Below, in pieces: positions 1-64,000 of a stretch of DNA of 64,000 nt. Source of the DNA: a virus; the IMG/VR virus record IMGVR_UViG_3300030419_003589, positions 1 to 64,000 of that record; one strand, given 5' to 3'. Position numbers and translations under genes: made by a program. A model generated the notes under the pieces. The model saw only the letters and a list, made by a program, of their open reading frames with translations. It was not told the DNA's origin and did no database searches. Each line of letters opens with the position of its first letter. Positions within the stretch are counted from its first letter, which is position 1.

Positions 1-933
1 GCTATAGCACATGCTTATATTGGCAATGATGCTATTGACGGAGACAATATAGCCGACGATTCTATTAATAGCGAACACTACGTAGACGGATCTATTGATA
101 CTGCACACATCGGTGATGATCAAGTTACTGCTGACAAGCTAGCAAATACTTCTGTTACTGCCGGATCGTACACGAGTGCAGATATTACTGTTGACGCACA
201 GGGAAGAATTACAGCCGCCTCTAACGGGAGTGGCGGTGGTGGCGTTTCGGGCGATACCTTTGCGACAGACTTAAAAATAGGTAGAGACTCTCAAAACCTA
301 GTTGACTTTGCCACGACAGACAATAAAATTATATTAAGGGCGAACAACGTTGACCAAGTTAGCTTAATTGACAACGTGTTTGGTCCAGAAGCTGATAGCG
401 ATGTAGATCTTGGTACTAGTGCAAAAAGATGGAAAGATGCTTATGTTGACAGCTTAACTACTACTGGCGATGTTACCTGCGGAGGCGAAGTCAACACAGC
501 TAAGGTTTCCTACACAGATGGTGATGATGCTATAACTATTGCCGATGGTGGAGCTGTCACGTTTGCTCAGTCAATAAATCAAGCCCATGAAGCAGGATCA
601 TTGTCTAGTAATGTTCTATCTTTTGATTGTTCAAAGTCTAATTATTTTGAAGCAACAGTTAACGCTCAAGTAAATAGCATAACATTCACTGACGCTACTG
701 CTGGACAAAGAATAATCTTACTTATTACCAATAGCACAAGCTCTGCTCACCTTAGTGATTCCAACGGTTGGGACACCATAACAATTAATACGAATAGTGG
801 TGCAGATATATTATGGGCGGGAGGGATTGAACCCACCCTAACCGCTAGCGGCAAGGATATGTATGGTATTGTGTTTACTAGCACGGTAACTACAGCTTAC
901 GGATTCATCATTGGGCAGGACATTAAGGCGTAA
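1..933 (+). CDS. tail fibre/appendage protein, 5'-truncated
   Basis: The reading frame is open from base 1, so the gene starts outside the window and 310 residues are visible; an internal GTG at 376 is not needed as a start. The first 75 residues hold short repeats of the type DSINSEHYVDGSI / IGDDQVTADKLANTSVT, followed by a segment like ITVDAQGRITAAS, which is a recurring element of phage tail fibres and collar fibres. A second typical fibre element, LGTSAKRWKDAYVDSL, lies near residue 134. The C-terminal half is beta-rich with no recognised enzyme motif. The stop codon overlaps the next ATG by one base, so the two are coupled. I infer a trimeric virion fibre or its distal part; receptor-binding cannot be shown from sequence. 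Confidence 0.75.
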   Translation, partial: AIAHAYIGNDAIDGDNIADDSINSEHYVDGSIDTAHIGDDQVTADKLANTSVTAGSYTSADITVDAQGRITAASNGSGGGGVSGDTFATDLKIGRDSQNLVDFATTDNKIILRANNVDQVSLIDNVFGPEADSDVDLGTSAKRWKDAYVDSLTTTGDVTCGGEVNTAKVSYTDGDDAITIADGGAVTFAQSINQAHEAGSLSSNVLSFDCSKSNYFEATVNAQVNSITFTDATAGQRIILLITNSTSSAHLSDSNGWDTITINTNSGADILWAGGIEPTLTASGKDMYGIVFTSTVTTAYGFIIGQDIKA

Positions 934-1331
934 TGGCTAATTTAAGAAATCACATAGAAATTCACGACTTAGACACCGAGAACGCGAATTGTACTGGGTC
1001 TGGTCCCAGCTACGACGTGGAATATGATGCGTCCGACGAACCGGATAACGCAAAAGTTGGGCACTATGTTTATGTTGAAAAAAGAGGGGCTGGAGATGGA
1101 GCCAGCAGCACTGTCCTCTCCACTTACGTTTACGTTATTACCGCCGTTCAAGCGGGAGGGCTGGAGGGTGGCGGCCTAACTTTAACAATGAAATACCTTT
1201 ACGACACCGCTGGAACTGGTGACGATTCCCCCTGCGATTTACCCAGAGGGGATGGTAGCTCCGGTAGCCCCAATCCAGCCAATCACAAAGTGGTGATGAT
1301 ACTAGGACCAGCATTTTCAATGTTTATGTAA
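933..1331 (+). CDS. small virion-associated protein of unknown function
   Basis: A 132-residue protein, translationally coupled to the fibre gene before it (TAATG junction). It is acidic at the N-terminus and rich in Gly, Ser and Tyr, with alternating hydrophobic residues (for example STYVYVITAVQ) that suggest beta strands. No signal peptide, transmembrane segment or known motif is visible. Its place between a fibre gene and an enzyme cassette, on the same strand and without a gap, suggests a small structural or fibre-associated protein. I do not recognise the family with certainty. Confidence 0.5.
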   Translation: MANLRNHIEIHDLDTENANCTGSGPSYDVEYDASDEPDNAKVGHYVYVEKRGAGDGASSTVLSTYVYVITAVQAGGLEGGGLTLTMKYLYDTAGTGDDSPCDLPRGDGSSGSPNPANHKVVMILGPAFSMFM

Positions 1332-1332
1332 T

Positions 1333-2394
1333 ATGTCGGAATTAAAATTCAACCCAGAACAAATTATCAAAGAGTGCCAATGCCCTAGGTCAGGGTTCTG
1401 TGCTTTCTTTGGACAGGAAATGACGTATCAACCACCAAACTGGCAGTGGTGCCAAAATGCCACTCCGGAGGAAAGAATGTGGTATAAAGAACAGGTAGAT
1501 AAAAAACACGATAGATACTCTTATAAGTTGAGTGGAAAATTTATAACCATCAGTAATATGATCCATGCGATCAAGACTAAACTACTACCTAAATTGGCAA
1601 CCCTCAACCTAAAGGGGATTGCGGGAGTTCCTAGATCTGGAGTTTTCCCCGCCAGCTTAATCGCCATGTGGCTAGGTATCCCCATATATGCTTTTAACAA
1701 AGAAGGCGATCTTTTCCCCCTCTCCGCATTGCATGACTTTGGTGGATTCAGGATGCAGAATCATAAAGACGGGGACGGCAATATACTCATCCTCGACGAT
1801 ACGCTCTATGGCGGCATCGCTATAAGAAACGTGAAAGAAACAATAGGGGATAGGGACGATGTTTTATATGGCGTGGTTTATGTGCATTCCCAACGCCCTA
1901 ACGATGTAGATGTATTTGCGGAAACACTAGATCCGCCACACCTCTTAGAGTGGAACTTCTTTAATAGTGCATATGTAAAAAATTCTTTCTTAGACCTCGA
2001 TGGAATCCTATGTCCCAATGTTCCCTACGAGTGTTCGTTAGACGAGGAAAGTTATATTGACTATATCACAAACGCAGAGCCACTTTATTACAGAAAGCCC
2101 TCTACATATAAGTGCAAGGGAATTATAACGGCCAGACTTGAAAAATATAGAGACATAACTGAACAATGGCTGGAAAAACACAATATAAAATATGGCGAAT
2201 TAATAATGTTTCCCACAGAGAGGGAAAAAGAGAGAGACGCCAATCATGTTGTTGAAGCTGCAACCTTCAAGGCTCAGGTCATTAGTCGATATCCTCCCTG
2301 CTATTATATTGAGAGCGAGATACCGGAGGCTAGAATTATAAGAGAAAAGGCTCTCACAACAGTTATTTGTCCACAGGAAGGAAAGTTTGCATAA
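1333..2394 (+). CDS. phosphoribosyltransferase-HAD fusion protein
   Basis: 353 residues in three parts. The N-terminus has Cys15, Cys17, Cys23 and Cys40 in a short segment that may bind metal. The middle carries the PRPP-binding signature of type I phosphoribosyltransferases (ILILDDTLYGG, Asp155-Asp156), preceded by a GVPRSGVFPA loop near residue 100. The C-terminal part starts with FLDLDGILCP (Asp221 and Asp223, HAD motif I), followed by GIITAR (motif II-like Thr) and a later acidic stretch near IESEIPEARI. The likely chemistry is transfer to or from PRPP plus a phosphatase-type step; the substrate is unknown. It starts two bases after the previous stop and its own stop overlaps the next ATG. 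Its position within virion genes is unusual for a nucleotide enzyme; a role in building or modifying a sugar or nucleotide group is inference. Confidence 0.7.
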   Translation: MSELKFNPEQIIKECQCPRSGFCAFFGQEMTYQPPNWQWCQNATPEERMWYKEQVDKKHDRYSYKLSGKFITISNMIHAIKTKLLPKLATLNLKGIAGVPRSGVFPASLIAMWLGIPIYAFNKEGDLFPLSALHDFGGFRMQNHKDGDGNILILDDTLYGGIAIRNVKETIGDRDDVLYGVVYVHSQRPNDVDVFAETLDPPHLLEWNFFNSAYVKNSFLDLDGILCPNVPYECSLDEESYIDYITNAEPLYYRKPSTYKCKGIITARLEKYRDITEQWLEKHNIKYGELIMFPTEREKERDANHVVEAATFKAQVISRYPPCYYIESEIPEARIIREKALTTVICPQEGKFA

Positions 2395-2954
2395 TGGAAC
2401 TAATTAAAGAGTACGAGACGATACAAGAGATGTATCTAGATGTCCCCAAAAACGGTGTAGGGGTAGAGGTTGGTGTCTGCAAGGGGATGAACGCAATAAG
2501 CCTATGGCATATAACAAAGCCTATAAAGTTGTACCTTTGCGACACTTGGAAGGAACGTCACCCTAACTTAGGCCTAATTGAAGAACCTAGACTGTGGGAA
2601 GACAACCACGAAGAACTTGTCAACGCTCTTTTTTCAAGAGAAATAAATGCTGGAAAAGTAGAGCTTGTTAGAAAATGGGGGGCTACCTTCTTATCAGATC
2701 TAGAGTGCGATTCTTTAGACTGGGTTTACATAGATGCTTGCCACGACTATAAACCAGTAGCGATGGAGATCGACCAAGCGTTACTGAAAGTCAAAAAGGG
2801 CGGTCTAATAATGGGACATGACTATGTAACTAACTGTCAAGTTTGGAGAGCTGGAGTTATCAGAGCTGTTAATGAAAGAATTCAAAGTGGCGACATGAAG
2901 ATGGTAGGTATTACGATAGAAAAGTTCCCAAGCTACATGTGCGAGGTCTTATGA
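2394..2954 (+). CDS. class I SAM-dependent methyltransferase
   Basis: 186 residues. Motif I reads GVGVEVGVCKG (about 21-31), and a motif IV-like segment DWVYIDACHDYKPV (about 109-122) is followed by KKGGLIMGHDY, the pattern of the Methyltransf_24 type. I chose the ATG at 2394, which overlaps the previous stop (TAATG) and lies 12-13 bases after AGGAAGG; an in-frame TTG at 2367 would add nine residues overlapping the upstream gene and is less likely. The protein ends four bases into the following sulfotransferase-like gene. Substrate unknown; by context it may methylate the product of the neighbouring phosphoribosyltransferase or a glycan. Confidence 0.75.
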   Translation: MELIKEYETIQEMYLDVPKNGVGVEVGVCKGMNAISLWHITKPIKLYLCDTWKERHPNLGLIEEPRLWEDNHEELVNALFSREINAGKVELVRKWGATFLSDLECDSLDWVYIDACHDYKPVAMEIDQALLKVKKGGLIMGHDYVTNCQVWRAGVIRAVNERIQSGDMKMVGITIEKFPSYMCEVL

Positions 2955-3484
2955 TATATCTGCCAAAACGGGCGGTGTTTATACACATACCAAGAACTGG
3001 CGGCAATTCGATCAAAAATGCTATAGCGAGTAGTTGCGTAGGACATGGGATAGCGTGCCTAATTAGCACAACTCCTAACTTTATAAAAGAATTTGAAATG
3101 ATCCAAGGTCATCAGACGGCTTATAATTTAAAACCATACATAAAAGAATGGGACGATATTTACCGATTTGCAGTTCACAGACCACAAAAAGATAGATTTG
3201 AAAGCATGTTTAGACTCATAGAAAACGTTAGAGACAAGGGGAGCTGTACACATCCAAATATTCATGAAGAAATTAAAGAAGTGGTGTGCAGAGATGACTA
3301 CAGAGAGTGGATTTTAGAAAACTGGAATGACCACACAACGGAATTTTTTACAAAAGGAAAGCACGGCGAGGATCTTGGGGTTGAGCTATACAACTTTGAT
3401 GAATTAAATATCCAATGGGACATGATATGTGATAAGTGCCAAATCCCAAGATGCACCCTACCTAAATTGTGCGAAAGTTTTTAG
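2951..3484 (+). CDS. sulfotransferase-like protein (copy 1 of 2)
   Basis: 177 residues starting at ATG 2951, which overlaps the previous stop (ATGA). Residues 9-20 (VFIHIPRTGGNS) match the 5'-phosphosulfate-binding loop of Sulfotransfer_2-type carbohydrate sulfotransferases (HxPKTGGxS), with Arg in place of the usual Lys. Residues 72-85 contain HRPxxxRxxS (Arg77, Pro78, Arg82, Ser85), which fits the 3'-phosphate-binding motif for PAPS. The protein ends with the block ICDKCQIPRC, shared with its neighbour. At 177 residues it is shorter than usual for the family. Inferred role: transfer of sulfate from PAPS to a sugar of the virion or host surface. An alternative is a nucleotide-binding relative with another donor. 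Confidence 0.65.
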   Translation: MIYLPKRAVFIHIPRTGGNSIKNAIASSCVGHGIACLISTTPNFIKEFEMIQGHQTAYNLKPYIKEWDDIYRFAVHRPQKDRFESMFRLIENVRDKGSCTHPNIHEEIKEVVCRDDYREWILENWNDHTTEFFTKGKHGEDLGVELYNFDELNIQWDMICDKCQIPRCTLPKLCESF

Positions 3485-3486
3485 AC

Positions 3487-4020
3487 ATGTTATACCTACC
3501 CAAGAGAGCCGCCTTTATTCACATACCAAGAACTGGTGGTCACTCAGTAAAATCCGCCATTAGTAATGTTTGCCTGAGACACAATATACCGGTTGTCGCC
3601 AGCACTATTCCCGGCTGGATAAAACAATACGATAGAGTTGAGATACATCAAAGAGGGGTTAATCTTAAAGGCTACATAAGAGAATGGAAAGACATTTATA
3701 GATTCACTATTCACAGACCTGTGGAAGATAGAATTGCGAGCGTTATAAAATGGGTAGAGCACCTAAGAAGTACAGATTTTCATAAAGATCCTAATACGGC
3801 AGAAGAAATGAAGAAATTTATTGGGCGAGATGATTATGTAGAGAATATAATAGAGACTTGGACCCCCTACACCACCCAGTTTTTTACAGAAGGGGATTAT
3901 GGTGAAGATCTTGGGGTAGAAGTTTATAAATTTGAAGAGTTAAAAGACAGATGGTACGAAATATGCGACAAATGCCAGATACCAAGATGCGAGTTACCAC
4001 ACCTTAACACCAATGAGTAA
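3487..4020 (+). CDS. sulfotransferase-like protein (copy 2 of 2)
   Basis: 177 residues from ATG 3487; an in-frame GTG at 3469 lies inside the upstream gene and is rejected. It aligns with the preceding gene over its whole length with motifs at identical positions: FIHIPRTGGHS (10-20), HRP...R..S (76-85) and ICDKCQIPRC near the C-terminus. The two are therefore a tandem duplication that has diverged substantially while keeping the predicted PAPS-binding residues in both copies. This suggests that both are active and may differ in acceptor. It is the last gene before a short intergenic region with a promoter-like motif. Confidence 0.65.
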   Translation: MLYLPKRAAFIHIPRTGGHSVKSAISNVCLRHNIPVVASTIPGWIKQYDRVEIHQRGVNLKGYIREWKDIYRFTIHRPVEDRIASVIKWVEHLRSTDFHKDPNTAEEMKKFIGRDDYVENIIETWTPYTTQFFTEGDYGEDLGVEVYKFEELKDRWYEICDKCQIPRCELPHLNTNE

Positions 4021-4043
4021 AACACTATATATTTGCTAAAACC

Positions 4044-4055
4044 GTGTATAATATG
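4044..4055 (+). promoter_or_regulatory. promoter-like motif GTGTATAATATG
   Basis: The 74-base gap before the gene at 4095 holds GTGTATAAT, 43 bases from the ATG. The same GTGTATAA core followed by T or A occurs upstream of the genes at 14152 and 50400. It resembles an extended -10 element (TG-TATAAT) or a phage late-promoter element; no good TTGACA-like -35 box lies at the right spacing. The strong ribosome site AGGAGAG follows at 4081. Confidence 0.5.
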
Positions 4056-4094
4056 TAAACCTTAGTTTTTTTTATTAATCAGGAGAGACGACAC

Positions 4095-4394
4095 ATGGCA
4101 GTTTTTTCAGTAGAAATAGCGGACGAGGATGTTTCAAGAGTTCTGTCTGCTATTGCGGCTAACTACAAGAGACCAGCACAGGTAGTAAATCCGGATTTTG
4201 ATGCTACTCAGCCCGTTGACGAGGCTACTAATCCAGAGTTTGTTGATAACCCAGAGACAGTACCGCAATTTGCCAATAGAATAGTAAGACAGTTTTTGGC
4301 TGAACACGTCGCTTCATACGAGGCTGATGTAGCTAGAAAAGCCGCTGTTGAAGCTCTTAACACCTCAGTAACAATTAGCGATCCGGCAGTATAA
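4095..4394 (+). CDS. small virion-associated protein of unknown function
   Basis: A 99-residue protein with a predicted helical N-terminus (VEIADEDVSRVLSAIAANY), a central Pro/Asp-rich linker and a second helical part (ANRIVRQFLAEHVASYEADVA). It has a strong ribosome site (AGGAGAG, 8 bases before ATG) and follows a promoter-like motif, so it begins a transcription segment covering the fibre and appendage genes. Its stop overlaps the next ATG. Proteins of this look often lie next to fibre and baseplate-upper genes in marine phages; its function is not known to me. Confidence 0.55.
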   Translation: MAVFSVEIADEDVSRVLSAIAANYKRPAQVVNPDFDATQPVDEATNPEFVDNPETVPQFANRIVRQFLAEHVASYEADVARKAAVEALNTSVTISDPAV

Positions 4395-4531
4395 TGTTTG
4401 GAATGTACCCCTTTTCTTATTTACCAATCGCATCTTCTGACGAGATGCTATTTAAAAGTAATGGGGAAATTATATCCTTAACGCTATCGGTGCAGAACGT
4501 TGTAAACGTTAGCTTGAGCATACAAAAATGA
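4394..4531 (+). CDS. 45-residue small ORF
   Basis: An ATG overlapping the previous stop (TAATG) opens a 45-codon frame whose product begins MFGMYPFSYLPIASSDE and continues with alternating hydrophobic residues (ISLTLSVQNVVNVSLSIQ), a beta-strand pattern. Its stop overlaps the next small ORF by four bases (ATGA). Coupling on both sides and the lack of any other use for this stretch support a real gene. Function unknown; possibly a minor virion component. Confidence 0.5.
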   Translation: MFGMYPFSYLPIASSDEMLFKSNGEIISLTLSVQNVVNVSLSIQK

Positions 4532-4650
4532 CGGTAGAAGTAAACTTAAACATACAGCGATCCACGGCGGCCACCCTAAATATTGAAGGTGCGCTTTTTG
4601 AAGTGGGACTAAATATTCAACTAAGTTTACCAATTACTCTAATAAGGTAA
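4528..4650 (+). CDS. 40-residue small ORF
   Basis: This frame begins at an ATG that overlaps the previous stop (ATGA) and ends four bases before the next gene. The product begins MTVEVNLNIQRSTAATLNIE and is made of alternating polar and hydrophobic residues. It resembles the end of the preceding small ORF (VNVSLSIQ compared with VEVNLNIQ), so the two may be related beta-strand peptides. Function unknown. Confidence 0.5.
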   Translation: MTVEVNLNIQRSTAATLNIEGALFEVGLNIQLSLPITLIR

Positions 4651-4654
4651 CAAA

Positions 4655-4969
4655 ATGGCTAGTGAAATTCATAAGGACGACGTTGGCACAAGATTCTTGA
4701 TAACCGTCAAGGACGATGGTAGTCTCGTTAACATATCTGGGGTCTCAGGAGCATCTGTACACCAGATAAGTTTTAGAAAGCCAAGCGACACTGTTATAGA
4801 GAGAAATGCTACACTTCAAGACTACGGTATTTCAGGTGTTATGTATTACGATACAGTGGATGGAGATTTAGATGAAGCCGGGGTATACAAACTTCAAGCT
4901 AAGGTTGTTGTCCCGAGTGGTACATACTATACAGATATTTACACTTTTAAGGTTAATAGCAATATATAG
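4655..4969 (+). CDS. BppU N-terminal-like baseplate/appendage protein
   Basis: 104 residues, beginning MASEIHKDDVGTRFLITVKDD, with the pattern DxGTxFxxTVxDDG then a variable loop, a hydrophobic strand (HQISFRKPSDT) and the ending GVYKLQAKVVVPSGTYYTDI followed by TFKV. This is the immunoglobulin-like layout of the N-terminal domain of phage baseplate-upper proteins (BppU), which anchors receptor-binding parts to the tail tip. Here it stands alone as a one-domain protein. The assignment rests on motif resemblance; a general appendage-linking role is inference. Confidence 0.6.
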   Translation: MASEIHKDDVGTRFLITVKDDGSLVNISGVSGASVHQISFRKPSDTVIERNATLQDYGISGVMYYDTVDGDLDEAGVYKLQAKVVVPSGTYYTDIYTFKVNSNI

Positions 4970-4976
4970 GTGATTT

Positions 4977-5495
4977 ATGTCTTGGCAAGGTACAATGTCT
5001 ACAGTCGTACGCCACTTGGTGAACGACGTTGATGCAACGGCTTATACTTTTACGCCGTCTAGAATAGAAACAACTATTTTGGTCGCAGCCCAGTTGTTGG
5101 TTATGAATGTCGATTTTAACAACGACTATACCATAAACGTGGAAGCGATCACCTTATCTCCAGATCCAACAGATACATCAACAAAAGATGACGCTTTTAT
5201 AACTTTGGCTTGCTTGCGAGCTGCGTGTATAATATTGGGTAGTGAGATAAGAAAAGAGTCTGGAAATGCTATATCAATTAAGGATGGCCCATCTGCGATT
5301 GATCTTAGAGGTGTTACTCAGACCTTAACTGTCTTATACAAAGATTTATGTGAAAAATATGAGAAATCATTATTAGAATATAGAGCTGGCAATGGTGTTG
5401 TCGGACAGTCAATACTTGGTCCTTACAGTCCCGGTTCACATGGAATAGCTAGGAACTACGCGGATCACAGATCAGGTGGATATTTTGACCATTAA
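4977..5495 (+). CDS. virion protein, possible connector/adaptor
   Basis: 172 residues beginning MSWQGTMSTVVRHLVNDV. The middle is helical and hydrophobic (ITLACLRAACIILGSEIRKES), followed by ISIKDGPSAIDLRG and a second helix containing CEKYEKSLLEYRAG; the C-terminus is Gly/His/Tyr-rich. The helix plus 'KDGPSxID' arrangement is seen in small connector or adaptor proteins of marine phages, but I cannot name the family. AGGTGA precedes the ATG. Placement between the BppU-like gene and a fibre gene also permits a baseplate role. Confidence 0.45.
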   Translation: MSWQGTMSTVVRHLVNDVDATAYTFTPSRIETTILVAAQLLVMNVDFNNDYTINVEAITLSPDPTDTSTKDDAFITLACLRAACIILGSEIRKESGNAISIKDGPSAIDLRGVTQTLTVLYKDLCEKYEKSLLEYRAGNGVVGQSILGPYSPGSHGIARNYADHRSGGYFDH

Positions 5496-5508
5496 AGGAG
5501 ATTTTTAA

Positions 5509-6510
5509 ATGGCTACGATGAAAAGCTCTGGCGACCTAATAGCCAGCATCAATTTAGATATGGCAGATAACAATGCTGGATTAATTTCAGCAGAAGATGT
5601 TCGTCACAACATGGCGGACACGGCTTTTTCTATAAACAGAATAGTCGCCAGTGGCGACACAGAGGTAGAGTTTCCGTTCTTTCATAATGTCAAGATTGCC
5701 GCGACCGGCAGGACGACAAACGACATTGATGGTAAGCTAATTATAGAGTCTGGAATTAGATTTCCAAATGCTCCAAACGGCGATACGACAATGTTACAAC
5801 TCGTACCATATCCCGGACCTTGGGCTATCGACCATAATCAGTTAGACAATCTTCCCAATGGACACCCCCACACTCAATACTATCATATAAATGGTGTGGA
5901 TCAGGCCAATAATGTACTCAATGGGCATGTTCCCGTTGGTCACGCTAACTGGATAAATGCCTCTGGCTATGCTTCTATTGGATTTAGGTTTGTCCCAGTA
6001 ATGGGTCACGAACAAGAAATCTATACATCTGGAACTCTAAGGTTTGGAGACGGCTCTAGTATACCAAACGGCAAGGTTGGAGCAAAAGCTTGGTGTAATT
6101 TCAACGCCAGCGGTAATCTAGACGGTAACCTTAATTTGCCATACATAAGGTCTTGGCACAATATTAGCGGTATAGAAAGGCTCGCTCCCGGAAAGCTAAA
6201 GATTACTTTCCCCTCGGGTCTTTTCTCTGATAATGACTATGTTGCGATTGGTCATGCAAATGGAACAGTAGCCTCTGGTAGCAAAGAAGATATGGCGGTT
6301 AACACTGTCGGCACAGTTCTTAGAGAAGGAAATGATGGAGCTGACGATGTAGACAACCCAAGAACCTGTACTTATGTCATTAGGAACATGGCTGGACAAT
6401 ATGTAGATGCTGAAATATGCGACCTTGTAGTCTATGGATATGAACCCGGAGAAGTTTCCGGCGTTGTCCCCACAATGACAGTATCCGCTTCTTATAGTGA
6501 AAACGAATAA
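5509..6510 (+). CDS. virion fibre/collar protein
   Basis: 333 residues with a strong ribosome site (AAAGGAG). Near residue 120 it has DHNQLDNLPNGHPHTQY, a form of the DHxxLxxLxxDDHTQY element that marks many phage tail and collar fibres. The rest is beta-rich with many Ser-Gly pairs (INASG, IYTSG, NASGNLDG, VASGS). Residues 190-300 look like a compact beta domain ending in a conserved-looking DLVVYGYEPGE. It likely forms part of the appendage together with the very long fibre that follows. Confidence 0.6.
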   Translation: MATMKSSGDLIASINLDMADNNAGLISAEDVRHNMADTAFSINRIVASGDTEVEFPFFHNVKIAATGRTTNDIDGKLIIESGIRFPNAPNGDTTMLQLVPYPGPWAIDHNQLDNLPNGHPHTQYYHINGVDQANNVLNGHVPVGHANWINASGYASIGFRFVPVMGHEQEIYTSGTLRFGDGSSIPNGKVGAKAWCNFNASGNLDGNLNLPYIRSWHNISGIERLAPGKLKITFPSGLFSDNDYVAIGHANGTVASGSKEDMAVNTVGTVLREGNDGADDVDNPRTCTYVIRNMAGQYVDAEICDLVVYGYEPGEVSGVVPTMTVSASYSENE

Positions 6511-6531
6511 TTCTAAAAATAAGGGCTTAAA

Positions 6532-9500
6532 ATGCACTCCGATATAGTCATACTATCAGACAGAATTAAAGAACTTTCTCACACTGCGGGACAGGGAGCT
6601 TTGACCCTCGATGGTGAGTTGGCTGGCTTTAGCCCTTTTAGCGACTTTTATGAGTATGGGGATGTCGTATATTATGCGGCAACTGATGGTACTAGATACG
6701 AGGTAGGCTCTGGGGAATACAGACAAAACGGCTCCAATAACGAGCTAACAAGATTTCCCTTAAGAAGTTCCAATCTAAATTCTGGCCCTTACTACCTGAA
6801 CGGCAAGAGCGCTGATGGAGCAACTCGTGGACAAGAGGGTTATTTTTATCCCCTATTTCTCACTAAATCATCAGCTTTAGCAGTTGCTGGTGCTACCAGT
6901 GCTCACACCCATGCCTTTTCTGGGTATCCCGGTGTTACTTTTTATATGCCCAACAATCACGCTGCCCACGCACAAGGGTCGGCAGCAAGTGCAACTGGTG
7001 TTGATTATGCCGCCTCCGGACTCCCTGTTAACTTCCCAGATGCTGGCATAAAAGAAGTATATGTAACTTATCCCGGCAAGTATTCTGTATTTACTGGCTA
7101 TGGCATAAGTGGATATAGAGAACCAAAGATGAGCGGTGTTGCCTTCTGGGGTAGCGAACAACTCTTAAACTACGATAGCGACATGTTATGGTCTGATGCA
7201 CGAGCTAACCTTGGTATATCTCAGACAAATCCACAGTTTGCTATTGACATTGGGGGCGATAGAGCTTATTCTCAGATTAGAGCTTCTGGCTTCTTTGGTG
7301 GAGGTTCTGGTATTTATTTCTCTGGAGGTCAAGCTTTACCTCAAGATGCCACCAAAACAGCTTCAGGCGGAAGGCAGCTAGAGCCGTTCTTTAGAAATAA
7401 GCTAGACGGAACAACTGGCACAGACGCCGTATTCTACCTGAGTGGCATTGTAAATGAAAGCATATGTTTCCTTCCACAAGAGAAGGGTACTATTTTCTCT
7501 GGCCCTGCAAGCGGATGTGAAACAGCAGGCTGTAGCCCAGCTACTCCAACATTTAGATTCTTGACACTAGAAGATATCCCCGACCTCTCTTCGCTGTATG
7601 TCGTCCAATCTAAAACTATGGACGAAAATCCAAATACCCTAACTCAAAATGGAGCTATTGCCCTATACCAAGAGAGCGGCATTATCACTTACGATGATGG
7701 GTTTGTATTCTTAAAGTCTGCCAACAGGCTAGGCATCGGAACCAACGCTCCAAATTACGCTTTAGATGTAATGGGCGGTAACCTCGGCGTTAGCGGTGAC
7801 ATTATTACGTCTGGCGACATCTATACTACGTGGAATGGAAGCGTACGCTCCAGTGGAGACCTCGCTGTAAGAAATAATGCTTATGTTGGAGGCTCTGTTA
7901 CTGTTAGCGGCGACCTGTTTGTCAAAGGCACCACTACATATATTGACAGTACAAATGTAACAATACACGATAAACAGTTGGAGTTAGCCTCTTTAAGTGG
8001 TAATGCAATCCATGACGACATGGATTCTCTCATTGACGATGGTGGTATTCTAGTAAGATCTTCTGGTAACGGATCGGCAGACACTGGCGATAAGAAATGG
8101 ACTTGGAAAAATGCCTCCAACACATGGGCTGCCACAACGTCTAACGGTGAAAATTTAGGCATCACAAGTAGTGGTATCATCTTTAACGGCGGCATGGGTA
8201 CTGTTAGCGGAGCTTATCTAGCAGGTAGCGGTCTTACACTGCTTAATAACAAATTGACTTTTGCTATTGGAAACATGTTTAAGGTCGGGGCTGTTGCTTC
8301 AGGCCATGACGGTAATGATGGTAATTACATAACTAATCAGATTCATCAGGCTGATGAGATTGGTTTTAGCGGAATACATGGCGTTGCAGTAAACGTAAGC
8401 GGTGAACCCTCCAATCTAGCAGCGGGAGGCTTTGTTAGTGGTATAACATTAACAGTCGATCCAAGCGGTCTTTCTGGCCTACTTTACAATGAGATTACCC
8501 ACAGTGGGGCTGCGGTCTCTGGTCTTGCGAACACAGCGATTACAGCGGTTTCTGGAACTTTAAAGTATACGATTGACAACGGAGCTGGTTATGCTGGTTG
8601 GAAGGTCAAACAAGAAGACACGGAAACTCTTGACACTATCGCCACCACTGAGGCTGTATTATTTTCTGGTGTAAGTGGTGTTAATGTAGATTACGTACCC
8701 GGAACAAACACTTTGCTCTTCGACGCTGTTGCTCTTTCTGGCAACCTACAGTATAATATCGACGCCTCGGGAGCTGCGGTTTCTGGTTTTGCCAAGAACC
8801 AAATTAATTCTTCAGGTAACTTCCTAAGAGATTCTCTCAATGCTTCGGGAATGAACATCTCCGGAATGTTTAACCACACTGTAAATAACCTTACCTTATC
8901 CAACATCACCGCTGCCACTGTAATTACTTCCGCAGAGGGTGTTGGTAGCAATGATAACGAAACTACTTTCCCAACGACTGCTGCCGTAAAAGCCTATGCC
9001 GATAGCGTGGCAGGTAGCTCACCTAGTTATGCTGGCTGGAGAATACATGAAGCAGACACAACGGCAACTTACGACACTATTGGTTCTAATGAGGTCGTAT
9101 TATTCTCTGGTGTAAGCGGTGTCCATGTAGACTACATAGCTTCAGCAAACACCGTACTGTTTGACGCAGTGGGAATCTCGGGTAACCTACAGTATAATAT
9201 TGATGCTTCTGGAGCTGCGGTTTCTGGCTTCGCCCTGAACTATACTGACGCTTCTGGCAACTATCTAAGAGATCAGATCCAACTTTCCGGAGTTGCGGTC
9301 TCTGGCTTCGCACTGAACTATACTGACGCTTCGGGTAACTTCCTGCTAAACAGTATTAACGCTTCGGGAGCTGCGGTCTCTGGCCTTGCAAACACGGCGA
9401 TTACAGCGGTTTCTGGAACCTTAAAGTATAGTATGGACCAAATAACGCCATCCACAGCTGGTTCTGGCCTTATAAAGGTCGCACTTACTGACGGCTCAGA

Positions 9501-11700
9501 AGTGATAAATATGAATGTAGACGGCAGTGGTCAAATTAGCCATCTACTATTCAAAGATGATAAAATTAGAATTGGTCAAAATGCCGCAGCTGGAACATTC
9601 AATTATAGCCTAGGTAGTGGAGCTATAGCAATTGGAGATAGAGCTGGACTCAACTCTAGACTTTCTCACCACACAGTGTTCCTAGGTAGTGGTGCTGGTG
9701 TAAACTCTTCTGGTAATAATTACAACATACTTATAGGTAATTCAGCCGGAGCTTCTTCTTCAGGTAATCATTTTGTTACTGCTATTGGTCATCGGGCTGC
9801 TAGATACACAAATCTCGTTACTCAGAGTACTAACTTTATTGGTAGAGAAGCTGGTGGCTGGGCGAGCGGATGCGACAACTCTAACATAATAGGTATGTTC
9901 GCAGGCTATAAAATTCAGAATGTTGACAACGCAAATCTCATTGGTAATAGAGCTGGCTACGAGGCAGCCAGCATGTCTGGCTTTAATTGCATAGGCCTCC
10001 TAGCTGGAGCTGATGCTATAGGGGGAACAGATAGCAACCTTATTGGTACTAATGCTGGTTCTGGAACCTACGCTAGTGGGAACCTTGACGGATTCTATTC
10101 CTCCAACATGATAGGCAACGATGCCGGAAAAGGAGCCGTGTGCCAACCCGGATCTGGTTATGTTAACTTCATAGGCCACAAGGCTGGTGCGCATTCGTGG
10201 AGGTCAGATTTCTGTGACTTTATTGGATACGAAGCAGGTTACGCCGCCTCATCAGGCCAAGACGCGCTAGACGCCAGTACGTGGTCAGCAGGGGCAACTG
10301 AAGTAATTGCTATAGGTAAAAAGGCCTTCCGAGAATCCGCAAGAATAACACAACTTATTGCTATAGGAACTAGTGCTGGTAGACAAATCCCATCTGGATC
10401 AAATGGAAATATATTGATCGGAAAAGGTGCTGGCGCGTATGTATCAGGCTACTTGCATGAACACAACGTTTATGTAGGTACAAATGCAGCCTCTGGCATT
10501 ACGTGGGGTGAGTACAATGTTGGCCTAGGCTATAAGGCTATGGAGAACTCCATCCAAAAAACGAACGGCGTGAGTAGCCTCGGTCAAAATGTCGCCATTG
10601 GATATGAGCCGATGGTTGACTCTAGCGGGGTAGGGATATCAGTTGCTATGGGCTATAAGGCTATGCATGGCGCTAGTGGATACCTAAACTTGGGTAATTA
10701 CACCACCAAAAACATTGCGATTGGATATCACGCGGCAAAAGACGCAGGACTGGGGACCGATAACGTATTTGCTGGTAGCCACGCGGGGCAGGGTTCTGTG
10801 AAATCATCCTACGAAGTATCCATTGGCCGATTCGCGGGGTATGAAACAGATCATGAGTATGGAACTGAGCGTTCATACAATGTCAACATTGGAGACCACG
10901 CGGGATACCATAGCAAAACCCTCAAACAAAACGTCAATTTAGGTCACTGGGCTGGAGCCGATTCGTCCGGAACGCTCTCGTACAATAATGTTGCGATAGG
11001 CCCATATGCGATGTATGGTTCGAGTGGCGACCTCAACGCTTTAGCTATTGGCTACTATGCAGGTAGGCAACACAACGGTGCTCAAGGTAATGATGGATAT
11101 GGTAATATTCAGATTGGCTACAAGGCGGGGTATGAAGGTAGAGGTGGACACAACATCCTTCTCGGAAGCGATGCCGGTAAAGATCAATACCTATCCAACG
11201 CCATTGTTATCAAGCACAACAGTAACAGTTCCAACAGTGATTGGATTAATGCTACCTCCCCAGAAGATTCAACCCTATCACTGGGTACTTCAATATTCTC
11301 GGCTTACGAAAATGCTAATACACAAATAGGTAAAGAGCCATCATCAGTAAGTGACTTTAGTTCATATATTTTAAGAGTGGCTACCCATAGCGATAGCAAA
11401 GTTGTTCTCAAGACGACCAGAAATGGAGGTAGTCATACCACCGGTGACCAAATTCAATCCTCGTTGGACTCCAGCGATAAAGCAAATACGATTGTAAATG
11501 CTTATGGATTTTTGCAGATTCCTATAGCCACTTCTTCCACCGGTAGTGGAGCAACTAGACGATTATTCCTCGCAGACGGAACTGCAATTGAAGAGGTAGA
11601 AGGTACGGTTGTTGTTTGGAAGGGTGGAACTGAGTACAGACTTGCAATTTACGTAGGAAGTTCGTGGCGTAAACTCGCCAATAACCTTAGCGCATGGTAA
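6532..11700 (+). CDS. giant tail fibre with adhesin-head-like repeats
   Basis: 1722 residues. The N-terminal 90 residues (DRIKELSHTAGQGALTLDG, then YGDVVYYAATDGTRYEVGSG) form an attachment module common to phage tail proteins. Around residues 480-550 is a fibre module containing YIDSTNVTIHDKQLELASL. Residues 630-970 hold near-identical repeats including three tandem 26-residue units (SGAAVSGFALNYTDASGN). Residues about 1031-1560 carry some 28 copies of a repeat with core N-x-x-IG-x-x-AG and a period of about 16-24 residues, which resembles the left-handed beta-roll of YadA/Hia-type trimeric adhesin heads. The C-terminal 160 residues form a cap with no visible autoproteolytic S74 chaperone. 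Inferred role: long trimeric host-recognition fibre. Confidence 0.8.
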   Translation: MHSDIVILSDRIKELSHTAGQGALTLDGELAGFSPFSDFYEYGDVVYYAATDGTRYEVGSGEYRQNGSNNELTRFPLRSSNLNSGPYYLNGKSADGATRGQEGYFYPLFLTKSSALAVAGATSAHTHAFSGYPGVTFYMPNNHAAHAQGSAASATGVDYAASGLPVNFPDAGIKEVYVTYPGKYSVFTGYGISGYREPKMSGVAFWGSEQLLNYDSDMLWSDARANLGISQTNPQFAIDIGGDRAYSQIRASGFFGGGSGIYFSGGQALPQDATKTASGGRQLEPFFRNKLDGTTGTDAVFYLSGIVNESICFLPQEKGTIFSGPASGCETAGCSPATPTFRFLTLEDIPDLSSLYVVQSKTMDENPNTLTQNGAIALYQESGIITYDDGFVFLKSANRLGIGTNAPNYALDVMGGNLGVSGDIITSGDIYTTWNGSVRSSGDLAVRNNAYVGGSVTVSGDLFVKGTTTYIDSTNVTIHDKQLELASLSGNAIHDDMDSLIDDGGILVRSSGNGSADTGDKKWTWKNASNTWAATTSNGENLGITSSGIIFNGGMGTVSGAYLAGSGLTLLNNKLTFAIGNMFKVGAVASGHDGNDGNYITNQIHQADEIGFSGIHGVAVNVSGEPSNLAAGGFVSGITLTVDPSGLSGLLYNEITHSGAAVSGLANTAITAVSGTLKYTIDNGAGYAGWKVKQEDTETLDTIATTEAVLFSGVSGVNVDYVPGTNTLLFDAVALSGNLQYNIDASGAAVSGFAKNQINSSGNFLRDSLNASGMNISGMFNHTVNNLTLSNITAATVITSAEGVGSNDNETTFPTTAAVKAYADSVAGSSPSYAGWRIHEADTTATYDTIGSNEVVLFSGVSGVHVDYIASANTVLFDAVGISGNLQYNIDASGAAVSGFALNYTDASGNYLRDQIQLSGVAVSGFALNYTDASGNFLLNSINASGAAVSGLANTAITAVSGTLKYSMDQITPSTAGSGLIKVALTDGSEVINMNVDGSGQISHLLFKDDKIRIGQNAAAGTFNYSLGSGAIAIGDRAGLNSRLSHHTVFLGSGAGVNSSGNNYNILIGNSAGASSSGNHFVTAIGHRAARYTNLVTQSTNFIGREAGGWASGCDNSNIIGMFAGYKIQNVDNANLIGNRAGYEAASMSGFNCIGLLAGADAIGGTDSNLIGTNAGSGTYASGNLDGFYSSNMIGNDAGKGAVCQPGSGYVNFIGHKAGAHSWRSDFCDFIGYEAGYAASSGQDALDASTWSAGATEVIAIGKKAFRESARITQLIAIGTSAGRQIPSGSNGNILIGKGAGAYVSGYLHEHNVYVGTNAASGITWGEYNVGLGYKAMENSIQKTNGVSSLGQNVAIGYEPMVDSSGVGISVAMGYKAMHGASGYLNLGNYTTKNIAIGYHAAKDAGLGTDNVFAGSHAGQGSVKSSYEVSIGRFAGYETDHEYGTERSYNVNIGDHAGYHSKTLKQNVNLGHWAGADSSGTLSYNNVAIGPYAMYGSSGDLNALAIGYYAGRQHNGAQGNDGYGNIQIGYKAGYEGRGGHNILLGSDAGKDQYLSNAIVIKHNSNSSNSDWINATSPEDSTLSLGTSIFSAYENANTQIGKEPSSVSDFSSYILRVATHSDSKVVLKTTRNGGSHTTGDQIQSSLDSSDKANTIVNAYGFLQIPIATSSTGSGATRRLFLADGTAIEEVEGTVVVWKGGTEYRLAIYVGSSWRKLANNLSAW
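8509..9430 (+). repeat. dispersed direct repeats inside the fibre gene
   Basis: Two DNA repeats recur within the fibre gene. Bases 8509-8569 and 9370-9430 (61 bases) differ at only four positions. Bases 8740-8793 and 9181-9234 (54 bases) differ at seven positions, all silent. They encode the SGAAVSGLANTAITAVSGT and SGNLQYNIDASGAAVSGF segments. The silent differences show protein-level selection after duplication. Confidence 0.85.
9208..9441 (+). repeat. three tandem 78-base units
   Basis: Units start at 9208, 9286 and 9364, exactly 78 bases (26 residues) apart. Each begins SGxAVSGxA; the first two continue LNYTDASGN. The third unit has diverged after the first ten residues. This suggests growth of the fibre shaft by unequal crossing-over. 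Confidence 0.8.
9622..11205 (+). repeat. about 28 copies of an IGxxAG repeat
   Basis: Counting cores of the form N/A-x-x-IG-x-x-AG (for example NILIGNSAG, NFIGHKAG, NIQIGYKAG) gives 28 units across about 528 residues, with spacer lengths of 7-22 residues. The pattern fits a coiled beta-roll, each unit providing one rung with an inward Ile-Gly step. Some units carry Leu, Val, Met or Ala in place of the Ile, and Ala-Met or Ala-Ala replaces Ala-Gly in some. Confidence 0.8.
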
Positions 11701-11734
11701 TAAGCAGCAGATTTATATTTAAGCCCCCAATCTT

Positions 11735-11740
11735 TATAAT
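11735..11740 (+). promoter_or_regulatory. possible -10 element TATAAT
   Basis: The 57-base gap before the gene at 11758 holds TATAAT followed by TATAACGGAG. It lacks the GTG extension of the motif at 4044, 14105 and 50366 and has no convincing -35 box. This A/T-rich gap could contain the sequence by chance. Confidence 0.25.
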
Positions 11741-11757
11741 TATAACGGAGAGAAAAA

Positions 11758-11985
11758 ATGGCTGACGAGATAGTAAGAGCAGTTAAACCAGATAATGCCA
11801 TATTTAATGGTAGTATCATTGTATCTATCGGAGAAAGAGCGCATCTAGATGAGAACGGCGTACCCGCTAGTGGACACCGAATCCATCCAGAAGTTAATCA
11901 GTTCGTTTCTTCCGGTACTTTGTTTTCTCGCTACAATACTAGATTTGATGACGTGAGATACTATACTGGCGACTCTGCCTCATAA
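11758..11985 (+). CDS. 75-residue protein of unknown function
   Basis: A small protein beginning MADEIVRAVKPDNAIFNGS, with an ACGGAGAG ribosome site. It has no membrane segment or known motif; the second half is polar and aromatic (FSRYNTRFDDVRYYTG). It begins the run of small neck/tail-completion candidates that precede the tail tube gene, so a head-tail joining role is possible, but I do not recognise the family. Confidence 0.45.
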   Translation: MADEIVRAVKPDNAIFNGSIIVSIGERAHLDENGVPASGHRIHPEVNQFVSSGTLFSRYNTRFDDVRYYTGDSAS

Positions 11986-11997
11986 AGGATGTAGAAC

Positions 11998-12477
11998 ATG
12001 CCAGTCAATATCCCAGAAAGCGTTTTCACTAAGTACTACGATGTGGTGGACTCTACGTTCAACATATTCGGAGTTACATGTCAATTAGTATACATAGAGA
12101 AAGTAGAAGAGATTTCTAACTCATATAACAACATACCCAGCAACCACTCTGTTAATGCCCATAGGCGTCCACAGGACAACTACAAGAGGCAGAATAAAGT
12201 GTTTAGAGATGTTGAAAAAACAGAAGATATAAAACTTAAAGTCTACTGGGACAGCAAAAGCTGGACTAAAACAGCCGGAATTGTAGTTCCAGAAAATGCC
12301 ATCCAAACGATATTCTATGCTACAGATCTACCAAAGATTGTTAGAGCTAAAGAATTGATCGTACATAAGGATATAAAAGATTATAAAGAGATGAGATTTA
12401 AGATGTCTGGCGAGCCATTTCCAATGGGGCTGAGGCAGAATAGATACTTTGGCTGTTTTTGGGAGAGAACGGTTTGA
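11998..12477 (+). CDS. putative neck/head-closure protein
   Basis: 159 residues beginning MPVNIPESVFTKYYDVVDST, then FGVTCQLVYIEKVEE, a polar central loop, TEDIKLKVYWDSKSW and a C-terminal beta region ending FWERTV. In related marine phage proteins I recall the central loop holding a small zinc ribbon; here the cysteines are absent (only Cys49 and a near-terminal Cys remain). The position, two genes before the tail tube gene, fits a neck or head-closure role. This assignment is by context and remembered family resemblance, not by a diagnostic motif. Confidence 0.45.
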   Translation: MPVNIPESVFTKYYDVVDSTFNIFGVTCQLVYIEKVEEISNSYNNIPSNHSVNAHRRPQDNYKRQNKVFRDVEKTEDIKLKVYWDSKSWTKTAGIVVPENAIQTIFYATDLPKIVRAKELIVHKDIKDYKEMRFKMSGEPFPMGLRQNRYFGCFWERTV

Positions 12478-13106
12478 CACTATCTATAGATATATTAAAC
12501 ACCGATGTCGAAATAACTAAACACATATATAGTATATTACGCAAGGAAATAAATAAGAGAATAGTAAAAAACAGCAAGAGAGTTCAGAGAACGCTAAAAT
12601 CAATGATAAGGGGCTGGATAGAGCAGTCTCCAGAGGTTGCCAGTCTTTTATCTCAGGGTGTTCCGGGAAGCCTCAATGCCTTATTTGGCCTTCCTCCGGG
12701 GTCTGCCAGAGGAGCCGTTGAAGCAATAATTAACTCAGTAGAAAACGCCTTAGAAGTTAGAGTTGGCGATGTTTCTACTAACCTGACAGGTGAAGTGGTT
12801 TTTAACTTTCAAGAGGAGTCATTAACTAATCTAATAGCTCTACCAGAAGGACATCAAATCACTGAACTTGGAACAGACTTACACTGGTTAGACTGGTTAC
12901 TTAAAAAAGGTGATACAACTATAATAAAGGGATTTTTCTATGAACCATCTAACGCGGGACGCTCAGGTGGCGGAACGATGAAGATGGGAGGGATGTTTAG
13001 AGTTCCTCCTGCATTCGCTGGTGTTGACGGTAACAACTTCATCACCAAGGCTTTCATAGGCAAAGAAAGACAAATCTCTAGTGCTTTAAATCAAATATTG
13101 GTATAG
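12474..13106 (+). CDS. putative tail-completion protein
   Basis: 210 residues from a TTG start at 12474 that overlaps the previous stop (TTGA) and is preceded at good spacing by GGGAGAG; another TTG at 12459 lies before that ribosome site and is rejected. The N-terminal third is basic and helical (IYSILRKEINKRIVKNSKRVQ). A later part reads LHWLDWLLKKGDTTIIKG, and the end has MFRVPPAFAGVDGNNFITKAF. This layout (basic helix, central LDWLL, FRVPP near the end) matches tail-completion proteins next to tail tube genes in marine phages as I recall them. Function inferred. Confidence 0.5.
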   Translation: MTLSIDILNTDVEITKHIYSILRKEINKRIVKNSKRVQRTLKSMIRGWIEQSPEVASLLSQGVPGSLNALFGLPPGSARGAVEAIINSVENALEVRVGDVSTNLTGEVVFNFQEESLTNLIALPEGHQITELGTDLHWLDWLLKKGDTTIIKGFFYEPSNAGRSGGGTMKMGGMFRVPPAFAGVDGNNFITKAFIGKERQISSALNQILV

Positions 13107-13110
13107 GATC

Positions 13111-14097
13111 ATGGCATTTACTTATTCACCACTAAAAGGTTTTACCACTGTACATCAGTCTACGACAAACAATGACATACAGGATAACCTTGTTGAGTAC
13201 TTTGATTGGGGCTTATTAGAAAAGAACAACTATTTCAATAGCGCTCTGGGAGAACTTTCTCCAGAGTCTATGGACTATAGCAGGTTAAGGGTATCGAAAA
13301 GCGATAACTTTACCTCCGGACAGGCTTGGGAAGGATTTAGAAAAAATTGGGTTTGGCAGAGTGGTATTTCAGGAGTAGATGGACATCATAACCCCCTAGT
13401 TGGGGATAATAACACAAAACCCGGATTATCCGGAGTTTGGGTAGATGACACCTTTTACCCCTCTAATACGACAGGAGATTATGCCCATCATATTGACTAC
13501 TTTAATGGAAGGGTTGTGTTTGACAGTGCGATTCCTACGGGATCAAAGGTTCAGGCGGAGCATAGCTACAAGTATATAAACGTTATTTACGCAAACAATT
13601 TACCTTGGATACAGGAGTTGCAGGCTAAAAGCCTAGCGATGGCCGCAAATTTCCTGACCAACGACAAGGGCGACGTAAACGTACCACAGGAAGCCAAGAT
13701 GCAATTACCGCTAATAGCGGTGGAAGTTGTCCCCACTAGAACATTTCAGGGGTACCAACTTGGCGGCGGACAGTGGATACGTCAAGATGTCGTTTTTCAC
13801 TGCATTGCTGAGGACGAAGTAACTAGAAATAAGCTTATAGATATAGTTTCATTACAAAATGATAAAACAATATGCCTATTTGACAGTAATAGAATCAATT
13901 CAGACAGCAAATTTCCTATAGATTATAGGGGAACTCCAGTTTCAGGCGCTTTAAGGTATCCAGACCTAGTAGAGGCCTATTATGGGGGTAAATTAAGGAT
14001 AACAAAATCAACTGTGCAGCAAATGCAGATGATAGATTCCAATATATTTGGAGGGGTGGTCAGGATGACCGCAGACTTAATAAAATCAAATATTTAA
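13111..14097 (+). CDS. virion structural protein
   Basis: 328 residues, no signal peptide or membrane segment. The first part is aromatic and polar and contains an Asp/Gly-rich loop. The second part is beta-rich (QLPLIAVEVVPTRTFQGYQL, then WIRQDVVFHCIAEDE). It lies between the tail-completion candidate and the tail tube gene, the usual place of a tail terminator or neck component. Its size is larger than a typical terminator (about 130-180 residues), so the N-terminal half may be an added domain. Not recognised by motif. Confidence 0.5.
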   Translation: MAFTYSPLKGFTTVHQSTTNNDIQDNLVEYFDWGLLEKNNYFNSALGELSPESMDYSRLRVSKSDNFTSGQAWEGFRKNWVWQSGISGVDGHHNPLVGDNNTKPGLSGVWVDDTFYPSNTTGDYAHHIDYFNGRVVFDSAIPTGSKVQAEHSYKYINVIYANNLPWIQELQAKSLAMAANFLTNDKGDVNVPQEAKMQLPLIAVEVVPTRTFQGYQLGGGQWIRQDVVFHCIAEDEVTRNKLIDIVSLQNDKTICLFDSNRINSDSKFPIDYRGTPVSGALRYPDLVEAYYGGKLRITKSTVQQMQMIDSNIFGGVVRMTADLIKSNI

Positions 14098-14104
14098 GTT
14101 TTTC

Positions 14105-14117
14105 GTGTATAAATTAG
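14105..14117 (+). promoter_or_regulatory. promoter-like motif GTGTATAAATTAG
   Basis: The 54-base gap before the tail tube gene contains the same GTGTATAA core as the gaps at 4044 and 50366, here followed by ATTAG, about 40 bases before the ATG. A strong ribosome site (GAGGAGAG) follows. Independent high expression would suit a tail tube gene, whose product is needed in many copies. Confidence 0.5.
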
Positions 14118-14151
14118 TAGAAAATCTTTTTTCCATTAGAGGAGAGAAACA

Positions 14152-15342
14152 ATGTCATTAAATGATAGAATTTTTTATGCAACGCAGGCTGTTGGTATAC
14201 AACGGCACGCAGACGGAGGCAACGTTGGGGCTGCTCAGGTTGTCCACGGTCTTCAGAGCGTTGGTATGACCACAAACTTTAACTTGGAACAGGCTTTTGA
14301 GCTTGGCCAAATTGAAATTTATGAAAACATAGAAGGTACTCCGGATGTCGAAGTTACCTTAGAGAAAGTTCTCGATGGATATCCGCTCATATATCATATG
14401 GCCACATCCGGTGAGATTACTGGGATGGCCTCTGGTCTTGTTGGACGCTCTAAGTCTAGATGCGACCTGCGACTAGGTATTTTCCCTGACGGTGAAAATA
14501 ATGTAAAGGCTGGTGGCGCCTCTGCTGAAGCTGAAGTTTACTGCTCTGGTATGTATGTAAGCTCTATATCGTACACTATTCCTACTGATGGCAGCATGAC
14601 AGAATCCGTCACTCTGGTTGGTAACAATAAGCAATGGCTTACTTCCTCTCAGAAATTGACCACTACTTCTGTAGCCGCTTTTGACGGTCAAGACTTCCCA
14701 GCAGCACTTACTTCTGGTGTTCACACGGGTGCTCAAACCGCATCTGGTGGTGTCCAGCAGCGAGAGGATGTTTTGCTGTCTGGTTGTATGCTTCCCGCAA
14801 GTATTAAGGGCGTTCTTGGTTCTGGCTATGGAAACGCTTGGGACCATAGTAAAAACGTACCTCGTGTTCACCTTCAAAGCTTTAGCGTTAGTACCGACTT
14901 CTCTCGTGAAGACATTTTGGAGCTTGGTAGAAAAACCCCATATGCTCGCCCAGCTACCTTCCCAATTGAGGTTACATGCGAGATTGAAGCTGTTACAACG
15001 TCTGGTGACTTTGTAAATGCTTATGAGTTTGGTGATGCTTCACTTGATGGCACCACCGCTTCTGGTAATAACACCCAACAAGAGAATATATTTGTTGTGA
15101 CCAGAGCTGGTTACGCTTGGGACTTGGGTAACGGAAATAGACTTGCAAGTGTTAGTTATGGTGGAGGAGATGCGACTGGAGGTAACGCAACATGTACTTA
15201 CAGTTACACAAACTTTAACGAGCTTGATGTTCAAGATTACTCGCAGAATGGCTTTGTTGGATTTGGCGCTCTTAATGAAATTTCAGCCGGTGCTGATGCA
15301 TTAGCCACATTCCCAACAGGCAAGTTCTTTAAGACCGCATAG
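14152..15342 (+). CDS. likely major tail tube protein
   Basis: 396 residues. The N-terminal half has HGLQSVGMTTNFNLEQAFEL, QIEIYENIEGTPDVEVTLEK and a YHMATSG segment, a pattern of beta strands as in tail tube proteins that stack into hexameric rings. The remainder is Gly/Ser/Thr-rich beta sequence and could hold an outward-facing domain. It has a strong ribosome site, its own promoter-like motif, and lies directly before chaperone-like genes and the tape measure, the standard siphovirus order. No sheath-like gene is present. The role is inferred from order, composition and regulation. Confidence 0.6.
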   Translation: MSLNDRIFYATQAVGIQRHADGGNVGAAQVVHGLQSVGMTTNFNLEQAFELGQIEIYENIEGTPDVEVTLEKVLDGYPLIYHMATSGEITGMASGLVGRSKSRCDLRLGIFPDGENNVKAGGASAEAEVYCSGMYVSSISYTIPTDGSMTESVTLVGNNKQWLTSSQKLTTTSVAAFDGQDFPAALTSGVHTGAQTASGGVQQREDVLLSGCMLPASIKGVLGSGYGNAWDHSKNVPRVHLQSFSVSTDFSREDILELGRKTPYARPATFPIEVTCEIEAVTTSGDFVNAYEFGDASLDGTTASGNNTQQENIFVVTRAGYAWDLGNGNRLASVSYGGGDATGGNATCTYSYTNFNELDVQDYSQNGFVGFGALNEISAGADALATFPTGKFFKTA

Positions 15343-15488
15343 TAGAATTCTACTAAGGATCATCCTCATAACCTGCGATAGCCCACGTTTAGGACGGGCG
15401 AGTGGGTTATAGGAGCTAGGAAAGGAAATACTATGATATACACATGCTCCCGCCATGAGGTTTCTTGATGAAGCAGCATGAGCGGGAG
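15340..15488 (+). promoter_or_regulatory. structured leader between tail tube and chaperone genes
   Basis: Three inverted repeats fill this stretch. A perfect 16-base palindrome (15340-15355) overlaps the tail tube stop codon. A second element pairs ATAACC (15368-15373) with GGTTAT (15405-15410), with an inner GCCC/GGGC stem (15381-15384 with 15396-15399). A third pairs 15447-15457 with 15477-15488, eleven base pairs with one bulged A, leaving the chaperone start codon (15468) in a 19-base loop. No T-run follows, so these are not standard intrinsic terminators. Inferred role: mRNA processing, stability or start-site control to set tail tube output far above chaperone output. Confidence 0.5.
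15433..15468 (+). CDS. possible 11-residue leader peptide
   Basis: An ATG with a strong ribosome site (AAAGGAAA) opens an 11-codon frame with product MIYTCSRHEVS. Its stop overlaps the chaperone-like gene's ATG (TGATG). Translation of it would run through the 5' arm of the hairpin at 15447-15488 and could melt it. It may be a regulatory leader rather than a functional protein. Confidence 0.4.
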   Translation: MIYTCSRHEVS

Positions 15489-16514
15489 TATTTTGTTTCT
15501 AGACTAAGATCTGGGATGTATCTTGTTGAATATGACAACTTTAGGCTAAAGGTTGTCGCACCCACCATTGAAGACGAGTTTTACATAAACAAAGCTTTTA
15601 TGGAAGCCTTTGAAGAAGCGTATCATCAGGAGTTAATGACACAAGATGATATGCAAGAATGGATGTATGAAAAAGGATTATGGACAGAAGAAGACGACAC
15701 AAAGCTAAAACAATTTAATGACAATATAGAAAAACTTAAAATCCAGATATTTGAAAATAGGTACAAGGAAGAACTACGCGAGCAAGCGAGAAAGTATCTT
15801 AGGGTAACTGAGGAAGCGATTAGAAAACAGCAGCAGAAAAAAGATTCACTATTTGAGAACACATGCGAAGGAACCGCTTTTACAAGAAAATGCATAGAGC
15901 AAATTAAAAGATGCACTTTTCTAGGAAGTGAACTTTGTGACTTTTCCGTGGTTGATGCCAATAAAGTTTTTTCTCTTGTGACGGGAAGCTACCTAATAGA
16001 GTCTGATGTTAGGGAGTTGGCCAGAAGTGAACCTTGGAGATCAATATGGCTAATGAAGGAAGATACCGGTCAAACACTATTTACAAATTGCCCAGAGAGA
16101 GAACTAACGTACGACCAAAGAAATATTTGTGTCTGGTCTAGAATGTACGATAATGTACAAGAATCAACAGAGTGCCCGGACGATGAAGTAATTAATGACG
16201 ATGATATGCTAGACGGCTGGTTCATCATTCAAAGAAAGAAACAAGAAAAGGAGAAGCTGGAGTCAACAGTGGACAGCATGACCAACAACTCGAAGATAGC
16301 AAACTCGCAAGAAGTGTTTATCATGACGGATAATCAGCAACAGGCCGATATGATAAACTCCGCAAACAGCCTGCATGGACAATTGCTCAAGAAGCAAAGG
16401 CTGGCACAAGTAAGAGCTGCCGGAGGTGAGTTGAAAGATCAGCAGCTTCAGGACAAGCAGCTGGAGTTAAGGACGATTTCTAATGAACAGTATAAACAAA
16501 AATTTAGGAGATAG
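15468..16514 (+). CDS. tail assembly chaperone-like protein (first paralogue)
   Basis: 348 residues from ATG 15468; the TTG just before is less likely. Residues 30-140 (VVAPTIEDEFYINKAF, then ELMTQDDMQEWMYEKGLW, a helical region and NTCEGTAF) follow the same layout as the protein at 16884: a 'P.N/D..A' start, an EL-T/K-++++ helix, G-[LI]-W, a long charged helix and a conserved T.E..A. Such proteins commonly lie just before the tape measure and are taken as tail assembly chaperones. The C-terminal third is a charged, Gln-rich helix with possible coiled coil. No -1 or +1 frameshift fusion to the next gene is evident; the next ATG follows two bases after the stop. Confidence 0.55.
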   Translation: MKQHEREYFVSRLRSGMYLVEYDNFRLKVVAPTIEDEFYINKAFMEAFEEAYHQELMTQDDMQEWMYEKGLWTEEDDTKLKQFNDNIEKLKIQIFENRYKEELREQARKYLRVTEEAIRKQQQKKDSLFENTCEGTAFTRKCIEQIKRCTFLGSELCDFSVVDANKVFSLVTGSYLIESDVRELARSEPWRSIWLMKEDTGQTLFTNCPERELTYDQRNICVWSRMYDNVQESTECPDDEVINDDDMLDGWFIIQRKKQEKEKLESTVDSMTNNSKIANSQEVFIMTDNQQQADMINSANSLHGQLLKKQRLAQVRAAGGELKDQQLQDKQLELRTISNEQYKQKFRR

Positions 16515-16516
16515 AG

Positions 16517-16882
16517 ATGGAAGACTTCGATAAACTAATAAGGGACCAAAAGGAGTACAAGCACCAAAGAGAAGAAAAATACAGACACGACTCAAAATAC
16601 AGGCTAGCAAAAATACTAAAGAAAAAAGTTGAAACCACTATGATTGGGGCTTTAAGCTCAATAGAGGAGCATTTTTCTTTTTTATGGACAAGTAGTAACG
16701 GAGACGAACTATCTCCAGAGCAAAAGATAATGTTTGATACTTTTCAGAAGGTTCGCTCTGAAATATTAGACAAAGGTAATACTCAGTCTAGGAATATAGA
16801 CGCTGAGTTGAGCCAGTATGACATTAAGTGGTTAAGATATTCTGTAAACATACCAGTACAAAATAAAACTAAGGAGGACTAG
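16517..16882 (+). CDS. small charged protein before the tape measure
   Basis: 121 residues, mostly helical and strongly charged in its first 40 residues (many Lys, Arg, Glu, Asp), then SIEEHFSFLW and SPEQKIMFDTFQKVRSEILD. It lies two bases after one chaperone-like gene and one base before the other, inside the set that precedes the tape measure. I do not recognise a named family; a chaperone or tape-measure-binding role is suggested by place only. Confidence 0.5.
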   Translation: MEDFDKLIRDQKEYKHQREEKYRHDSKYRLAKILKKKVETTMIGALSSIEEHFSFLWTSSNGDELSPEQKIMFDTFQKVRSEILDKGNTQSRNIDAELSQYDIKWLRYSVNIPVQNKTKED

Positions 16883-16883
16883 G

Positions 16884-17738
16884 ATGACAAATCAAGAACA
16901 AGAAGTAACAATTAATGGACAAAAAGTAACCATATACGTTACAAAGCCGTCAAACGAGGTCATTTCTAATGCAGACATGTATAGAGCTAAGATCTGGAAC
17001 AAATGCATTAGAGATGGAATTATTACCAAAAAAGAACTAAAAGCACTAATGGAGGAAAGAGGCATATGGGACAAGACAAAAAGCGATAAAGAGGATGAGA
17101 TCGGCAAAGAAATAAGCACTTTGGAGAAAAATCTCTATAGGGGAAAAAGCGGTAAAAAACCTAAAGTTTCTGAGGGAAAAGAACTCGCCGTTCAAATGCG
17201 TGACCTGAGAAGGGACTTGAGAGAATTAATAGCAGAAAGATTGGCCCTAGAAGAGAACACTGCTGAATCACTAGCTGATAATGGTAGATTTGATTACTTC
17301 GTAGCCAACTGTACGTTTTTCAAGGATTCTGACAAAAGAGTGTATAATAGTGTGGAAGATTACAGCTCTAAAAGCTCTGATGAAATAGCTTTTGCTGCTG
17401 CCTCTATGCTTGGTAACATACTCTACAACCTAGATTCAGATTTTGAGAAGAATTTACCTGAAAATAGATGGCTAAGGACGTTTGAGCTAACAGACGAGGA
17501 AGGAAACTTCGTCAACCATGAGGGTCAAACGGTCGATGCTAAAGGGAATACAATCAATGACTTAGGGCACTATCTAGACGCAGATGGTAACAGAGTTGAT
17601 GTTGATGGAAATCCATTAGATGATGACGGAAACTACATATTAGTAGATTACGAAAATGACCTCGCTGCACCAAAGAAAAAGCGCAGAACGAGGAAGAAAG
17701 CACCTGTAAACACTGAGACTGAAACCACGGAGAGCTAG
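16884..17738 (+). CDS. tail assembly chaperone-like protein (second paralogue)
   Basis: 284 residues. The region 18-130 repeats the layout of the protein at 15468 (TKPSNEVISNADMYRAKIW, KKELKALMEERGIWD, charged helix, EENTAESLADNGRFDYFVANC). Residues 150-200 contain a segment ending YNLDSDFEKNLPENRWL. The C-terminal part is a run of short D-x-DGN units (LDADGNRVDVDGNPLDDDGN) resembling calcium-binding or flexible acidic repeats, ending in a basic KKKRRTRKK patch. It sits 35 bases before the tape measure. Family resemblance and gene order support a tail chaperone role, which I hold as likely but not shown. Confidence 0.6.
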   Translation: MTNQEQEVTINGQKVTIYVTKPSNEVISNADMYRAKIWNKCIRDGIITKKELKALMEERGIWDKTKSDKEDEIGKEISTLEKNLYRGKSGKKPKVSEGKELAVQMRDLRRDLRELIAERLALEENTAESLADNGRFDYFVANCTFFKDSDKRVYNSVEDYSSKSSDEIAFAAASMLGNILYNLDSDFEKNLPENRWLRTFELTDEEGNFVNHEGQTVDAKGNTINDLGHYLDADGNRVDVDGNPLDDDGNYILVDYENDLAAPKKKRRTRKKAPVNTETETTES

Positions 17739-17773
17739 CGGAAAGTGTAGTCAAATTATTTTAGAGAGATGAA

Positions 17774-20700
17774 ATGTCTAAATTCGTACTGACTGCACAG
17801 CTAAAACTACAGGCACCAACTAATACTAGACAAGTTATAAACCAAATGCGGGGACAGCTCCAAGGGCTGAACGTCCCCGTTCAGGTTACTGGTGCCAGTT
17901 CAGCTACAAAGCAGATAAATAAAGTTACAGCCGCTACCAAACAGGCAGCAGGCGCAGCTGATAGTATGGGTAGATCTTTTGGTCTAGCCCTGAAGAGATT
18001 TGCTGCGTTTACTGTTGCTAGTAGGGCTGTTAGTTTAGTTACCAATACGCTAGCCAATGCGGTCGATGAAGCTATAGACTTCCAGAGAGAGCTTGTTAAG
18101 ATCTCTCAGGTTACCGGAAAAAGCATGAGGGAGCTTAAGGGTCTCAATAAGGAGATCACGAACCTTTCTAAAAGCTTAGGTACCTCCTCTAAAGAATTGC
18201 TTGGAGCCACAAGAATCTTGGCACAAGCCGGTATTCAGGCAAATGACTTAAAAATAGCTCTAGATGCCTTAGCGAAGACCACTCTTGCCCCCACCTTTGA
18301 AGATATCAATAAAACCGCTGAAGGTGCTGTTGCTATCTTGGCCCAGTTTGGTCAGGGCGTTGGTAAACTTAAAGAGCAACTTGGTGCTATCAATGCTGTC
18401 GCTGGACAGTTTGCTGTTGAATCCGGTGACCTTATTGGTGCTATTCGTCGTACTGGTGGTGTATTTAAAGCTGCCGGTGGTGACCTCAATGAGTTCTTAG
18501 GTCTCTTTACATCTATTCGTGCTACGACTCGTGAAAGCGCAGAGTCTATCGCTACTGGTTTGCGTACTATTCTTACGCGTATTCAAAGACCAGCTACCAT
18601 TCAATACCTAAAGGAATTAGGTGTTACTCTTACAGATGTCAATGGTAGATTTGTTGGCCCATTTGAGGCTGTAAAAAGACTCAGCAAAGCTCTTGCTGAT
18701 GTCCCTGCTGGTGATCTTAAATTTGTTCAGATAGCAGAACAGCTTGGTGGTTTCCGTCAGATTGGTAAAGTTATTCCTCTTTTGCAAGAGTTTGAAACTG
18801 CTGAAAGAGCTAGACAGGCTGCCGTTGCTGGTGCTGGTAGCTTAGATAAGGATGCTGCCAGTGCGCAACAGGCTTTAGCCGTTCAAATACAAAAGACCAA
18901 AGAAGAGTTTCTTGGCTTCGTCCGTAGTCTCACTGAGACCTCGTCTTTCCAAATAATGGTGAAGACCACTCTTAACTTGGCGAATGCTTTCCTTCAAGTT
19001 GCCGAAGCATTAAAACCATTGATTCCTTTGATTGGCGCTTTTGCCGCATTCAAGTTCGCTGGAGGTTTAGCCTCGTTTGGTAAGGGTGCTGCTAGCGCGT
19101 TTAGAGGCGTACAAGGTAAAGCTGAAGGCGGTAGGGTAATGGCTTTCGCCAGAGGCGGAATAGTTCCGGGTACTGGCAACAGAGATACCGTACCCGCAAT
19201 GCTTCAGCCGGGAGAATTTGTAATACGCAAGAGCAGCGTTAAAAAGCTTGGTGCTGAACGACTTGCAGGCATGAACAAATATGCCGCTGGTGGACAGGTA
19301 TCTGCCTTTGACTCTTCAAAGGGGTATGTAAAATATGAAGATGAAACCTTCTATAAAGGTAAAGGCAAGAAATTCAACACGGCCCCAGTCAGAGGTTCTG
19401 GAGCCACCAGATTCAATGAAGACGACTCGTTCTCAGTAGACCTACAAAAAAGACAAATTAATCTTAACCAGTATAAAAAGAGAATAGAGGCAGACAAAGG
19501 TCTGACAGCAAAATTCAAGAAATACCAAAAGCTAGCCGGTGAGAGAAAACACCAAGCAAGAGGCTTGGCATTTGAAGGCTTGCTGGATTCCCTCGGTATA
19601 GCGAAAACCGCCGGTGGTAGCTCAAGAATGGATGCTATGGATGGCAACAAACTGGTAGAAATCAAGAGTTATGAGAAACAATCAGCAGCGAAGTTAGAAA
19701 AGAATATTGGTGATAAGATGATCGGGGCGGCTCTCAGCCCCATGAGTAGTATCGACAGAAAAGTTGTGCCCAAGCTGACCGAAGCTAGACTAACTGACGC
19801 GGCCAATAAATTTGATTTAGGTCAAGCATGGTTATACCAAGACATAACACCTACTGAGTTAACTGCTGCCTCGAAGAAAGCAGTGGGTAAAAATAAGAAA
19901 TTAGCTAAAGCCCTCGATAAAAAGGGTAGACTCAGAATTGGCAAATTTGCTGCTGGCGGTATTGTTGGCACCACGAAGGTCGGTGCCGCTATTTTAGATC
20001 CAGATGAGCCAGAAAAGAGCAAGCTAGATCTTGGAAATATTAGTCAAGCAGACGTTAAGAACAATAGAAAATTAAAAGCAGATAGGTTAGCACAAAAGAA
20101 CCTCAGTCAATTCTTCAATGGTAGAAAATACTCGCTTACTAGGAAGGGGTTAAATCAGAAAACCTCTGATAGCTTTAAGAAGAACCTTCTCGATGGAATG
20201 GCTGTGGGGCTAGATCATGCTACGGCGGCACTTGGTGCAGACCTTGGTATAGGTGCTCAAAAATTAGACGACGCTTCTAAGCAAGAGTTTATTGGTTACA
20301 TGGCGAAGCGCGGAGCGCCAATGGGTAATGCGTTTGAGGCGGCGGTTTCTGTTTTAGATGGTAAGGGTAAATTTGTAGCAGATCAAGTCAGCGCTCCATT
20401 TGATTTTCCCGGAGGCATTAGTGGCGGCCTAGCTGACAACTTCTCTGGCCTCCCCGGATCTTGGGTTGACGCCAAGACTAGCTATAGAGAAGCGAGCAAG
20501 GCTAACTTTAGGACCAAAGTTGCGAATCAAATTGCCGATGAATTCTACGCTAGTGGCTTGGCCTCACCTAAAAAGAAAGCTGCCAAGGGAGGCTCTATAT
20601 CTGGCAAAGATACTGTCCCAGCACTTCTTACCCCCGGTGAATTTGTAGTTAATAAAAAATCCGCTCAGAGTATTGGCTACGCGAGTCTTAACCGAATGAA

Positions 20701-23700
20701 CAAAAAAGGCGTTGCTGGATTTAACGCCGGTGGCGCAGTTGGTGTTCAGAAGTTCGCAGCAGGCGGGGGTGTCGGCGGCGGTGGTATGGGCGGCTTGGCC
20801 AACCTCGCTATTGTCTCAGGAGTGGTATCTACTGCGTTAGGCAATTTGGGAGATAAGTCTGAGAAAGCTACCGACGCTCAGTTTAAGATGGGTGTTATTG
20901 GAGAAAAGGCTGGCCAACTCTTGATGGTACTTCCCCTAATAGCCATTGGGATGCTCAAGGCTGATAAAGCAATTAAAGCGTGGACAAATAAAACAAACGA
21001 AGCAACAAAGGCCGCTGAAAACAACGCCAAGTCAGCAGGGGGTGGCGGTGATGAAGATCAGGACGCAGCAGGTACTAAGGCGGGGGCTAAGGGGGCTAAA
21101 ACAGAAGCTGAAGAGCAGAAACCTTCCGCCGCAGGCAAAACAAAAGCCGCAGCAGCAGCTGATGCTGAGTTACAGAAAAACGCTAAGAAGGAAGCCAAAG
21201 CGGAGAAAAAAGTTGAAAACGCAACTCAGCAGAAAAAGAAATCTGAAGAAGCATTTAAAGCTGCACAAGCGGAGGAGAAAGCCGGGGAAAAGGCTGTTAC
21301 TGCTCAAAGGGATGAGGTCACTCAAAGGAATCTCACCGCTGATGAGAAAAAGAAAGATCTTAAGAAAGCCAAAGAAGTACAAGAAGACGCTCATAGTGTA
21401 AGAAGCCATGACAAGAAAAATGTTAAAAAAGCACAACAGGAAGAAAAAGCAGCGCATCAAGAAACCGAATCGCTTAGATCGCGTCAGGTAGCAGCCGATA
21501 AAGAGAGTTTGGCAGCGAAGGGGCAGCAGGCGGGGGCGAGAATCCGAGAGCAAGAAACCGCGCAAAAGGTGCAGCAAGATCAGGGCAAACTAAACCAAGA
21601 AAAGAATAATCTTTCGCAGAAAGAAGCGAGCACCGCGAAGAAGAATCAGAAGATAGACTCGCAGCTTGAGACGAACCAGAGAAGACAAGCCGCAGCAAAA
21701 GATCGGTTCATGTCAGATAAGAAGGAGGGCAAGGATGTTAGTGGTCAAGAAAAAACAATTCGCAAGCTTGAGGCCGAAGAAAAAAGATTAAAGAATGCAA
21801 GAGCTAAAAATACAAAGGCTACCCAAGATCAAAAGAAAAAGACGCTTGACGCAGCTAAAGCCCTAAGAAAATCAAAGGCAGACCAACGATCTGCAACTAA
21901 AGGCGTAAAATGGGCCAATGATCGTGCTCGTGACGCTGCTAAAACTCAAACTCAGCTTGGGCAAGCGTTTTCTAACAATAGTAAACGTATCAAAAAAGCT
22001 GAAATAAGTAGAGTCAGTGCCACCAGCAAGTTGGTTGTATCCAACCAAAATATGGTTAAAGCAGACCTAGCAGCACAAAGGGCTAAGAAGGCGAGTGAAA
22101 AAGCTACTAGAAAACAAAATGGAGCACAAAGGAGACTTGGTCAACTTCAAGAGAAGCAGAGAAGCTTATTTGACAGAGTAACGAACGCAGGGAAGCGGCT
22201 TGTTACATCTCACAGGATACTGGAGGGCAAACAGAAGAATCTAGCCAGAGCACAGAAACAGACCGGTCTTAGTGCTGCAATATCGGCCAACCACCAAATG
22301 AAAGCGAACGGAGGCCTTATCAGATCCAACCAGAGGCTTGTCCGAAGCAGAAGAACGCTGAATAAGAGCGCGAGAAGACTTGGCCGAAATATTGTCAGAG
22401 CCAGCGCTTGGACTAATAAGTGGGTGATGGGCATGGGGAATGCTAATCGCGTGACGGCGAAAACAACTTCATGGATAGGCCGAAAGTTCGTTAATGGCAT
22501 TAGACGTGCTGATATCGCAATGAGAAAACTCAGCAAAAATATCGACCGCACGAGAAGATCGGCGGATCGGGCCGGTCCGGGAATGATGAGGCGAATGGGC
22601 GGTGGAATGATGCGTATGGGTAGTGCGCTCGGTGGAATAGGCATGATGGCTGGTATGACCGCTCAAGCCATCTCTTCTGGACTTTCAGAAATAGCACAAA
22701 GAAGATCTGACCAAGCTGTCGGCAGTGGTAATGTCAGAGGGGCAGCAGGTAATGCTCGCGCCGCAGCTATGTCCGAAGGTATGGGACGCATGTTTACCTT
22801 GGGTGGCATTATGGAATTAGTGTCGGGCGGGTCAAAGAGGTTCATGGCGGGTGTAGCCCAAGATGTACAAAACAGAGGAGCGATGGCGGCGGGAGAAGCT
22901 GCACGAACGAGAAGCGAAGGTCTCTTTGAGGCCGTAGATGAGGGTAGAGCTACTCAAGACGATATTGGTACGCAGATTGGTCAAATTTCTCGACAGGCAA
23001 TTGCCGAAATTGATAGTGAAACAAAGAGTGGTTTCAAAGCTGACGAGAAAACGCGAAGACAAGCAATGGCCAACTTAAAAGAAAGTGAAAAGAAATACGT
23101 AGAAGGGCTTGGTAAAACAAAGGGCTCTTTGGAAGAGTTGATGGCGGGCATAGATAAGCTTGGAGGCGGAACCGCTTACTCTAGAGAGCAGCTTGTAAGA
23201 CTCGCCATGCAGAGTTTTAAGCTGGCAGAAGCACAAAGGGCGCTAGCAAAGGCGCAGTTTGATAATCTTAAAGTAATGTCTGCGTTTAACAGAGCGGGTC
23301 TAGCTGTTAATAAATTCCTTAACTCATTAAATACGGGATCATCCACTTTAGCTGATTCTATTGCTACCGTAGAGGCAGCTGCTACAAACATGGGCATGGG
23401 AGGAGAGGGAGCAAAAGCCCTAGAAGACATAAGACAACGAGTGCTTAATGCCGCAGCCGGTGGAGACGAAACAACCGCTCAAGGTAAGGCTATAAATCGC
23501 CAATTCGCTAGAGCCAACGTCGCCAACGAGTTCATGAGTTCCATACAGAGCAGGATAAGCAATCTTGATATTAACACCGGAAGTGAAGAGGCGGCAAAAC
23601 AAAGGTTAGAAACTGCTCTACTGGCCGGTGTCACAGACGCAGATGTTAGAGCTGCTATTCAGGGTCAGATCGCCTCAATGGGCGATATCAGAGGTAAGGA

Positions 23701-25204
23701 CGCTAGCGCGCTAATAACACAGATAACCGCTGGCCTAGGCCCACTAAGAGAGGGGGCTATGAAGGCGGCGACGGCGTTGCTGAAACATGAGCAAACCATT
23801 CTTAAGCTAACCCAACGAAGAAGACAGACTGAACTTCAATACATAGCGGTACAAAGACAGGTAATTGATGCGCAATTACAGTTTGCCAAAACGTTTGAGG
23901 AGTTTGGTGGTTCTAAACTAACTTCAGACCAAAAATTATCTGCCAATTTAGCCAAGTTTAATCTTGGGGCTAGAGACGCTGGTGTACGAGAGTTAAGAAC
24001 CGGCAGCGTAGCTGACATACAGAGTGTGGCAGCCAGTATTCAGACCAGAATGAATCAACAGCAGATTGACAGGCAAACCGGTCAGTTCAGAGACGTTGAA
24101 GGTCTTGACAAAGACAGAATTAAGGAAACCAATGCTAGTATTAAAGACTTGGTTGGATTTATCAACCAACAAATTCAGGCGACCAGAGAACAGATAGCTG
24201 TTATTGAAAAGAGAAATGCATTAGAGCAATCTTCTATTGACGCGCTACTCGCTGGTGACATAGCTGGATTTATAGATCAGCAGGGTGCAGCCGGAGCTGC
24301 GGCAGCATTGAGATCTGGTGACGCTGAAATGGCGTCGTTATTTAGCCCGCAGGCTATGGGGCAAGCTCTTAAACAATTAAGGGAAGAGGGGGCTGACTCC
24401 GCAACCCTGCAAAGAGCTGGCGAGATTGCCGCAAGTTCTGTTGGGCTAGATGATAGAGCTGGACAAGTTCTTACGGGCACAACACAAGAACTGAACGATC
24501 TAAGAAATCAAGGACAAGCACTTGCAGCCGTTGGGGGCCAAGTTTCCCAACTAATGGCAGAGAGCGCTAAAATGGAAGTAGCAAGCGCAGAAATGGCAAT
24601 CGAAAACGCCAACGTAGTATTTAAAGAGACAATGGAAAGAGCTGGCAGAACACAAGAAAGAGCAGATGCTGGCCTAGGACTTGCAAGAGGGGGAATGGTA
24701 TATGCAAGCAGAGGAATCTTTGTGCCAAGAGGTACCGATACCGTTCCAGCTATGTTAACTCCGGGAGAATTCGTCGTAAATAGAGCTGCGGTGCATCGTG
24801 GAAATAACTTGCAGATCCTGAGAGCTATGAATGGCAATGGTGCCACAGTTGGTGCTGGTCCAGCAGGAGCCGCTAATATGTCCGGAGGGGGACAGGTGGG
24901 ATACTATCAGTTTGGGGAATTAGTTAGAGGCATGGGAAGTATATTTGGTGAAAGCCTTCCAAACCTAAAAGCTATTTTTGATGGATTCTCCTCCGCTGTG
25001 GCGAACCTGTCCAATCTTGAACTTGGCGTTACGGTCACGAAGCCTATAGATGTAAACGTAAGACTCCTTAACGACAACATACTAAAAGTTATAGACGACA
25101 GAATTGCACAGGCAGTATTAGAAGGAGTTGCCGAAGAAGCTCCAAAATGGAAGACAAATCAGTCGGGTGGTACTCAAAGATCTGAAGCGATCATACCAAA
25201 ATAA
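17774..25204 (+). CDS. tail tape measure protein with embedded nuclease-like domains
   Basis: 2476 residues. Residues 95-320 (ISQVTGKSMRELKGLNKEI, ILAQAGIQANDLKIALDAL, GGVFKAAGGDLNEFLGLFTS) are the conserved TP901-type tape measure core. Three copies of a GG...DTVPAMLxPGEFVxxK loop lie near 453-487, 936-962 and 2306-2340. Between them are two PD-(D/E)XK-like patterns: Glu601...Asp620...Glu629-Ile-Lys631 and Glu855...Asp877...Asp899-Ala-Lys901. Residues about 1073-1545 form a very long Ala/Lys/Glu coiled coil, and about 1596-1640 is a Gly/Met-rich hydrophobic segment that may insert in a membrane. If the helical length rule (0.15 nm per residue) held over the whole chain the tail would be about 370 nm; the folded inserts make that an upper limit. 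Confidence 0.85.
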   Translation: MSKFVLTAQLKLQAPTNTRQVINQMRGQLQGLNVPVQVTGASSATKQINKVTAATKQAAGAADSMGRSFGLALKRFAAFTVASRAVSLVTNTLANAVDEAIDFQRELVKISQVTGKSMRELKGLNKEITNLSKSLGTSSKELLGATRILAQAGIQANDLKIALDALAKTTLAPTFEDINKTAEGAVAILAQFGQGVGKLKEQLGAINAVAGQFAVESGDLIGAIRRTGGVFKAAGGDLNEFLGLFTSIRATTRESAESIATGLRTILTRIQRPATIQYLKELGVTLTDVNGRFVGPFEAVKRLSKALADVPAGDLKFVQIAEQLGGFRQIGKVIPLLQEFETAERARQAAVAGAGSLDKDAASAQQALAVQIQKTKEEFLGFVRSLTETSSFQIMVKTTLNLANAFLQVAEALKPLIPLIGAFAAFKFAGGLASFGKGAASAFRGVQGKAEGGRVMAFARGGIVPGTGNRDTVPAMLQPGEFVIRKSSVKKLGAERLAGMNKYAAGGQVSAFDSSKGYVKYEDETFYKGKGKKFNTAPVRGSGATRFNEDDSFSVDLQKRQINLNQYKKRIEADKGLTAKFKKYQKLAGERKHQARGLAFEGLLDSLGIAKTAGGSSRMDAMDGNKLVEIKSYEKQSAAKLEKNIGDKMIGAALSPMSSIDRKVVPKLTEARLTDAANKFDLGQAWLYQDITPTELTAASKKAVGKNKKLAKALDKKGRLRIGKFAAGGIVGTTKVGAAILDPDEPEKSKLDLGNISQADVKNNRKLKADRLAQKNLSQFFNGRKYSLTRKGLNQKTSDSFKKNLLDGMAVGLDHATAALGADLGIGAQKLDDASKQEFIGYMAKRGAPMGNAFEAAVSVLDGKGKFVADQVSAPFDFPGGISGGLADNFSGLPGSWVDAKTSYREASKANFRTKVANQIADEFYASGLASPKKKAAKGGSISGKDTVPALLTPGEFVVNKKSAQSIGYASLNRMNKKGVAGFNAGGAVGVQKFAAGGGVGGGGMGGLANLAIVSGVVSTALGNLGDKSEKATDAQFKMGVIGEKAGQLLMVLPLIAIGMLKADKAIKAWTNKTNEATKAAENNAKSAGGGGDEDQDAAGTKAGAKGAKTEAEEQKPSAAGKTKAAAAADAELQKNAKKEAKAEKKVENATQQKKKSEEAFKAAQAEEKAGEKAVTAQRDEVTQRNLTADEKKKDLKKAKEVQEDAHSVRSHDKKNVKKAQQEEKAAHQETESLRSRQVAADKESLAAKGQQAGARIREQETAQKVQQDQGKLNQEKNNLSQKEASTAKKNQKIDSQLETNQRRQAAAKDRFMSDKKEGKDVSGQEKTIRKLEAEEKRLKNARAKNTKATQDQKKKTLDAAKALRKSKADQRSATKGVKWANDRARDAAKTQTQLGQAFSNNSKRIKKAEISRVSATSKLVVSNQNMVKADLAAQRAKKASEKATRKQNGAQRRLGQLQEKQRSLFDRVTNAGKRLVTSHRILEGKQKNLARAQKQTGLSAAISANHQMKANGGLIRSNQRLVRSRRTLNKSARRLGRNIVRASAWTNKWVMGMGNANRVTAKTTSWIGRKFVNGIRRADIAMRKLSKNIDRTRRSADRAGPGMMRRMGGGMMRMGSALGGIGMMAGMTAQAISSGLSEIAQRRSDQAVGSGNVRGAAGNARAAAMSEGMGRMFTLGGIMELVSGGSKRFMAGVAQDVQNRGAMAAGEAARTRSEGLFEAVDEGRATQDDIGTQIGQISRQAIAEIDSETKSGFKADEKTRRQAMANLKESEKKYVEGLGKTKGSLEELMAGIDKLGGGTAYSREQLVRLAMQSFKLAEAQRALAKAQFDNLKVMSAFNRAGLAVNKFLNSLNTGSSTLADSIATVEAAATNMGMGGEGAKALEDIRQRVLNAAAGGDETTAQGKAINRQFARANVANEFMSSIQSRISNLDINTGSEEAAKQRLETALLAGVTDADVRAAIQGQIASMGDIRGKDASALITQITAGLGPLREGAMKAATALLKHEQTILKLTQRRRQTELQYIAVQRQVIDAQLQFAKTFEEFGGSKLTSDQKLSANLAKFNLGARDAGVRELRTGSVADIQSVAASIQTRMNQQQIDRQTGQFRDVEGLDKDRIKETNASIKDLVGFINQQIQATREQIAVIEKRNALEQSSIDALLAGDIAGFIDQQGAAGAAAALRSGDAEMASLFSPQAMGQALKQLREEGADSATLQRAGEIAASSVGLDDRAGQVLTGTTQELNDLRNQGQALAAVGGQVSQLMAESAKMEVASAEMAIENANVVFKETMERAGRTQERADAGLGLARGGMVYASRGIFVPRGTDTVPAMLTPGEFVVNRAAVHRGNNLQILRAMNGNGATVGAGPAGAANMSGGGQVGYYQFGELVRGMGSIFGESLPNLKAIFDGFSSAVANLSNLELGVTVTKPIDVNVRLLNDNILKVIDDRIAQAVLEGVAEEAPKWKTNQSGGTQRSEAIIPK

Positions 25205-25224
25205 AAGGACTCTAAGGACAAGAA

Positions 25225-28200
25225 ATGTCTAAACCACACGTTAAAAACTTACAATGTTTATGCGTAAAGGACGCTTCGGCAAAAAGCGTCTCTGCGGCTG
25301 GCGGTGTGTTTAAAGCCAAGATTAGGGGAATCTCTAATTTTAGAAGCTCCAAGAGTTATGGCTATGGCAAAATATCATCAATAAAAACAATCTCTAATAA
25401 AGAGTTTAGGTATCGTGTAAAACCCCCTGCCGGTACTCAACTGGCGATTGATAGTGAGGGTCCGACATACAGAATATATGTTATACCTAATCAAGAATGG
25501 GAAATCACCCCTCCTAGAACTGGCGATAGTGTCACTCTAAAAGACTCCTTAAACAACAGCTATACATATACCGTACAAAAATATCACGGCGTATACACTG
25601 AATCAAATGGCGTTAAAGTAAGCGCACTCGACATTGACGGGTATCTTGGTAGCCCTAAGCCCGAAGACATATGCGGCTCAGAGGTTGGCTATACCTGTAT
25701 TGGAACCTTGGACTATACGGTTCACTCCAATCCCATCGCAAATTGGTGTCGTGGTCTTAATTCTACGCTTTCTAATCAAGGCTTTATTCATAAAAGCAAA
25801 CTCAGCGGAGGTGTTTACTTTAGGAACTTTGAAGGTCTTTCCGGCATTGGTGTAATTCATAGTGGGGTCTTGACCGCACAATATAGCCTAAGAGAGAAGC
25901 TAGAAAAAGAAGCCCATCTCAATCCAACATTCCTAGACAAATTAGCCGGTAATTTTAATGAGTTTGGCTGCTCACAAAAGCTCTATCCAAATAAAGACCT
26001 AGCTCTTGATAGCGGAAGAGATCGCTTCACAGGCCCATCAAGAGAGTCTGGAAATCTTTATACGTTTATAGATGACGGCGTAATAATTGGCAATGACTAT
26101 CATAAACACCTTGGTCAAGGCAGTGTTGTTTCTGATGATAGTGGCACTTGGATAACACCAAGTAGTATTCATACGGAAGGTCTATTCCAATATAAAAGTG
26201 AAGTAACAAACTTCCATATCAGACCTGACGACACTAGATTCAGGATGAGAGCCTCAGCTCCCATGAATAACTATGAATCTAAGATTGCCCCACTGTACAC
26301 AATTGAAAACATTACCTTCTCCGACCCATCCGGAAATGTAATGATTCGTTATGAGAGTATGGATATTCTCGGAGACGTAGATTACAGCAATCCAAAGACC
26401 TTTGTTAACTATGCAACGTACTCTTTTAAGCCAGTTTCCAACACATTCGATGAGTATGACTGGCAACGCAGAACAGAACCATACACACACAACATTACCG
26501 GATATCAACTATCTTTTGATGTCAGAGTAACACCTAGAGATGACGCATTTGACACAGGGTTTAGCGATGGCTTTGAAGAAGATTATGTCCTACATGACAC
26601 CTATCATCACGGTGATGACTATTTAGCTCTTGATGGATCTCCGTTATCAACTCAAGATCAAACCCTAATTAATCCCACCAAAGGGCTAAGAATTTCCGCT
26701 GTAGAAATTTGCAATAGCGGCGGGAACTGGTTGAGCACTTCTACTGGACCAAGACGAGAAGACTATTTTCAGCTATTTTTAGATGTCCCCGCCAACGGCA
26801 GAAGATTAGAGAAGAAGATTTTGCCCTCCTTCTTTGCTTTAGCTGATACACATAATAGCGGTATCTTCCCAGCAGTTAGTAGTATTTGGTACCACAAGAA
26901 TAAGCCAATGTGGGACGCAAGCGCTAGCCTACTTGGTAATAACTTAGATACATGTGGCTCTGAGCAGATCGTTAAAGCGCTGCAAACTGAGACTACCCTA
27001 GACTACGCAGAGCTTCATAGCACCGGCCCTCACTTTGATTCCGGTAAAATGATAATGAAGTTTGGTTATGGTCATGGGGCTATAAGCGAAATACAACAGG
27101 GTGCATTTGGATGTGCATTTGACCAGAGCACTTGTTCTGGTTGGTATCATCCTAGTGGAGCTTTTAATTCAGAGATTAAAAATCCCGCTGGATTTGATAA
27201 TAATTATTTGGTGGTGGAATCAATTACCTTAAAGGTTAAAGCTAAGAAAGCAACTGATTCCCGTGATTATGTTTTAGACGTAGTTGGCTGGAGTGACGAT
27301 AAGTTATTAAACGTAACAAAGGCTCCTAGCGGATTCCTGCAAGAACCTGCTCGTATTCATGTAAATTCAGATGTCATTACCAGCGAGGGCGTGCACCCAT
27401 CTATTTCTGGCTATTGGGATAATGACGATGATCTAGCCCTGTCTACCAGAAGTCTCTCTGAAAAGGAAAAATACCTAGAAACAAGCGGCAACTTAGGTGG
27501 AGATCATTATTCCCTAACAAGGTATCCAGTAGTTACCACCACCGAGTTTGCAGACTATGAGATACCATTAAAAATATACCAAGATGACGTAGAGGTTGGG
27601 CTCTCTAGAAATTATAATGTAAGTGCCATGTTAGAGCACTTGTATTTAGACATATATCCCTTGCCTAGCGGAGCGGCTATCGCCAGCGCCCACTTATTGG
27701 TTAGATATGCCCCGCAGGTGGCATTGCAACTTGGTGTGCAGGGTGGAGAATGTTACAATACAATAACAGACGAGAGATCTGAAGGTAAGTTATTCCCGAC
27801 AACTAGACAGTCTAATGATGCCATTCTAAATGCAGGCTCCGGATACGGGCCAATATCCACTATAAGCAATATCCCCCATACTTACAGTACCCCTTCTAGT
27901 ATAAGAACAAACTACGCAAGAAGATGGAAGGGTGCTAATGGTGTGTCTAGAGGGCCGTTTGATCCAGATATGTTTAGCTTCGGCTTTGAAAATCCACATG
28001 TAGACTCTCCGTTTATATCTGGACATTACACGTTTGATCATATAGCAGGAAGTCACTTTAAGCCTAGGGATATGGGCTTTGGTGATAACGGTATTGATGT
28101 AAATCTGTTTGGAGCAGTTTCTGAAGCATCAGACACGCATAAGAATGTCGGCTGGAGGTTCGCTAGTGGAAACTTGTTTACCAATGAGCTACCCGGATAT

Positions 28201-31200
28201 AGCGGGGATTATCAAACTTCTGACTGGACTGCGCTATCTGGTGGAATTGATATGGAAGTTACATTCCAAGGAAACCCCCTATATGGTAGATTGGCAGATG
28301 CCTTCGATAATATAGTTAGGGTCTCAGGTCAAGGTGGAGGAAAATACATTGACTTGTCACCTGACGATGGAATTATAGACACCTCTGGCGGCTTCTCTGT
28401 ATTCTTAAGATTCACGCCAGATGCTATTGTTTCTGGGGTAGGTTATGACCTGTTTAATTCCGGAGTCCTATTCTCCAAGTGGGAATTGGCCAATCATTTA
28501 GATTTTGCATTGGGTTATAAAGATGGATACTTGTGTGGGTATGCTAAAGATGACGCAGGCTCCCTTATAACCGTACAAGACGATGTTAAGTATAGCGGAT
28601 ATCAATACCCACTATCTGTAATACTTACTTATAATGACCATAATAGTAGCGGTCTTAAACTATATACTGACAATGAGGCATATGAAGGTAGCTGGACGAC
28701 ATTAAGAGCTAGCTCCGCCCCATTCCGAAAGGTTCACGTTCCTAATCATGGGGCAGATGAACCCTGCTTACAAGTTGGCTGGTCTAAAGGATCTGGTGTT
28801 GGCTTTAACATGCTAGTATCAGAGTTTGGCCTTTCTACTTATAGCTCCGGCATAGACACCATGTTTGGGTCTGGTACTAATATTGTACAAGTAAATCCTG
28901 ACCTTACCTATAAACAAGTTACAGCCCAGTCGTTCTTAGAGGGGCACAGATCTAAGTTCTTCCAGCCGGGAGAATCGCATACTCATGACAGCTATAAATT
29001 ACCAACCTATGTAGATGAAGATCCTCAAGACTGGTCTATTGGAGATTTCCGGTCTATGGCCTTTGGTCTTGGGTTCTCACGCTTAATGAAAAGAAGCGGT
29101 AGAGACTTAATCAACTTCCACCTGAGAGACAGTGGCATCCCCTATGAAAATAAGCTTACTATTCATCAGGAGACATGGCCTTCAACAGTAAGCAGTGGCG
29201 TTTGCTATCACACTCAGATAGAAAATGATTTCTTAAGATTCCATTTAAGTGACACATCCGACAACTTCCACTCTGTTCATAAGAGAATAACTAAAAGCTT
29301 GCCGATTGGCTACAACTTCAAAGAAAAGGCTTTGGTCGTTGAGACTGTACTTGAGCATAGGTTCAGTGGAGATATTCAATGGCCGGAATGTCGCCCCACA
29401 ACATTCCACCTGTGCTCAGAGCATAAACACTCACATCAAGATCACTACAGTGGCCCCAGACTTATTGTTAGCCTTTATACCAAGAAAAAAGAACCCTACT
29501 GGGTTCCAAATGAAGACAACTGGGGATTGGTAAATAGAGCGATACACTACGTACATCAAGCTAGTGGTATTATAAAATTTGATAGTAAGTTTGATTACCA
29601 CAATCTGATAGACGAGTCTGAAAAGTGGGCGTTGTTCCCAGCCGAACCAAGACTGACTGAATTTACCGAGAAGTACTACTCTCAAGACGTAGACGATATG
29701 TTCTTGCAGTACGATTTGGTTTACCCGTCTGGTGGACAGTTTGAGTCTAACATAGATGTTCATACCGCCCATGTAAGAATGGATGACGCACTCATCCAGT
29801 GTACACCTGATTCAGGTATTTTAAATTTAATATCTAGCGGTGCATATGTATCAGAAGTTCGTGATTTTAATCTTTTCACTGAGGGGTGGCAGCCTATAGA
29901 TAGTGGCGTACTTAACCTGAATACTCACGGCCCAGTATTAGTGCACGAATCTGGGTTTGAAATAAATATTAGCGGTGGTGACAGGAGAGATGCATACTTA
30001 CCATTCCGCACCGTCGCCGTTGCTGTTGCTAGTGGTGAACCTGAATTTAACTTACATACCGCCGGTTGCTGCAATGTGATCAGTGGGGCTTCTGGCACAT
30101 TTAATCTAGTTACAAACGGCTTAGGCCTATCTTCCGTACAAATGCCACTATCCGTCTCTAATGACGGGTTAGTACACACACCAAGTGGCGGTCAGCTCCC
30201 TCTGTACACCTACGCCCCATCTGGAAACAGCACTGGTTTCTTCCAGAAGTTGCAGCTAAGAATTGAGAACAATTTTGCTGGTGGAGCTGTTAGCTCTGGC
30301 ATTGAGATGCCAGTCTTTATATTGGGCTCTTCCCCATTAGTTGACAGATCTCCGGTTGTCACAATGCCTCTGGTTGTAGTTAATCAGCAATTTGTTTCTT
30401 CTGGATCTTTGAGCCTTGTCATTAAAGATGACGGCGTAACCAGTAGAGCAGATTCTTCTGGAGAGTCTGTTGATGCATCAGATCCTACAGCCACAGGTAG
30501 ACAAATTGGCGTAAATCTATACCTGCCGAACTACGGCGGTGTGGGCTCTACGTATCTAAGGTGGTTTAATCACAACTATGGAAGCGGAATAGAGCTAAGA
30601 GATAATGCTTTCGCTGCCATAGATGTTGGAAATGAGATAAGAGGTGTTGATCTAATTGGCTATGGAGCTTGCGACAGCGACAGCCCAAGAAAGGCCATTG
30701 ACCCAGCTATTGTCACCGATGAAACGACATGGAGACCAGAAACGTGTAATGAGGGCGGTATTTTTAGAGCCATTAACACCTACACCAATTCCGGGGCAAT
30801 AAACTTTGCCGGAGAAACCGGATACAGTGGTAATTACTACGGGTTTAGAAAATATACAGGATTAATTCCACACGCACCTTATTATGCAACTCTTAAAATA
30901 ACTACTGGTGATACAGACTCGATTAAAGTACCTAGAGATTTTGAAGAGTGGGAATATGGAATGTGTGGCCCAAATTGGAGAGGCGACCCAGCAGTAAGCG
31001 ATCAAGGCGACGGAGATTGCGACACCGACATCATATACTCTGGCGTTAAACTGATTGGTGATTATCCCTACATGAGTGGAGATTCATCAATAACGCCCAT
31101 TTCCGGAAGAAACATATCTGACACTTACGGTGAATCTGTAGCTGTTACCAATGATCTCATGGTTGTTAGCTCTCCGAAGATAGAGATTCCAGACGCTTCT

Positions 31201-34200
31201 GGCTATGCCATTCCAGACGCTGGAGCACTTTTCCTATATAGGAGAGAGGAAGATGTAGCTGGGGAAAAAGCCAAATGGACAATGCATGACAAGCTAATGC
31301 TCCCCTCTGGATTCAGACGTGATTATGTAGAAAAGGTTCATGAGAATCTTATGGTGTTTGACCAGTTTACTATTTCTGGAAGACAGTGGCAAATAGGTCA
31401 GGAAGGCAGACAGTTAGGAGCCTCTCTTGACGTAGCGACTAGCGGCGGGGGTGAAAGGGAAACCATTGTTGCTGGAGCACCTTTTGCAAAGTTTACCAGA
31501 AAGTTCCCACATATTGAAACGTCAGGTATTCCAACATGCATGATGGTATTTGTTGATAAATATAAATACTGGCCTGATGAGGTCCGAGAAATCATCAATG
31601 CAGGAAAGAGATGGGAGCATCTATATAAATATTGGTCTGCCCCTTGGAACGCCGGGACCGCCAATGAGTGGCAACCAAGTCTGGACGTAAAGGTTATAGT
31701 ATACCAACTGTCTAACCATGATGATAAAAAACCCGAAATCCCAGAGGAATTTGAGCACAGCTTCAAACATCACTATATTCCCAGAATGGATGACGAGGAG
31801 TTCTTGGAACTTACTGGTGTTAGAAATGCTTATAATGCCATGTACAGTGGCATCGTCGATGGGTTCAAGGAGATGTTCCCATATCCCACGACGACTGCAT
31901 TTAAGCCTCATAGTGGCATACCCCCAATTGTGGGCATATTTAAAGAAAATAGTCACAGCACATTCTTCGGCGGAGCCTTTCAGTTTGGCGGCATGAGCAA
32001 TGAGGATGTTGTAGATGACTTTATTGATTTCTATGAAGAATATAGCCATACGAGCGGAACAGCAAACCCAGAAGTTCCGGTGCCCGTATCTGGACATGTT
32101 AGAGTAGAGAAATACGCATCAGAAAAAATCGTATCGACTACTCGAACGCTTATAAATAACACGCTGGACTCTGGTTATCTGCTAACCACAAACTTCAAAA
32201 ATACGCCATATCCAGTTATGAGTGTTATCACTAGTGGTGTTGGTCAAAAATGGGCGAAGTCAAACGCCACAGAGTTCCAGATACCACCAGCCTCTGGCGG
32301 TAGGGTTTACATCTTTGAAAAAGAAAGTGGAGTATTTAATTGCGTTCAGTCAATTATACCTTATTCGTATAGAGACCATTGTTTCACAAGAGAGGACGGC
32401 GATCCTGACGGCGCATTCTGTGGTCCCAGTACCGAGCCTTTCCTCGGCTCTCTGGAATACAACGATAGATTCGGTCACTCTGTCGCTATAAGTAAGGATA
32501 CAAGCATCATTTCAGTAGGATCTCCTTGGACTTATGTTCCGTGTGAGATCTTTGAAAGACAAGACAAAGAAAACACCAGAATGTATAATCACGTCCGCGA
32601 CTGGCTTGTCTTTAGAAATCTTCAAATACCTTTGGCTAGATACGATGCATTAGCTTTGGAACATGGTACCGACTATGCTCAAAAACAGACCTATCACGAA
32701 CTTGATCCAACTAATAAGTTCTGGCTAAGAACAGATGGTAACTTCTGGGCAGACCCCGACGAAGATCCTGATAATCCGGGAGTTGGCGGCGGCCCGATTG
32801 AGTTGTACAAACCTATATATAACTATAAATATGCCGACATTGCCGGTACGGGAACTTGGAGCTTTATTCAGGGAGAATTCTGCGGAAGCTCCAGACTGGG
32901 CTATAGCACATCTGTAAGTGACGACGGAGATTCCGTTGCTTTTGGTGCCCCGACAGACTCAATGAACATGTTTGAAGATTCTAATGTTTGGTACAACTTA
33001 GATGGCACGAAGGGTAGCACTTGGGCTTCATATACTAACGCTGGAGCCGTTAGGATGTTTGAGTCAAAAGCATTTGTCCCTCATAGCTCAGTTGTTGAGT
33101 TCACTAGATTTGGAAACCTAGACAGATCTGTACATGTCGAACAGCGAGAAGCTGGCTACTACGATAGAATGGACGTTTATTTCAAACCTAAAAATCTTCC
33201 ATTCAAGAGAACTGAATTTTCAGACTTAGAAATACCTACAGATGCTGGACTCGCATTTATCATTACTCCAGAGATAGACGCTGCTAGCGACGAAATAATC
33301 GCAAATATAAAGAACTGGCTCGCCTTGGGAGACAGAACGCTCGTACTCGTAGGGAACGACCCCCTCTGGGAGGAAGATGGATTATATAGACAATCCAATG
33401 ATATATTAAATAAAGTACTGAAAAAACTTGGCTCCAGAATGAGGATCGAGGCTGCTGATACTGAGTACGAAGCGTTAGTTGGAGCTGGCAATCGTTTTCA
33501 GGAAGCGGACGGGTGTGTAAGTGAAGCGGACGTGTCCGCAGACAGGTATAATGTTACAAAATCAAAAGTTCCCCGAAATTCGCATATCGACTTCTACCCG
33601 TCCCCAGTTGTTCCGGGCAAAATGTTCGCCAAGGGCGTGGGAAAGATTGTTCAAGATCTATCCGACGTAGGTCTTACCGACTACTTTGTGCAATCCCCTT
33701 GTGACGAGTTAAATGAAGAGGTTTGTAACTTGCCACTCAAGGATCGGGGCGATATTAGAGCAGAGTGGTTTGCGCAGACTGTATCGGGGCCGAAATGTGA
33801 CGGCACAGTTAAGTACTGGCATAATTGGCCCTTCCACTATGCTAATAAGAACCAAGCCCAACAGTTTGGTTGTTTTTACCCAGAATCACCAAAGCCTCTA
33901 ATAAACAGGCCTCACGAAGACATCGTTCCCATTCTTACAGCAGCGGAATGGGTTGATTTCTGCTGGTATCGACCAGAGAAGAAAATTTGTAGAAAAGTTA
34001 ATGACTGTCATTTTGAAGAGTACACAATTCCAACTGGTTATAATGTCTGTCACTTTGAGCCGAACCAATTAGAGCGGATAGCTTTCTCCGCCTCCGGAAA
34101 TAACCTGAATAACATTATAGGTGAGAGTCTGCATGACTGGCGCATGGAACTTATTCCGGATGGATGGGACAAAGATGCAGGATTTATAGATCCTGAACCT

Positions 34201-37200
34201 GCTCAAGGAAGAGACTGCATATTGCAAGGTGTAGCAAACGTGGTTGAAGAAGTAACCATTGAACAGGAAGAAAAAGTACTATACGACAAATGTCCGATAC
34301 TTGTTGAAGAACCTTACTACTATAAAGACGCTGATGGCAACAAGATAGATGCGAACAACAGGGTGCTCATACTTGCCCATATGAATGGCGAAAGCGAAAG
34401 AGGCTTTACTGACACTCATGGTCCGAACAACCGGGGTGGAAATGACGATCAAAACATAATCTTCTACACAAACTTAGCAAAGAAAGATTGCCAGTCCCCC
34501 GGAGATATAGTACAGCTCGGCGGATGGACCGAGAGAACGTCCTTTGAAGAAGCCTATGAGTATTCAATTCTATCAAGGAAGTTATCATCTTTTGGTTTTA
34601 ACGTGACGGAGAATGCCGTTTATGGAGCAGGGGATGATATTGATGCAACGAAAGTAGTTGACACAGTTTGGGTAGCTAATCCGTACGGTTTACCAACCGA
34701 CACAGATATTGAAGTTCTAAAGAGATGGTTAAAAAATGGCAACAAAAAACTGATTGTTACCTATAATGGGGCATCTCAATTTGACGATCAAAGATTAGCA
34801 GCAAATGTCGCAACGCTTCTTGAAAAACTTGGCCTAGAAAGTAGACCTTGGAGCCTGCCATGTAAGGGAGACTATTTCCGCTATGTGCACCCCGGCTGGC
34901 AACATCCCGACCCCAACGATAGAGATATACACGTTATTAGGGGGTCGAATCTAGAGAAATGTTGTCCATATGATCCATATTACCAGAAAATAGACGCAAC
35001 GTCCGATATTTTTGACGGTTGCAAGACTGGGTATGGGTGGAACAGCAATTACAACGAGCAACACATGACACAGTGTGAGAAGGTCTCGTTTAAAGCTGAA
35101 CAACCTTCAGACTGGTCATTTGAAGGCGGTAATAATGATAAAGGCTGGTATGATTTTATTCCAATATCCGGAGGAAAGAATGCCAAGGAGCTATTGTGGT
35201 ATAACACCCCTGTGCTAGATGAATGCCCAGTGGTTGACGAGAAGCAGTACTGGTTCATGAATGGTTTAGCCAGTGGTGTATTTGATGTCGAACCGGGATC
35301 TGGTTATAGAATATTTATAGATTGGGTTTCTGAAAATAAAAACGAAATTCGTCCCATAGGCTGCAATATTGAACACGCAGCATCGCTAGGTGTAACTAGA
35401 GAAGAAGATGGAGCGGCAAATTGCCCCTGTTTCTGTAAGGTATGTCAGGACGAAAAACCTTGTGATTGCCACGATACGTCAAAAGAAATTCTTAATGACC
35501 TTCGACAGAACAAAGACACTGACGATTTCTTCACATGTACAACATGGACTCCATTCCGCACGCTCAAAGATAAAATCAGAGAATGGCCTTTGGGCGCAAC
35601 AGAAGTTGGGTTCCCACACCAAGCTTATGCTGATGTTAGGGCGGATAGCACTGGTAAGATCGCAATTGTATTTAATAGCCAGAAATTTAATTCGTCGAAC
35701 CAGCTAAAAGCACATGTTGAAGAGTACGGAGGTTTCCCAAAGACCCCTAGAATTGTATCTATCTCAGGCTGCCCTCTTCCGATATACACAGAAGAAGTGA
35801 ATGAGGAGATTAAGAAATATAGAAGGGTATGCGTTCAGAGAGAAGAATGTGAAATTATTCCCGAGGACAAGGGATGCATAGACGTATTTAGACCTATTAA
35901 ACACCTTAGTGAAGAATATTGCAACGTAGAAGCCCCACCGTGCGAGGAAGATGACGGCAACAACGATGGAGACGGCATGGGCGGAATGGACCCACCTGAA
36001 CAGGACGATCCAAAATGCTGTCCTCCAAGGGGTGAGACTTACATTGAAGACGGTCCAATCATAGCAGCCGAAGAGTTTGAACACTTCACCGCAGGATTAA
36101 ATGGATACCAAAGGTCGAAGATCATAGTGATTACAGACTCTACTTTGGTACAAGGCCAGTGCGAGCACTATAGAAACGATTCCGTTGGCGAGAATCAGAA
36201 TTTTCTTAGGAGTTTGTATCCAATTAGCCCCCATAAGAGAACTGGAGAAGAGTTAGGATTTAATTGGGATGTAGTATCTAGCGATAGGCAGTTCCAATTC
36301 GCTCAAAAGCTTCGCGCCCCAGAAAGAGGTAGCCCATCTAAATATAGAGTAGCCAGTGGAATACCAAAGACTGTATTTCCATACTTCGGACTTGATGCAC
36401 TGGTGGGAAGTAAATGTAGCGTAGAGCATTATATAGATAATGAGGATACATACCATCCAGCCGAGCAACTAAATCGTCCGATGGAACCGCTGCAACTTGG
36501 TGAGGAGATAAAGAAGTTTGGACGGGACGTTGCAACTGCCGAGTGGCATCAATTCCCTAAATTTAGCGGTGATTTCTTGGGGTGGGGAACGTATGACTTA
36601 GGTAGTCACAAACAGGACTTCTTAAAGGATGCTTCCCCCGGAGGAGGTATAAATGAACTGATGAAGGTATCTGATGGTACCGATTTCTTAGATCTTGATT
36701 ATTATACCTCTGGATGTCCGGGTGATCTATTTGGATGGTCAGTTGACTTAACAAACAATAAGTTAATAGTAGGTACCCCATTCAATGGTTTTGTCACAGA
36801 GAATGCTGCGAGCGGCATTAGTGGTATAGTACAGTGGCATGAAATTAAGAACGATCCCGGCCCACACAGGTCTGGCCTAAATTTAAGTCAAGAGGGCGGA
36901 GCTGGAGCCGCATTCTACTTTGAGAGGACTACTAGCGGATCAAATGTTGTTAGTGAAAATCTACCTTGGGAATTTAAACAGAAGATTAAACCTAGCAGTG
37001 TCAATGTCGGGCTTGACGGAGCTACCATAGCTTCCCTAACGACCGTTAAGGGTGATCATGATCTTGATGCCGACTTCTCCCTTACTCACGGCGGTAGAAC
37101 AGACAAGTTTGGATACTCTGTAGCAATTGATGCTGACATGGTTGCGATAGGCGCTCCTCATCACGACTACGAGACTCTCCATGAGCATATTTATAGCGGG

Positions 37201-38205
37201 GCCGTTGTCACCAACGACCTGAATACTGCGTTCCAAAGAAAGAGCTTTAGTGCCGAATTTGACATACCCTCACATAGATTTTATGACTTAGGAAGTTCTG
37301 GAGTAAGAGTTGATTACTTTGACACTGATAGTGGGGTCATGGTTTTGAATCACGGAGCTGTTTACAACTATAGACATAGCATAGTAGACTGGCAGGAAAG
37401 AACTAAAGAGTGGATCTTTGGAGAAAAGCTGGTTTCACATGGTCATCACGCTAGATCGGGAAGTTACTATGTCGGATCTAACCTGACCGCTAGCGGATGT
37501 GAAAACGATTCGTTTGGTCGTTCTGTTTCATTATTTAGATCAGAAAGAGGGGATAGCGATTACACCTTGGCTGTTGGCTCTCCATTCCATGATCATCCTA
37601 CAAGCGGAAACCATATAACAAGCGGAGTAACGGACGCCGGAGCAGCATATTTATATGACGCAATGTTAAGAGAGCAAATTCCAGCTCTACCTAACTCTGG
37701 AAGCTGGATTGATGTTAAAATATTTGGAGCAAGAACAGCAGATGGAATGAATATGTTAACGAATAGGGTTTACCAAAACACTGATGGTGAACCAATAACA
37801 TATCTCACATCAGGCTATGTTTACGCTAATCCACATGGAGACTTGTATATAGAAGCTTCTGGCTTTGACCCCTCTATCAAGGGGTTTGTAGCCCACAGAC
37901 CATTTGTAGAGTCTGTTATAGGAGACTTCGTTGGCGGAGAAGGTGTTACCGGCTCCTTGAACCTCATTACATCTGGAAAACCAGTAGATGTGAACGCATC
38001 TATGAACGTGATGTTATCTGGCGCTCCGTCCGCTAATGTGTATAATAATATGAACTTAAGGACTTTTGGCGTGTCTGGTTCCCCAAGCGGAGACATGGTA
38101 CTCTTTACTTTAGCTCCAAGTGGTGCTTCTAGTGGAACCCTCAATTTGAACGTAACTAGCACCCAAACTACGGAAAACCTAAATTTAAGACTTAGGGGTA
38201 AATAA
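25225..38205 (+). CDS. 4326-residue tail protein with split FG-GAP propeller
   Basis: A giant virion protein directly after the tape measure. A concanavalin/LamG-like domain lies at about 1036-1210 (GGFSVFLRFTPDAI...DFALGYKDGYLCGY). Residues 1528-1740 and 4236-4326 hold repeats of the type SGxLNLxxxG. Seven FG-GAP blade signatures start near 1967, 2064, 2416, 2558, 3836, 3962 and 4097, each with FGxSVA...VAIGAP and most followed by GAxxxY. An insertion of about 1,270 residues lies between blades four and five and holds two related alpha/beta domains (about 2673-2756 and 3046-3210), a six-cysteine cluster (3400-3415) and an acidic linker. No signal peptide is seen. Inferred role: tail tip or side fibre scaffold with carbohydrate- or protein-binding modules. 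Confidence 0.7.
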   Translation: MSKPHVKNLQCLCVKDASAKSVSAAGGVFKAKIRGISNFRSSKSYGYGKISSIKTISNKEFRYRVKPPAGTQLAIDSEGPTYRIYVIPNQEWEITPPRTGDSVTLKDSLNNSYTYTVQKYHGVYTESNGVKVSALDIDGYLGSPKPEDICGSEVGYTCIGTLDYTVHSNPIANWCRGLNSTLSNQGFIHKSKLSGGVYFRNFEGLSGIGVIHSGVLTAQYSLREKLEKEAHLNPTFLDKLAGNFNEFGCSQKLYPNKDLALDSGRDRFTGPSRESGNLYTFIDDGVIIGNDYHKHLGQGSVVSDDSGTWITPSSIHTEGLFQYKSEVTNFHIRPDDTRFRMRASAPMNNYESKIAPLYTIENITFSDPSGNVMIRYESMDILGDVDYSNPKTFVNYATYSFKPVSNTFDEYDWQRRTEPYTHNITGYQLSFDVRVTPRDDAFDTGFSDGFEEDYVLHDTYHHGDDYLALDGSPLSTQDQTLINPTKGLRISAVEICNSGGNWLSTSTGPRREDYFQLFLDVPANGRRLEKKILPSFFALADTHNSGIFPAVSSIWYHKNKPMWDASASLLGNNLDTCGSEQIVKALQTETTLDYAELHSTGPHFDSGKMIMKFGYGHGAISEIQQGAFGCAFDQSTCSGWYHPSGAFNSEIKNPAGFDNNYLVVESITLKVKAKKATDSRDYVLDVVGWSDDKLLNVTKAPSGFLQEPARIHVNSDVITSEGVHPSISGYWDNDDDLALSTRSLSEKEKYLETSGNLGGDHYSLTRYPVVTTTEFADYEIPLKIYQDDVEVGLSRNYNVSAMLEHLYLDIYPLPSGAAIASAHLLVRYAPQVALQLGVQGGECYNTITDERSEGKLFPTTRQSNDAILNAGSGYGPISTISNIPHTYSTPSSIRTNYARRWKGANGVSRGPFDPDMFSFGFENPHVDSPFISGHYTFDHIAGSHFKPRDMGFGDNGIDVNLFGAVSEASDTHKNVGWRFASGNLFTNELPGYSGDYQTSDWTALSGGIDMEVTFQGNPLYGRLADAFDNIVRVSGQGGGKYIDLSPDDGIIDTSGGFSVFLRFTPDAIVSGVGYDLFNSGVLFSKWELANHLDFALGYKDGYLCGYAKDDAGSLITVQDDVKYSGYQYPLSVILTYNDHNSSGLKLYTDNEAYEGSWTTLRASSAPFRKVHVPNHGADEPCLQVGWSKGSGVGFNMLVSEFGLSTYSSGIDTMFGSGTNIVQVNPDLTYKQVTAQSFLEGHRSKFFQPGESHTHDSYKLPTYVDEDPQDWSIGDFRSMAFGLGFSRLMKRSGRDLINFHLRDSGIPYENKLTIHQETWPSTVSSGVCYHTQIENDFLRFHLSDTSDNFHSVHKRITKSLPIGYNFKEKALVVETVLEHRFSGDIQWPECRPTTFHLCSEHKHSHQDHYSGPRLIVSLYTKKKEPYWVPNEDNWGLVNRAIHYVHQASGIIKFDSKFDYHNLIDESEKWALFPAEPRLTEFTEKYYSQDVDDMFLQYDLVYPSGGQFESNIDVHTAHVRMDDALIQCTPDSGILNLISSGAYVSEVRDFNLFTEGWQPIDSGVLNLNTHGPVLVHESGFEINISGGDRRDAYLPFRTVAVAVASGEPEFNLHTAGCCNVISGASGTFNLVTNGLGLSSVQMPLSVSNDGLVHTPSGGQLPLYTYAPSGNSTGFFQKLQLRIENNFAGGAVSSGIEMPVFILGSSPLVDRSPVVTMPLVVVNQQFVSSGSLSLVIKDDGVTSRADSSGESVDASDPTATGRQIGVNLYLPNYGGVGSTYLRWFNHNYGSGIELRDNAFAAIDVGNEIRGVDLIGYGACDSDSPRKAIDPAIVTDETTWRPETCNEGGIFRAINTYTNSGAINFAGETGYSGNYYGFRKYTGLIPHAPYYATLKITTGDTDSIKVPRDFEEWEYGMCGPNWRGDPAVSDQGDGDCDTDIIYSGVKLIGDYPYMSGDSSITPISGRNISDTYGESVAVTNDLMVVSSPKIEIPDASGYAIPDAGALFLYRREEDVAGEKAKWTMHDKLMLPSGFRRDYVEKVHENLMVFDQFTISGRQWQIGQEGRQLGASLDVATSGGGERETIVAGAPFAKFTRKFPHIETSGIPTCMMVFVDKYKYWPDEVREIINAGKRWEHLYKYWSAPWNAGTANEWQPSLDVKVIVYQLSNHDDKKPEIPEEFEHSFKHHYIPRMDDEEFLELTGVRNAYNAMYSGIVDGFKEMFPYPTTTAFKPHSGIPPIVGIFKENSHSTFFGGAFQFGGMSNEDVVDDFIDFYEEYSHTSGTANPEVPVPVSGHVRVEKYASEKIVSTTRTLINNTLDSGYLLTTNFKNTPYPVMSVITSGVGQKWAKSNATEFQIPPASGGRVYIFEKESGVFNCVQSIIPYSYRDHCFTREDGDPDGAFCGPSTEPFLGSLEYNDRFGHSVAISKDTSIISVGSPWTYVPCEIFERQDKENTRMYNHVRDWLVFRNLQIPLARYDALALEHGTDYAQKQTYHELDPTNKFWLRTDGNFWADPDEDPDNPGVGGGPIELYKPIYNYKYADIAGTGTWSFIQGEFCGSSRLGYSTSVSDDGDSVAFGAPTDSMNMFEDSNVWYNLDGTKGSTWASYTNAGAVRMFESKAFVPHSSVVEFTRFGNLDRSVHVEQREAGYYDRMDVYFKPKNLPFKRTEFSDLEIPTDAGLAFIITPEIDAASDEIIANIKNWLALGDRTLVLVGNDPLWEEDGLYRQSNDILNKVLKKLGSRMRIEAADTEYEALVGAGNRFQEADGCVSEADVSADRYNVTKSKVPRNSHIDFYPSPVVPGKMFAKGVGKIVQDLSDVGLTDYFVQSPCDELNEEVCNLPLKDRGDIRAEWFAQTVSGPKCDGTVKYWHNWPFHYANKNQAQQFGCFYPESPKPLINRPHEDIVPILTAAEWVDFCWYRPEKKICRKVNDCHFEEYTIPTGYNVCHFEPNQLERIAFSASGNNLNNIIGESLHDWRMELIPDGWDKDAGFIDPEPAQGRDCILQGVANVVEEVTIEQEEKVLYDKCPILVEEPYYYKDADGNKIDANNRVLILAHMNGESERGFTDTHGPNNRGGNDDQNIIFYTNLAKKDCQSPGDIVQLGGWTERTSFEEAYEYSILSRKLSSFGFNVTENAVYGAGDDIDATKVVDTVWVANPYGLPTDTDIEVLKRWLKNGNKKLIVTYNGASQFDDQRLAANVATLLEKLGLESRPWSLPCKGDYFRYVHPGWQHPDPNDRDIHVIRGSNLEKCCPYDPYYQKIDATSDIFDGCKTGYGWNSNYNEQHMTQCEKVSFKAEQPSDWSFEGGNNDKGWYDFIPISGGKNAKELLWYNTPVLDECPVVDEKQYWFMNGLASGVFDVEPGSGYRIFIDWVSENKNEIRPIGCNIEHAASLGVTREEDGAANCPCFCKVCQDEKPCDCHDTSKEILNDLRQNKDTDDFFTCTTWTPFRTLKDKIREWPLGATEVGFPHQAYADVRADSTGKIAIVFNSQKFNSSNQLKAHVEEYGGFPKTPRIVSISGCPLPIYTEEVNEEIKKYRRVCVQREECEIIPEDKGCIDVFRPIKHLSEEYCNVEAPPCEEDDGNNDGDGMGGMDPPEQDDPKCCPPRGETYIEDGPIIAAEEFEHFTAGLNGYQRSKIIVITDSTLVQGQCEHYRNDSVGENQNFLRSLYPISPHKRTGEELGFNWDVVSSDRQFQFAQKLRAPERGSPSKYRVASGIPKTVFPYFGLDALVGSKCSVEHYIDNEDTYHPAEQLNRPMEPLQLGEEIKKFGRDVATAEWHQFPKFSGDFLGWGTYDLGSHKQDFLKDASPGGGINELMKVSDGTDFLDLDYYTSGCPGDLFGWSVDLTNNKLIVGTPFNGFVTENAASGISGIVQWHEIKNDPGPHRSGLNLSQEGGAGAAFYFERTTSGSNVVSENLPWEFKQKIKPSSVNVGLDGATIASLTTVKGDHDLDADFSLTHGGRTDKFGYSVAIDADMVAIGAPHHDYETLHEHIYSGAVVTNDLNTAFQRKSFSAEFDIPSHRFYDLGSSGVRVDYFDTDSGVMVLNHGAVYNYRHSIVDWQERTKEWIFGEKLVSHGHHARSGSYYVGSNLTASGCENDSFGRSVSLFRSERGDSDYTLAVGSPFHDHPTSGNHITSGVTDAGAAYLYDAMLREQIPALPNSGSWIDVKIFGARTADGMNMLTNRVYQNTDGEPITYLTSGYVYANPHGDLYIEASGFDPSIKGFVAHRPFVESVIGDFVGGEGVTGSLNLITSGKPVDVNASMNVMLSGAPSANVYNNMNLRTFGVSGSPSGDMVLFTLAPSGASSGTLNLNVTSTQTTENLNLRLRGK
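31120..37680 (+). repeat. seven FG-GAP-type blade repeats
   Basis: Blades begin with: YGESVAVTNDLMVVSSP (31126), LGASLDVATSG (31414), FGHSVAISKDTSIISVGSP (32470), LGYSTSVSDDGDSVAFGAP (32896), FGWSVDLTNNKLIVGTP (36730), FGYSVAIDADMVAIGAP (37108) and FGRSVSLF...LAVGSP (37513). Seven is the canonical blade number of integrin-type propellers. Blades five to seven are evenly spaced (about 130 residues), while earlier ones are spread by insertions. Confidence 0.7.
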
Positions 38206-40058
38206 TGCCTATTAGAATCAGATATCAGAATGACCCAGCTCAAGAGTGTACCATAAGACCTACTCCTCTGGTCAGTATTAACTCAAATGTACTGAAGAAT
38301 GGAGCGGGAGAAGCGTTTGGCGTCACCTATACAATAACTTTAAATGGTACATTGTTACCAGACGAGGGGTCTCCGTACGCACTGGATAGCACCTCGACAC
38401 AAGGCGGGGCTTTTGACAGTCCGTACCCATTTCATGACGCGGGAAGCTTTGGCGGGACTAATCCTGCCCCAACGCATGTTGGCCCCTATAAGGCGTTTGA
38501 CAGCAATAGGTCTCACACGGGGATAAGCAAACCCCCAAAACAGGTAGTCCCCACTAACGATCTTGCTACGGCGATATTATCCAAACAGAGGGCTATGAAA
38601 GCTCTATTCGCACAAGACGGTCAAAGATTTGAAATTACAGATATTAGAGAAGACTTACCCGCTGTAATATGTTACCCCAGAATAACTAGCGTTAATTTTA
38701 CTGAAGGCACATACATAACTAAAGCCGAGTATTCAATAACTATGGAGGCTGACATACTACTCCATAAAGAGCCCGCAGGGTTTAAACCAGACCTAGACGG
38801 AACACTTATCCCCATAGGCAGTGGCGATCAAGACAGGAAGTATCCCAAGACGACTCAGGCCGGAACTGAGAACAATCTTATAGTTGCTTTAAGCGGGGCG
38901 TTTATACAAAATTACGGAGAAACTTGGGCAATAGAAGTAGATGATAGTAGTCAAGGTGAAGTAATTGATCTAGAGAACGAGATCGTTGCTCCAAGGTCGT
39001 ATAGGATATCGCACTCCATAAATGCCACCGGAAAAACTCACTATGCGCATAAGAATACCGGTCTTCCAGACAAGATACCAGCGTGGGAGTCGGCCAGAAA
39101 ATTTGTAACAAACCGTCTTAATAGAGAGGCTACAGCGAACTACCCCAATAAATTTCCTACGGTTGGTGGCGTAGAAATCATTGGTAGCGGCACATTAGAC
39201 CTAATTAATAAATATGGCGGATATAATTTAGTAAGAACAGAGAATATAGATGAGGCCGGTGGATCATATTCCGTCACTGAGAATTGGTTCCTTTGTAGCG
39301 GCGTTGCCTATGAGAAGTTTGATCTAAGTGTCAGTTCTTCCAATAGCAGTCCTTTTGTTCAGGTTTCAATAAATGGAAGCATTAAAGGGCTTTCTTCGTT
39401 TAGTCCTAGCGGTACCATTAATGGTGGTTCAGATACCAGAGCGATAACAGGTGGCGGCTCTGGAGTAACAGCGTACAGTAATGCCCTAAGTAAATATAAT
39501 GAAATAACAAATTCAGGCTTCTTTGGTGTTGGCAGTCATGCTTATAAACGAGCAAACAACATGGTTGCAGTAGCGTTAAACTCACAGCCCGCCAGTGTAA
39601 ATATAGGCGCTAATAAATTTACCGGAGATTTAACTTATGCATTGGCATTTGACAATAGACCAACTAATATAATATCAGGAGCGTTATCAGAAGACATACA
39701 GGTTAATGATACTTACCCCGGAGATGTATTCGCGGTAATTCCGGTCCTAGGAAGAAAGACTGGCCCTGTATTGCAATATATTGGAGGCAGAACGGAGCAC
39801 AAGAGAGACGTTTCCGTGAGTTTAGTAATGGATTATACAAAGATACCCTACGGTTCCGGTAGAGACCCAATGATAATGAAGAAGCCTAGCGTTGTAGAGC
39901 CTACAGCAAGCCAATTAGCTACACTGCTGAAAGAGCTGAGTCCACAACAAGAGCCGGGGGTTAGGAAATGTTTTGTTGGAGCCCCATCAGAAAGCTGGAG
40001 CCCAAAGGCCGGAACGTATAGCTTTAATGTGTCGTTCACATATGAGTTGGATAAATAA
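38205..40058 (+). CDS. distal tail/baseplate protein
   Basis: 617 residues, coupled to the giant gene (TAATG). The N-terminus has FGVTYTITLNGTLLPDEGSP, a pattern common in marine phage tail proteins near the baseplate, then a helix ILSKQRAMKALFAQDGQRFE. The remainder is beta-rich, with WAIEVDDSSQ and two later strands near YPGDVFAVIPVLG and SVSLVMDYTKIPYG. The C-terminus ends AGTYSFNVSFTYELD. Position between the giant tail protein and the hub candidate suggests a ring component at the tail end. The exact counterpart in model phages is uncertain. Confidence 0.5.
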   Translation: MPIRIRYQNDPAQECTIRPTPLVSINSNVLKNGAGEAFGVTYTITLNGTLLPDEGSPYALDSTSTQGGAFDSPYPFHDAGSFGGTNPAPTHVGPYKAFDSNRSHTGISKPPKQVVPTNDLATAILSKQRAMKALFAQDGQRFEITDIREDLPAVICYPRITSVNFTEGTYITKAEYSITMEADILLHKEPAGFKPDLDGTLIPIGSGDQDRKYPKTTQAGTENNLIVALSGAFIQNYGETWAIEVDDSSQGEVIDLENEIVAPRSYRISHSINATGKTHYAHKNTGLPDKIPAWESARKFVTNRLNREATANYPNKFPTVGGVEIIGSGTLDLINKYGGYNLVRTENIDEAGGSYSVTENWFLCSGVAYEKFDLSVSSSNSSPFVQVSINGSIKGLSSFSPSGTINGGSDTRAITGGGSGVTAYSNALSKYNEITNSGFFGVGSHAYKRANNMVAVALNSQPASVNIGANKFTGDLTYALAFDNRPTNIISGALSEDIQVNDTYPGDVFAVIPVLGRKTGPVLQYIGGRTEHKRDVSVSLVMDYTKIPYGSGRDPMIMKKPSVVEPTASQLATLLKELSPQQEPGVRKCFVGAPSESWSPKAGTYSFNVSFTYELDK

Positions 40059-40060
40059 AC

Positions 40061-40642
40061 ATGCCAGATCCTAATGAAAACTGTGACAGCAGAGGTAAAG
40101 TCAGAGATGACAGATACGGGTTTCCTCATTATTTTTATTGTGACCCCGGCCTACCGCTAGACGAAGAATATTCAAAGGCGAATCCTTGGAATGGAGCGCC
40201 TTTTGGTGTAGGTGTTCAGCGTGACCAAACCCCTGTTATGCCTTCTGCGGAAGTACACTTCTTTGATTATTCACAACATCAAGAGAATATACAAAAAGTT
40301 GCGGGCGGACCGAGCGGAATAAATTTCCTTTTTCCCTCTCCATCTTCCGTTTCGGCAGTCGCAGAGTCCCAGTATAGCCCGGAGTGGTGGGCTGTATCTG
40401 GAATATATAAAACGTTTGGGGCCGATGTACAGGTAACAACCGATCCAGACCAAACAGGAATATTTCACTTTGATAATTTAAAAGGACAATTTAGCACTCT
40501 AGGAACTAAGGATGTTGCCGTTGACTTTAATATCTTTTTTCCATTTGTGCATCACGGAAACGCTACAGAGCCAACTTTAATGGCTATCCCCTACGTGTCG
40601 GATTATATTATAGCAACACCTTATTTTCCGTATCCAGTTTAA
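40061..40642 (+). CDS. baseplate-region protein of unknown function
   Basis: 193 residues, Pro/Tyr/Phe-rich, beginning MPDPNENCDSRGKVRDDRYG. The last 60 residues have the look of a beta domain (AVDFNIFFPFVHHG). No known motif, signal peptide or membrane segment. It starts two bases after the distal tail gene and ends ten bases before the hub candidate, so a minor baseplate part is likely. Confidence 0.45.
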   Translation: MPDPNENCDSRGKVRDDRYGFPHYFYCDPGLPLDEEYSKANPWNGAPFGVGVQRDQTPVMPSAEVHFFDYSQHQENIQKVAGGPSGINFLFPSPSSVSAVAESQYSPEWWAVSGIYKTFGADVQVTTDPDQTGIFHFDNLKGQFSTLGTKDVAVDFNIFFPFVHHGNATEPTLMAIPYVSDYIIATPYFPYPV

Positions 40643-40652
40643 GGAAGGAACT

Positions 40653-43600
40653 ATGTCTGAAAATTTATTAGGAATTGTTGCCCCAAGCGGGGAATATGCC
40701 GAAGGTTGGCCGTCGCAATTCGTATTGCCCCAAGGCATTAATGGCGACATGTCAGATGCCGGATGGAAAGAAGGGGCAGAGGGATTTCCTCAACAAACCT
40801 TCCTCGGCGCCTCCATTAGAAACTTTAATATAAATGCTGGTTTCGGAGATAGTACATCTACACTTTCTGTTGACTTAGTTAATGATGAGTTTAACCTATC
40901 CGATGAAACGTTAATGGGTAGCGGAGACGACCCCTACCACAATGGTGACTCAGACCAGTTCAGGCCGCCAGTCGTTGGTACGCCCGTTTTCTTCAAATTT
41001 GGTGGCAATCCAGCCTCTGTAGAGCAGGCTTGGAGAAAGACATTCGACGACCTGTACGGAATAGATACTATAGATGAACCGGTTGATTTCCCCACTATCA
41101 CCACTGCCGGTGAAATAAAAAGAATTCCCGCCCCTCATCACTATCTGAGAAAAATAGAAAACAAGGGAACACCTAATCAAGTAAATACATGGGTGAATAA
41201 AAGCGCCCTTTATGATCCGGAAACTCAATGGAGAGGTAAGGATCACCTCGTATTTGGAGGTATCCTGCAAAGCTATACTCAGAACAGAGGTCCGGGTGGT
41301 AATCCATTATATTCAGCACAGATTACAGACCCTAGAGAGATACTTTCAAACGCAGTGGTTCTTTTAAGTAACTATGCTGGAACTACGTTCAACAACAAAA
41401 ACCTACTTAATGTATTTGGGTTTTTGGAACATGACCCCAGTGAGCCCACAAAAAAGGCAATAGAGGGGCTTGCATTAAGTAAGAATGTTGTAACAAAAGT
41501 TATTAATCCGCTAACCGGTAATTTTATTTATACCGGAGATGATAACTATCATTTTGAAAAACCGGCCTTCAAGGGTACCTTTTTTACTGGGACTGGTCAC
41601 GTTCACTTTCCAGATACAATAGGTGAAACCTTTCCGATTACTGGCCAAGGCTTCGCCCGTAGAAGCGAAAGAGGAATGCCTTGGTATAGGATACGGGATG
41701 GGTTAAACGCTTTAATGGGTGTCAATGGATTCTTACCCACTGAGTATGTCGAGGCTGGCTATGGCGGAGCAATAGATTTTAGGGGCTATAAATATATAGT
41801 TGACTTTAGTGGTATTCCAAGTGAGCTTATACCTGACTCCTTCTTCTTTGACTTTGATCAAACAGACCTTCTTTCTTTATCTCAAGAGATCTGTGATATT
41901 ATCAGTCACGAATTATTTGTAACATTACTTCCAGTGATTGACCACCCAAGCTGTAAAGTTATTCATGACTTCAATACCAACATTATAAGATTCTTTCCGC
42001 AGTTCCGATCTCAGATGATTGCTGGTATAATTAGAGTAGATGCTATTGATAAAAGAAAGCCGCCCACTTATGGTGCGATAAAATCATATCTAGACTTTTT
42101 GCTTGCTAGAGGTGTTGAAGTAGAGAATCAAGATGTTGGTTACGAACTATCTAATGTCACAACTGATAAATTCGTTGTTGGTGGCCAAGAAACAAATATG
42201 TACTACTTCTCAGCAGCTAAAGATAGAAATGACATGGAGGTTAGAAAGCACAAAGACGGACAAACTAACAAGCTGGCATTGCTTGAGAGAGAGAAATGGT
42301 CTCTAGATACAATGCTAAAGCAACAGGTGTTGCCGTTCTACGGATTTCTTGGTCCAGAAAAGGCTGTTACTATCCCAAAGGGCTTTGGCTCTTATCAGCA
42401 AATCCTACTCGATGCGACCAACCTAAACGCTTTTGGTGTAGGCAACTATTATGTAGCTACCGAGATTGAGCTTAGAGCCGCCCTCGTTTCTTACCAACAG
42501 TGGAAAAATTTCTTATTGCAATATGATGAACAGTGGATGAGGAAGCTCGAAGGCCCGATAAAACACTTTGATCAGCATGTACCGGCTGACGTTGCCGCCG
42601 AGATTGCGGACGCTGGGATGAGTGACGATGTTACAGAAATGTTTAAAGCGTGTTTTGATGGTAAGTACGGAGTCTCTGTTCCAAGATGTGTGTGGAGATC
42701 GGATAAAAATTACCTTGGGAAGGACGGGTATCCGGCAAGCCCATGTGCTCCTCCGTTTGGTTATCCGCTTTATTATAAGAGGGCTGAAAAGATAGGTGTT
42801 GCCGAAGGGGGAATAGTCTCTGTCTTAAACGCGCAGACAACCCTAATGAGCAACTTAAATCAGCTAAAGGATAAACTAGATACAAATGAGCCATATTTTA
42901 ACACTATAAAAGAGGATGCCCTTGAGGAAGTAAAGAAGATTGAAAAAAGCATAAATGCGAAATGGCTTCAATTCAAGAGAGCATTCTCCAATGATCTGGC
43001 GGCACAAGCAGCCTTTTCCACCATAAATGTTAAACTGTATACGGCGTTAGCGGAGGCCAAGGCATATGTCAAGCAGATCGAAAAAGACTTAAAGCAGGCA
43101 GATGCAGACGACAAGCTTGTTATCGCACATATTAATGACACCATAAGTAATAACAAAAAACTTCTCAAGAACGCTTCCAGAATAGCCAAGAAGGGAGAGA
43201 AGAATGCCCAGAAGGTTTATAACTTTGTTAGGAAGGTGGCGGAAGAGAATTTAGGGAAAAAATTCTTGGTAAAAATCCCCAAGAAGGCAAATATGAACTT
43301 CGATCCAGAAGTCAAATACTGGCAAAAAGGTATTGTCGAAGATAACTCCGGAGATGAGGAAGAGGGTGAAGTTGAACAGCAAGAAAACATGGCCGTATCT
43401 AACGTTAAGAAGGGGCCATTTGGATTTAGGCCACTTCCCGTTACTGCCGGAGCTGCGTATCACATCAGTGGTGAGGCTTGGGAAACTATAATCAAGAATA
43501 TAGGAAAGCGAGTGAAAAATTCGGATGCGTTTGAACATTATTTAGATCCTGACCATAAGACAGGAAACGCTAGTTTTCCGAATGGATACACCAATGGGGC

Positions 43601-45719
43601 GTTGAAGTGCAATTACAATCCCTTCACTGAGGCATGGGAATATAATTATAAGCCAGAGCCTCAAGGGGGCTTTGTTGACTTCTCTCTGATTGGCATGAAA
43701 ACGGTTGGCATGGGTATTGGCTTTGAAGCTAGGCATAAGAGGGCGTTTCCTAAGTTTGTTACAAACGCGCTAGCTCCCCTAGACACCAAAAACTTAATGA
43801 TGTCAAGCAATAGAATGTCTTGCTATGTTAGGTTTGATAACAGTCACCTCTATGATTTTTCAAATTTATCTTCCGAGTCTTTCTCTCAGCAGAGTATAAA
43901 TGAATTTGGATTGATTATCCCCGACGCACTAGAGGAACTAGATAATGTTGATCCCGACAAGAGCATGACTATGGCGGAGGTTCAAGCTAGACAAGATGAA
44001 GATAAACTCTTGGATCGACAGCCCCCATCTGTTGCGTTTGTTAAGTGTGATGTAGACGAAGAATTCTATATGGCTCCAAGGGTCATGAATATTCCAACAC
44101 AAGTTTTTGCTAGAAGCTTCAAGGTTGTTGTTCCAACACCAAGAATGGAAATTATAAAAGTTGCCCCAGAGGACAATCCCGACACAGACGATGTCGATGA
44201 ATCGAAATGCTTAGTTCCAAGTGGTGTAACAAGAAAAGTAATTCCTGTCTTCAGTCCATCGGAACCAAAACGTAGTTCACAGAAAAAAACCGTTATGACT
44301 ACAGATTTTCTTAAGGTCAAATCGACGGATGGAGTACCCATTTATAATGATCGGTCGGATTGGGACCCGGACAGTCCGTTTGGTGGAGACATAATAAGCA
44401 TAGACAAAGAAACAATACATTTAGTTGATGGAAGAAGGGTTGCCCAAGATCCAGATAGCGTATACGCATTAATTACACTACCGGGAATGGTTACCCCCAC
44501 TTTAGATTTGCGGTACTGTGATGGCCCACAGTCTTGCTACCAGACAGCTAAAATGTATAATCTTCAAACTAGGGACGTGGTTAAAGGAGTACTTGGCTTT
44601 GAAGAGCCAGCAGAATTTACCAATGGCGTCCTAAAAGCAACCTGCGAGACGCTACAGGACTTTGAACTTGGGGAAATAAACGATGCTAGAGCAGCCCAGA
44701 AGCAAGCCCTGAAAAATGCTCATGTCGCATCTATGGACAGTTCGTTAGCATACAATGCTCCCTCTCCGGTTTATCCCGACATGGTGGCAATACCTTTAAT
44801 GTCAATGGAAAGATGCTATGGCCCTTGGTTATCTAATGCATCGCTTGACCCCGCAACACTAGCACCCGGAGTAACAAATATTGGTGGGAAAATCGAGTTT
44901 GTTAAAGACGAGAACTTGGCCCCTTGGAATTATGGGGGTTACCAATTGATGAATGAGGCGGGCTTTTTACAGGCACAGTTTTCAAATAGTCTTTTACTAT
45001 TTACGGAGCGGGGAGGGTTTGTTATACCTCAAGCTCCTACAGGAGTAGCAATAGCCAGAGCCTTAAAAACTGGTGGCCCTTTAGTAACCTCGATAAGCGT
45101 AGATATATCACAAAGTAAAATAAGCACAACCGTTAAAATGGATTTGTATACTTCAAGCTTTGGAAAACTACAAAAACAGAAAGAGGGAAATATAGCTCAA
45201 ATTGGTAGAGAAAGACAGAAGCTGGTTGATCAGAGGAATAACGCAATAAGAAGAGGTATGGGAAAAACACTCTCTAACAAAAACTTTTATGAGGCCGTAC
45301 TCAAAGGTGGTGGAGCAGACCTCCTTAAAGCGGCAAGTGCTTCAACTCAGCACTTCTCTGATTTTGAGAAGGGACAAGTTGAAGAAAATAATATATTCTT
45401 AGCTGCCAAAACATCATGGAATAATGGTGAGCCGGTAAATTTCAACGGCACGGTGGCCGGGGCAGCAGGAAACATGTTAAAACAAGGTAATAGCTACATT
45501 CAGACTAATCTTAATAACGTCGGTGAAATGATGGGGTTATCTCAGGATACGGTTGGAGCCTTAAAAACAGCGGGATTGACGAACATGGGATTCATTGGAG
45601 ACTTTATTAATTTGGTGGACATGACTACCCATAATGAAAACGAACCTAGGGTAGCACGCCCTCCGCAAAAAAGCGTTGACCAAAGACGTGGACCAGCCCC
45701 TCCCGATGTAGAGAATTAA
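40653..45719 (+). CDS. likely baseplate hub / tail-associated protein
   Basis: 1688 residues with a strong ribosome site (AAGGAAGG). The N-terminal part has FLGASIRNFNINAGFGDSTS followed by LSVDLVNDEF, and later FGGILQSYTQNRGPGGNPLY and SAQITDPREILSNAVVLL, the style of beta-barrel hub proteins (gp27/gpD or Tal N-terminal type). Residues about 715-870 are helical and charged, including KKLLKNASRIAKKGEKNAQK, a likely coiled coil. The rest is large and beta-rich with no visible peptidase or lysozyme motif. Order after tape measure and distal tail fits the hub that closes the tube and carries the fibres. Confidence 0.6.
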   Translation: MSENLLGIVAPSGEYAEGWPSQFVLPQGINGDMSDAGWKEGAEGFPQQTFLGASIRNFNINAGFGDSTSTLSVDLVNDEFNLSDETLMGSGDDPYHNGDSDQFRPPVVGTPVFFKFGGNPASVEQAWRKTFDDLYGIDTIDEPVDFPTITTAGEIKRIPAPHHYLRKIENKGTPNQVNTWVNKSALYDPETQWRGKDHLVFGGILQSYTQNRGPGGNPLYSAQITDPREILSNAVVLLSNYAGTTFNNKNLLNVFGFLEHDPSEPTKKAIEGLALSKNVVTKVINPLTGNFIYTGDDNYHFEKPAFKGTFFTGTGHVHFPDTIGETFPITGQGFARRSERGMPWYRIRDGLNALMGVNGFLPTEYVEAGYGGAIDFRGYKYIVDFSGIPSELIPDSFFFDFDQTDLLSLSQEICDIISHELFVTLLPVIDHPSCKVIHDFNTNIIRFFPQFRSQMIAGIIRVDAIDKRKPPTYGAIKSYLDFLLARGVEVENQDVGYELSNVTTDKFVVGGQETNMYYFSAAKDRNDMEVRKHKDGQTNKLALLEREKWSLDTMLKQQVLPFYGFLGPEKAVTIPKGFGSYQQILLDATNLNAFGVGNYYVATEIELRAALVSYQQWKNFLLQYDEQWMRKLEGPIKHFDQHVPADVAAEIADAGMSDDVTEMFKACFDGKYGVSVPRCVWRSDKNYLGKDGYPASPCAPPFGYPLYYKRAEKIGVAEGGIVSVLNAQTTLMSNLNQLKDKLDTNEPYFNTIKEDALEEVKKIEKSINAKWLQFKRAFSNDLAAQAAFSTINVKLYTALAEAKAYVKQIEKDLKQADADDKLVIAHINDTISNNKKLLKNASRIAKKGEKNAQKVYNFVRKVAEENLGKKFLVKIPKKANMNFDPEVKYWQKGIVEDNSGDEEEGEVEQQENMAVSNVKKGPFGFRPLPVTAGAAYHISGEAWETIIKNIGKRVKNSDAFEHYLDPDHKTGNASFPNGYTNGALKCNYNPFTEAWEYNYKPEPQGGFVDFSLIGMKTVGMGIGFEARHKRAFPKFVTNALAPLDTKNLMMSSNRMSCYVRFDNSHLYDFSNLSSESFSQQSINEFGLIIPDALEELDNVDPDKSMTMAEVQARQDEDKLLDRQPPSVAFVKCDVDEEFYMAPRVMNIPTQVFARSFKVVVPTPRMEIIKVAPEDNPDTDDVDESKCLVPSGVTRKVIPVFSPSEPKRSSQKKTVMTTDFLKVKSTDGVPIYNDRSDWDPDSPFGGDIISIDKETIHLVDGRRVAQDPDSVYALITLPGMVTPTLDLRYCDGPQSCYQTAKMYNLQTRDVVKGVLGFEEPAEFTNGVLKATCETLQDFELGEINDARAAQKQALKNAHVASMDSSLAYNAPSPVYPDMVAIPLMSMERCYGPWLSNASLDPATLAPGVTNIGGKIEFVKDENLAPWNYGGYQLMNEAGFLQAQFSNSLLLFTERGGFVIPQAPTGVAIARALKTGGPLVTSISVDISQSKISTTVKMDLYTSSFGKLQKQKEGNIAQIGRERQKLVDQRNNAIRRGMGKTLSNKNFYEAVLKGGGADLLKAASASTQHFSDFEKGQVEENNIFLAAKTSWNNGEPVNFNGTVAGAAGNMLKQGNSYIQTNLNNVGEMMGLSQDTVGALKTAGLTNMGFIGDFINLVDMTTHNENEPRVARPPQKSVDQRRGPAPPDVEN

Positions 45720-45739
45720 AGGACTAGGAGAACAAAAAT

Positions 45740-48700
45740 ATGGATAATCTAGATAGATACAAAGCAGACTATCACGAGTTTACAAATAACAGTGAGTGGT
45801 TAAAGAAGTTTAACCTTTCTACGTACACCACTGGGGTTCTTTATCGCTGGTGGAATTCGTGCTGGATGGATCAGGGCGATCCGAACGCGAACGACGTTGC
45901 TTCAAGGGGCCACATTGGTCAGAGCGTGAGCGTTAGAGATCTTTATGCGTACGAGCTTGGCGTGGACGACTTCGCTAGTACGAACCAGCGGGATGCCATC
46001 GGCTCTGTGATGGCGCCCACCAACGACCCAAGCATGGCTGTATTTATGAATGGCAATAGGGCACGGCGCGGCCTGTTGCAAAGTGGTATACAGTTTGAGG
46101 CGTGGAGATTTGAAGATAATAACAAGGGTAGATTTGAATTAATAGAGAAGCTAGTAGACTGGACGTGGCAAGACCCCAGAGAAGAGGTTCTTTGGGGGCC
46201 ATTTGATTGGGACGACCTTCAGATAGATGAGTTCACTCAGAAAATAGTCGTCTCTCCGACAAAAGATGGAGAAGAGCCTACACTTGTAGATGCAGAGTAT
46301 GAGGGTTGTGACTACAACGCTGGTATACTTGGTTCTCCCTATCAAAGCCTTTCTGAAATAATAACGATGAACAATTGGGTCAGGCTCAAGGAAATCTCTA
46401 TGCCAAAGGTAGAGGATTGGCCCGAGAAGGATAAAGCCAGAAGAGAATTTATAGATGATATTAAGACCTCCAGAAGCGGCTGTCTTTCCATTATGTGCTC
46501 GATTGCTGTAGATGTAACTCCGGACAGACTTGAACTTTGCCCAATTACCGAGTACTTTACAACAAACCTATATTTGAGAGATACGATCAAACCTGAGAAC
46601 AAAGCTTTCTTTGCTCTTCCTGAACTCAAAAAGGTAGGTATCCCTAAAGATTCTACAGGTAGACCGTATGGCTCCAAAAAAGACGGAGACCTTTCAGAGC
46701 CAGACGAAACCAAAGAAGGGGACAAAGTAGTTGCTGATATTGATATGCACTTTAATGAGTACACGGGGACTTATCAAAGCGGCAGTAAAACTATCTTAGC
46801 AAAAATAACCAAAACCGTTGGCCCAGCAGATGGCGCTGAGGATTTAGAATCTTTGAAGGGCAGTGATAACGAGGAAACACTGGACGGATTAAACGATAAC
46901 TATCTCCAAATGGGAACCGGGGAAGCCATGCCAATTACTATGCAGAATGGCAACCCATATCAATGGACTCCTAATTATGCACTACCCGCCGACTGTAGAG
47001 AGGGTAATACGGACAAAGCCACAGTTATTGTATACAATCCAGACCCAGAGAAAAGCTTTTCTGTTGGCAAGACCGTGCTGCTACATGAGGTAGACGGCGT
47101 TTGGATGCCTGTTGAATTTGGCTCCGGTGAAGACACGACATTTACCCCACAGCCCATATTTAAAGGTAGATGGGAAATACAACAGTTCGCAACATGTATG
47201 GGCAATTTTTTCACAACGGCGCGGGCGCCGGAGCATCCGTGGAACAGTAATTGCAATACGGTAGATTATCCGTTTGGTAGACGCTCGCAACTTACACCCA
47301 TTCAGGCGGAGCAAAAGTTTCATAGAAAATATTATTACTCCAACGACTTGAATAATGGCGGGCCTGATGACCCCACTAAATATGCCGGAAAGTTCGGCGG
47401 CGCTGCCGACGATTGGGTATCTGAGGCGATCACCAATACAGCCGCGAGTTACTGTAGGCAGGTTACGGGGTTTGACTATTTAGAGCATACACTAGGAGGA
47501 ACTAGGTCGCCTACAAAACGGTCTATAGATAGAACCACGTTTGGTCGATTTGCCAACGGTGATATGCCTTCGGAGGCGGGCGGGTATAGCCCTGAGAATA
47601 CTGTTTATTTTGGGACGCTTTTCCCCGATGGATGGACCGCTACGGGTATGGACAACGAGGAAGAGAGTGGCCCTCAGACTCTTACGTATGAGGCGCGACC
47701 CTATCACATGAAAACTTGGGGCGTGGAGAATGAATTTTTCTACGACCAAGGAGACACTGACAATCCTGTTATTCCGGCAGCTAAGAACGTATTGCCTCAA
47801 ACTTTGCAGGCAGATTCTGATGCAACCGCCTACCAAGATGCTTGGAAGAAGATTATAGGCGAAGATGAACAGGGCAAGCTAAGGGACGATAAGAAAGTAG
47901 GCATGTTCTATAATTATGCAGATCATCAGTCTACGGTGTTGGAGCAAATGCCAGCAGATTATGCGTTACAATGCTCCCCAAGCGGAACGTATGGCAGACC
48001 CATTCTTAGTCTAAGAAAATTAATCGAACTCGACAACACCACTATACCCGCGAACCTGCAAGAGGCCGTGCAAAAGGGGTTTTACACTAAACTACTTGAT
48101 AAAACAGTTGCCGGTACGAGAACTTTAGATGATATAAAAAACCTACAAACTCTAGCTCGTAAAAATAGTTTTTATAGCTGGCTTTATCGAGAACCTCAAG
48201 ACGGTTTTCCTGAAGACGAGGCTGGAGAGACCACGGTTGAGTACCATAAAAGCGCAATGGACTGGAGGCCAGTCAGGGCGTCTAGAATACAGTTCAGACC
48301 ATTGATGTACGAACTATACGCTAATGATCATGGGAGGCAAATCCCGACAAGTTATTTTCCAACTCCATACTACAATAGAGATTATATATATAACTACTTG
48401 TCGTTTAAGATGGACGATGGACTTCCAGCTTGGAGTACGCAAAGTCGTTTACGCGAGGATAAATTGCGCGATGGTAAGCTGAATAGAATATACATGGAGA
48501 ATAATGACTCAATTGGTTCTCACCCAGTAGGTTTTGGCGGCTACGGCTTCAGTCCAAACGACGGCTGCGACACGGTCAGCAGACAATTTTACAGAGCTAA
48601 TGGGTTACCTTTCAATAATGATTTTCAACAGGCGGTACTCAACAAGTATCACCCTACCGAGAGGGTGCACTACGACCTGTACAGATGCAACTATGCGGGT

Positions 48701-50344
48701 GGAACTAGGGCAAGATGTAATCACCGTCGAATAAAAGATCAAGGAGGAGCCGGGGGCGTAGGTGTTATAGGGGCTGTCTGCACAGTTGGGGCGGTTCAAA
48801 GAGTATCTTTTACGACGATGAACAAACTTGGAATGCAGTCGTACTTTTTGAATAAACATTGGTATCCTTCTTGGGGGGGTAATAACTTTGACAGATTCGA
48901 TAAGTTTGGAACTACGGATCTATCCGTTCGTGTATATCAGGCACACGAGCGAGAGAACTTAATATATGACTCAAGGTTCTTTGCTGTTTACCATTTCAAC
49001 GACGGAACATCTCTTCCGAATGATTTCCTGAACCGGAAAGCGAATATAACACTCGTTTATAAAGACATTTACGAGGGTGGCATTGACACCATCGAGGCTG
49101 ACACTGATAATGACGCTCAAGCAGACTGCTTAGTAGGCGTGAAGAGAAGCAAGGTAGACACTCAGTTAGCATCATACGTGGAGTATGAGGACGATTGCAA
49201 GATTAAAGAAGAGTGGGTCATAGCTAAAGCTAAAGACCCTCCAGAACTTTATCATCCGACCAGATATCCATATCCGGCAGAGGCGACCACGCTCCCAGTT
49301 GGAGAGGGGGATCAGGTGTATAAAAACCAAATTTACCGCAGGGGCGATGATAAGTGGGGCAGGTTAATTCCTAAAGAGCATTGGATAATTGATCCAAGAA
49401 GAAGAGGAAAATGTTTGCCCTATAACCATTATAGAGAAGTTTGCCAACTACCGCATTTCTTCTTTGGCCAAGTTATTCTAAAGGGTCCGTTTGTAAAAAT
49501 TGGAAAGGTTTGGGCTAGATCTACTGAGATGGATAATTATGCATCCCTTACAGGTCAATTTGCTTCCGTGCCCGCTCTAGAGACAAAAGATGCGAATGGA
49601 GATCTTGTGCGTAACGATCAAGATATTAGGGACGTTGACCTAGTTTTGACACAACTTGGGCAGGATTATAAGATAGGAGACAGGTTTAAGGTAGAAGGGT
49701 TTGATAACAGTGAGGTCACGGTGATGTCTACCGGCACTCAAGGATGTGTAAACGGCCTGTTTATCAAATTGAAAACAGTTAATGGTAAAATTCCACACAC
49801 GGAATATGTAAAATATGGAACGGATGTTGACCCCAGCGTTCTGATAGACGCAGACTTAGAGTTTAAAGATGTTGTAGATTGTAAGGATTTCAGCGTAGAA
49901 AAAGTGGGGAAAATCACTAGAATTACCAATGGCGCTGCCAAACTTAAGCCCTATAATAAATTCTCTGTTAGCGGAAAGGGTTTTAGTGCATTCGTAACTG
50001 GGGCAACGGTCAGAAATCTATTAATGACAGACCATAAGCCCAAAATAGCCTCAATTAACGATTATTCACAGCTTTCTTTACCGTCCAATAAGGACGACGG
50101 GGGAACAGCGGGGCAAGACTTCCTATTTGGATTTATTCAGTCATCGAATGATTTCATTGCGATGGATGGGGGTGAAAGGATAGTTGACGTTGATGTTGAG
50201 ACAAATCCGTCACCAAGCGGGCTATACGACTGTTTTTTCCATTTTCATAACGATATTTCTCATACTATCTTAAATAATGACACAATTGGTGCTCTTGGGA
50301 ACGTAGGAGACCAGTATGTACAGCTAGAAATCAATCCTGTTTAA
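45740..50344 (+). CDS. 1534-residue virion protein of unknown role
   Basis: A large protein with an AGGAG ribosome site, directly after the hub candidate. It is rich in Trp, Tyr, Asp and Pro, with no signal peptide. The C-terminal 200 residues carry two related beta units: LGQDYKIGDRFKVEGFDNS and KLKPYNKFSVSGKGFSAFVT, similar to the 'GxxYxxGDxFxVxG' repeats of phage fibre and baseplate proteins. The middle has several CxxxC-poor, His/Cys-containing stretches but no recognisable enzyme site. Role inferred only as a tail tip or baseplate periphery component. Confidence 0.5.
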   Translation: MDNLDRYKADYHEFTNNSEWLKKFNLSTYTTGVLYRWWNSCWMDQGDPNANDVASRGHIGQSVSVRDLYAYELGVDDFASTNQRDAIGSVMAPTNDPSMAVFMNGNRARRGLLQSGIQFEAWRFEDNNKGRFELIEKLVDWTWQDPREEVLWGPFDWDDLQIDEFTQKIVVSPTKDGEEPTLVDAEYEGCDYNAGILGSPYQSLSEIITMNNWVRLKEISMPKVEDWPEKDKARREFIDDIKTSRSGCLSIMCSIAVDVTPDRLELCPITEYFTTNLYLRDTIKPENKAFFALPELKKVGIPKDSTGRPYGSKKDGDLSEPDETKEGDKVVADIDMHFNEYTGTYQSGSKTILAKITKTVGPADGAEDLESLKGSDNEETLDGLNDNYLQMGTGEAMPITMQNGNPYQWTPNYALPADCREGNTDKATVIVYNPDPEKSFSVGKTVLLHEVDGVWMPVEFGSGEDTTFTPQPIFKGRWEIQQFATCMGNFFTTARAPEHPWNSNCNTVDYPFGRRSQLTPIQAEQKFHRKYYYSNDLNNGGPDDPTKYAGKFGGAADDWVSEAITNTAASYCRQVTGFDYLEHTLGGTRSPTKRSIDRTTFGRFANGDMPSEAGGYSPENTVYFGTLFPDGWTATGMDNEEESGPQTLTYEARPYHMKTWGVENEFFYDQGDTDNPVIPAAKNVLPQTLQADSDATAYQDAWKKIIGEDEQGKLRDDKKVGMFYNYADHQSTVLEQMPADYALQCSPSGTYGRPILSLRKLIELDNTTIPANLQEAVQKGFYTKLLDKTVAGTRTLDDIKNLQTLARKNSFYSWLYREPQDGFPEDEAGETTVEYHKSAMDWRPVRASRIQFRPLMYELYANDHGRQIPTSYFPTPYYNRDYIYNYLSFKMDDGLPAWSTQSRLREDKLRDGKLNRIYMENNDSIGSHPVGFGGYGFSPNDGCDTVSRQFYRANGLPFNNDFQQAVLNKYHPTERVHYDLYRCNYAGGTRARCNHRRIKDQGGAGGVGVIGAVCTVGAVQRVSFTTMNKLGMQSYFLNKHWYPSWGGNNFDRFDKFGTTDLSVRVYQAHERENLIYDSRFFAVYHFNDGTSLPNDFLNRKANITLVYKDIYEGGIDTIEADTDNDAQADCLVGVKRSKVDTQLASYVEYEDDCKIKEEWVIAKAKDPPELYHPTRYPYPAEATTLPVGEGDQVYKNQIYRRGDDKWGRLIPKEHWIIDPRRRGKCLPYNHYREVCQLPHFFFGQVILKGPFVKIGKVWARSTEMDNYASLTGQFASVPALETKDANGDLVRNDQDIRDVDLVLTQLGQDYKIGDRFKVEGFDNSEVTVMSTGTQGCVNGLFIKLKTVNGKIPHTEYVKYGTDVDPSVLIDADLEFKDVVDCKDFSVEKVGKITRITNGAAKLKPYNKFSVSGKGFSAFVTGATVRNLLMTDHKPKIASINDYSQLSLPSNKDDGGTAGQDFLFGFIQSSNDFIAMDGGERIVDVDVETNPSPSGLYDCFFHFHNDISHTILNNDTIGALGNVGDQYVQLEINPV

Positions 50345-50365
50345 TTTAACGAAAATCTATTTTAT

Positions 50366-50377
50366 GTGTATAATATA
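50366..50377 (+). promoter_or_regulatory. promoter-like motif GTGTATAATATA
   Basis: The 55-base gap before the gene at 50400 has GTGTATAATATA, 26 bases from the ATG. It matches the motif at 4044 over eleven bases. A ribosome site AGAAGGAG follows at 50383-50391. The third occurrence upstream of a single gene with a terminator behind it argues that this is a real late-type promoter. Confidence 0.5.
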
Positions 50378-50399
50378 ACAACTAGAAGGAGAACTTTTT

Positions 50400-51185
50400 A
50401 TGGCTACCATTACATTTCACGCGAATGGTCACAAGACGCAGTATTCCACTGCGTTTAATACAGACCCCTCGCTTATAGAACACACCAAAGGCTCTGGAAT
50501 TGGGTTCTACGGGGCAGGTTTTGGCCTGTCAGTCCCTGTAGGTCAGTACCAAGAATCCAGCTATGTCACCAATGGTGATGGCACAACTAGTGGTGTAAAG
50601 CTTAATAATACGCAATTTCAGTCTGCCAGCGGGATAAAAGCCAATGGCGTTGCTGTGACAGCAGAAACTTCAGGTATTCCAAACTGGTACGCACCTTTAA
50701 ACATTAGGTTTGTACACGACGAAGCTGTCGCCACCCAGAATTGTAAGCTCAGAATCTTCGATAGAGCCAGTATCGCTCAACACGCTAGTGGTGTAACCAC
50801 GAAGGTACTAGAAGTTAGGCATCCTCACCCGACAGAAGTTCATGCTATTGGCCCTGCTAATGCTGCCGGAAGCGGATCTTTGGCTCATAGAGGTATTGAT
50901 AACTTTAGCTGGTTTGAATTTGACCCCGGAGATGGCGGCACTCCTCCTGATATGACCTTCACAGCCTCGCCGGGAATGAGCGGTCTAAATACGGTTGATG
51001 GAGACCCTCTACCTTCAGCGAACTACACGGGTGGTGGAGCTGATGGGTATTTAAACTGGAAAACCAAAGAGGGTGCAGCCCATAGATCTACTAGACATGA
51101 TTGGTATTTGGCACTTAGTGCATCTCCTCAGTCTATTGGTAGCAAGACGGACTATGGCTTATATTTTACTCTAGAGTATCTATAG
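50400..51185 (+). CDS. virion protein, last gene of the + strand operon
   Basis: 261 residues beginning MATITFHANGHKTQYSTAFN. A beta-rich protein with NIRFVHDEAVATQNCKLRIF followed by DRASIAQHASGVTTKVLEVR, and ending RHDWYLALSASPQSIGSKTD then LYFTLEYL. This ending (HDWYxALSASPxSIGSKT) recurs in a family of marine phage virion proteins as I recall it. It has its own promoter-like motif and is followed by a strong terminator, which suggests a separate, high-copy transcript. It may be a decoration or tail-surface protein. Confidence 0.55.
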   Translation: MATITFHANGHKTQYSTAFNTDPSLIEHTKGSGIGFYGAGFGLSVPVGQYQESSYVTNGDGTTSGVKLNNTQFQSASGIKANGVAVTAETSGIPNWYAPLNIRFVHDEAVATQNCKLRIFDRASIAQHASGVTTKVLEVRHPHPTEVHAIGPANAAGSGSLAHRGIDNFSWFEFDPGDGGTPPDMTFTASPGMSGLNTVDGDPLPSANYTGGGADGYLNWKTKEGAAHRSTRHDWYLALSASPQSIGSKTDYGLYFTLEYL

Positions 51186-51213
51186 ACTGAAGAATAGATT
51201 ATCGTTAGATTTA

Positions 51214-51241
51214 GGGGGTGGCTTTTGCTACCCCCTTTTTT
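51214..51241 (+). terminator. intrinsic terminator, + strand
   Basis: GGGGGTGGC pairs with GCTACCCCC (nine pairs with one G-U) around a TTTT loop, followed by six T. It lies 28 bases after the last + strand gene. On the other strand no T-run follows, so it serves the + strand. Confidence 0.85.
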
Positions 51242-51257
51242 CTGTTTATAGGTAAAT

Positions 51258-51289
51258 AAAAAAGTGAGGGGCGGCTTTCGCCACCCCTC
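51258..51289 (-). terminator. intrinsic terminator, - strand
   Basis: Read on the - strand, GAGGGGTGGC pairs with GCCGCCCCTC through a GAAA tetraloop (ten pairs with one U-G), then AC and six T. It lies 12 bases after the last - strand gene. Together with the + strand terminator it separates two convergent operons. Confidence 0.8.
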
Positions 51290-51301
51290 TTTTGAGCCTC
51301 C

Positions 51302-51634
51302 TTATTCGTTCTTTTCAGTTTTGGGATTCCACTTGACCCAACCTCTGTCGGGCAACCAGTTTTCGCCGTCTTTCCTCTTCGGAAATAAGCCACCTCCCTT
51401 CTTATGAGAACCAAAGGACAACCTTGCTCCGCAATCTCCGCAGCGAAGTTCATAATACAAGTTGTCATCGACATTTCGCACTACGAACCGGATATTATCG
51501 GAGCCGCATTTTCCACACTTTTCTTCCTCAAAGACTTCTTGAAATTTAGAAATCTGCTGGAAGATGTCTCTCTGTGAGTCGCCTTCTAGCTCTACGCTAA
51601 TACGACCACTCTTTGTTTTGTAATTAACCTTCAT
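51302..51634 (-). CDS. zinc-ribbon protein
   Basis: 110 residues from the ATG that overlaps the previous stop (TAATG), with GGAG upstream; a TTG start twelve bases earlier is less likely. Cys40-x2-Cys43 and Cys65-x2-Cys68 form a four-cysteine zinc ribbon (CGKCGS ... CGDCGA). The N-terminal 38 residues are a beta-helix segment containing QRDIFQQISKFQEVFEEE, and the basic C-terminus has GGGLFPKRKDG. It is coupled to an ERF/Rad52-like gene, and small ribbon proteins of this layout accompany single-strand annealing proteins in phages. Likely a DNA-binding partner in recombination; inferred. Confidence 0.6.
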   Translation of the reverse strand: MKVNYKTKSGRISVELEGDSQRDIFQQISKFQEVFEEEKCGKCGSDNIRFVVRNVDDNLYYELRCGDCGARLSFGSHKKGGGLFPKRKDGENWLPDRGWVKWNPKTEKNE

Positions 51635-52395
51635 TAATTTCTCCAATCGCTTAAATAAGCAGTTATAGAATCTGGAATTAGACTTTTATCTTGTTGAAAG
51701 TCGTTGAGTTTCTGGATAGCGGCACTTGCTTGACCTTTATCCACTTTGCGCTTGACGTTTACATCGAATACCTCCTTAAAGAAATCTGCAACGCTTAAAT
51801 CTAACTGCTTACACTTAACATCAATAAAATTGGCTTGTGGGTCAGTCATTCGCTGTGAGTCGTCATACTCACCCTCCGTTGCTACTTGTTTGGTTTGGCT
51901 AATACTGCGCACAATACTGGCAGTGTTCTTCTTGGTCATTTCTTCAGCGGCCACAGTCTTGAGTCTAAGGGCTTTTCTTAAAGCACGCCCTTCAGCTCTG
52001 GTTGCTGCTGTAGCGGTGTTAAACACGCAAAATGCGTCGTCTGTATTGCCCTCCCAACAGTCTGCTACGTCACTAAATAAAGAACCATCTTCAAATACTA
52101 CTTCCCACACAACGGTAGCCCTGCCAATTTCATCTCCACTCTGAGGGGGAAATATTTGGGTAGGCCTACTGCTTCTAATTCTCCCCAGCAGAAGTTCAGC
52201 TACTCTACGGAGTCCTGCACATAAGGGTCTACCTTCGTACAATTCTCTCTCGTCAAATAAACTTAAAACGTACTCGTTCCACTCTGGAGAAGTGGGATCT
52301 ATTCCATCTGTAGTCACAATCCTGTCCTTTACGCTAGTATCAACATTTTCTGGTGTTTCAAGAGCAACGCCCTCAAATAAATCATCATTAACCAT
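51634..52395 (-). CDS. putative ERF/Rad52-like single-strand annealing protein
   Basis: 253 residues. Residues 88-155 contain ATVVWEVVFEDGSLFSDVAD, then AFCVFNTATAATRAEGRALR and KALRLKTVAAEE, close to the core of phage single-strand annealing proteins (the TRAEGRALRKAL segment is characteristic). The C-terminal 70 residues have DPQANFIDVKCKQLDLSVAD and a helix ending SAAIQKLNDF, like the C-terminal tail of recombination mediators. It is coupled to the zinc-ribbon gene behind and the nuclease-like gene in front (TAATG both sides). Inferred role: annealing of complementary DNA during phage recombination or replication. Confidence 0.55.
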   Translation of the reverse strand: MVNDDLFEGVALETPENVDTSVKDRIVTTDGIDPTSPEWNEYVLSLFDERELYEGRPLCAGLRRVAELLLGRIRSSRPTQIFPPQSGDEIGRATVVWEVVFEDGSLFSDVADCWEGNTDDAFCVFNTATAATRAEGRALRKALRLKTVAAEEMTKKNTASIVRSISQTKQVATEGEYDDSQRMTDPQANFIDVKCKQLDLSVADFFKEVFDVNVKRKVDKGQASAAIQKLNDFQQDKSLIPDSITAYLSDWRN

Positions 52396-53159
52396 TATTC
52401 AACCTCTATAAAGCGTTTTGATTTAGGCGGAAACTTGTTACTGATTTTATTTAGAAGTGCAATGACTTCCTCAGCAAGTTGTTCCCGCTTACTCAAAGAT
52501 TCCTGTCCCAGTGATTTTACGCGAATCACTGCATATCCTTTACTCAAAAGGGCTCCACTTTTTCTCAGGTCGGCGTTAATTTGCTTTTGAAGCTTGTCTT
52601 CGCCCCATATTGGGAGAAAGTGACTAGGCCCGTCTACTTCTATAATAGTCTTCAAATCCGGAATATACAAATCAATTTCTAGATTTTCTGCTGGTATTAT
52701 TACTTGATGCATTCTGACTGAGTATCCAGCGCCATGCAATCTTTCCTGCAAGAACTTTTCCAGCTTTGATCCTTCCTTGGCAGACCTCTGTATCGCCTGC
52801 ACCCTTTTTTGTTTCATACTTTCTTTTTGTGTTGCTGACATTCCATTCCATCTGTCTCTAGCCTGTTCAGATCTTTTCTTTCTCTCCTTATCGCTCATCT
52901 CTTCCCAATAGGAAGATAATCCAGAGCTGATCTTTACCTTCTCTGCCAGAGTTCTGGTTTTGCCCTTCGTCGGGTGATCTCTTCTTCCGCTTTTCAGCGC
53001 GTTTGACTGGGCTGAACTTTTCGACTTTAATTCGTGCCCATGCTTCTTCAGAGTCCTTCTTACTTTATTAGGGTACGTATCTAGCAACTCCGCTATTTGA
53101 TATGTACTCATATTCTGCTTGTTGTACATTTTTATAACTTTTTTCTCAAAATCGTTCAT
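52395..53159 (-). CDS. HTH plus DUF559/Vsr-like nuclease
   Basis: 254 residues. Residues 5-40 (FEKKVIKMYNKQNMSTYQIA then ELLDTYPNKVRRTLKK) form a helix-turn-helix. A basic, Lys/Arg/Gln-rich linker (50-125) follows, containing DRWNGMSATQKESMKQKR, a NUMOD-like DNA-contacting style. The C-terminal domain has Glu134, Asp163 (EIDLYIPDLK) and Glu174-Val-Asp176 (TIIEVDGPSHF), the DUF559/Vsr-like variant of the PD-(D/E)XK fold, and then AVIRVK. This layout suggests a site-specific or homing-type endonuclease. Overlaps on both sides show it is settled in the operon. Exact target unknown. Confidence 0.65.
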   Translation of the reverse strand: MNDFEKKVIKMYNKQNMSTYQIAELLDTYPNKVRRTLKKHGHELKSKSSAQSNALKSGRRDHPTKGKTRTLAEKVKISSGLSSYWEEMSDKERKKRSEQARDRWNGMSATQKESMKQKRVQAIQRSAKEGSKLEKFLQERLHGAGYSVRMHQVIIPAENLEIDLYIPDLKTIIEVDGPSHFLPIWGEDKLQKQINADLRKSGALLSKGYAVIRVKSLGQESLSKREQLAEEVIALLNKISNKFPPKSKRFIEVE

Positions 53160-53593
53160 TATAGTACCTCTGAAAAACTTTTAACGGTAAAATCTTCTAG
53201 TAGTTTTGGCTTCTTTCCGGTTACACGATATACGTATTTTTGATCTTCGGCATTCTCTGTAATAATTTCAATCTTATTAGAGACATCTATCAGAGACATA
53301 ACGTCTACTTCATCTTCATTGTATAAATAGTACAACTCAAACTTATTGGTAGCCTCAAGTGCGTGACGGGTTGCATCCAGTGTAGTAGTCACCAGATTTC
53401 CGGTGAAGTACCATATATCTGTAGAATTAAACATGCCAAAGTCTGTCTTGATTGGATTGTAGTCTATGTTGTCGTAGAACAAAGATGCGTCATCAAGTTC
53501 TCCGTTTTTTAGACCGGCATTTAACGCAGAAAAGATCTTTTGGTTGCTGCCTTTTTCGGGACTCATAGACCCCACGTAAAACCCTAGGTTCAT
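53159..53593 (-). CDS. small protein of glycan operon, unknown function
   Basis: 144 residues beginning MNLGFYVGSMSPEKGSNQ, from the ATG that overlaps the previous stop (ATGA) and follows AAAGGAG; the longer frame starting at 53617 lies within the upstream gene and is rejected. It has an N-terminal GFYVGSMSPEKGSN loop, then FGMFNSTDIWYFTGNLVTTT and a C-terminal beta part. The GxYxGSMSPExG start resembles the N-terminal domain of some glycosyltransferases but no catalytic residues are seen. It may be a glycosyltransferase-related subunit; unproven. Confidence 0.45.
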   Translation of the reverse strand: MNLGFYVGSMSPEKGSNQKIFSALNAGLKNGELDDASLFYDNIDYNPIKTDFGMFNSTDIWYFTGNLVTTTLDATRHALEATNKFELYYLYNEDEVDVMSLIDVSNKIEIITENAEDQKYVYRVTGKKPKLLEDFTVKSFSEVL

Positions 53594-54537
53594 TTCTTTT
53601 GCTCCTTTAAGAACCACTCTATGGTTCGCTGAAGTCCTGTTTGTAAATCTGTTTTGGCTTTAAAGCCTAATTTTTCTTTTGCCTTACTCACGTCTAAACA
53701 GCGTCTTGGTTGACCATCGGGCTTAGACGTATCATAAAGTATATCCCCTTCAAATCCCATCTGCTCCGCTATTTCGGTAGCGAGGTTCCCAATGGTAATC
53801 TCACTCCCACTTCCAATGTTGATAGGCTCCGGACCAATGTCATTTTGAATAGCTAGAGCTATTGCTTCACAGCAGTCTGGGGCATATAAGAACTCTCTGG
53901 AAACCGTACCCGTCCCCCAAAGGGTAACCTCACGCTTATGATCCCTCATTGCATTATAAAACTTTAAAATAAGGGCTGGTATAACATGGCTACTAGTTAA
54001 ATTAAAATGATCGTATGGGCCATACATGTTTACAGGAATAAGGTTTACACCATTCATTCCGTACTGCTCATGATATGTACTCAAGAGCTTCATTAACGCT
54101 TTCTTTGCGATGCCATACGGGGCATTTGTTTCTTCTGGGTATCCATTCCACAGCTCTTCTTCTTTGAAGGGAACTGGTGTAAATTTAGGATACGCACAGA
54201 CTGTACCTAGTAGTATAAATTTTATGGGCTTATATTTATCGCTATACAATCTAGCCCGCTCTATCATATTAGCACCCATAACTAAGTTCTCATACATGAA
54301 CTTTCCGGGATTTTCTTGGTTTGCACCAATCCCGCCCACGCTTCCGGCGGCATGAACTATCACATCTGGTTGATAATATTCAATAGCCTTCCTGCACGCC
54401 TGTTGGCACCGTAAGTCGTACGGATCAGATCCGATTGATCTTATCAGTAGTTCTGTATGTTCAGAGAGAAATTTAGGTAGATGTTTGCCGATGTTCCTAC
54501 CTAAAAATCCCGTCCCCCCAGTAACTAATACTTTCAT
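53590..54537 (-). CDS. fcl: GDP-L-fucose synthase-like epimerase/reductase
   Basis: 315 residues from ATG 54537 (AAAGGAAA upstream). The Rossmann nucleotide loop is GGTGFLG (7-13). The catalytic set of the family is GxVCAYP (Cys114) with Tyr141-x3-Lys145 (APYGIAKKAL) and SSHVIPALI, the last holding the proton-donor His. One key residue differs: the catalytic Ser of the LGSSCIYP motif is Thr112 here. The expected reaction is conversion of GDP-4-keto-6-deoxymannose to GDP-L-fucose. The partner GDP-mannose 4,6-dehydratase (Gmd) is not in the window. It could also act on a related keto-deoxy sugar nucleotide. Confidence 0.7.
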   Translation of the reverse strand: MKVLVTGGTGFLGRNIGKHLPKFLSEHTELLIRSIGSDPYDLRCQQACRKAIEYYQPDVIVHAAGSVGGIGANQENPGKFMYENLVMGANMIERARLYSDKYKPIKFILLGTVCAYPKFTPVPFKEEELWNGYPEETNAPYGIAKKALMKLLSTYHEQYGMNGVNLIPVNMYGPYDHFNLTSSHVIPALILKFYNAMRDHKREVTLWGTGTVSREFLYAPDCCEAIALAIQNDIGPEPINIGSGSEITIGNLATEIAEQMGFEGDILYDTSKPDGQPRRCLDVSKAKEKLGFKAKTDLQTGLQRTIEWFLKEQKK

Positions 54538-54553
54538 AGTAGATTTGTTTCCT

Positions 54554-54919
54554 TTAGATCCAAGTTGTTGTTTTTGGAGGAGTGTTATCATCTGAATCAA
54601 CTTCTGAATCGACTTCTGGAGTTGGCTCTGGAGTTGGCTCTGGGGCTGGAGAATATACTGATGGATTATCTACTCTATCTACAATATCTTTGAGGGATGA
54701 GAAGACTACAACATCTGAACCGAAACTGTACTCTTTGTATCTTCTAGCGTCTGCAAGGGGTAGCGCCCTGTAGTTGCCCACCACTTCTCGGAATTTGTTC
54801 TTACTTTCGCCCTTGTAGGCAATAACGTCCAAATCTCCAAGATGAAGATTGGCTTCCTCTGGGGTAACAACCAAGACAGCATTGTCTCCGGATAGGTATT
54901 TGTCTAGTTTTTCACTCAT
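54554..54919 (-). CDS. small acidic protein with Pro-Glu-Pro-Thr tail
   Basis: 121 residues. The N-terminal 90 residues look globular (AVLVVTPEEANLHLGDLDVI, then SFGSDVVVFSSLKDIVDRV), with no known motif. The C-terminal 30 residues are a PEPTPEPTPEVDSEVDS tail encoded by two adjacent pairs of 12-base tandem repeats. It overlaps the ketoisomerase gene by four bases (ATGA). Function unknown; the tail suggests a flexible, acidic linker. Confidence 0.45.
   Translation of the reverse strand: MSEKLDKYLSGDNAVLVVTPEEANLHLGDLDVIAYKGESKNKFREVVGNYRALPLADARRYKEYSFGSDVVVFSSLKDIVDRVDNPSVYSPAPEPTPEPTPEVDSEVDSDDNTPPKTTTWI
54593..54641 (-). repeat. 12-base tandem repeats in the acidic tail
   Basis: On the + strand, TGAATCRACTTC occurs at 54593-54604 and 54605-54616, and GGAGTTGGCTCT at 54618-54629 and 54630-54641. 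They encode the SEVD and PEPT units of the 54554 gene on the other strand. Units of 12 bases keep the frame and can change in number by slippage. Confidence 0.8.
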
Positions 54920-55308
54920 TCTTTGTTCTCCTTTATTATTTGTAAGAATTGATCGTAATCTTTTATATATTCTTTATCGTCATGCTCTTCGGAGCATAAG
55001 ACTAGAAGTATATCATTTCCAGTGAGGTATTTTTGGTATCCCCACGTCAGTGTGTCCATGAAAACAGCATCCCCCTCTTTTAATATGAACTCAGAAAAGG
55101 TAGAATTGCCTCTGTCGAGCGTGGCGTGGATTCTTCCCTTGACGCAAACAAGAAGTTGTTTATCTCTCAAGTGTGCGTGATGGCCACGAACGTCCCCTTT
55201 TGGAACATCAGTAACATAGAAAAATCTTTTAGGCTGAAAGTCCGAGAATTTGTTGAGCGCAAATAGGCTTCCATTCTCTCCTTTAAACGCCTTTAAACTT
55301 TTTAGCAT
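54916..55308 (-). CDS. fdtA: dTDP-4-keto-6-deoxyhexose ketoisomerase (FdtA-like)
   Basis: 130 residues of WxcM/FdtA cupin type. The signature RGHHAH (41-46) and the following strands with KQLLVCVKGRIHATLDRG fit the 3,4-ketoisomerases that convert dTDP-4-keto-6-deoxyglucose into the 3-keto isomer. The two His in RGHHAH match the catalytic pair. It begins 26 bases inside the aminotransferase gene, an overlap that both reading frames use. Together with RmlB and the aminotransferase it would give a dTDP-3-amino-3,6-dideoxyhexose. Whether the product is the galacto (FdtA) or gluco (QdtA) isomer cannot be told. Confidence 0.75.
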   Translation of the reverse strand: MLKSLKAFKGENGSLFALNKFSDFQPKRFFYVTDVPKGDVRGHHAHLRDKQLLVCVKGRIHATLDRGNSTFSEFILKEGDAVFMDTLTWGYQKYLTGNDILLVLCSEEHDDKEYIKDYDQFLQIIKENKE

Positions 55309-56203
55309 AGTGTATTACTTTTTCAACCTCCTTAAAAGTAAGTTCCTCGTGGAACGGTAGGCTAGCGGTTGTTGTCGATGTTTTTTCAGATTTAGTCAAA
55401 TCAGCGTGTGTAACTTCATAAGGCCTGAAGGCCTTTCCGTGACAGTGCTCATAATGAATACCGCATCCAATTTCTTCTTCCAGCATCTTAGCCAAAAAAC
55501 TATGGTTGTGTTTGACTTCGATTCTGTAGAGATGTCTACTTTTATTATTATAGCCGAAAGCAGAGTTATATACAGAATTAATTTTCTCTAAAACCTCATT
55601 TTTCTCATCTAATTTTTTCAGGTTTTCGTTTGCTACATGGGCCTGAAAAGATGTCCAGTGCATCTTGTATCCTGCTTTGATATGCTTTCTGTTCCAGCTA
55701 TCCTTATCTAAAAAGGTGCCGTTCATTGTCATAAGTTTAAAGTAATCAATTTTATCCTTATTATTAGATACCACGATTCCTCCGTCGCAACCGCTTACAG
55801 GTTTTGTAGGGTAAAAACTAAATACCATAATTGCATCGTCTTTGCCCAAATCCGCGTATTGGTTTTTGGTAACTTCTTGGGCGGAATCAAATATATCGTC
55901 ATGTAAATGATAGCAGCTCCCCACCCATTTCTCATCATTATAGAATCTTATTTTATGCCCCGCGTTAGCCACCATGTTGGGTACAACTACAGGGATAGTA
56001 CTCGGAACTTGAATTACCTGAGATTCAAATCTTTTGAGAGCAAGATATAACAGACTTGAGGCACTGTTTGCGGTGCAGGCATACTTTGCCCCCACGTATT
56101 CAGCAAAGTTTTCCTCGAATTTCCCAACAATGCTTCCGTGGAGCAAATGTGAAAATTCTGAAGTGTCAATTCTATGGTTGGGGATATTAAATAATTGTAT
56201 CAT
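55283..56203 (-). CDS. DegT/DnrJ-type aminotransferase
   Basis: 306 residues, shorter than the usual 360-380. The PLP lysine is Lys134 in FSFYPTKPVSG, followed by CDGG; the nearby FDSAQ with Asp106 matches the cofactor-binding Asp. The start (IPNHRIDTSEFSHLLHGSIV then GKFEENFAEYVGAKYACT) and ANSASSLLYLAL are typical of the sugar aminotransferase family. It directly precedes the FdtA-like gene, so the likely reaction is transamination at C3 of a dTDP-3-keto-6-deoxyhexose (FdtB/QdtB type). The shortening comes from the missing C-terminal third, so activity should be treated as likely but unproven. Confidence 0.7.
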   Translation of the reverse strand: MIQLFNIPNHRIDTSEFSHLLHGSIVGKFEENFAEYVGAKYACTANSASSLLYLALKRFESQVIQVPSTIPVVVPNMVANAGHKIRFYNDEKWVGSCYHLHDDIFDSAQEVTKNQYADLGKDDAIMVFSFYPTKPVSGCDGGIVVSNNKDKIDYFKLMTMNGTFLDKDSWNRKHIKAGYKMHWTSFQAHVANENLKKLDEKNEVLEKINSVYNSAFGYNNKSRHLYRIEVKHNHSFLAKMLEEEIGCGIHYEHCHGKAFRPYEVTHADLTKSEKTSTTTASLPFHEELTFKEVEKVIHYAKKFKGV

Positions 56204-56724
56204 TTTATTTTAAACTGAAACATTTTTCCACAGGAACCTACATGCTCTAACATGTCTCTAATAGACTGGTATTCCTCCCTTTCAAAGTCATGGACAAAGA
56301 TATGAGAGTTCTCGTGGCATAGTTCATTACAAATTTTAGCGCACTCAACTCTAGCTCTCCCGTCAATTATAACAACATCATAGGGAGCCCCCTTTAGGGC
56401 TGATTTAATGTATGTTTCAAACTCTTCGTAACTCCCGTCGTTACCTTCGCTACGCTGGTTCTCATGTGGCCCTTCTATGTAGTCTAGATCGGGTTCCGCC
56501 AGTATAAGCTCTACATTCTCTGGAAGCGCTGGTTTTAACTCATCGTACCAAGCCTTCTGGTGCTCTACGGAAACTACCGACTTGGCAATCTCAGACAATT
56601 TAACTGTAGATCTTCCTGAGCCATACTCTAGTACTCGGCTTTCTTTATTTATAAACCAATGAACAAACTCGTGTTCTGCCTGTTCTGTTATTGCCGACCC
56701 GTGCTCATATTTACTACTTAACAT
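56200..56724 (-). CDS. class I SAM methyltransferase-like protein
   Basis: 174 residues. Motif I is RVLEYGSGRST (30-40) and a later YDVVIIDGRARVECA (about 114-128) is the motif IV position; the ending has HIFVHDFEREEYQSI. The pattern matches small Rossmann methyltransferases found in surface-glycan loci. It overlaps the aminotransferase gene by four bases. Substrate unknown, probably a sugar or glycan precursor. Confidence 0.65.
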   Translation of the reverse strand: MLSSKYEHGSAITEQAEHEFVHWFINKESRVLEYGSGRSTVKLSEIAKSVVSVEHQKAWYDELKPALPENVELILAEPDLDYIEGPHENQRSEGNDGSYEEFETYIKSALKGAPYDVVIIDGRARVECAKICNELCHENSHIFVHDFEREEYQSIRDMLEHVGSCGKMFQFKIK

Positions 56725-56725
56725 A

Positions 56726-57487
56726 TTATTTTAGCTCCATATAACAAATCCAAGTATAGTCTAGTTTTTCTAGATAGAAGGTTTGATATTGCAGGACATT
56801 AAGTTCTGATAACAAAGGCTCTGGTGTACCGTAATCTTCCCCAGACCACTCATCTCCCCACCTTGTAATTTCAGCCTTAAATATTGGGTTCATCTCTTGA
56901 TATACCTTTAGATTTTCCATCAAGAATTTAAAATCATCTGGATTACTCTGGTGCTTAGTTCTTTGTCCGGCAACATCAATTATGTAATCCTTCTGACTTA
57001 GTATCTTCTTGGGCGTATAACAATCTCCTTGGGTGGCGGGATAGTTGTCTTCTAGTATAATCCTCTTGAAGCCGAGCTGTTTACATTTTTTGATTCTGGG
57101 TAGACAATTCTGATGGTCGTCAAAGAACACCAAGGTGTGTTCTGGATCTACTTTTGATTTCCAGTCTATATCCAAGAAATCCTCTGTTTCATAGTCAACT
57201 ACGTCAGATGTCCAAATCCTATATTGTGGGGCTGGGTCTATTGATATAACTTTGGTATCCGGACTGGCAATTTGGAGAAACCAAGTTCCTAATCCCTTCC
57301 AAACACCGCTTTCAATCAAGAACTTAGGCTTTATCTTTTTCACCATGTACCAAGCGGGGAACATGTGTGGGGATTTCATCCCTCCTGTATTATCGAAAAT
57401 TGGCCTATTTTCCCAAAGCTCCTTAAACTCATCTAAGTATTTGAGCATATCGTGTTTTTTAAATCTTATTTCTAACATGTCTATCAT
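56726..57487 (-). CDS. SAM-dependent methyltransferase-like (CmcI-related) protein
   Basis: 253 residues. The SAM-binding loop is FLIESGVWKGLGT (56-68), followed by VISIDPAPQYR and LVFFDDHQNCLPR (119-131), the order seen in the cephalosporin-hydroxylase/CmcI-like methyltransferases. The C-terminal half is unique and aromatic. It lies between two other methyltransferase-like genes with overlaps or one-base gaps, so the three may act on successive sites of one glycan. Confidence 0.65.
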   Translation of the reverse strand: MIDMLEIRFKKHDMLKYLDEFKELWENRPIFDNTGGMKSPHMFPAWYMVKKIKPKFLIESGVWKGLGTWFLQIASPDTKVISIDPAPQYRIWTSDVVDYETEDFLDIDWKSKVDPEHTLVFFDDHQNCLPRIKKCKQLGFKRIILEDNYPATQGDCYTPKKILSQKDYIIDVAGQRTKHQSNPDDFKFLMENLKVYQEMNPIFKAEITRWGDEWSGEDYGTPEPLLSELNVLQYQTFYLEKLDYTWICYMELK

Positions 57488-58167
57488 GATTTTTTTCCTT
57501 TTAGATAGAAGCCCGTTGGATAATTACCTTCTGAGTCAGCCAAGCTTGAAATACCGTTCCTCAAGACGGGGAACATTTCATAATTGTGAGACTCAGCTAC
57601 TTCGATGAAATCATTATAATTGTGATAATATTGAACTGTTTTTATCTCGCGATAAGCTTCGTATTCCACATAATAACTGGGCTCATTGGTAAATTGCATT
57701 CTTTGTAGGTATAAATTGTGTGGTTTTAAATTGAGTAAAAAACTTAATGCCTCGTCCCCATCAGGCATAACATCGAATACAGCACCTTCTAATATACATT
57801 CATATTTCTGTACAATCTCTTCAGTTAGTTGCCAGAGGTCTTGAACGAAGAATTTTTCAGGAGTTCCCCACTGCCTCTTTGCTATGTCAATTGCTTCTTC
57901 AGAGTAATCAGAACCATTGTACTCCACGCCGTTAATGTGACGTTCTATTACCTGTGACGCTGCTCCTACTCCACACCCAATTTCTAGAACGGTTTTGGGC
58001 CGAAAGTGTTCGAGCACGCTCTTCAACTCTAGCCAATGAGGGGGGTATGAAGCCTCGATTATCACAGCGCTTTGATTACTACCGAGTTGCTCAAGATTTA
58101 AAGACAATTGCTTCTCGAAAACCGCCTTGTTTTTCCAAGATTCTTTTAGTTCGTTAAAGTTTGCCAT
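57484..58167 (-). CDS. class I SAM methyltransferase
   Basis: 227 residues with LEIGCGVGAA (61-70) as SAM-binding motif I, then GSDYSEEAIDIA as motif II and a C-terminal beta sheet. The gene begins within the last 14 bases of the preceding glycosyltransferase gene, with GGAGG upstream of its ATG. Typical of sugar or lipid methyltransferases; the substrate is unknown. Confidence 0.7.
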   Translation of the reverse strand: MANFNELKESWKNKAVFEKQLSLNLEQLGSNQSAVIIEASYPPHWLELKSVLEHFRPKTVLEIGCGVGAASQVIERHINGVEYNGSDYSEEAIDIAKRQWGTPEKFFVQDLWQLTEEIVQKYECILEGAVFDVMPDGDEALSFLLNLKPHNLYLQRMQFTNEPSYYVEYEAYREIKTVQYYHNYNDFIEVAESHNYEMFPVLRNGISSLADSEGNYPTGFYLKGKKS

Positions 58168-58969
58168 AAATTTCCTCCATCAGCGACTTTGCTCCGCCCT
58201 GAAAGTGCAAGGAGTTAAATTTTATATCTTTCTTTAGTCTATTATTGTAGACGAAGGCACTCCCATCTGTAACCTTGACTTTTTTAACACCATTTTCAAA
58301 CTCAAAGTCCTGATCAGACACATTAATATTATGGTCGTAAGTTGAGTCGTCTATGATCGCCATCATTTCGCCAACCCTTCCGGGGCCACCGCCAAACTCT
58401 GAATGGTAGTGGAAGTACTCTAGAAGCGTCATGTCGCATACGCCACCCGGAAGTTTATACCTACGCCTAACCTCAAGATGTGAGGCGATCTTATTGTAGT
58501 GGTACCCACCCTTGTCGGAGTAGATGCTCATCAGCATGTCGCAAAAGTTATTTATACCTTCTAGTGTCATAAATGATGTATGGCCCGAAGTCCTGTGGAC
58601 TAAAGACATCGTGTAGTCACTGAAATTTTTCCACCCCTCTGTGGCGCTCTGAAATAGCATAACATCCGAGTCTATGTACATCGCCGCTGGGATCTGGTGT
58701 TTCTCCATAAAATTTCTAAGCATAAACCATCTAGTATAACAAAACAGCTCATAATCTGGTGGAGTTGTGTTCAGATGCACGTATAGATTAGAGAACTCAT
58801 TCACACCCGCCATATCACCTTGTGGATTGACATATGTGAAATTTTCATTATCTATGGATGGGTCAGCAGAACCCAATAGATAAACCTGATTGTTTTTCAA
58901 GGCTTGATTGATACACGTATATAAATATGGCTGCAAGCCACTATGTATGAGTATTACTGGGACTACCAA
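58154..58969 (-). CDS. glycosyltransferase with DxD motif
   Basis: 271 residues. A GT-A-type layout: a short N-terminal strand (VPVILIHSGLQPYL), a central AAMYIDSDVMLF with Asp100-Ser-Asp102 as the metal-binding DxD, and a C-terminal region with NSLHFQGG. It appears to start at TTG 58969, after GAGGGGGG, since no in-frame ATG lies near the correct N-terminus. It overlaps the previous gene by seven bases. Likely transfers a sugar to a growing glycan. Confidence 0.65.
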   Translation of the reverse strand: MVVPVILIHSGLQPYLYTCINQALKNNQVYLLGSADPSIDNENFTYVNPQGDMAGVNEFSNLYVHLNTTPPDYELFCYTRWFMLRNFMEKHQIPAAMYIDSDVMLFQSATEGWKNFSDYTMSLVHRTSGHTSFMTLEGINNFCDMLMSIYSDKGGYHYNKIASHLEVRRRYKLPGGVCDMTLLEYFHYHSEFGGGPGRVGEMMAIIDDSTYDHNINVSDQDFEFENGVKKVKVTDGSAFVYNNRLKKDIKFNSLHFQGGAKSLMEEIYGKL

Positions 58970-59805
58970 TATGTTCCCCCCTCGATGTCGTTAAAGTTAA
59001 CTGGTTTTGTCGAGTTATCTGGTCTACACCAATGATCGTTGTACATAGGGCCAATGTCTGGGTGCTGATCCCATCTTTTTCCCTTTATTCCGAACATAAT
59101 CTGCAAACCTCCTCCTATGTGAATAGCCTGCTTACCTTGAAACCTAGCATAATCTGCCAGTATTAACCCGTATGCTCCGCATCCTATAATGGCCACGTCG
59201 TAATCTATCTCGTCCATTTTGTTCGTCATGTGTTCTACGCCCGTGGCGAAGTTTAGATCTTCTCTGGACGCAGACAGTCCGCCGCCATTTGTTTGGATTG
59301 ACCTGATGGTTTTTAACTCAAATTCAGGCAGCACCTTTTTGTTATCAAATAGCAGCTCTCTTTTGCTATACTGGTTAGTAATATCCTCATCAAACGGATG
59401 TATGACTAACACCTTCTTACCGGCTAAGGCCTCGCTCCAAGGGTTCTCGAAATAGAATGGTTCCAAAAACCTAAGCTCAAAAAATTCGGCTTGGCTGGCA
59501 AATTTTTCTATGACAATGATCTCATCGTACGAATCCATAGACCCCAAGAAATCAACATTCCTTAACGAGTTTGAATAGCAGTCAAAGAAGAAGTCTAGTG
59601 TGCTGTCGTCACTGGGGGCAACGCCAGCGTTGTTGGCAGCGAAGAATCTGGTCGATTCGGAATAAGCCCCGCTTTGAATCTTGTCGGATAGAATCGTTCT
59701 TTCCACAGCCCCGATTTTAGAAGCCACGAAAGGCTCTCCAGAAAGTATCGCCTCTTTGATCTTATCGTTCCCTTGTACTGCCGGTAATGGCTCTGGTATA
59801 CTCAT
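58963..59805 (-). CDS. GT-D-like glycosyltransferase
   Basis: 280 residues. N-terminal FVASKIGAVERTIL (26-39) resembles the first loop of GT-D (DUF1792) glycosyltransferases, and YDVAIIGCGAYGLILADYA and QAIHIGGGLQIMFGIKGKRW (226-245) give the paired conserved blocks of that fold. A third strand KKVLVIHPFDED lies near 130. It overlaps the previous gene by four bases (ATGA). Assigned by block order; sugar donor unknown. Confidence 0.6.
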   Translation of the reverse strand: MSIPEPLPAVQGNDKIKEAILSGEPFVASKIGAVERTILSDKIQSGAYSESTRFFAANNAGVAPSDDSTLDFFFDCYSNSLRNVDFLGSMDSYDEIIVIEKFASQAEFFELRFLEPFYFENPWSEALAGKKVLVIHPFDEDITNQYSKRELLFDNKKVLPEFELKTIRSIQTNGGGLSASREDLNFATGVEHMTNKMDEIDYDVAIIGCGAYGLILADYARFQGKQAIHIGGGLQIMFGIKGKRWDQHPDIGPMYNDHWCRPDNSTKPVNFNDIEGGTYW

Positions 59806-60683
59806 TTAAATTCTCCCAACTCCTTGTTTATTCTTTGATTTATCTTTTCTGGGTCTATAGACTCGGGGTGGCTTCCTGTGAATCGGCCCGTTCTACACTC
59901 TCCGCGAACGCGAGGCTTAAACTCATGAACGCCGTTAAACATGTTCTCTATCTCTATTCTAGTTGATTCGTCGCCTTTTACCCAAGGTAAATAGACATTT
60001 TCAAAATAATTATCTATACAATTTTGCTTTGATACGCTATCCTTATAGTAGCCGACTTTTCTGGCCACCTGTGTTGGGAATACGTATGAATAATGATACA
60101 TAAGCACGTTTGTCATGGCAAAGAAAGTATCGCTATTTATATGCTTACGCTCTATTTCAGATGGGTATTTTATTGTCGGAGGCCTATGGGTCAGCCAAGT
60201 TGATCCCGGCTCATACTTGAATATCCTCAAAAAGTTATCTCTTGCCAACTCAAAGCCTGTGAGATGATGATCTATACCCCCATAGAAAGAACAGCTCGTT
60301 ACGCCAACGCTGGTGGGCTGATGTTCCGAGAGGAAAGCTATGGTTCTCTCCAAGTCCTCTTTCTTATATAGTTCGTCCGAGTCTAGATTCCATAGGTAGT
60401 CTATATCGTCCCTTATGTGTTTCATGTATGCTTTACACTGCTCGTCTTTTTCGGAGTATTGTCCGTGTACAATGCTGATCTTATTATCTGGATCGGGAAA
60501 ATTATCTAGTATCTCGTTCGTCCTGTCGGTAGATGTGGTTCTGCCCTGCCGTTGCCAGTACTCAACTGGCCCCTCTGCTATTAAGATTTGTTCTGCATAG
60601 GGGTAAACCTGCTGTAGACATTCCTCTAAAACATAGTCGCCTTCAAAGACGATCATTCCAAAAGCTATTTTTAAATCAGACAA
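59802..60683 (-). CDS. glycosyltransferase (GT2-like)
   Basis: 293 residues with a GT-A start (IAFGMIVFEGDYVLEECLQQ), a RTTSTDRTNEIL loop and DYLWNLDSDELY with Asp101-Ser-Asp103 as the DxD motif. The C-terminal half has SYVFPTQVARKVGYYKDSVS and a GRFTGSHPE segment. It starts at TTG 60683, inside the end of the rmlB gene. Likely adds a sugar to a surface or virion glycan. Confidence 0.65.
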   Translation of the reverse strand: MSDLKIAFGMIVFEGDYVLEECLQQVYPYAEQILIAEGPVEYWQRQGRTTSTDRTNEILDNFPDPDNKISIVHGQYSEKDEQCKAYMKHIRDDIDYLWNLDSDELYKKEDLERTIAFLSEHQPTSVGVTSCSFYGGIDHHLTGFELARDNFLRIFKYEPGSTWLTHRPPTIKYPSEIERKHINSDTFFAMTNVLMYHYSYVFPTQVARKVGYYKDSVSKQNCIDNYFENVYLPWVKGDESTRIEIENMFNGVHEFKPRVRGECRTGRFTGSHPESIDPEKINQRINKELGEFK

Positions 60684-61575
60684 AGTTATGTAGCTCCTTC
60701 TTGCTGGGTTCCCAGTCTAAAGTTCTTCTAAGTTTTAAAGAATTGATGGAGTACCTGTAATCCTGCCCCATCCTATTCTCTATAAATTCTACGTGACTTT
60801 TCCAGTCACTGATCCCCTTCCATTCGCAAACCTTTTCTACAATCTCTAGATTTTTCATGTAGTTGTATGCCGAAACATTCCAAGTCTGATCCTCCTCCTC
60901 AGAGAAGCAGATTTTATATATAGCATCAGCATTATCTTTGACGTACAGCCAGTCTCTTACATAGCTCCCGTCGCCATGAATTGGGATTTTCTGACCAGTA
61001 TCTAAACTATGTAGGATCTTTGGTATGAGTTTTTCTGGATACTGTCTGGGGCCGTAGTTATTAGTGCTTCTTACGATTTGGTAATTTACCCCGAAGGTTC
61101 TGGCGTATGCTAGTATTAGCATTTCTGCGGCAGCTTTGGTCGCTGAATAAGGATTGCTTGGATGTAATATACTTTCTTCTGTTTTGTCTTCCTCGTTTAG
61201 GTTTACATCGCCATACACTTCATCTGTGCTTATATGAATAAATTTAGGCTTCTGATACACCTTAGCTCTAAGTAGGCTTAGGATGTTAAATACGCCCTCT
61301 ACGTTGGACTTCAGGAATACTTTGGGGGCTTCTATGGAATTGTCTACATGGGACTCTGCCGCAAAGTTGACAAGTACGTCACAGACTGGTATGTGTGTTA
61401 ATTCACATATATCTTCTTTTATATGTGTGTATTTTGGATTATCATCCCAAGGTAAAGTTTTATTCGATGCATAGGTCATCTTGTCTATGTCTATGACTTC
61501 ATGCCCCTCATCTAAAACTTTTTCAACAAAATGGCTGCCTATAAAGCCCCTACCACCTGTCACTGCAAAAATCAT
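60676..61575 (-). CDS. rmlB: dTDP-glucose 4,6-dehydratase
   Basis: 299 residues. GGRGFIG (7-13) binds NAD; NFAAESHVDNS (70-80), HISTDEVYG with Thr117-Asp118-Glu119 and the catalytic Tyr143-x3-Lys147 (PYSATKAA) are all present, as is NRMGQDYRYSINSLKL near the C-terminus, which is the substrate-binding RPGHDxRY block with Met-Gly-Gln in place of Pro-Gly-His. The enzyme makes dTDP-4-keto-6-deoxyglucose, the substrate of the FdtA-like and aminotransferase genes downstream. It is about 40-50 residues shorter than typical RmlB, mainly at the C-terminus. RmlA is absent from the window. Confidence 0.85.
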   Translation of the reverse strand: MIFAVTGGRGFIGSHFVEKVLDEGHEVIDIDKMTYASNKTLPWDDNPKYTHIKEDICELTHIPVCDVLVNFAAESHVDNSIEAPKVFLKSNVEGVFNILSLLRAKVYQKPKFIHISTDEVYGDVNLNEEDKTEESILHPSNPYSATKAAAEMLILAYARTFGVNYQIVRSTNNYGPRQYPEKLIPKILHSLDTGQKIPIHGDGSYVRDWLYVKDNADAIYKICFSEEEDQTWNVSAYNYMKNLEIVEKVCEWKGISDWKSHVEFIENRMGQDYRYSINSLKLRRTLDWEPSKKELHNFV

Positions 61576-61577
61576 AA

Positions 61578-62447
61578 TTATCCCTCAAAATTGTATTTTT
61601 TATGAATGTGTTTTATCTCTTCAAAATAATCGTCATAGATTTTCTTCAGACCTGCATCCGAACGATACAAATCCTCTGGAGTAAAGCAATGGTGCATTGT
61701 TGATGGGTTGTAGCTATTTTCCTCTACAGAGTAAACGAATTGCGAAAAGTGGCTAAACACTAATTTTTGTTTTTTCCCATGAAAAGTTATACAGCCATCT
61801 TCTGCGTATGTGTCGAAGTAATATAAGTACCATTGCCAAGGAGCGCCATGCCCAATATTTCCGTCTATAAATAGTACGCTTTCTGGTAACGTAGAGAAAA
61901 CGTCTAGATATTTTTGATCTCCACATGTAGCCAGTTCGGGATGTTTTCTGTGTAGAACTGCATCATACCACCATCCTAGATATCTCTGTCCAATCTCTGT
62001 GTTTTTGAAGTGAACTACGCCCACGTTAAACCAGCCATTTCCGTTGGGAACGTCCGGCCTGTATTGCCTATGCCTGAATAACCCTATGTCTCTGGGGCCG
62101 ATCTCATCGAGCAGCCCGTTGATGCTTTGATGGAAGTAAATATCACTATCTATATAAGTTATGGGGGTGTCATTCTTTTCCATTAGGTAGTGCGAGAAGT
62201 ATGACGCTAAGGCGTAAGAATAATATTTCCTATCTTCTGCTTTCAGTTTCTCAAGGTCTGGGTCTTCAAATTCATCAAAGTAAACCTTAAGAGTATCGCT
62301 TTCGTAGCGACTAAGCTTGTCGTATGAATCCTCGTCAAAGCACAAGTAATGCAAAACAAAATCTTCACTCTTTTTTAGCAAAGACTCGTATAGGGCTAGT
62401 CCCTTCGGGAGGAAGTTATAATCTGAGAGAGCGCATAGATGGTTCAT
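61578..62447 (-). CDS. glycosyltransferase with DxD motif
   Basis: 289 residues from the ATG at 62447, which follows CGAGG and begins three bases after the upstream stop; an earlier start is unlikely. N-terminal NHLCALSDYNFLPKGLALYE and TYIDSDIYF with Asp100-Ser-Asp102 show a GT-A, GT8-like enzyme. Later GWFNVGVVHFKN and CGDQKYLDVFSTLP match the nucleotide-sugar transferase pattern where the acceptor site follows. Sugar and acceptor unknown. Confidence 0.7.
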   Translation of the reverse strand: MNHLCALSDYNFLPKGLALYESLLKKSEDFVLHYLCFDEDSYDKLSRYESDTLKVYFDEFEDPDLEKLKAEDRKYYSYALASYFSHYLMEKNDTPITYIDSDIYFHQSINGLLDEIGPRDIGLFRHRQYRPDVPNGNGWFNVGVVHFKNTEIGQRYLGWWYDAVLHRKHPELATCGDQKYLDVFSTLPESVLFIDGNIGHGAPWQWYLYYFDTYAEDGCITFHGKKQKLVFSHFSQFVYSVEENSYNPSTMHHCFTPEDLYRSDAGLKKIYDDYFEEIKHIHKKYNFEG

Positions 62448-62449
62448 TT

Positions 62450-63067
62450 TTACCTCGTGCATAAACATTGGTATGGGCGATTACTATTCATGTTAATAGC
62501 CGTTTCTCGCTCCACATCGTAACACGTAAAGCCGTATTCTTCAAGCAGTATCTGTCTGATTTCTGGCCAATCTTCGTCGAAGTGATTCTCTAATAACATT
62601 GTCTGCACCTTATTGGCAGTGTCCTTCATTCCCTTTAGCACCTTCAACTCAGCGCCCTCAACATCTATTTTTATCATCTTAATGTTAGTCTCGTCTTTGA
62701 GGAGGGTGTCTAGTGTAATACTCTCGGCAATGCCTTCCTCTTCAAGCTTTTTAAACGATGTATCGTGATCAAGTATCGTGAATGTCTGATCTGTCACTCC
62801 CTTGTGGTACGTTATAGAACCATCCGAGTCTGATGCGGCAGCGGTTACAAACTCGATGTTTCCCTTATCCTGATATTTTTGTTTTAGATACTCCATATTG
62901 CTCGGTGAAAGCTCTACGCAATAAATTTTACCTGTAAATCCTAGATGGTACGTAAAGTAGCCCATATACACGCCATGACAGGCTCCAACGTCTACCACCG
63001 TATCCCCTGACCTTATTAGTCTAAACCTATCCATGACTTCCATGTTTTTATGGTCGTGTTGATCCAT
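62450..63067 (-). CDS. FkbM-family methyltransferase
   Basis: 205 residues from the ATG after GGAGG; earlier in-frame starts lie inside the upstream gene. VVDVGACHGVYM (24-35) is SAM motif I, and MIKIDVEGAELKVLKGM is the hallmark block of the FkbM family. This family usually methylates hydroxyl groups of sugars or polyketides; here the likely target is a glycan sugar. It ends two bases before the start of the next gene region. Confidence 0.75.
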   Translation of the reverse strand: MDQHDHKNMEVMDRFRLIRSGDTVVDVGACHGVYMGYFTYHLGFTGKIYCVELSPSNMEYLKQKYQDKGNIEFVTAAASDSDGSITYHKGVTDQTFTILDHDTSFKKLEEEGIAESITLDTLLKDETNIKMIKIDVEGAELKVLKGMKDTANKVQTMLLENHFDEDWPEIRQILLEEYGFTCYDVERETAINMNSNRPYQCLCTR

Positions 63068-63068
63068 G

Positions 63069-63797
63069 TTAATCCTCCGTAATCCTGTTGGCTGGGAACC
63101 CAAGCTCTTTCCTCTTGTTGAACACAAGGTGGTCTCTTCCAGAATAGTGAAGGGTCTTCCTTGCGGCTAGATCAACTTCTCCTTCGTTCTGCGTCCCCTC
63201 TACACTGTAATGTTCGTGAGTTATAATAACCTTGTCTACATACTTCTCTTTACCCATTCTTTTTACTACTTGAGTGAACTCATCATCGCAGTACAGGCTT
63301 TTGTAGTCTGGGTGATAGATATAACCAAAGCGTTCGTAAAGCTTGCGGCCAAGTATTGAAAAGGTTATCAATTCACCATGAGTATTCCCATCGTCGAAAT
63401 GTACGCAACCATCTAGGTCTGGAAAATGCTCCTGCATAGCGTCGGATATTTCTCTATCCCAATTATAGACTTGAGGCACCATGTCATCTGACGCACAAAT
63501 AATAATGTCAAAATCCCTATCGTTTATATTGGCGTTTATAGCACTAATCTTATCCGTGCCGTAGTCATAGTTTATAGCCCCGTCAACATTCATATTAGGA
63601 AATCTTGGGCGATTTTTGTTTAGTATGTAATTAATTCTTTCCTGAACATAAGGATCAGTCATGGTTTCATCTTCTGCATCACAGTTTATGTTAAAGAAGA
63701 CATTATTCCAAACACTGCAAGTCTCGACGTACCTGTTGAGAACTTGAAGAAACTTCTCCGGCCTTGCGAGAGTAGGAAATTGTATTAATAGTTTCAT
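63069..63797 (-). CDS. glycosyltransferase (GT2-like)
   Basis: 242 residues beginning MKLLIQFPTLARPEKFLQVL, a strand-loop start of GT-A enzymes. DIIICASDDMVPQV has Asp104-Asp105 in the metal-binding place, and YCDDEFTQVVKRMG lies later. The start overlaps the stop of the truncated gene upstream (ATGA). It opens the visible part of the glycan operon. Function is inferred from fold pattern. Confidence 0.6.
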   Translation of the reverse strand: MKLLIQFPTLARPEKFLQVLNRYVETCSVWNNVFFNINCDAEDETMTDPYVQERINYILNKNRPRFPNMNVDGAINYDYGTDKISAINANINDRDFDIIICASDDMVPQVYNWDREISDAMQEHFPDLDGCVHFDDGNTHGELITFSILGRKLYERFGYIYHPDYKSLYCDDEFTQVVKRMGKEKYVDKVIITHEHYSVEGTQNEGEVDLAARKTLHYSGRDHLVFNKRKELGFPANRITED

Positions 63798-64000
63798 AGC
63801 GTTCCTTTTAGTTTCTCCAGTTTTAGTTTGGTCTCTGAATCCTTCAGAAACTTACAAAGCCTAGCTGCCCTAGCAATGCAAGTATGTCTTGACTTTATTT
63901 GTGCTTTTAGAGCTGCTGATAAGTCGTCGGTTTCCTCTTCCATGAATGTGGTAGCTAGAAATTGATCCAGCAGGGGTTGCTCTTCTTCATGTATTTTAAA
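63794..64000 (-). CDS. 3' end of a truncated gene of unknown function
   Basis: The frame is open to the window end and gives the last 68 residues, starting FKIHEEEQPLLDQFL. It is charged and helical (LSAALKAQIKSRHTC, then FLKDSETKLKLEKLKG), with no known motif. It overlaps the glycosyltransferase gene by four bases, so it is in the same operon. Too little is visible to say more. Confidence 0.55.
   Translation of the reverse strand, partial: FKIHEEEQPLLDQFLATTFMEEETDDLSAALKAQIKSRHTCIARAARLCKFLKDSETKLKLEKLKGTL

Follow-up and report, generated by a model that had tools for sequence, protein, structure and literature searches.

The tape measure protein of a group of uncultured aquatic phages appears to carry an exchangeable, polymorphic nuclease-like effector cassette into the cell, a reading to which we assign a probability of roughly 55%. 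Delivery of enzymes by the tail at the start of infection is suggested because the nuclease-like site is fixed while the rest of the cassette differs almost completely between near-identical phages. The protein is encoded in a 64-kb window, the whole stretch of viral DNA that was analysed and a portion of a 122-kb virus record. An open reading frame at 17774..25204, on the plus strand like the loops, cassette, linker, and domain copies described below, encodes a product of 2476 aa that by sequence belongs to the tape measure proteins, matching the four PHROG tape measure families 4211, 1272, 28, and 167 (E 1e-28 to 1e-4), and the N-terminal part matches, via a relative, annotated Bacillus phage tape measure proteins. 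A search with the conserved N-terminal part found relatives encoded on 344 viral contigs.

The cassette lies between two conserved loops. Loop 1 (GGIVPGTGNRDTVPAMLQPGEFVI, aa 461-484, 19154..19225) forms its left border and loop 2 (GGSISGKDTVPALLTPGEFVV, aa 939-959, 20588..20650) its right border, enclosing an exchangeable segment of 461 aa (aa 485-945, 19226..20608) that is represented by 72 distinct cassettes in this phage group and is swapped at the DNA level in relatives. A third loop (DTVPAMLTPGEFVV, 24737..24778) is found near residue 2322, about 150 aa before the C-terminus. The DTVPA..PGEFV loop is widespread, occurring in more than 120 viral stretches, in mycobacteriophage tape measures, and in cyanophage proteins. 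Within the window's cassette, copy 1 (aa 505-727, 19286..19954) is a PD-(D/E)XK-like domain, for which five orthologues, model topology, and a fold search serve as evidence, and contains E601 (19574), D620 (19631), E629 (19658), and K631 (19664) in the pattern GLAFE...SRMDAM..LVEIK, followed by K648 (19715) as a candidate motif IV residue. Copy 2 (aa 728-938, 19955..20587), a nuclease-like domain supported by an HMM, invariant residues, and an AF2 model, contains E855 (20336), D877 (20402), D899 (20468), and K901 (20474) in the pattern GNAFE...PFDF...WVDAK, and K915 (20516). The E, D, (D/E), and K residues of both signatures stand in the translation exactly where they had been proposed, each signature preceded by a G-x-x-F-E lead. 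The accompanying proposal that each copy is followed by a GG..DTVPA..PGEFV loop was mistaken: copy 1 has no such loop behind it, just a GG linker at the boundary between the copies (aa about 724-732, 19943..19969), so the two DTVPA loops flank the pair. Linkers resembling this one, of the form GG[IL]IQKFAxGG, set modules apart in the cassettes of relatives.

Conservation within the cassettes is concentrated on the signature residues. The 72 distinct cassettes, cut out between loops 1 and 2 from related phages, show a mean column identity of 8%, and the copy 2 domain is nonetheless detected by HMM in 68 of them; these 68 domains form 54 clusters at 50% identity, with a median pairwise identity of 20%. 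E855 and D877 are present in all 68 homologous domains, position 899 is D in 58 and E in 10, and K is retained at 901 in 66 and at 915, in the helix after motif III, in 64. The expectation that active-site residues would be conserved in homologous tape measures was thus confirmed, these being the most conserved positions of an otherwise hypervariable region. Copy 1 is rarer than copy 2, and its E, D, ExK, and downstream K are kept in five of five orthologues, with L281, L300, L159, and L076 retaining G.AFE, D620, EIKS, and K648. Both copies contain the motif set of PD-(D/E)XK enzymes, with D at motif II, (D/E)xK at motif III, the usual E at motif I, and a helix residue at motif IV. The dN/dS ratios of 0.18 for copy 1 and 0.12 for copy 2 indicate purifying selection on both. 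From the pattern of residues, the presence of an active site in the cassette domains is strongly supported. Counting against a nuclease effector, the HMM misses copy 2 in four of the 72 cassettes (on reading, L244 and L269 lack such a motif, and L251 and L210 contain divergent forms), and K901 is replaced by T in two more (L220 and L262). In one known PD-(D/E)XK family, T stands at motif III and the motif IV helix has basic residues (PMC1913061).

Longer cassettes contain extra segments with GG-rich linkers between them. An ADP-ribosyltransferase-like module lies beside the nuclease-like domain in L224:8878-9498 (PF03496, E 2e-4, just under the curated cut-off), and P-loop modules of the GPAGSGKTT type are found in L278:8348-8833 and L289:10196-10717 (E about 2e-3, under the curated cut-offs). 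A segment with a DxDRT motif, HAD-phosphatase-like by eye and with no library match, occurs in L242:9230-9685 as well as in L200, L220, L227, L231, L233, and L289, and GNAT-like segments were likewise recognised by eye, with no library match. Two more recurrent modules of about 100 aa (one in L221, L223, and L237, the other in L219, L228, and L236) occupy the C-terminal end of the cassette and terminate in a DYEG- or DYE-like motif.

Structure prediction did not establish the PD-(D/E)XK fold that had been proposed for the two copies. The copy 1 model, built from five sequences, is of low confidence (pLDDT 57), although its elements follow the order expected of PD-(D/E)XK enzymes, helix(E)-strand-strand(D)-strand(ExK)-helix-strand. 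A fold search of copy 1 against the PDB listed 23 matches, each insignificant (E 3.5-9.7). Eighteen of these 23, all with E>3, are what we take to be PD-(D/E)XK nucleases (EcoRV, EndoMS, and the cap-snatching endonucleases of bunya- and arenaviruses), and a further two, also at E>3, are viral L proteins with a domain of this kind; the list is redundant and amounts to about four independent families. The copy 2 model, built from 69 sequences with AF2, is confident (pLDDT 89.8, pTM 0.84) and places three N-terminal strands before a series of helices, E855 within a helix, D877 next to an isolated bridge, D899-A-K901 on a strand, and K915 in the last helix, with no clear strand from the E helix to D; Foldseek found no match to it in the PDB or BFVD. 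Sequence profiles gave a similar picture, as neither domain nor its profile matched a nuclease family in Pfam, PHROG, NCBIfam, PADLOC, or PDB sequences. In hhalign comparisons neither UPF0102 nor VRR_NUC was matched, in a setting where those two failed to match each other and some controls were off-frame. A match to the clostridial neurotoxin binding domain (E 0.04) was rejected as chance, lying far below the cut-off and overlapping the active-site stretch. In tblastn searches of the cassettes against 50,697 phage records, the nuclease-like domains were unmatched and the loops alone found matches; among 399 bacterial genomes, the copy 1 profile had no match and the sole match of the copy 2 profile was in a contig of phage origin that had been binned with the seed genome. 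The low confidence of the copy 1 model, the unmatched copy 2 fold, and the lack of a nuclease match in the profile libraries all weigh against a nuclease effector. The two signatures had also been described as diverged copies with the spacing of restriction-like nucleases. Both signatures are present, but homology between the copies is weak (hhalign E 6e-4 and probability 29%, with only motifs I-II aligned), and the spacing is textbook in copy 1, whereas in copy 2 the distance from D to DxK is 21 residues with no short hairpin.

These features of copy 2 leave some room for an alternative that we consider unlikely, yet the most credible of those weighed, in which the domain is a metal-dependent enzyme of undescribed fold other than a nuclease, such as a phosphotransferase or hydrolase with a protein or nucleotide as its substrate, whose E, D, D/E, K, and K merely resemble those of PD-(D/E)XK enzymes. 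The confident but unmatched model, the 21 residues in place of a short hairpin, and the other enzyme-like modules in cassettes would all fit such an enzyme. The textbook spacing of copy 1 argues against it, as does the order of motifs I to IV, which fits PD-(D/E)XK enzymes down to cases where motif III loses its lysine and the next helix keeps one (PMC1913061).

The cassette is exchanged as a unit. Identity in the PD domain is almost independent of identity in the N-terminal part (Spearman 0.09), and where N-terminal identity exceeds 90% the median identity of the PD domain is still 30%. L275 and L274 share 8,320 nt at 99.9%, followed by an unrelated cassette of 851 nt and a return to about 95% just before loop 2. 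The same pattern is seen when L273 is compared with L275 and L274, and in the pairs L233/L232 and L240/L239, the flanks of swapped cassettes being 99-99.9% identical over 8.3 kb upstream and about 95-96% downstream. Between G063 and G064, compared over 74 kb with identity mostly at 86-99%, no other replaced block is as large as the cassette. Most of the remaining large differences examined are insertions of genes, of which two are HNH-endonuclease-like by sequence. For the window and L281, dS is 1.58 in the N-terminal part, compared with 0.26 in copy 1 and 0.23 in copy 2, indicating a more recent common origin for the cassette than for the sequence around it, and dS comparisons point to recent sharing in L226/L219, L180/L295, and L166/L239 as well. 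A conserved carrier with a variable, exchangeable effector region is a feature of polymorphic toxins. Another is a neighbouring immunity gene that varies together with the toxin, but inspection of the flanks of swapped pairs and of the 74-kb comparison of G063 and G064 revealed no immunity gene replaced allelically near the cassette, which argues against a classical toxin-immunity pair and counts against the effector reading.

Strong allelic swapping would also fit recognition of host factors, the segment then serving host contact or evasion of defence rather than catalysis by selecting the route of entry through the inner membrane or by escaping host proteins that bind tape measures. Both have parallels, as the entry route of lambdoid phages correlates with a tape measure segment and SNIPE, a host nuclease, binds to tape measures (PMC13190303). 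A binding surface, however, is not expected to keep invariant charged residues in an otherwise unalignable domain, nor does it account for the ADP-ribosyltransferase-like and P-loop modules, and we regard this explanation as rather improbable. Less probable still is a nuclease with a task in the virion, such as trimming or releasing the end of the phage DNA, in the manner of T4 gp4, a virion protein with a restriction endonuclease fold whose DNase activity is needed for packaging (PMC7824862); such housekeeping leaves the swapping among near-identical phages unexplained, and L244 and L269 have cassettes without the domain. Coincidence, conceivable where K, E, and D are as abundant as in low-complexity tape measure sequence, is refuted as the source of the short acidic and lysine motifs by the invariant columns and by shuffling: a relaxed signature regex matched 64 of the 72 cassettes and a strict one 41, where shuffled cassettes averaged 3.6 (maximum 11) and 0.01 matches, respectively.

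For the nuclease-like effector cassette, the following mechanism may be proposed. The tape measure occupies the tail lumen and would enter the cell ahead of or together with the DNA; entry into the cytoplasm is supported for other tape measures. The cargo held between the two conserved loops would bring with it a near-universal module with a metal-dependent PD-(D/E)XK-type site, composed of a helix E, D, (D/E)xK, and a K in the next helix, of which the window's cassette would carry two. After entry, the nuclease-like domain would fold and cleave nucleic acid of the host or a rival, or RNA, early in infection. Swapping of cassettes as units would be expected if targets or countermeasures shift fast, and a target missing from the phage, modification of the phage's own DNA, or a brief period of activity could each explain how the phage does without an immunity gene.

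Searches of the open-licence literature yielded no account of phage tape measures that carry a PD-(D/E)XK-like domain or a swappable cassette, the nearest precedents being the Tme effector and the MuF toxins. Tme, from the contractile injection system of Streptomyces davawensis, is an effector related to tape measures whose endonuclease domain, which has been tested, works after ejection, and so resembles the present protein in its tape-measure-like carrier; its nuclease, in contrast, is of the EndA type (DRGH), C-terminal, accompanied by DUF4157, and part of a bacterial machine rather than a phage, and the available sections of that report describe no polymorphic internal cassette (PMC11126660). 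MuF polymorphic toxins of temperate phages are likewise virion proteins with variable toxin domains, some nuclease-like, for which delivery into the cell has been proposed, but MuF is a head protein with a C-terminal toxin and usually a small candidate immunity gene next to it (PMC5576092), whereas the present cassette is internal and tail-borne and has no immunity gene replaced allelically alongside it. Polyvalent proteins are injected multidomain phage proteins that similarly join unlike enzymes, including ADP-ribosyltransferases, and a term search of their description found no tape measure case (PMC5512222); the cassette differs from them in that its alleles replace one another between fixed loops. 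The tape measure of mycobacteriophage TM4 also contains an enzymatic motif, but this is a peptidoglycan hydrolase motif targeting the cell wall and no nuclease (Piuri and Hatfull 2006, via PMC13277306). With the PD-(D/E)XK superfamily the cassette domains share the sequence motifs I (E), II (D), III ((D/E)xK), and IV (K) (PMC1913061), but the copy 2 fold is unrecognised and a significant profile link to members is absent.

More tentatively, and with the odds somewhat against it, the tape measures of a large uncultured phage group may be a general, modular delivery chassis with an internal cargo bay between two conserved loops that is injected first and needs no dedicated immunity gene for protection, its contents, acquired by exchange, comprising a polymorphic nuclease of partly undescribed fold and ADP-ribosyltransferase-, P-loop-, HAD-, or GNAT-like modules. 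If effector delivery holds, the tail ruler would double as a syringe barrel for early effectors and contain a defined site where phages trade enzymes, tape measure variation and a length far beyond the needs of a ruler would be explained, and uncultured phages would supply candidate nucleases; enzymatic action by tape measures in the cytoplasm would become directly testable. Elsewhere in the window, the tape measure gene is adjoined by one for a giant protein of 4326 aa (25225-38205) that matches the FG-GAP repeat PF14312 (E 1.7e-20) and has no PHROG match, and a 353-aa protein (1333-2394) has at its C-terminus a short match to phrog_415, a family of phage polynucleotide kinases (E 2e-5).
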